12,586 nucleotides of DNA from Kiritimatiellales bacterium (lineage in GTDB: Bacteria > Verrucomicrobiota > Kiritimatiellia > Kiritimatiellales > Tichowtungiaceae): contig JAQUXG010000019.1 in the NCBI GenBank assembly GCA_028692515.1, positions 1 to 12,586 on the forward strand, in the 5' to 3' direction. Below are positions 1 through 12,586 of this stretch, piece after piece. The position numbers and the translations under genes are program-made. Each line of letters starts with the position of its first letter. Positions within the stretch are counted from its first letter, which is position 1. The notes under the pieces are model-generated. The model saw nothing but the letters and a program-made list of their open reading frames with translations, was not told where the DNA came from and searched no databases.

Positions 1-19
1 GATCTTCGATTTTCCAGTT

Positions 20-358
20 TCAAATTTCCTCGAAGTCTCCTTCGGTGCAGTGGGTGCAGATGCAGTTGAGAATGGAAAGGGCGCGCGGGTCGGTGATGGA
101 ATACCACATTTCTTTGCCTTGGCGGCGGGCAGAGAGCAGGCCGGTGCGGCGCATTTGGTTTAAATGCTGTGAAACGACCGCCTGCGGGAAACCGGTTTCT
201 TGGATGAGGGTGTGCACGGGCACCTCCTGTTCGCGTTCGAGGATCTCAATGATACGCAAACGCTGAGGGTGCGCCAGTATTTTCAATTTCTCCGCCGCGT
301 TCTTCAGTGCTTCAGCGGTGAGGCGGCCCTGCCGGATACAGTTTTTGTCCGAGTTCAT
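20..358 (-). CDS. ArsR/SmtB-family winged-helix transcriptional repressor
   Basis: A 112-residue protein with the size and fold signature of ArsR-type metal- or redox-sensing repressors. Residues 24-43 (KLKILAHPQRLRIIEILE region) are the typical opening helix, residues 59-75 (PQAVVSQHLNQMRRTGLL) are the recognition helix-turn-helix, and residues 76-88 form the beta-wing. The classical ELCVCDL metal site in helix alpha-3 is absent. Instead cysteines lie at the ends: C7 near the N-terminus and C99, C101 and C104 (with H103) in the last helix, so the inducer may be a thiophilic metal or a redox/sulfur species; this is inference. The ATG at 358 sits 6 bases after a -10 box with no Shine-Dalgarno, so the mRNA is probably leaderless. 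It is divergent from rsmB. No transporter or reductase target gene is in view, so its regulon beyond itself is unknown. Confidence 0.93.
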   Translation of the reverse strand: MNSDKNCIRQGRLTAEALKNAAEKLKILAHPQRLRIIEILEREQEVPVHTLIQETGFPQAVVSQHLNQMRRTGLLSARRQGKEMWYSITDPRALSILNCICTHCTEGDFEEI

Positions 359-364
359 GCAACC

Positions 365-397
365 AACATATTAAAAAAATAAAATATGTCAATATGT
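365..397 (-). promoter_or_regulatory. arsR-type promoter with overlapping inverted-repeat operator
   Basis: On the minus strand a perfect -35 hexamer TTGACA (392-387), a 16-bp spacer and a -10 hexamer TATGTT (370-365) end 6 bases before the ATG of the repressor gene. An inverted repeat overlaps both boxes: ACATATT at 366-372 pairs with AATATGT at 383-389, and a further AATATGT half-site lies at 391-397. ArsR-family proteins typically bind such AT-rich dyads over their own promoter and release it on ligand binding, so autorepression is the likely reading. Confidence 0.7.
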
Positions 398-415
398 AAA
401 ATCATTGGACTGGAC

Positions 416-430
416 TTCCAATCTTTGGAA
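416..430. promoter_or_regulatory. 15-bp palindrome TTCCAA-N3-TTGGAA, upstream of rsmB
   Basis: TTCCAATCTTTGGAA is a perfect inverted repeat (6-bp arms, 3-bp centre) centred 32 bases before the likely rsmB ATG at 455. It belongs to the dispersed family described in the findings. Its place between the divergent repressor gene and rsmB fits an operator. It also argues against the longer rsmB reading frame beginning at 386, which would translate through it. Confidence 0.6.
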
Positions 431-454
431 CTTTCCGGTTCACTGCTCCTCCCT

Positions 455-1726
455 ATGAAGAAAAACAGCCGAGAAGTCGCCGCCGAAATCATTTACAACT
501 GGATCGAAAGTGAAAGCTTTCCGGATCGCCAGCTGGCTGAAGTGAAAGACGACCGTGCCTTTGTCACCGAAATGGTCTACGGCATTGTCCGCCGCAAGCT
601 GGCGCTCGAATATATCGAGCAGAAATTTATCCCGCGCCGTCCGGAAGACTTCATTGTTGCCGCACTGCACGTTGGGATCTATCAGCTCTGTTTCATGGAT
701 AACGTCGAAGAGTTCGCCGCCGTCCACGAGACCGTTGAGGCCATCAAAAATCGCCGTCATCCGGATGCCCTCCGTGCCGCTGGTATGGTGAATGCGGTTC
801 TGCGAAACGTGCAGGAAGAAAAAGCGGACATTTTAAAAAATCTCCAGAAGCAGTCCGACGAAATCCGCTTCTCTCACCCGGAATCGCTCATCAACCGCTG
901 GGTGAAGCAGTATGGCGAACGCGATACCCGCCAACTTTGTGAGTGGAACAATCAGCCGGCCGAAACGATTCTGCGCGTAGAGCCCGCCCGCATTGCGCCC
1001 GCCGACTTTATCAAAGCGCTCGAAGACGCCAAAATCTATGCCGAGCCGCATCCTTTCCAATGTTCGGAACTATTCCTGATTCTTCCGCGCGGCGTGGCTG
1101 TACCGAGTGTTCCCGGTTATAAAGAGGGCTGGTTCACCGTTCAGGACCCGGCGACCTCGGTTTCCGTCGAGCTGCTCGACCCGCGTCCCGGCGAATCCGT
1201 TCTCGACGCCTGCGCCGCGCCCGGCGGCAAGACCGCCATGATCGCCGGCATGATGGAAGGGACGGGCGAGCTGACCGCCATGGACGTTCACGACGACCGG
1301 CTCGACACGCTCGCCGACACCATCAAACGCACTGGATGGGACTTCGTCAAAATCCTCAAAGGCGACGCCGCCAAAGGCTTTCCGCAGAAAGAACAGCAGT
1401 TCGACGCCATCCTGCTTGATGTGCCTTGTTTAAATACCGGCGTATTGCGCCGCCGCGTCGATGCCCGCTGGCGCTTCACCCGCGACCGCATTGAAACGAT
1501 CAAAAAGACTCAGCGCCAGATTCTAAACGCCATGTCCAAACACGTTAAACCCGGCGGACGGATGGTCTACAGCACCTGCAGTCTCGAAGTGGAAGAAAAC
1601 GAAGAAATGGTCGGCCGCTGGGCGCGCGAGCATTCCGATTGGCGCCTCGTCAAAGCCAAACGCCTTTTTCCGCCGAAATCCGGAACCGACGGCGCCTATG
1701 CAGCCCTGCTCGTCCGGGCGGAGTAG
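455..1726 (+). CDS. rsmB: 16S rRNA (cytosine-967-C5)-methyltransferase RsmB
   Basis: A 423-residue protein that methylates C5 of a cytosine in 16S rRNA using S-adenosylmethionine during small-subunit assembly. The N-terminal ~130 residues are a NusB-like RNA-binding domain (SREVAAEIIYNWIE start; AAVHETVEA; GMVNAVLRN). The C-terminal half is the NOL1/NOP2/Sun catalytic domain: SAM motif I DACAAPGGKT at 251-260, motif IV DVPC at 322-325, and motif VI STCS with C375. The two catalytic cysteines C325 and C375 fall at the numbering I recall for E. coli RsmB (about 429 residues), which supports the ATG at 455. An in-frame ATG at 386 would add 23 unrelated residues and run through a palindrome. No good Shine-Dalgarno is seen. 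Motif IV reads PCLNTG where PCSNTG is more usual. One further palindrome copy lies inside the gene at 1055-1069. Confidence 0.95.
   Translation: MKKNSREVAAEIIYNWIESESFPDRQLAEVKDDRAFVTEMVYGIVRRKLALEYIEQKFIPRRPEDFIVAALHVGIYQLCFMDNVEEFAAVHETVEAIKNRRHPDALRAAGMVNAVLRNVQEEKADILKNLQKQSDEIRFSHPESLINRWVKQYGERDTRQLCEWNNQPAETILRVEPARIAPADFIKALEDAKIYAEPHPFQCSELFLILPRGVAVPSVPGYKEGWFTVQDPATSVSVELLDPRPGESVLDACAAPGGKTAMIAGMMEGTGELTAMDVHDDRLDTLADTIKRTGWDFVKILKGDAAKGFPQKEQQFDAILLDVPCLNTGVLRRRVDARWRFTRDRIETIKKTQRQILNAMSKHVKPGGRMVYSTCSLEVEENEEMVGRWAREHSDWRLVKAKRLFPPKSGTDGAYAALLVRAE
1055..1069. promoter_or_regulatory. Palindrome copy inside the rsmB coding region
   Basis: TTCCAATGTTCGGAA here is identical over all 15 bases to the intergenic copy at 10224-10238 and matches the window's palindrome family with one arm mismatch. 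It encodes part of the PFQCSEL segment of RsmB. Whether it is bound by the same regulator, is a coincidence, or reflects a dispersed element cannot be told from sequence alone. Confidence 0.4.
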
Positions 1727-1755
1727 TGGAGCTTGGGAGTGGTAGAGTGCCGAGT

Positions 1756-1801
1756 TTCCAATGATTGGAACAACAGCACTCCATTTTTCCAGACATTGGA
1801 A
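1756..1801 (+). promoter_or_regulatory. Palindrome doublet upstream of the methyltransferase gene
   Basis: Two family copies lie with centres 31 bp apart: TTCCAATGATTGGAA at 1756-1770 (perfect) and TTCCAGACATTGGAA at 1787-1801 (one mismatch), the second flanked by T and A runs (1784-1803). The proximal copy is centred 62 bp upstream of the TATACT -10 box at 1856. The distal copy reads TTCCAATG towards the gene and the proximal copy reads CATTGGAA, the same arrangement as the doublet before rlmD. Likely a regulator binding region. Confidence 0.6.
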
Positions 1802-1855
1802 AACGTCGCTCCAAAAATCCGGTAATCCATTATTCCCTTATTCCTTTTCTCCCCT

Positions 1856-1861
1856 TATACT
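1856..1861 (+). promoter_or_regulatory. -10 box TATACT, predicted leaderless start
   Basis: TATACT matches the sigma-70 -10 consensus at five of six positions and ends 8 bases before the ATG at 1870, so transcription would begin at or next to the start codon. No convincing -35 hexamer is present, which fits a promoter dependent on an activator. The box also rules out the longer reading frame from 1765, which would start upstream of the transcription start. Confidence 0.6.
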
Positions 1862-1869
1862 CCGCGGCC

Positions 1870-2772
1870 ATGAAAGCAATGGATGCCAATTTACGCTCTG
1901 AGGTGATCCGCTGGCAGGAAAAACTGTTCAAACGGTCTGTCCGCCGGCAGACGCGTCTGCGCAAGATTAAAGAACAGGCTGGGATCACGACAGGTCAGAA
2001 CTGCCTGGAGATCACGGCGGGCGACGGCATGATCAGCACCCGCCTGCGCGAAGGCGGCGGGCGCTGGAAAACGCTGGTGACCTCTTCTGCGGCCAAAGCC
2101 TCGCTCGAATGGTTTGTAGATGATCCGATCGATATTTTTCAAGCTCCGGCCATCAAAGAGGCGGACGGAACCTTTGATCTGGTGGTGATTGTGGATGCGC
2201 TGGAGCGCGTTCGTGATGATTACGCTTTCATTAAAGAATGTCACCGCGTGTTGAAGCCCGATGGGCGGCTGGTGATCACAGCGGCACGCAAAATGGTGTT
2301 TTGCCTGGGCGGTTGTCCGCTTCGCTTGATGATCGGGCTTTCATGGCGGGCTAAAGGCTTGGAGCGCAACGGCTACACAAGCGGCGAGTTCTTCGAAGTT
2401 TTAAAAGATGGCTTTGATGTGCCGGATACCGACACCTATTCGACCTGTTGCATTGAGGTTCCCGGACTGCTTTGCGAGGCGGCGGCCAATAAATTGGCCC
2501 GCGGCCTCTATAATATGCCCGGCGAAAAGACGGGAACCGAAGAATTTTATCACTACACAAAGCTAAACGCCTTTGCTGTAACGCTTTATCCAATAATGTG
2601 GTTGTTAGCTAAGCTGGAGGATAAGCTGTTATTCTTCATTCCAGGTCATAATATTATCGCCAAAACAAAACGGCGCGTCTGGCGCGCGCGCAAGCAGCCC
2701 ATCCTGATTGACGGCCGTTCCATTGCCGAAGCCGCCATTAATACCAAGATCGGCACAGCCGCACCGTTTTAA
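1870..2772 (+). CDS. Class I SAM-dependent methyltransferase, substrate unknown
   Basis: A 300-residue protein with a Methyltransf_11-like Rossmann fold. Motif I is CLEITAGDG at residues 45-53, an unusual variant of the LEIGCGxG loop. The strand and loop FDLVVIVDALERV begins at 102 and carries D109. The post-motif region HRVLKPDGRLVITAARK is typical of small-molecule, lipid and quinone methyltransferases. The C-terminal ~100 residues are less familiar: a hydrophobic stretch (TLYPIMWLLAKLEDKLLFFIP) could contact a membrane, followed by a basic tail. An in-frame ATG at 1765 would lengthen it by 35 residues but lies upstream of the -10 box and inside the palindrome doublet, so 1870 is preferred; ATG 1879 is an alternative. 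It stands between rsmB and rpmH with its own promoter, so neighbours do not reveal the substrate. Confidence 0.85.
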   Translation: MKAMDANLRSEVIRWQEKLFKRSVRRQTRLRKIKEQAGITTGQNCLEITAGDGMISTRLREGGGRWKTLVTSSAAKASLEWFVDDPIDIFQAPAIKEADGTFDLVVIVDALERVRDDYAFIKECHRVLKPDGRLVITAARKMVFCLGGCPLRLMIGLSWRAKGLERNGYTSGEFFEVLKDGFDVPDTDTYSTCCIEVPGLLCEAAANKLARGLYNMPGEKTGTEEFYHYTKLNAFAVTLYPIMWLLAKLEDKLLFFIPGHNIIAKTKRRVWRARKQPILIDGRSIAEAAINTKIGTAAPF

Positions 2773-2774
2773 GA

Positions 2775-2880
2775 GTGGAATGATGGAGGATTGGAATGTT
2801 GGAACGCCTTATTGTTGCGTTAATCAGGCTTTTCGGTATTCCACCACTCCAGCAATCCGCTATTCCAATAATCCCCTCCC
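2775..2880. repeat. TGGAAT-word repeat pair in inverted orientation
   Basis: Immediately after the methyltransferase stop, 2775-2803 carries purine-rich words (GTGGAATGATGGA, ATTGGAATGTTGGA). At 2837-2880 similar words occur on the opposite strand (ATTCCACCACTCC, CTATTCCAATAATCC). The reverse complement of the second block resembles the first and also resembles 6551-6574. This looks like a degenerate dispersed intergenic repeat. No gene is visible in 2773-2952. Confidence 0.45.
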
Positions 2881-2888
2881 ATTGAGAG

Positions 2889-2917
2889 TTGACAGTGGCG
2901 GGCGAACTTGGCAGGGT
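2889..2917 (+). promoter_or_regulatory. Probable rpmH operon promoter
   Basis: A perfect -35 hexamer TTGACA (2889-2894) is followed after 17 bp by CAGGGT (2912-2917), which keeps only the A at position 2 and the T at position 6 of the -10 consensus. The expected transcript would start near 2925 and carry the Shine-Dalgarno TGGAG at 2940-2944, 8 bases before the rpmH ATG. The -10 is weak, so confidence is moderate. Confidence 0.45.
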
Positions 2918-2952
2918 TTGCGCTCTTTTTGAATTTCAGTGGAGATTGAACA

Positions 2953-3096
2953 ATGAAACGTACATGGCAGCCTTCGAAAATTAAACGCGCCCGCAAACAC
3001 GGTTTCCGTCATCGCATGGAAACTGCCGACGGACGTAAAATCCTGTCAAACCGTCGCCGTAAAGGCCGCAAACGTTTGACCGTTTGTGATGCATAA
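2953..3096 (+). CDS. rpmH: 50S ribosomal protein L34 (bL34)
   Basis: A 47-residue, strongly basic protein and a structural component of the large ribosomal subunit bound to 23S rRNA. The sequence starts [19 protein letters not shown] and continues with the family hallmark [21 protein letters not shown]. Length is in the normal range (about 44-50). A Shine-Dalgarno TGGAG lies 8 bases upstream. It is the first gene of the classic rpmH-rnpA-yidD-yidC cluster and directly precedes rnpA. The C-terminal CDA extension after GRKRLTV is slightly unusual. In many bacteria dnaA and the origin lie next to rpmH; no DnaA boxes are visible in the 180 bases upstream, so the origin is not shown to be here. 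Confidence 0.97.
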
Positions 3097-3121
3097 GACA
3101 CTCTCACCGGAGGAGTACCCG

Positions 3122-3478
3122 GTGGAATCAAAAACGCTTTCCAAAAAACAGCGCCTGATTCAAGCCTCCCTCTTCGGGGAGGCTTTTGCGCAGAAAAAGA
3201 ACTTTGTCGGGCGCTTTATGGTGCTCTGGCTTCGCACCGGACAGGATGCCGCGATGCGGCTCGGTGTGGTGACCAGTAAAAAAGTGAGCAACCGCGCGGT
3301 TGACCGCAATCTCGCCCGCCGCCGGATTCGCGAAATTTTCCGTCAGCACCGCGCGGAGCTTTCCGGTCCGTTCGATCTGGTGATTATCGGCCGCCGCAAT
3401 CTTCTTTTTGCCACCCATGAAGAGGTGGAGGCGGAGTTCCTGAAACTGGTGGAGAAAGCGGGGCTGCGGATTCAATGA
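3122..3478 (+). CDS. rnpA: Ribonuclease P protein component
   Basis: A 118-residue basic protein that binds the RNase P RNA and helps recognise pre-tRNA 5' leaders. The family signature is clear: LSKKQRL near the start, the strand [25 protein letters not shown] and the conserved RNR-type helix [12 protein letters not shown] (residues about 57-74), then [10 protein letters not shown]. The start is taken as GTG 3122 because an excellent Shine-Dalgarno GGAGGAG (3109-3115) lies at the right distance. In-frame GTG 3086 and ATG 3089 would give 130 or 129 residues and overlap the end of rpmH, but have no Shine-Dalgarno and add residues not expected for the family. The stop overlaps the yidD start as ATGA, indicating translational coupling. 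Confidence 0.95.
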
Positions 3479-3750
3479 AGCGCCTGCTCATCATTCTGGT
3501 GCGGATTTACCAAAAAACCCTTTCCCGGATGAAGCCCGCTTGTTGCCGGTTTTATCCGACCTGTTCCGATTATACGGTTGAAGCCATCCAGAAGCATGGC
3601 ATACTTCACGGCCTTTGGTTGAGTTTCCGGCGTATCTGCCGGTGTCATCCGTGGAACCCCGGTGGGTACGACCCCGTACCGGAAGTCAGAAATCAGGGGG
3701 CAGGGGGCCGCGGACGAAAAAACAAAACCGGGAATCAGAAACCGGATTGA
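3475..3750 (+). CDS. yidD: Membrane protein insertion efficiency factor YidD
   Basis: A 91-residue protein thought to sit at the inner face of the cytoplasmic membrane and assist YidC-dependent insertion. The N-terminal amphipathic helix ([19 protein letters not shown]) and the cysteine-rich family core [19 protein letters not shown] and [18 protein letters not shown] are all present. It overlaps rnpA by 4 bases. The family core ends at about residue 69. The remaining ~22 residues are a low-complexity, Gly/Arg/Lys/Asn-rich tail whose DNA contains repeated ATCAG-type words, so the tail probably arose from repeat DNA running into the stop. Confidence 0.94.
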
Positions 3751-3794
3751 ACGGGTTTAATGGCTTGAACGAGGCGCGCAGCGCCGATTGAACG
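3747..3794 (+). repeat. Three TTGAACG direct repeats before yidC
   Basis: TTGAACG occurs at 3747-3753, 3765-3771 and 3788-3794, with steps of 18 and 23 bases, in the 57-base gap between yidD and yidC. A short GC-rich dyad (GGCGCGCAGCGCC) lies between the second and third copies. It could be a processing or regulatory site in the operon mRNA or a remnant of repeat DNA. Confidence 0.4.
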
Positions 3795-3807
3795 AAAGAT
3801 ACACGTT

Positions 3808-5544
3808 ATGAAGAAAAACGATTTTATTATTGTAGGCATTCTGGTCGCACTGATGTTCGCCTGGATGAATTTCTATCCGGTGCTGGAAAAGAAATATTTC
3901 CCGAAGCCCGTCGTTGCTGAAGAGCAGATTGCCCCGGTAACCGCCGAAACGCCGGTTGTTGTGGCCCCTGTTGAAAAAGACGCCGCAATTGTCGAGGCCG
4001 TTACGGCGAAAGTTCCGGAAATTGTTCTGCCTTCCGCCCCGGAACAGCAGATGAAGCTTTCCAACGATGATGTCGAACTGACCGTTTCCTCCTATGGCGG
4101 TGCCGTGGTCTCTGCCGTCCTCAAAAACTATCCCGAGACCAACTCGAAAGAGAGCGGCCCGTTCGTTCTGGAGTTCACGAATGCTCCCGCGCTGCGCTAT
4201 ACCGGCCTGCCGGTTGTTGCCGGAGTTCTTGAACGGACGGATGGCGGCCTGCGCTACACCGCCGCATTGGGCGATGGACGCTTTCTTGAGCGTACGCTCA
4301 AGCTCGAAGGCGAATATCTGCTGACCATCGAAGACGCATTCGTCAACAGCAGCACTGTTCCGTGGGCTCTGCCGGAACTGCGCCTGATGACCGGCCCGAT
4401 GAGCAATCCTGCCAGCACCACCTCCATGAAGGGCATTTCCACCATCGGAGTCGATTCCTTTTCCGCCGCCGACGGGGTTCACCACTGGGGTAAAGATCTG
4501 TACAAGCTGTTCAAACAGATTCCGGTCGGAACGGATCAGTTCACTTCGACTCCCTCCATGCTCGCGCCGGTTGCGCCGACTACGCCGCAGTCGGCGGACT
4601 GGATTGCCGCCAAAAACAAATTTTTTGTGCAGGTTCTCACGCCCGCAGGCACCGCCGACGGATTTGACCTCACCGTTCGTCGTGAAGGCGAAGGCAAAAA
4701 ATCGGCTCCGGTCGAAGTTTCCGCCGCGTTGCAGTTTGATTCCAAGCTGGTCGGCGCCAACGAAACCCTTACCCGCAACGCCCGCCTTTATGTCGGCCCC
4801 AAAGATTATTCCTTCCTGAAAACGCAGGGCATGGATCAGGTTGAAGTGATGGAGTTCAAGAGCACCGGCTTCTTTAAGTTTATGAACCCGATCATGTACC
4901 CGATTAAGACGGGTCTGCTTTGGGGCTTGAATGCGCTGGAAAAAATGGTGCGCAACTACGGCGTTGCGATCATGTTGCTCACCATCATCGTCCGCATCAT
5001 TTTCTGGCCGATCACTCACAAGGGCACAGAGAGCATGCGCCGCATGCAGGCGCTTCAGCCGCAGCTCAAAGAAATCCGCGAAAAATTCAAAGACAATCCG
5101 CAGCGCATGCAACAGGAGACCATGCAGTTCTACAAAGAGAACAAGGTCAACCCCATGGGCGGCTGCCTGCCGATGTTTGTGCAGATTCCGGTCTTTATCG
5201 CGCTCTATACCGTTCTGCGCAGCGCCATTGAACTGCGTTTTTCTAAATTCCTATGGATCAGCGACCTGTCTGAGCCGGAAAATCTTTTTGCCGGAATGAT
5301 CCCGATCGTCGGTTCGCTCAACATCCTGCCGTTGCTGATGTCCGCCACCATGATTCTTCAGCAGAAACTAACGCCGTCCGCCGGTGATCCTCAGCAGCAG
5401 AAAATGATGGCCGTGATGATGCCGATCATGATGCTCTTCTTCTTCTACAACATGCCGTCCGGCCTCGTTCTCTATTGGACCACCAGTAATTTGATCATGA
5501 TCCTCCAGATGATGATCAAAAAACAGAAACCGGCGGTTACGTAA
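3808..5544 (+). CDS. yidC: Membrane protein insertase YidC (Oxa1/YidC/Alb3 family)
   Basis: A 578-residue insertase that folds and inserts inner-membrane proteins alone or with SecYEG. It has the Gram-negative layout. The first transmembrane helix is at about 6-23 (FIIVGILVALMFAWMNF), then an Ala/Val/Pro/Glu-rich linker (about 30-75). A large periplasmic beta domain runs to about 360. The C-terminal Oxa1 core follows: a helix with the conserved hydrophilic-groove arginine R396 (TIIVRIIFWPITHKG), the cytoplasmic coiled loop (MQALQPQLKEIREKF), the GGCLPMFVQIPVFIALY helix, and the last helices ending FFFYNMPSGLVLYWTTSNL. E. coli YidC is about 548 residues, so the length is normal. The start has no clear Shine-Dalgarno, but only the ATG at 3808 gives a proper first helix. 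Confidence 0.97.
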   Translation: MKKNDFIIVGILVALMFAWMNFYPVLEKKYFPKPVVAEEQIAPVTAETPVVVAPVEKDAAIVEAVTAKVPEIVLPSAPEQQMKLSNDDVELTVSSYGGAVVSAVLKNYPETNSKESGPFVLEFTNAPALRYTGLPVVAGVLERTDGGLRYTAALGDGRFLERTLKLEGEYLLTIEDAFVNSSTVPWALPELRLMTGPMSNPASTTSMKGISTIGVDSFSAADGVHHWGKDLYKLFKQIPVGTDQFTSTPSMLAPVAPTTPQSADWIAAKNKFFVQVLTPAGTADGFDLTVRREGEGKKSAPVEVSAALQFDSKLVGANETLTRNARLYVGPKDYSFLKTQGMDQVEVMEFKSTGFFKFMNPIMYPIKTGLLWGLNALEKMVRNYGVAIMLLTIIVRIIFWPITHKGTESMRRMQALQPQLKEIREKFKDNPQRMQQETMQFYKENKVNPMGGCLPMFVQIPVFIALYTVLRSAIELRFSKFLWISDLSEPENLFAGMIPIVGSLNILPLLMSATMILQQKLTPSAGDPQQQKMMAVMMPIMMLFFFYNMPSGLVLYWTTSNLIMILQMMIKKQKPAVT

Positions 5545-5560
5545 GTTTTCAGGAGGAAAT

Positions 5561-6004
5561 ATGGCCAACGTAATGAAAGTTCTGAAAGACGAAATTTCGC
5601 GGATTGCCCGCAGTGAAATCAACGCGGCGCTCAAGCCGATCAAATCGGTCAACGCCAGCCAGCGCAAATATATCGCTGAGCTGCGCCGCCGTATTGAAGA
5701 TCTCGAAAAAGAAAAGAAGCAACTCGTCAAAACCATTTCCAAGGCGGTTCCGGTTCAGGAAGAAACTTCTGAAGAAACGCGCGGCTGGATTTCCGGTGCC
5801 GGAGTCCGTGCGATGCGCAAGCGTCTCAAGCTGTCGCAGAAAGCCTTCGCCGAACTGGCCGGCGTCAGCCTGCCGACCGTGGCTTTGTGGGAATCCGCCA
5901 AGAACAGCGGCAAACTCAACATCCGCCGCAAAGAAGTTTTTGCCCGCCTGCAGGAAATTAAAGGCATGGGCATTCGCGATCTGGCTGTTGCCGAAGAAAA
6001 ATAG
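5561..6004 (+). CDS. Coiled-coil plus Xre/YiaG-like helix-turn-helix protein
   Basis: A 147-residue protein. Residues 1-65 are highly charged and predicted helical, with a coiled coil around 30-62 (RKYIAELRRRIEDLEKEKKQ), probably for dimerisation. Residues about 78-115 form an Xre/Cro-type DNA-binding motif (GVRAMRKRLKLSQKAFAELAGVSLPTVALWE), in which SLPTVALWE is the recognition-helix end. A strong Shine-Dalgarno AGGAGG (5551-5556) precedes the ATG, and the gene begins 17 bases after yidC, so it probably belongs to the rpmH operon transcript. The position after yidC is often taken by jag/khpB and mnmE; here neither is present. I recognise the architecture as a recurrent small regulator family but know no target or function. 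Confidence 0.85.
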   Translation: MANVMKVLKDEISRIARSEINAALKPIKSVNASQRKYIAELRRRIEDLEKEKKQLVKTISKAVPVQEETSEETRGWISGAGVRAMRKRLKLSQKAFAELAGVSLPTVALWESAKNSGKLNIRRKEVFARLQEIKGMGIRDLAVAEEK

Positions 6005-6016
6005 GCATTACACAGG

Positions 6017-6045
6017 TTTCCGAAGTTTGGAAACAGCGGTACAAT
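6017..6045 (+). promoter_or_regulatory. Promoter of the lipoprotein gene with overlapping palindrome
   Basis: TACAAT at 6040-6045 is a good -10 box. The palindrome family copy TTCCGAAGTTTGGAA (6018-6032, one arm mismatch) covers the -35 position, where TTTCCG is a poor -35 hexamer at 17 bp. The transcript would start near 6052 and include the Shine-Dalgarno. A factor bound here would either replace the -35 contact or block polymerase. Confidence 0.5.
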
Positions 6046-6069
6046 TCATCGCATCAAAAGGAGGGTTCC

Positions 6070-6522
6070 ATGAGATCACTTCGTTTAGTTTTATTCCTGA
6101 TTGCAACGGCATTGATCGCCGGGTGCGCATCCAGCCCGTCCGGCGATGTCTATTCCCGCAATCAGACCATGCAGGCTCAGACCATTCAAATGGGTACGGT
6201 TGAGTCGGTTCGTAATGTGCAGATCGAAGGCACCAAATCCGGTGTCGGTGCGGTCAGCGGCGGAATTGCCGGCGGTGTACTCGGCAGTACGATCGGCAGC
6301 GGCAAAGGCTCAACTCTTGCGGCGCTTGGCGGCGCAGCACTTGGCGCGGTCGGCGGTTCGATGGCTGAAGAAAAGCTGACCAAAAAAGCGGGGCTTGAAA
6401 TCACGGTTCAGCTCGACGGCGGTTCACTGATTGCGGTTGTGCAGGAAGCTGATGTGATGTTTTCTGTCGGCGAGCGCGTCCGGGTTCTCTCGGGAGGCGG
6501 CACGACCCGCATCGTAAAGTAG
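6070..6522 (+). CDS. Glycine-zipper (SlyB/PCP-like) lipoprotein
   Basis: A 150-residue predicted lipoprotein. Residues 1-18 are a signal peptide (MRSLRLVLFLIATALIAG) ending in the lipobox LIAGC, with C19 the lipidated cysteine. A segment MGTVESVRNVQIEG precedes a glycine-zipper hairpin (about 57-97; repeated GxxxG in GAVSGGIAGGVLG and LGGAALGAVGG), followed by a small beta-rich C-terminus (LEITVQLDGGSLIAVVQ...VGERVRVLSGGGTTRIVK). This order is typical of the SlyB/Pcp glycine-zipper 2TM family of outer-membrane-associated lipoproteins linked to envelope stability. The Shine-Dalgarno AGGAGGG (6059-6065) fixes the start. It has its own promoter and is not clearly in an operon. The exact role is not known. 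Confidence 0.88.
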   Translation: MRSLRLVLFLIATALIAGCASSPSGDVYSRNQTMQAQTIQMGTVESVRNVQIEGTKSGVGAVSGGIAGGVLGSTIGSGKGSTLAALGGAALGAVGGSMAEEKLTKKAGLEITVQLDGGSLIAVVQEADVMFSVGERVRVLSGGGTTRIVK

Positions 6523-6550
6523 ACTCCAGCCCACTGGCATCCAATAGGGC

Positions 6551-6574
6551 GTGGAATAATGGAAAATTGCTGGA
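6551..6574. repeat. Copy of the TGGAAT-word intergenic repeat
   Basis: GTGGAATAATGGAAAATTGC followed by TGGA resembles the block at 2775-2803 (GTGGAATGATGGAGGATTGG...). It lies 28 bases after the lipoprotein gene. No gene or clear terminator is visible in the remaining 6523-6721 interval. Confidence 0.4.
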
Positions 6575-6721
6575 CAGGTTTTCCGGAGGAGGCCTGTGGC
6601 CGGTTACAACACACTCGCCGTTTTACTTTGAAAAGACCGCAAGGTTACAGGCGAAAGAAGCTCCATTTGTTGAGCTATAAAACTTTGGTGATATTGTAAT
6701 TACGGTCGATGCTGAAGCTTG

Positions 6722-6727
6722 TACAAT
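6722..6727 (+). promoter_or_regulatory. -10 box TACAAT, predicted leaderless start
   Basis: TACAAT ends 6 bases before ATG 6734 and no Shine-Dalgarno is present, so a leaderless mRNA is predicted. No clear -35 hexamer is seen. The box overlaps the codons after an alternative TTG start at 6719, which it makes unlikely. Confidence 0.45.
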
Positions 6728-6733
6728 ATCCTC

Positions 6734-7606
6734 ATGAATTTGAGTAAACAGACTGATGATCTCTTCGACAGCATGGTGCCAGTCGTCTTGCTTTCTACAG
6801 GGGTAGTTTTTTGCGGCGTTATCTGGCTCATTCATATTTTCTGGATGGCGTGTATAGGTACGCCCCCCGCTAATTATTATCTTTCCATGCCCTATGCCGG
6901 ATTGAGCTATGTCTCGCTCTGCGTACTGTCATTTTCCGGGTTTATTGCTGTTGGCTTAATCCTTCTTCTATGTGGTAAGCGGAAACTGTTCTCGTTGGCA
7001 TTGATCGTTTCCTGCCTATCTATCGGCACCAACACTCTGGTGATGAAAGCCATTCTGCGGAAGGGGCACCTGATGTCTATGCAAGGATTGGTGCAGGGGC
7101 TATTGGAGTTCGATTCAACCGACCCGAAGGATCCATATTATAAGCATCCATCAATGGTCCTGTTTAATCATGAGGTGCTTACAAAGGATATCAGACGGTG
7201 GAATGAGGTGGAGGCTGAGAAATTCGAGTCGGCCATTGAGCTGGTGTCCATCGCGGGAGACTGGCTGTTAGCAACCGAAGAGCATACCGGGATCTGCCGA
7301 TTCGACTGTGGCGATGATGACTGGGTTTGGGATATTGACTGTTATTTGGAAGTGAATGGCGAGGTGTGGGGAAAGAAAGGGTATTTGCCGGTTAAAATTT
7401 ATAAAGACGACAGTCTGTATAAAATACTTTTGTTGGGTGATGGTTGGCATGTTGCAGACTACTTTTATGATTCCGGGGACACAAATCTGATTTCGAGTCT
7501 CGAAGACGGAGTGTATCTAGAAATGGATCCGGACAAGAAATCCTTTTTCATGTATCCGGATGAAACTAGGACAGGGTTATCCCTTGGCCCATTTGTCAGA
7601 AAATAA
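6734..7606 (+). CDS. Unrecognised membrane protein with C-terminal soluble domain
   Basis: A 290-residue protein I do not recognise. It opens with a short hydrophilic stretch and three predicted transmembrane helices at about 15-38, 57-80 and 85-107. A soluble acidic domain follows (about 115-290) with several Trp and Asp residues (GDDDWVWDIDCYLEVNGEVWG) and a clearly beta-rich character. Cysteines at about 190-205 (ICRFDCGDDD) might pair if the domain is extracytoplasmic. Start ATG 6734 is preferred over TTG 6719 because a -10 box lies between them. Codon use is more AT-rich than in the neighbours (TTA, AGA, TTG, ATA are common), which suggests relaxed selection or more recent acquisition. 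It stands alone between the lipoprotein gene and a gene-poor gap. Confidence 0.7.
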   Translation: MNLSKQTDDLFDSMVPVVLLSTGVVFCGVIWLIHIFWMACIGTPPANYYLSMPYAGLSYVSLCVLSFSGFIAVGLILLLCGKRKLFSLALIVSCLSIGTNTLVMKAILRKGHLMSMQGLVQGLLEFDSTDPKDPYYKHPSMVLFNHEVLTKDIRRWNEVEAEKFESAIELVSIAGDWLLATEEHTGICRFDCGDDDWVWDIDCYLEVNGEVWGKKGYLPVKIYKDDSLYKILLLGDGWHVADYFYDSGDTNLISSLEDGVYLEMDPDKKSFFMYPDETRTGLSLGPFVRK

Positions 7607-8086
7607 TCTGACAGCGTCGGGTTCGCCCTTGAATAATGATATGCTGCCTGTGTCTATAGTGAGTAAGTTACAAGGCTGAGTGACGGGAGGAGAAGGCCGT
7701 CAACGGGCGTGGTGGAAAGTTCAATTTTCCAATCCCTGAAAATATTCTGGTCTCGTTGTTCCAATGTTTGGGAAAACGGCTTTTCACGGAACTACGTTTT
7801 TTCATTGAAAACAGAAAGCAGTTCTTGAAGGAACGAACGCATGAAAATAGGCGATATTCTACCACCCGTTCGTAAGCTCACTGGAGAACGCAACCGAGTA
7901 AACAGCCGAGATTGAGATTCCTCCTTTATGAAAACTCATCCAAAAACTCGGAGCCCCTCCAGCGTTAGCGGGTGGTGAAAAATATCCGCCGGTTGATCGT
8001 CAATTCCGGCAAGCCCTGCTATCTAGGTTGGAACGAAGAAGCCGTTCTGAAAACGCACTTCCGAAAACAACCGGGAAAACGGGTTT
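7607..8086. other. Gene-poor interval with degenerate palindrome doublet
   Basis: About 480 bases without a convincing gene. It contains two degenerate members of the palindrome family: TTCCAATCCCTGAAA at 7727-7741 and the 16-base TTCCAATGTTTGGGAA at 7759-7774. Their centres are about 32 bp apart, similar to the 31-bp doublet upstream of 1870. Only very short open frames follow, such as ATG 7841-7915 (24 codons, MKIGDILPPVRK...) and ATG 7928 (about 16 codons), both without recognisable features. It may be the decayed 5' region of a lost gene. I see no tRNA, transposase or terminator here. Confidence 0.4.
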
Positions 8087-9994
8087 TTAGGCGCCGAGGA
8101 CGCAGGCAGAGTGCGCCGGAACCAGTACGGCAAAGTCGCCGGCGGCGGGCGGAATGGCTGCCGGATCTGTGGATAGAACCTGTTCCCACTTTCCGGCGGG
8201 AAGTTCGAATGAGAGATCAACCGCTTCGTTATTGAACAGAAGGAGCAGGAGGTCTTTCCCCTTAATGTACATGCCGAGCGCGCGGTCGTTCTGCCAGTTA
8301 ACGGCGAGACTTTCCGGCCCGATCCATTCAACGTCTTTGCCGGTATAGAATTTTCCGGAACAGAGCGCGGGATGGGTCTTTCGCAGGGCGATCAGTTTTT
8401 TTGTAAAATCAAACAGCTCGCTGTTTTTTTCAAGAAGAGCCCAGTCGATCCATGAAATTTCATTGTCCTGACAGTAGGCATTGTTGTTGCCCGACTGCGT
8501 CCGGCCGAATTCATCGCCGGCGGTCAGCATCGGTACGCCGCGTGACAGAAAGAGGGTGGTGAGCAGATTTTTCTGCTGCTTGAGCCGCCGCGCGCAAATC
8601 ACCGGATCAGCAACCGGTTCTTCATAACCGAAGTTCGTGCTGAAATTATGGTTGTCGCCATCGCGGTTCTGTTCACCGTTCGCCTCATTATGTTTGCGCT
8701 CATAAGTCACCAGGTCGGCCAGCGTGAAGCCGTCGTGTGAGGTGATGAAGTTAATGCTTTTCAGCGGCGAGCCGCCATTGTGCTGGTAGAGATCGGCACT
8801 GCCCGCCAGCCGTGTGGCCAGCGGGCCGACCGGATCTTCTCCGTTCCAGAAGCGGCGCGCATCGTCGCGGAATCGTCCGTTCCAGTCCGAGAACCGTTTG
8901 CCCGGGAAACTGCCGACCTGATAGCCGCCGAGCGCATCCCAGGCTTCTGCGATCAGTTTGACCTTTTTGAGCGCGGGCTCGGTTTCGATGGCTGCAATGA
9001 CTGGCGGTTTTTCAAGCAGCTCGCCGTCTTCTCCGCGGCAGAGCACGGTGGCCAGATCAAAGCGGAAGCCGTCTACGTGCATTTCCTGCGCCCAGTATTT
9101 CAGCGAGTCAACGATCAGCTGTTGCGCGACCGGATGGTTGCAGTTGAAGGTGTTGCCGCACCCGCTCCAGTTCGCGTAGGAACCGTCGTGGTGGATGATG
9201 TAATAAGCCGCTTCATCAAGTCCGCGAAAACTGTAGATCTGCCCGTTAAACGGCCCTTCGGCGGTGTGGTTGTAGACGACATCCAGAATCACTTCGATTC
9301 CGGCGTTATGCAACGCCTTGACCAGCGTTTTAAACTCGGCAACCGCCGCGCCGGGCTCGCGCGAAGCGGCATAGCGGCTCATCGGTGCGAAAAAGGCGAG
9401 GGTACTGTAGCCCCAGAGGTTGAGAAGATTCTTACGCCCGTGGCCTTCGAGGAAAAACTCCATCTCGTTGAATTCAAATAGCGGCAGAAATTCAACTGCC
9501 GTGATGCCGAGCGACTGGAGGTGCGGAATTTTTTTGATGAAGTCGAGATAGGTTCCGCCCCCTTCACCGCGAGTGAAGCCGCGCAGGTGCGCCTCATAAA
9601 TCACGGTTTTTTCGAGCGGGGTGTGCGGACGCTTTTCCCCGCGCCAGTCAAACAAATCATCCGGCACAATGCATTTCGGGAAATGCTTCCCGGTGTGGAT
9701 GTGCCGTCCGGCGTCCATGCCGGTGGAGTCGCCCCACGCGCGCGGGACGTGAACCGCGCGGGCATAGGGATCGAGAAGCCACTGCTCCGGAACGGCATCC
9801 GTGCGGTAGAGATAAAGCGCGCCGGGCTTCAGGCCGGCAACGGTTGTGTGCCAGAGCGGCCCGCCGCTCATTTCGATTTCGCGGGACGGCATTTCGGCAT
9901 CGGCGGAATCAAACAAGAGCAGCCAGAGTCGGTTGGCGCTGCTGTGAACAACAAATTCAGCGTCTTCTTTTCGGATGTGCAGGCCGGGTTTCAT
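8087..9994 (-). CDS. glgX: Glycogen debranching enzyme GlgX / isoamylase-type glycoside hydrolase (GH13)
   Basis: A 635-residue enzyme that hydrolyses alpha-1,6 branch links in glycogen or limit dextrins. The N-terminal ~100 residues are a CBM48-type domain (PGLHIRKEDAEFVVHSSAN...WLLLFD). The catalytic barrel opens with VIYEAHLRGFTRG. GH13 region I is DVVYNH at 238-243. Region II GFRFD contains the nucleophile D313, region III AEAWD the acid/base E350, and region IV SHDGF the D421; all are intact. The NNAYCQDNEISWIDW segment is typical of GlgX/TreX enzymes. The C-terminus is a beta domain. E. coli GlgX is about 657 residues. Start ATG 9994 is chosen over TTG 10012 because a promoter lies between. 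No other glycogen gene is nearby, so it is a stand-alone unit, and GlgX versus broader isoamylase specificity is not settled. Confidence 0.93.
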   Translation of the reverse strand: MKPGLHIRKEDAEFVVHSSANRLWLLLFDSADAEMPSREIEMSGGPLWHTTVAGLKPGALYLYRTDAVPEQWLLDPYARAVHVPRAWGDSTGMDAGRHIHTGKHFPKCIVPDDLFDWRGEKRPHTPLEKTVIYEAHLRGFTRGEGGGTYLDFIKKIPHLQSLGITAVEFLPLFEFNEMEFFLEGHGRKNLLNLWGYSTLAFFAPMSRYAASREPGAAVAEFKTLVKALHNAGIEVILDVVYNHTAEGPFNGQIYSFRGLDEAAYYIIHHDGSYANWSGCGNTFNCNHPVAQQLIVDSLKYWAQEMHVDGFRFDLATVLCRGEDGELLEKPPVIAAIETEPALKKVKLIAEAWDALGGYQVGSFPGKRFSDWNGRFRDDARRFWNGEDPVGPLATRLAGSADLYQHNGGSPLKSINFITSHDGFTLADLVTYERKHNEANGEQNRDGDNHNFSTNFGYEEPVADPVICARRLKQQKNLLTTLFLSRGVPMLTAGDEFGRTQSGNNNAYCQDNEISWIDWALLEKNSELFDFTKKLIALRKTHPALCSGKFYTGKDVEWIGPESLAVNWQNDRALGMYIKGKDLLLLLFNNEAVDLSFELPAGKWEQVLSTDPAAIPPAAGDFAVLVPAHSACVLGA

Positions 9995-10001
9995 GGCCGA
10001 G

Positions 10002-10029
10002 AGTGTACGCAAGCGCTGGCGGAATTCAA
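10002..10029 (-). promoter_or_regulatory. glgX promoter, predicted leaderless start
   Basis: On the minus strand TTGAAT (10029-10024) is followed after 16 bp by TACACT (10007-10002), matching four of six bases each to the sigma-70 -35 and -10 boxes. The -10 ends 7 bases before ATG 9994, and there is no Shine-Dalgarno, so a leaderless mRNA is predicted. Confidence 0.55.
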
Positions 10030-10064
10030 TGCTTCCCTACGCTCTGCCCGCCAAGGATTGATTT

Positions 10065-10079
10065 TTCCAATGCTTGGAA
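10065..10079 (-). promoter_or_regulatory. Palindrome upstream of glgX
   Basis: TTCCAATGCTTGGAA is a perfect 6+3+6 inverted repeat, centred 65 bp upstream of the glgX -10 box. Read towards glgX it is TTCCAAGCATTGGAA, the same orientation as the gene-proximal copies before 1870 and before rlmD. Confidence 0.6.
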
Positions 10080-10086
10080 GAATCGC

Positions 10087-10220
10087 CCACTAATCACACG
10101 AATAGGCACGAATGGTTTCCACCCGTTGCCGCTTTCTTTGGTCGTTGTCCCTCTTCGCGGGGCCTCTCTCGTTGCACCCGGGTGGAACCCATCCGCGTTT
10201 ATTCGCGTCATTCGCGGTTA
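10087..10220. repeat. MITE-like inverted-repeat element
   Basis: A ~130-base block between glgX and rlmD has imperfect inverted ends. The left end carries repeated CGAAT words (CACTAATCACACGAATAGGCACGAAT) and the right end carries the complement-like ATTCGCGTCATTCGCGGTTA. An inner inverted pair is clear: GGTTTCCACCCG at 10114-10125 against CGGGTGGAACC at 10179-10189, with one base missing. No transposase or credible gene is encoded. CGAAT-type repeats of this kind are common in intergenic DNA of environmental bacteria, to my recollection. Confidence 0.55.
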
Positions 10221-10223
10221 ACT

Positions 10224-10279
10224 TTCCAATGTTCGGAACCGGCGAGGCTGGATTTTTAGATTTTTTCTAGACATTGGAA
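10224..10279 (+). promoter_or_regulatory. Palindrome doublet upstream of rlmD
   Basis: TTCCAATGTTCGGAA (10224-10238, one mismatch) and TTCTAGACATTGGAA (10265-10279, two mismatches) have centres 41 bp apart. The proximal copy is centred 57 bp before the -10 box. As in the doublet before 1870, the distal copy reads TTCCAATG and the proximal copy reads AGACATTGGAA towards the gene. Confidence 0.55.
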
Positions 10280-10304
10280 GCCGGTACTCCGAACGTTAAA
10301 AGTT

Positions 10305-10334
10305 TCGACAGGACAGGGCGTTCCGTGCTTTAAC
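10305..10334 (+). promoter_or_regulatory. rlmD promoter, predicted leaderless start
   Basis: TCGACA (10305-10310, five of six to the -35 consensus), an 18-bp spacer and TTTAAC (10329-10334, four of six) place the transcription start at or beside the ATG at 10344, 9 bases downstream. TAACTT at 10331-10336 is an alternative -10. There is no Shine-Dalgarno. Confidence 0.5.
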
Positions 10335-10343
10335 TTCGCGCTT

Positions 10344-11771
10344 ATGTATAAAAAAGGTCAGATCGTCGAGACGGAGATTTTTGATACGGCGGATAAAAAC
10401 CGCTGCGTCGGAAAAATGGACGACGGAATCCGCGTGTTTGTGGAAGGTATTGCCGCCGTCGGCGATACGGTTCGCGCGCAGGTGTACAAAATCAAAAAGC
10501 GCTATCTCGTCGCCAATCTGACCGAAGTGGTGAAGTTTTCCGACCGCCGGATTGAGCCGCGTTGCAAATATTTCGGCGTCTGCGGCGGTTGCAAATGGCA
10601 GCATCTGGATTATTCCGAACAGCTGCGCATCAAGCGCAAACAGGTCGTCGACGCCCTCGAACATCTCGGTAACTTTGAAAATCCGGAAGTCGGCGAATGT
10701 ATTGCGGCGGAAGAGACTTTCGGCTACCGCAACAAAATCGACATGGATTTCACTGACCGCCGCTACCTGACTGCCGACGAAATGAATATTCCGGAAGCCG
10801 AACTGAGCAAGCCGCTCGATTTTGCGCTCGGGTTCCACGCGCCGGGTTGCTTCGCCAAAGCGATTGATATCGACCATTGCGATCTCGCCTCAGAAGAAAT
10901 GAATCTAGCGGTTGAAACCGTCCGCCGTTTCTGCCGCGACCGCAAGTTGCCGATTTATTCATCGTTTTCGCACGAAGGCTTTCTGCGCAACCTGGTCGTC
11001 CGGCGCGGGGAGCGCACCGGCGAGCTGATGGTGAATTTGATCACGTTGACGCATGATGCGGCACGGATGCAGGAACTCTGCACCGCATTACAGTCCGCCT
11101 TCGGCGAAAAACTGACCACCTTCATCAACGCCACCACCGACCGTAAAAATATGGTGGCATTTGGCGATCAGGAATATGTGATGTGCGGCGAGGGGAGTAT
11201 CTCCGACCGGCTCGGCGAATACACCTACCGTATTTCGCCCAACTCCTTCTTCCAGACCAACACCGTGCAGGCCGAAAAGCTTTATAACGAGATTCTGACC
11301 GCCGCGCAGTTCAAAGGCGAAGAGACCGTCTATGACCTGTTCTGCGGAACCGGCTCCATCGCGCTTTTCGCCGCCAAACACTGCGGAAAAGTCCTCGGCA
11401 TTGAACTGGTCGAAGCCGCCGTTGCCGATGCACAGAAAAACGCCGAAGAGCACGGCGCGAAAAACTGTTCGTTCCGTCAGATGGATCTGATGCACTTTGG
11501 TAAAATCCGTGCCGAGTTGGGGACGTTCGGCCTGCCGGATATTGTCATCACGGATCCGCCGCGCGCAGGCATGCACCCCAAGGCGGTCGAAATGCTGCGC
11601 GAGCTGGCGCCGCCCGTCATCATTTATGTCAGTTGCAATCCGGCCTCGCTGGCGCGTGACGGACAGCTTCTCTGCGAAGGCGGACTCTACAAGCTCATCA
11701 GCGCGCAACCGGTCGACCTTTTCCCCCAGACCAACCACGTCGAGAGCGTCGCCCGCTTTGAGCGCGGGTGA
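10344..11771 (+). CDS. rlmD: 23S rRNA (uracil-C5)-methyltransferase, RlmD/RumA family
   Basis: A 475-residue enzyme of the TrmA/RumA family that makes 5-methyluridine in 23S rRNA (U1939 in E. coli for RlmD) using SAM. Residues 1-60 are a TRAM RNA-binding domain (GQIVETEIFDTADKNRCVGK). Four cysteines, C74, C80 and C83 (RCKYFGVCGGCKW) and C179 (DIDHCDL), match the 4Fe-4S cluster ligands of RumA. The catalytic half has SAM motif DLFCGTGS (331-338), DPPRAG from D404, the nucleophile C431 in YVSCNPASLARD and the probable general base E467 in NHVESVARFE. E. coli RlmD is 433 residues, so this protein is slightly longer. RlmD is favoured over the RlmC and TrmA relatives because TRAM and the cluster are both present, but the exact target uridine cannot be fixed from sequence. 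Likely monocistronic. Confidence 0.92.
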   Translation: MYKKGQIVETEIFDTADKNRCVGKMDDGIRVFVEGIAAVGDTVRAQVYKIKKRYLVANLTEVVKFSDRRIEPRCKYFGVCGGCKWQHLDYSEQLRIKRKQVVDALEHLGNFENPEVGECIAAEETFGYRNKIDMDFTDRRYLTADEMNIPEAELSKPLDFALGFHAPGCFAKAIDIDHCDLASEEMNLAVETVRRFCRDRKLPIYSSFSHEGFLRNLVVRRGERTGELMVNLITLTHDAARMQELCTALQSAFGEKLTTFINATTDRKNMVAFGDQEYVMCGEGSISDRLGEYTYRISPNSFFQTNTVQAEKLYNEILTAAQFKGEETVYDLFCGTGSIALFAAKHCGKVLGIELVEAAVADAQKNAEEHGAKNCSFRQMDLMHFGKIRAELGTFGLPDIVITDPPRAGMHPKAVEMLRELAPPVIIYVSCNPASLARDGQLLCEGGLYKLISAQPVDLFPQTNHVESVARFERG

Positions 11772-11777
11772 AAAATC

Positions 11778-11805
11778 TTGTTTGAAGACCGATTTGAGCT
11801 ATAAC
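11778..11805 (+). promoter_or_regulatory. Promoter with predicted leaderless start before 11814
   Basis: TTGTTT (11778-11783), a 16-bp spacer and TATAAC (11800-11805, five of six to the -10 consensus) end 8 bases before ATG 11814. No Shine-Dalgarno is present. The promoter begins 6 bases after the rlmD stop, so the small downstream gene is probably transcribed on its own. Confidence 0.55.
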
Positions 11806-11813
11806 GGACGACC

Positions 11814-12137
11814 ATGAATTCCGAACTCAAGAAATTTATTCAGAAGCCGGCTACCGGCAGTGGTTTGACCGTGGCAGCGGGCATTTCGTTTTTCTTCAAC
11901 CTCATGTGTCTTCCGCTGGTCGGCCGGGCGGGATCTCACTCGCCGAATGCCGATAAAAACCAGCTGGCGTTTCTAGGTGTGCTGGGGCTGACCTTTCTGC
12001 TGGCCGCGCTGGCAACCTGGGTGAAGATGCTTCGCCGCAAAGACGATAAAAGCCCGCTTCCGCTCTGGTCGCTCGCCCTTTGTGCGGTTTGTGCAATTAT
12101 TTTCGTTCTGCAGCTGACCGGCCTTTTGGCCGTTTAG
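11814..12137 (+). CDS. Small membrane protein with three predicted helices, unknown function
   Basis: A 107-residue protein with hydrophobic segments at about 18-37 (LTVAAGISFFFNLMCLPLVG), 51-72 (LAFLGVLGLTFLLAALATWVKM) and 84-106 (LWSLALCAVCAIIFVLQLTGLLA). These are separated by short polar loops (RAGSHSPNADKNQ and LRRKDDKSPLP). The positively charged second loop suggests that it faces the cytoplasm. I recognise no family. Codon use is like that of the neighbouring housekeeping genes and a good promoter lies just upstream, so it is likely real. It converges on the PEP-CTERM gene, with a hairpin terminator between them. Confidence 0.78.
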   Translation: MNSELKKFIQKPATGSGLTVAAGISFFFNLMCLPLVGRAGSHSPNADKNQLAFLGVLGLTFLLAALATWVKMLRRKDDKSPLPLWSLALCAVCAIIFVLQLTGLLAV

Positions 12138-12143
12138 CCGGGC

Positions 12144-12178
12144 AATAAAAAAGGCAACTCGATTCCCGAGTCGCCTTT
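12144..12178 (-). terminator. Strong intrinsic terminator between convergent genes
   Basis: AAAGGCAACTCG (12150-12161) pairs with CGAGTCGCCTTT (12167-12178) around a 5-base loop, with a single A-C mismatch. Read on the minus strand the stem is followed by TTTTTTATT, a good terminator for the PEP-CTERM gene whose stop is at 12200. Read on the plus strand it ends CCTTTCC, a weaker U tract, so it may also stop the 11814 transcript. Confidence 0.85.
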
Positions 12179-12199
12179 CCGGGCTTGTTGCCGAAAATT

Positions 12200-12586
12200 T
12201 CAGTTGCGGTTGCAGATACGGCGGACGAGAAAGATCAGTCCTGCGCCTAAGCCGATCATCAGAGCACTTGCGGGTTCCGGCACAGCAACCGGAGCGCTCC
12301 AGCCAACATCAATGTCGTTAGTCAGGGTTGCTCCGCTGACATCGGCATTAAATACGTTGTGATCTGTTGCATTAGCGATACTTGCCAGTCCTACAGTCCA
12401 TGTCTGGTTGCTACGCAGGTTGGTATATATTTCCAGATAGTTCCATGAAACAGCAAAGTCAATGAATGTGGTTAGGCCGAAAACCCCGCCACTCTGGCCG
12501 TCCGTTGTGCGAACATAGCCATCCGTTGTGCGTCCATTACCGTTAATGTCCAGTGTGGTTTTTGCAGAGGGCTCTCCGTCTATGTC
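12200..12586 (-). CDS. PEP-CTERM-sorted extracellular protein, C-terminal part (5' end outside window)
   Basis: An open frame on the minus strand runs from the window edge for 128 codons to TGA at 12202-12200. It ends with a PEP-CTERM sorting signal: VAVPEPASALMIGLGAG, then a hydrophobic helix (LIFLV) and a basic tail (RRICNRN). Such signals direct Sec-exported proteins to an exosortase (EpsH/XrtA-like), which removes the tail; the mature proteins are commonly exported to the surface or exopolysaccharide matrix. The visible upstream part is Thr/Asn/Asp/Gly-rich and beta-like (DINGNGRTTDGYVRTTDG; WNYLEIYTNLRSNQTWTVG), consistent with a secreted beta-sandwich domain of unknown specificity. A strong terminator follows. 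The N-terminus, signal peptide and promoter lie beyond the window, and no exosortase gene is in view. Confidence 0.88.
   Translation of the reverse strand, partial: DIDGEPSAKTTLDINGNGRTTDGYVRTTDGQSGGVFGLTTFIDFAVSWNYLEIYTNLRSNQTWTVGLASIANATDHNVFNADVSGATLTNDIDVGWSAPVAVPEPASALMIGLGAGLIFLVRRICNRN
12501..12532 (-). repeat. Short 21-bp-period direct repeat in the PEP-CTERM gene
   Basis: TCCGTTGTGCG occurs at 12501-12511 and 12522-12532. The pair encodes two RTTDG units in the Thr/Asp/Gly-rich segment. It looks like a small in-frame duplication of seven codons. Confidence 0.55.

Follow-up and report, generated by a model that had tools for sequence, protein, structure and literature searches.

What a short palindrome repeated along a bacterial chromosome is for, and what reads it, is the question raised by the window, the whole 12,586-nucleotide stretch of a Kiritimatiellia draft genome that was analysed here. 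A preliminary description had claimed eight copies of a 15-letter palindrome and two degenerate ones, and its leading idea was that they are operators of a global transcription factor. The palindrome is real and far more extensive than the window shows. We put at about even the chance that the copies are cooperative sites of a putative dimeric DNA-binding protein with an architectural role at the scale of the chromosome.

The palindrome in the window

All ten copies are present, from 416 to 10265, each with two six-base arms, over which alone we count mismatches, and none is assigned a strand. The perfect-arm palindrome TTCCAATCTTTGGAA (416..430) stands between an ArsR-type gene and rsmB, 24 bases ahead of the probable rsmB start codon (455), and the copy at 1055..1069 (one arm mismatch) lies in the rsmB coding sequence. 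The gap between rsmB and a methyltransferase gene holds a pair, in which a perfect copy (1756..1770) is followed 31 bp later, or three helical turns, by a copy with one mismatch (1787..1801). A copy at 6018..6032 (one mismatch) precedes a glycine-zipper lipoprotein-like gene (6070-6522). The second pair, at 7727..7741 (two mismatches) and 7759..7773 (one mismatch), 32 bp further on, occupies the convergent gap between an ORF on the plus strand (6719-7606) and the end of a glgX-like gene on the minus strand (8087-10012), upstream of which is the third perfect copy (10065..10079). In the divergent glgX/rlmD gap, a copy at 10224..10238 (one mismatch) is 41 bp, or four turns, from the last one at 10265..10279 (two mismatches), which is upstream of an rlmD-like gene (10344-11771).

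Nine of the ten copies are between called genes, with 1055 alone inside one, as had been noted, and the genes adjoining them share no common function. Of the two copies labelled "degenerate", 7759 has a single arm mismatch and so matches the palindrome as well as several of the other eight do. The density is beyond chance, as claimed: allowing up to three mismatches to the word first proposed, the window gives 19 strand-hits, while 200 dinucleotide shuffles average 1.52 and never exceed 7.

Abundance, form and distribution

In the window's 1.81-Mb draft genome (G000), TTCCAAnnnTTGGAA occurs in 609 exact copies, versus about 0.1 expected from base composition by simple arithmetic and 0 copies of the same pattern written backwards. 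A 320-kb sample of this genome shows fixed arms and an unconstrained centre apart from its middle base, which is C or G in 110 of 112 perfect copies, with T-rich positions before it and A-rich positions after it; the consensus centre ATGn of the preliminary description is not borne out. Copy number is higher still in G314, which has 3017 exact copies (backwards pattern, 0) and the centre TCA in 95 of 100 among the copies listed.

Across 288 genomes of the phylum, at least 50 copies are found in 27 of 97 members of the class Kiritimatiellia, and none of the 191 other genomes has more than 5. In six class members with 0-1 exact copies, a looser dialect form is present 97-252 times, and G233, from a family with a dialect, has 19 copies of the looser word and no more. 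Within one genus, the copy number runs from 62 to 609, a swing that would be odd for an essential architectural protein. Isolates of the class include Tichowtungia and Pontiella.

Helical phasing of neighbouring copies

Neighbouring copies are mostly separated by an integral number of helical turns (22, 30-32, 40-43 bp, continuing to longer distances). Pooling 246 pairs no more than 450 bp apart, from three genomes in the window's genus, gives a best period of 10.45 bp, about that of B-DNA; long-distance pairs in this count are not independent of one another. In the 320-kb sample of G000, the 67 neighbour distances below 130 bp have a Rayleigh R of 0.84 at 10.5 bp; none of 20,000 uniform draws matched the observed phasing, and restricting the test to the 26 distances larger than 33 bp gave the same result (0/20,000). 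In this genome the phasing is seen among pairs of coding copies (n=25, R 0.88, 18 of the distances not being multiples of 3) as well as among pairs of intergenic ones (n=23, R 0.81). It recurs in the coding pairs of G081 (n=12, R 0.88) and the intergenic pairs of G012 (n=19, R 0.96) and G314 (n=15, R 0.99). Spacer sequences are unrelated between loci while the spacing stays fixed. The dialect genomes G095, G068 and G242 have spacings of 31/30/22/21 bp, the dialect being based on five copies in G068 and on one array of four copies in G242. Out-of-phase distances, which count against an architectural role, include 122 bp in G000 and one pair at 48 bp in the dialect genome G047.

The earlier proposal of a site for a DNA-binding protein is much strengthened by this phasing, and the helical period suggests, from sequence alone, probable assembly of the protein along a single face of the helix. 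In our model, one putative dimeric, sequence-specific protein would bind TTTTCCAA-nSn-TTGGAAAA, with local dialects in other genera, and would assemble cooperatively on neighbouring sites that face one side of the helix. The basic unit would often be a three-turn pair (30-33 bp), at times a pair at two or four turns or an array of up to seven sites. Such phased groups point to a putative protein with a part in marking or organising the chromosome, not one that switches a few genes, and the binder may be a nucleoid-type element that clamps, bends or bridges DNA every few kilobases, not a promoter switch.

Position relative to promoters and transcript ends

Genes were called with a crude purpose-made caller that mis-set some starts. 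By these calls, 89 of the 168 copies sampled in G000 and 95 of 118 in G081 are in coding sequence, and so many coding copies (those of G000) must carry an amino-acid cost, which counts against an architectural role; in G095 and G314, most "coding" copies fall in the opening 10% of the called gene and may really be intergenic. The density per kb is 1.32 in intergenic versus 0.33 in coding DNA in G000 (4 times) and 4.92 versus 0.07 in G012 (about 70 times). Divergent, tandem and convergent gaps are occupied about alike: copies are found in 9/24 convergent and 13/42 divergent gaps in G000, 6/7 and 8/15 in G314, 2/6 and 2/8 in G012, and 3/29 and 5/39 in G081, with no concentration in promoter-bearing gaps in these four genomes.

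Relatives keep several of the window's sites at orthologous positions. Copy 416 has at most one arm mismatch in 8 of 9 aligned genomes, with a changing centre, and copy 6018 aligns in register with a perfect copy in a related locus (L022:14357). In L022, the gap corresponding to 1756/1787 holds a degenerate pair (9337/9368, two mismatches each) that is also 31 bp apart, and the glgX/rlmD gap, although much shorter, keeps a two-mismatch copy at 16876. The gap corresponding to 7727/7759 holds other copies (14868/14897 in L022, 13424/13466 in L025).

The refuting condition set in the preliminary description, random placement relative to promoters or absence from orthologous upstream regions, has a mixed outcome: copies are nearly independent of promoters, yet several sites persist at orthologous positions. 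Conservation of the sites before rsmB and the lipoprotein-like gene, together with the intergenic excess, would suit promoter operators of a global transcription factor. Against such operators, convergent gaps are hit with about the same frequency as divergent ones, roughly half of the copies sampled in G000 and most of those in G081 are coding, and the window's neighbouring genes have no function in common. The proposal of a regulator acting upstream of genes is weakened accordingly, and we consider it unlikely. Helically phased, chromosome-wide sites outside promoters are what a nucleoid or architectural protein would be expected to have, and the palindromes show this pattern.

The same gaps bear on a second alternative, that the copies act as RNA hairpins at transcript ends, either terminators or stability elements. 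Convergent gaps are often occupied in G314, and copies in tandem gaps sit closer to the upstream stop codon than to the downstream start codon in G000 (medians 43/84 bp), G012 (83/92) and G314 (57/91), while G081 shows the opposite (59/48). Single copies also fold, at -8.0 to -13.4 kcal/mol (the latter at 10055-10090, plus strand). Yet the stem is AT-rich and has no T-run of its own, and hairpins would not predict a DNA-helix period over hundreds of bp, making this explanation very improbable. In the window, none of the stems listed by a scan is built from a palindrome's own two arms; a weak stem at 408-423 (minus strand) takes in half of copy 416, and a GC-rich stem with a T-run (10239-10251) abuts copy 10224, but no palindrome itself combines a GC-rich stem with a T-run. 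The earlier judgement that the palindrome is too weak for a terminator is therefore reasonable, with the proviso that the single-strand folds are not negligible.

Origin of copies

Copy 1055, in the rsmB coding sequence, has at most one mismatch in 3 of 9 genomes and is gained or lost by substitution, with no alignment gap. In this one gene, coding copies arise by substitution, not insertion. BLAST of site-relative pairs placed gaps within the flanks in 27/86 coding and 8/17 intergenic cases; those in rsmB are compensating alignment gaps because the nine-genome rsmB alignment has none.

These data bear on the suggestion that the copies belong to a mobile repeat that inserts itself, of the REP/REPIN, MITE or Rickettsia-palindrome type. 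REPs and REPINs are likewise small intergenic palindromes, often paired, and the pairs found here resemble REPINs. The high copy number, patchy distribution and intergenic bias would fit such a repeat, as would the BLAST gaps and the PIN-domain-like neighbours of low-copy arrays described below, and parts of PMC3733652 record REPs inside genes and REP-rich Verrucomicrobia. The same paper gives GTAG or CGTC as the end of most REPs, with RAYTs thought to mobilise those of the GTAG kind (PMC3733652), whereas the word here has neither end. Copies in rsmB come and go without a gap, and spacers are unrelated while the spacing is fixed, both of which count against an inserting repeat. Y1_Tnp genes (PF01797, RAYT-type) are present in 54/62 genomes with no relation to copy number (G151 has none of these genes beside its 183 copies, whereas G015 has 21 and only 3 copies), although this is a weak test because PMC3733652, in the parts concerned, reports no obvious REP-RAYT correlation. 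The mobile-repeat reading is largely refuted for rsmB, and as a general explanation we think it has very little chance of being right.

Candidate binders

Among the candidates tested, namely Lrp, TetR and the window's XRE protein, no binder was found. Lrp/AsnC looked attractive because of its 31-bp phased sites. Lrp/AsnC, Fis and NrdR bind dyads of about 15 bp with centres near 31 or 41 bp on one helix face, which the phased dyads here resemble, but these proteins are known at few loci each or with degenerate words. Lrp/AsnC (PF01037) is present in 48/50 genomes whatever the copy number, zero-copy genomes included, and in an indirect test its presumed recognition helix, compared for the protein obtained from 35 of 36 fetched regions, varies within the window's genus while the word is constant; the family does not co-vary with the word. 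The window's XRE protein (5561-6004) has matches in 28/62 genomes, unrelated to copy number (G032, with 595 copies, lacks a match; G101, without a copy, has 7). No member of the TetR family (TetR_N, PF00440) turned up in the carriers G000 (86% complete), G151, G162, G337, G256 and others. If one exists, the dialects constitute a natural experiment that could help to identify it and to learn how specificity shifts in step at thousands of binding sites.

Spacing along the chromosome and a possible self-DNA mark

G012 and G314, two of the five genomes examined, have arrays at more regular intervals than chance predicts: the coefficient of variation is 0.39 versus 0.89 for randomly chosen intergenic gaps in G012 and 0.51 versus 0.77 in G314 (0/3000 draws each). 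The shortest gap between clusters among the copies listed is 1082 bp in G314 and 832 bp in G012, figures that use exact copies only (96/100 and 92/100 of listed rows, respectively) and leave out the contigs with one or two clusters, C3 and C4 of G314 and C10, C12 and C14 of G012. The window's genus is without even spacing (1.04 in G000, 0.97 in G081, 1.05 in G032), and the places listed on G162 contig 1 (60, 94, 137, 138 kb) look uneven, both of which count against an architectural role. In G081 (single contig, 3.88 Mb), 20 samples of 20 kb with 0-14 copies each at up to one mismatch gave no evident ori/ter trend with GC skew.

Evenness and uniformity recall self-DNA or uptake marks, in which a receptor, serving DNA uptake or the distinction of self from foreign DNA, would prefer fragments with a phased pair, and uptake and recombination would spread and homogenise the word by molecular drive. 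DUS of Neisseriaceae and USS of Pasteurellaceae have very many exact copies of one strongly over-represented word, of point-mutation origin, in coding and intergenic DNA, with fixed-core dialects and relatively even spacing, as set out in parts of PMC3630211 and PMC7811141. The palindrome has several of these features: rsmB copies by point substitution, as stated for Haemophilus USS (PMC7811141, in part), fixed-core dialects, as for Neisseriaceae DUS (PMC3630211, in part), coding and intergenic copies, even spacing in G314 and G012, and very high uniformity in G314. That uniformity is higher than weak per-site selection predicts and is better explained by homogenising drive, given 3017 exact copies with the centre so constant, which counts against the architectural reading. 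In a viral collection, an exact pair at 30-33 bp occurs in three viral contigs and no others, which would also suit a self-DNA mark. Against such a mark, helical phase, three-turn pairs and a dyad are not described for DUS/USS in the parts of PMC3630211 and PMC7811141 covered; the window's genus lacks evenness; and ComEC (PF03772), whose presence in 60/62 genomes would suit uptake, is equally common in carriers and non-carriers and so uninformative, while G118 has 271 copies and no ComEC match. We regard this as a possible but clearly less probable reading.

Returning to an architectural role, a more specific form of it, to which we give somewhat less than an even chance, is a chromosome ruler: one putative Kiritimatiellia protein family would set cooperative, phased clamps on the word every few kilobases along the entire chromosome, with dialects of word and protein co-evolved and drive keeping thousands of copies identical. 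The palindrome arrays also offer a new system in which to weigh molecular drive against selection.

Relation to other chromosomal words

Palindromes read by dedicated chromosome-organising proteins include the matS, SBS, parS and Noc sites, which have tens of copies and a conserved word, unlike the hundreds to thousands of copies, with dialects, seen here. To our knowledge, a dyad combined with helical phase and even spacing in one uptake or architecture word would be the first described. HIP1 of cyanobacteria is also an abundant palindrome, with alternates replacing it in some lineages, but it is an 8-base GC-rich word tied to methyltransferases, and the abstract of PMC4390886 does not mention phased arrays. 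Literature searches, sections of PMC10880615 included, gave no report of the palindrome word; if our reading is right, many members of the class use a chromosome-wide code not found in print.

Genes beside the arrays of low-copy genomes, inspected by eye, include no common gene. In a few of these genomes the arrays are near genes that by eye resemble PIN-domain genes, which suggests transfer with flanking DNA.

Results and Discussion

All ten palindromes of the preliminary description were confirmed in the window (positions 416, 1055, 1756, 1787, 6018, 7727, 7759, 10065, 10224 and 10265), nine lying between genes, as it had held, and the remaining copy within rsmB. The palindromic word is present as claimed, but a better consensus is TTCCAA-nSn-TTGGAA, flanked by T-rich bases 5' and A-rich bases 3'; of 112 perfect copies sampled from the window's genome, 110 have C or G as the middle base of the centre. 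No description of this word was found in the literature searched. According to Pfam, the genes of the window encode an ArsR-type regulator, an RsmB/F methyltransferase, a second methyltransferase, YidC, an XRE-type protein (5561-6004), a glycine-zipper protein, an alpha-amylase-family protein (glgX-like) and a TRAM/uracil-5-methyltransferase (rlmD-like); the best relatives of rsmB are in MAGs named Pontiellaceae, Kiritimatiellaeota or Verrucomicrobia, which would place the source of the window in the class Kiritimatiellia.

The 1.81-Mb draft genome, of which the window forms a single contig, has 609 perfect copies and none of the backwards pattern, and all six sampled genomes of the genus carry the word, in 62 to 609 copies. 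Among 288 genomes drawn evenly from the phylum, at least 50 copies were present in 27 of 97 class members (maximum 1339), and none of the 191 genomes from outside the class exceeded five. The looser word TTTCCAnnnnnTGGAAA has 97 to 252 copies in six genomes that previously scored 0 or 1 with the stricter word (G047, G068, G095, G225, G242 and G264), and 19 in G233, which has none of the stricter. Local dialects occur: sampled stretches of G095 and G068, both of family f10, read CAY...RTG inside, one array of neighbouring copies in G242 gives TTCCATTGARTGGAA, and G314, a class member with 3017 exact copies bearing a C/G centre, has TTCCAATSATTGGAA. In another class member, G012, the centre is GCC in 15 of 20 perfect copies. 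A further form, TTCCAGnnnCTGGAA, is found 152 times in G035, 88 times in G159 and 24-25 times in G003 and G130.

Most neighbouring copies lie in helical phase. Distances between neighbours below 130 bp, taken over 320 kb of the window's genome, are 22 bp (10 cases), 30-32 bp (31), 40-43 bp (12) and 53, 63, 63, 72, 73, 81, 84, 85, 85, 95, 95, 105, 115 and 122 bp, nearly all of which, with the exception of 122 bp, approximate whole helical turns. The Rayleigh R at 10.5 bp is 0.84, a value reached by none of 20,000 uniform draws, and the phase of the 26 distances above 33 bp taken alone was likewise matched by none of 20,000. Across 246 pairs up to 450 bp apart in three genomes of the genus, the best period is 10.45 bp, and the 10.5-bp phase decays slowly with distance (R 0.88, 0.77, 0.54, 0.51 and 0.44, for pairs that are not independent). 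The phase is present for pairs within coding sequence (in the window's genome, 18 of 25 such distances are not multiples of three) and is also seen in G081 (same genus), G012, G095 and G314; G047 has one 48-bp pair out of phase. Spacer sequences vary between loci, and those of G314 are alike in composition, being AT-rich beside the dyads and GC-rich mid-spacer, which would fit bent DNA. A spacer repeated within one array of G090 indicates that tandem duplication also occurs.

We propose that the dyad, whose half-sites are separated by about one turn, would be bound by a dimer, and that dimers would bind cooperatively side by side on neighbouring copies: such binding would be expected to leave this half-site distance, neighbours in phase and spacers of unrelated sequence. 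No binder was found among the candidates tested (Lrp/AsnC, TetR and the window's XRE protein). The last of these, encoded behind yidC, is a small helix-turn-helix protein with matches in 28 of 62 genomes of the class, and its N-terminal stretch, judged by eye, resembles a coiled coil.

Spacers of 40-43 bp (four turns) often hold a short GC-rich stem-loop, e.g. CCGGC-nnn-GCCGG, directly adjoining the palindrome, as at window 10239-10251 and in the sampled stretches L032, L048, L058, L065 and L071. Their mean fold is -5.0 vs -3.0 kcal/mol in shuffles (n=13), and these stem-loops are possibly a second dyad family; three-turn spacers have no folding excess over shuffles (n=31).

With up to one mismatch allowed, the window's genome has 0.33 copies per kb of coding and 1.32 per kb of intergenic sequence; the corresponding densities are 0.26 and 0.42 in G081, 0.07 and 4.92 in G012, and 0.13 and 3.92 in G314. 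The preliminary description had favoured a regulator's site ahead of genes; the gap counts in these four genomes reveal no clear preference for promoter-bearing gaps. Divergent, tandem and convergent gaps of at least 30 bp are occupied in 13/42, 22/103 and 9/24 cases in the window's genome, 8/15, 12/22 and 6/7 in G314, 2/8, 8/32 and 2/6 in G012, and 5/39, 10/120 and 3/29 in G081. In G012 and G314, the spacing of arrays is more even than that of randomly drawn intergenic gaps: under either of two null models, none of 3000 draws gave as low a CV, and counts per 5 kb give P 0.002-0.013. Among the exact copies listed, the mean gap is 5434 bp in G012 (CV 0.52, minimum 832 bp) and 3367 bp in G314 (CV 0.45, minimum 1082 bp). 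Spacing in the window's genus is random (CV 1.04 in the window's genome, 0.97 in G081 and 1.05 in its congener G032), and copies in the single-contig genome G081 show no evident trend along the chromosome.

Near independence of promoters, the coding copies and the even spacing in G012 and G314 argue for a chromosome-scale role. With middling confidence, we suggest that the word is the site of a putative architectural protein acting at that scale. A less probable reading, likewise chromosome-scale and entertained tentatively, is a mark for self-DNA or for uptake that molecular drive has spread: it matches or outdoes an architectural protein in explaining the uniformity, the dialects, the even spacing and the patchy loss, and has close parallels in the uptake sequences USS and DUS (PMC7811141 and PMC3630211), but the dyad and its phase are better explained by the architectural protein. 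Separate parts of the pattern have precedents in DUS, the cyanobacterial HIP1 and nucleoid-protein sites. To our knowledge, there is no precedent for a word that joins dyad symmetry, helical phase, even spacing and dialects.

The copy preceding rsmB is kept (at most one arm mismatch) in eight of nine genomes, with a varying centre, and two rsmB coding positions match the word with no more than one mismatch in 3/9 and 5/9. Because this coding alignment is gap-free in eight rows, the ninth stopping at a contig end, the word arises by substitution in this one gene. In a wider BLAST comparison, noisier than the rsmB alignment and with compensating gaps in rsmB, 86 coding site-relative pairs comprised 30 with the site shared, 29 substitutions and 27 with a gap within the flanks; the 17 intergenic pairs comprised 8, 1 and 8, respectively. 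Recurrence at orthologous places, raised in the preliminary description, holds for several window sites, and window 6018 is in register with a perfect copy of L022; the window, L022 and L025 all have copies in the convergent gap where the glgX-like gene ends, despite differing letters and spacing. In L021 (~5390-5441), a GC-rich hairpin of ~33 bp splits the TTTTTCC and AACCTTTGGAAA halves of a palindrome whose unbroken counterpart is L025:4332-4352, as though the site had gained, or lost, a second small repeat. Between the glgX and rlmD palindromes (window 10183-10224) there is another dispersed repeat, of CATCCGCGTTTATTCGCGTCATTCGCGG type, with matches in 4 of 41 other contigs searched in the window's genome.

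Most tested members of families f3, f7, f8, f10, f16 and f27, but no tested member of the other families of the class, have an additional and longer reading frame, of about 940-1370 aa, that matches ComEC-type PF03772. Phased pairs also occur on three viral contigs (L228, L229 = IMGVR_UViG_3300035698_006241, L230, L231), one of which has a large terminase gene and three clusters; phages of this group may carry their host's word.
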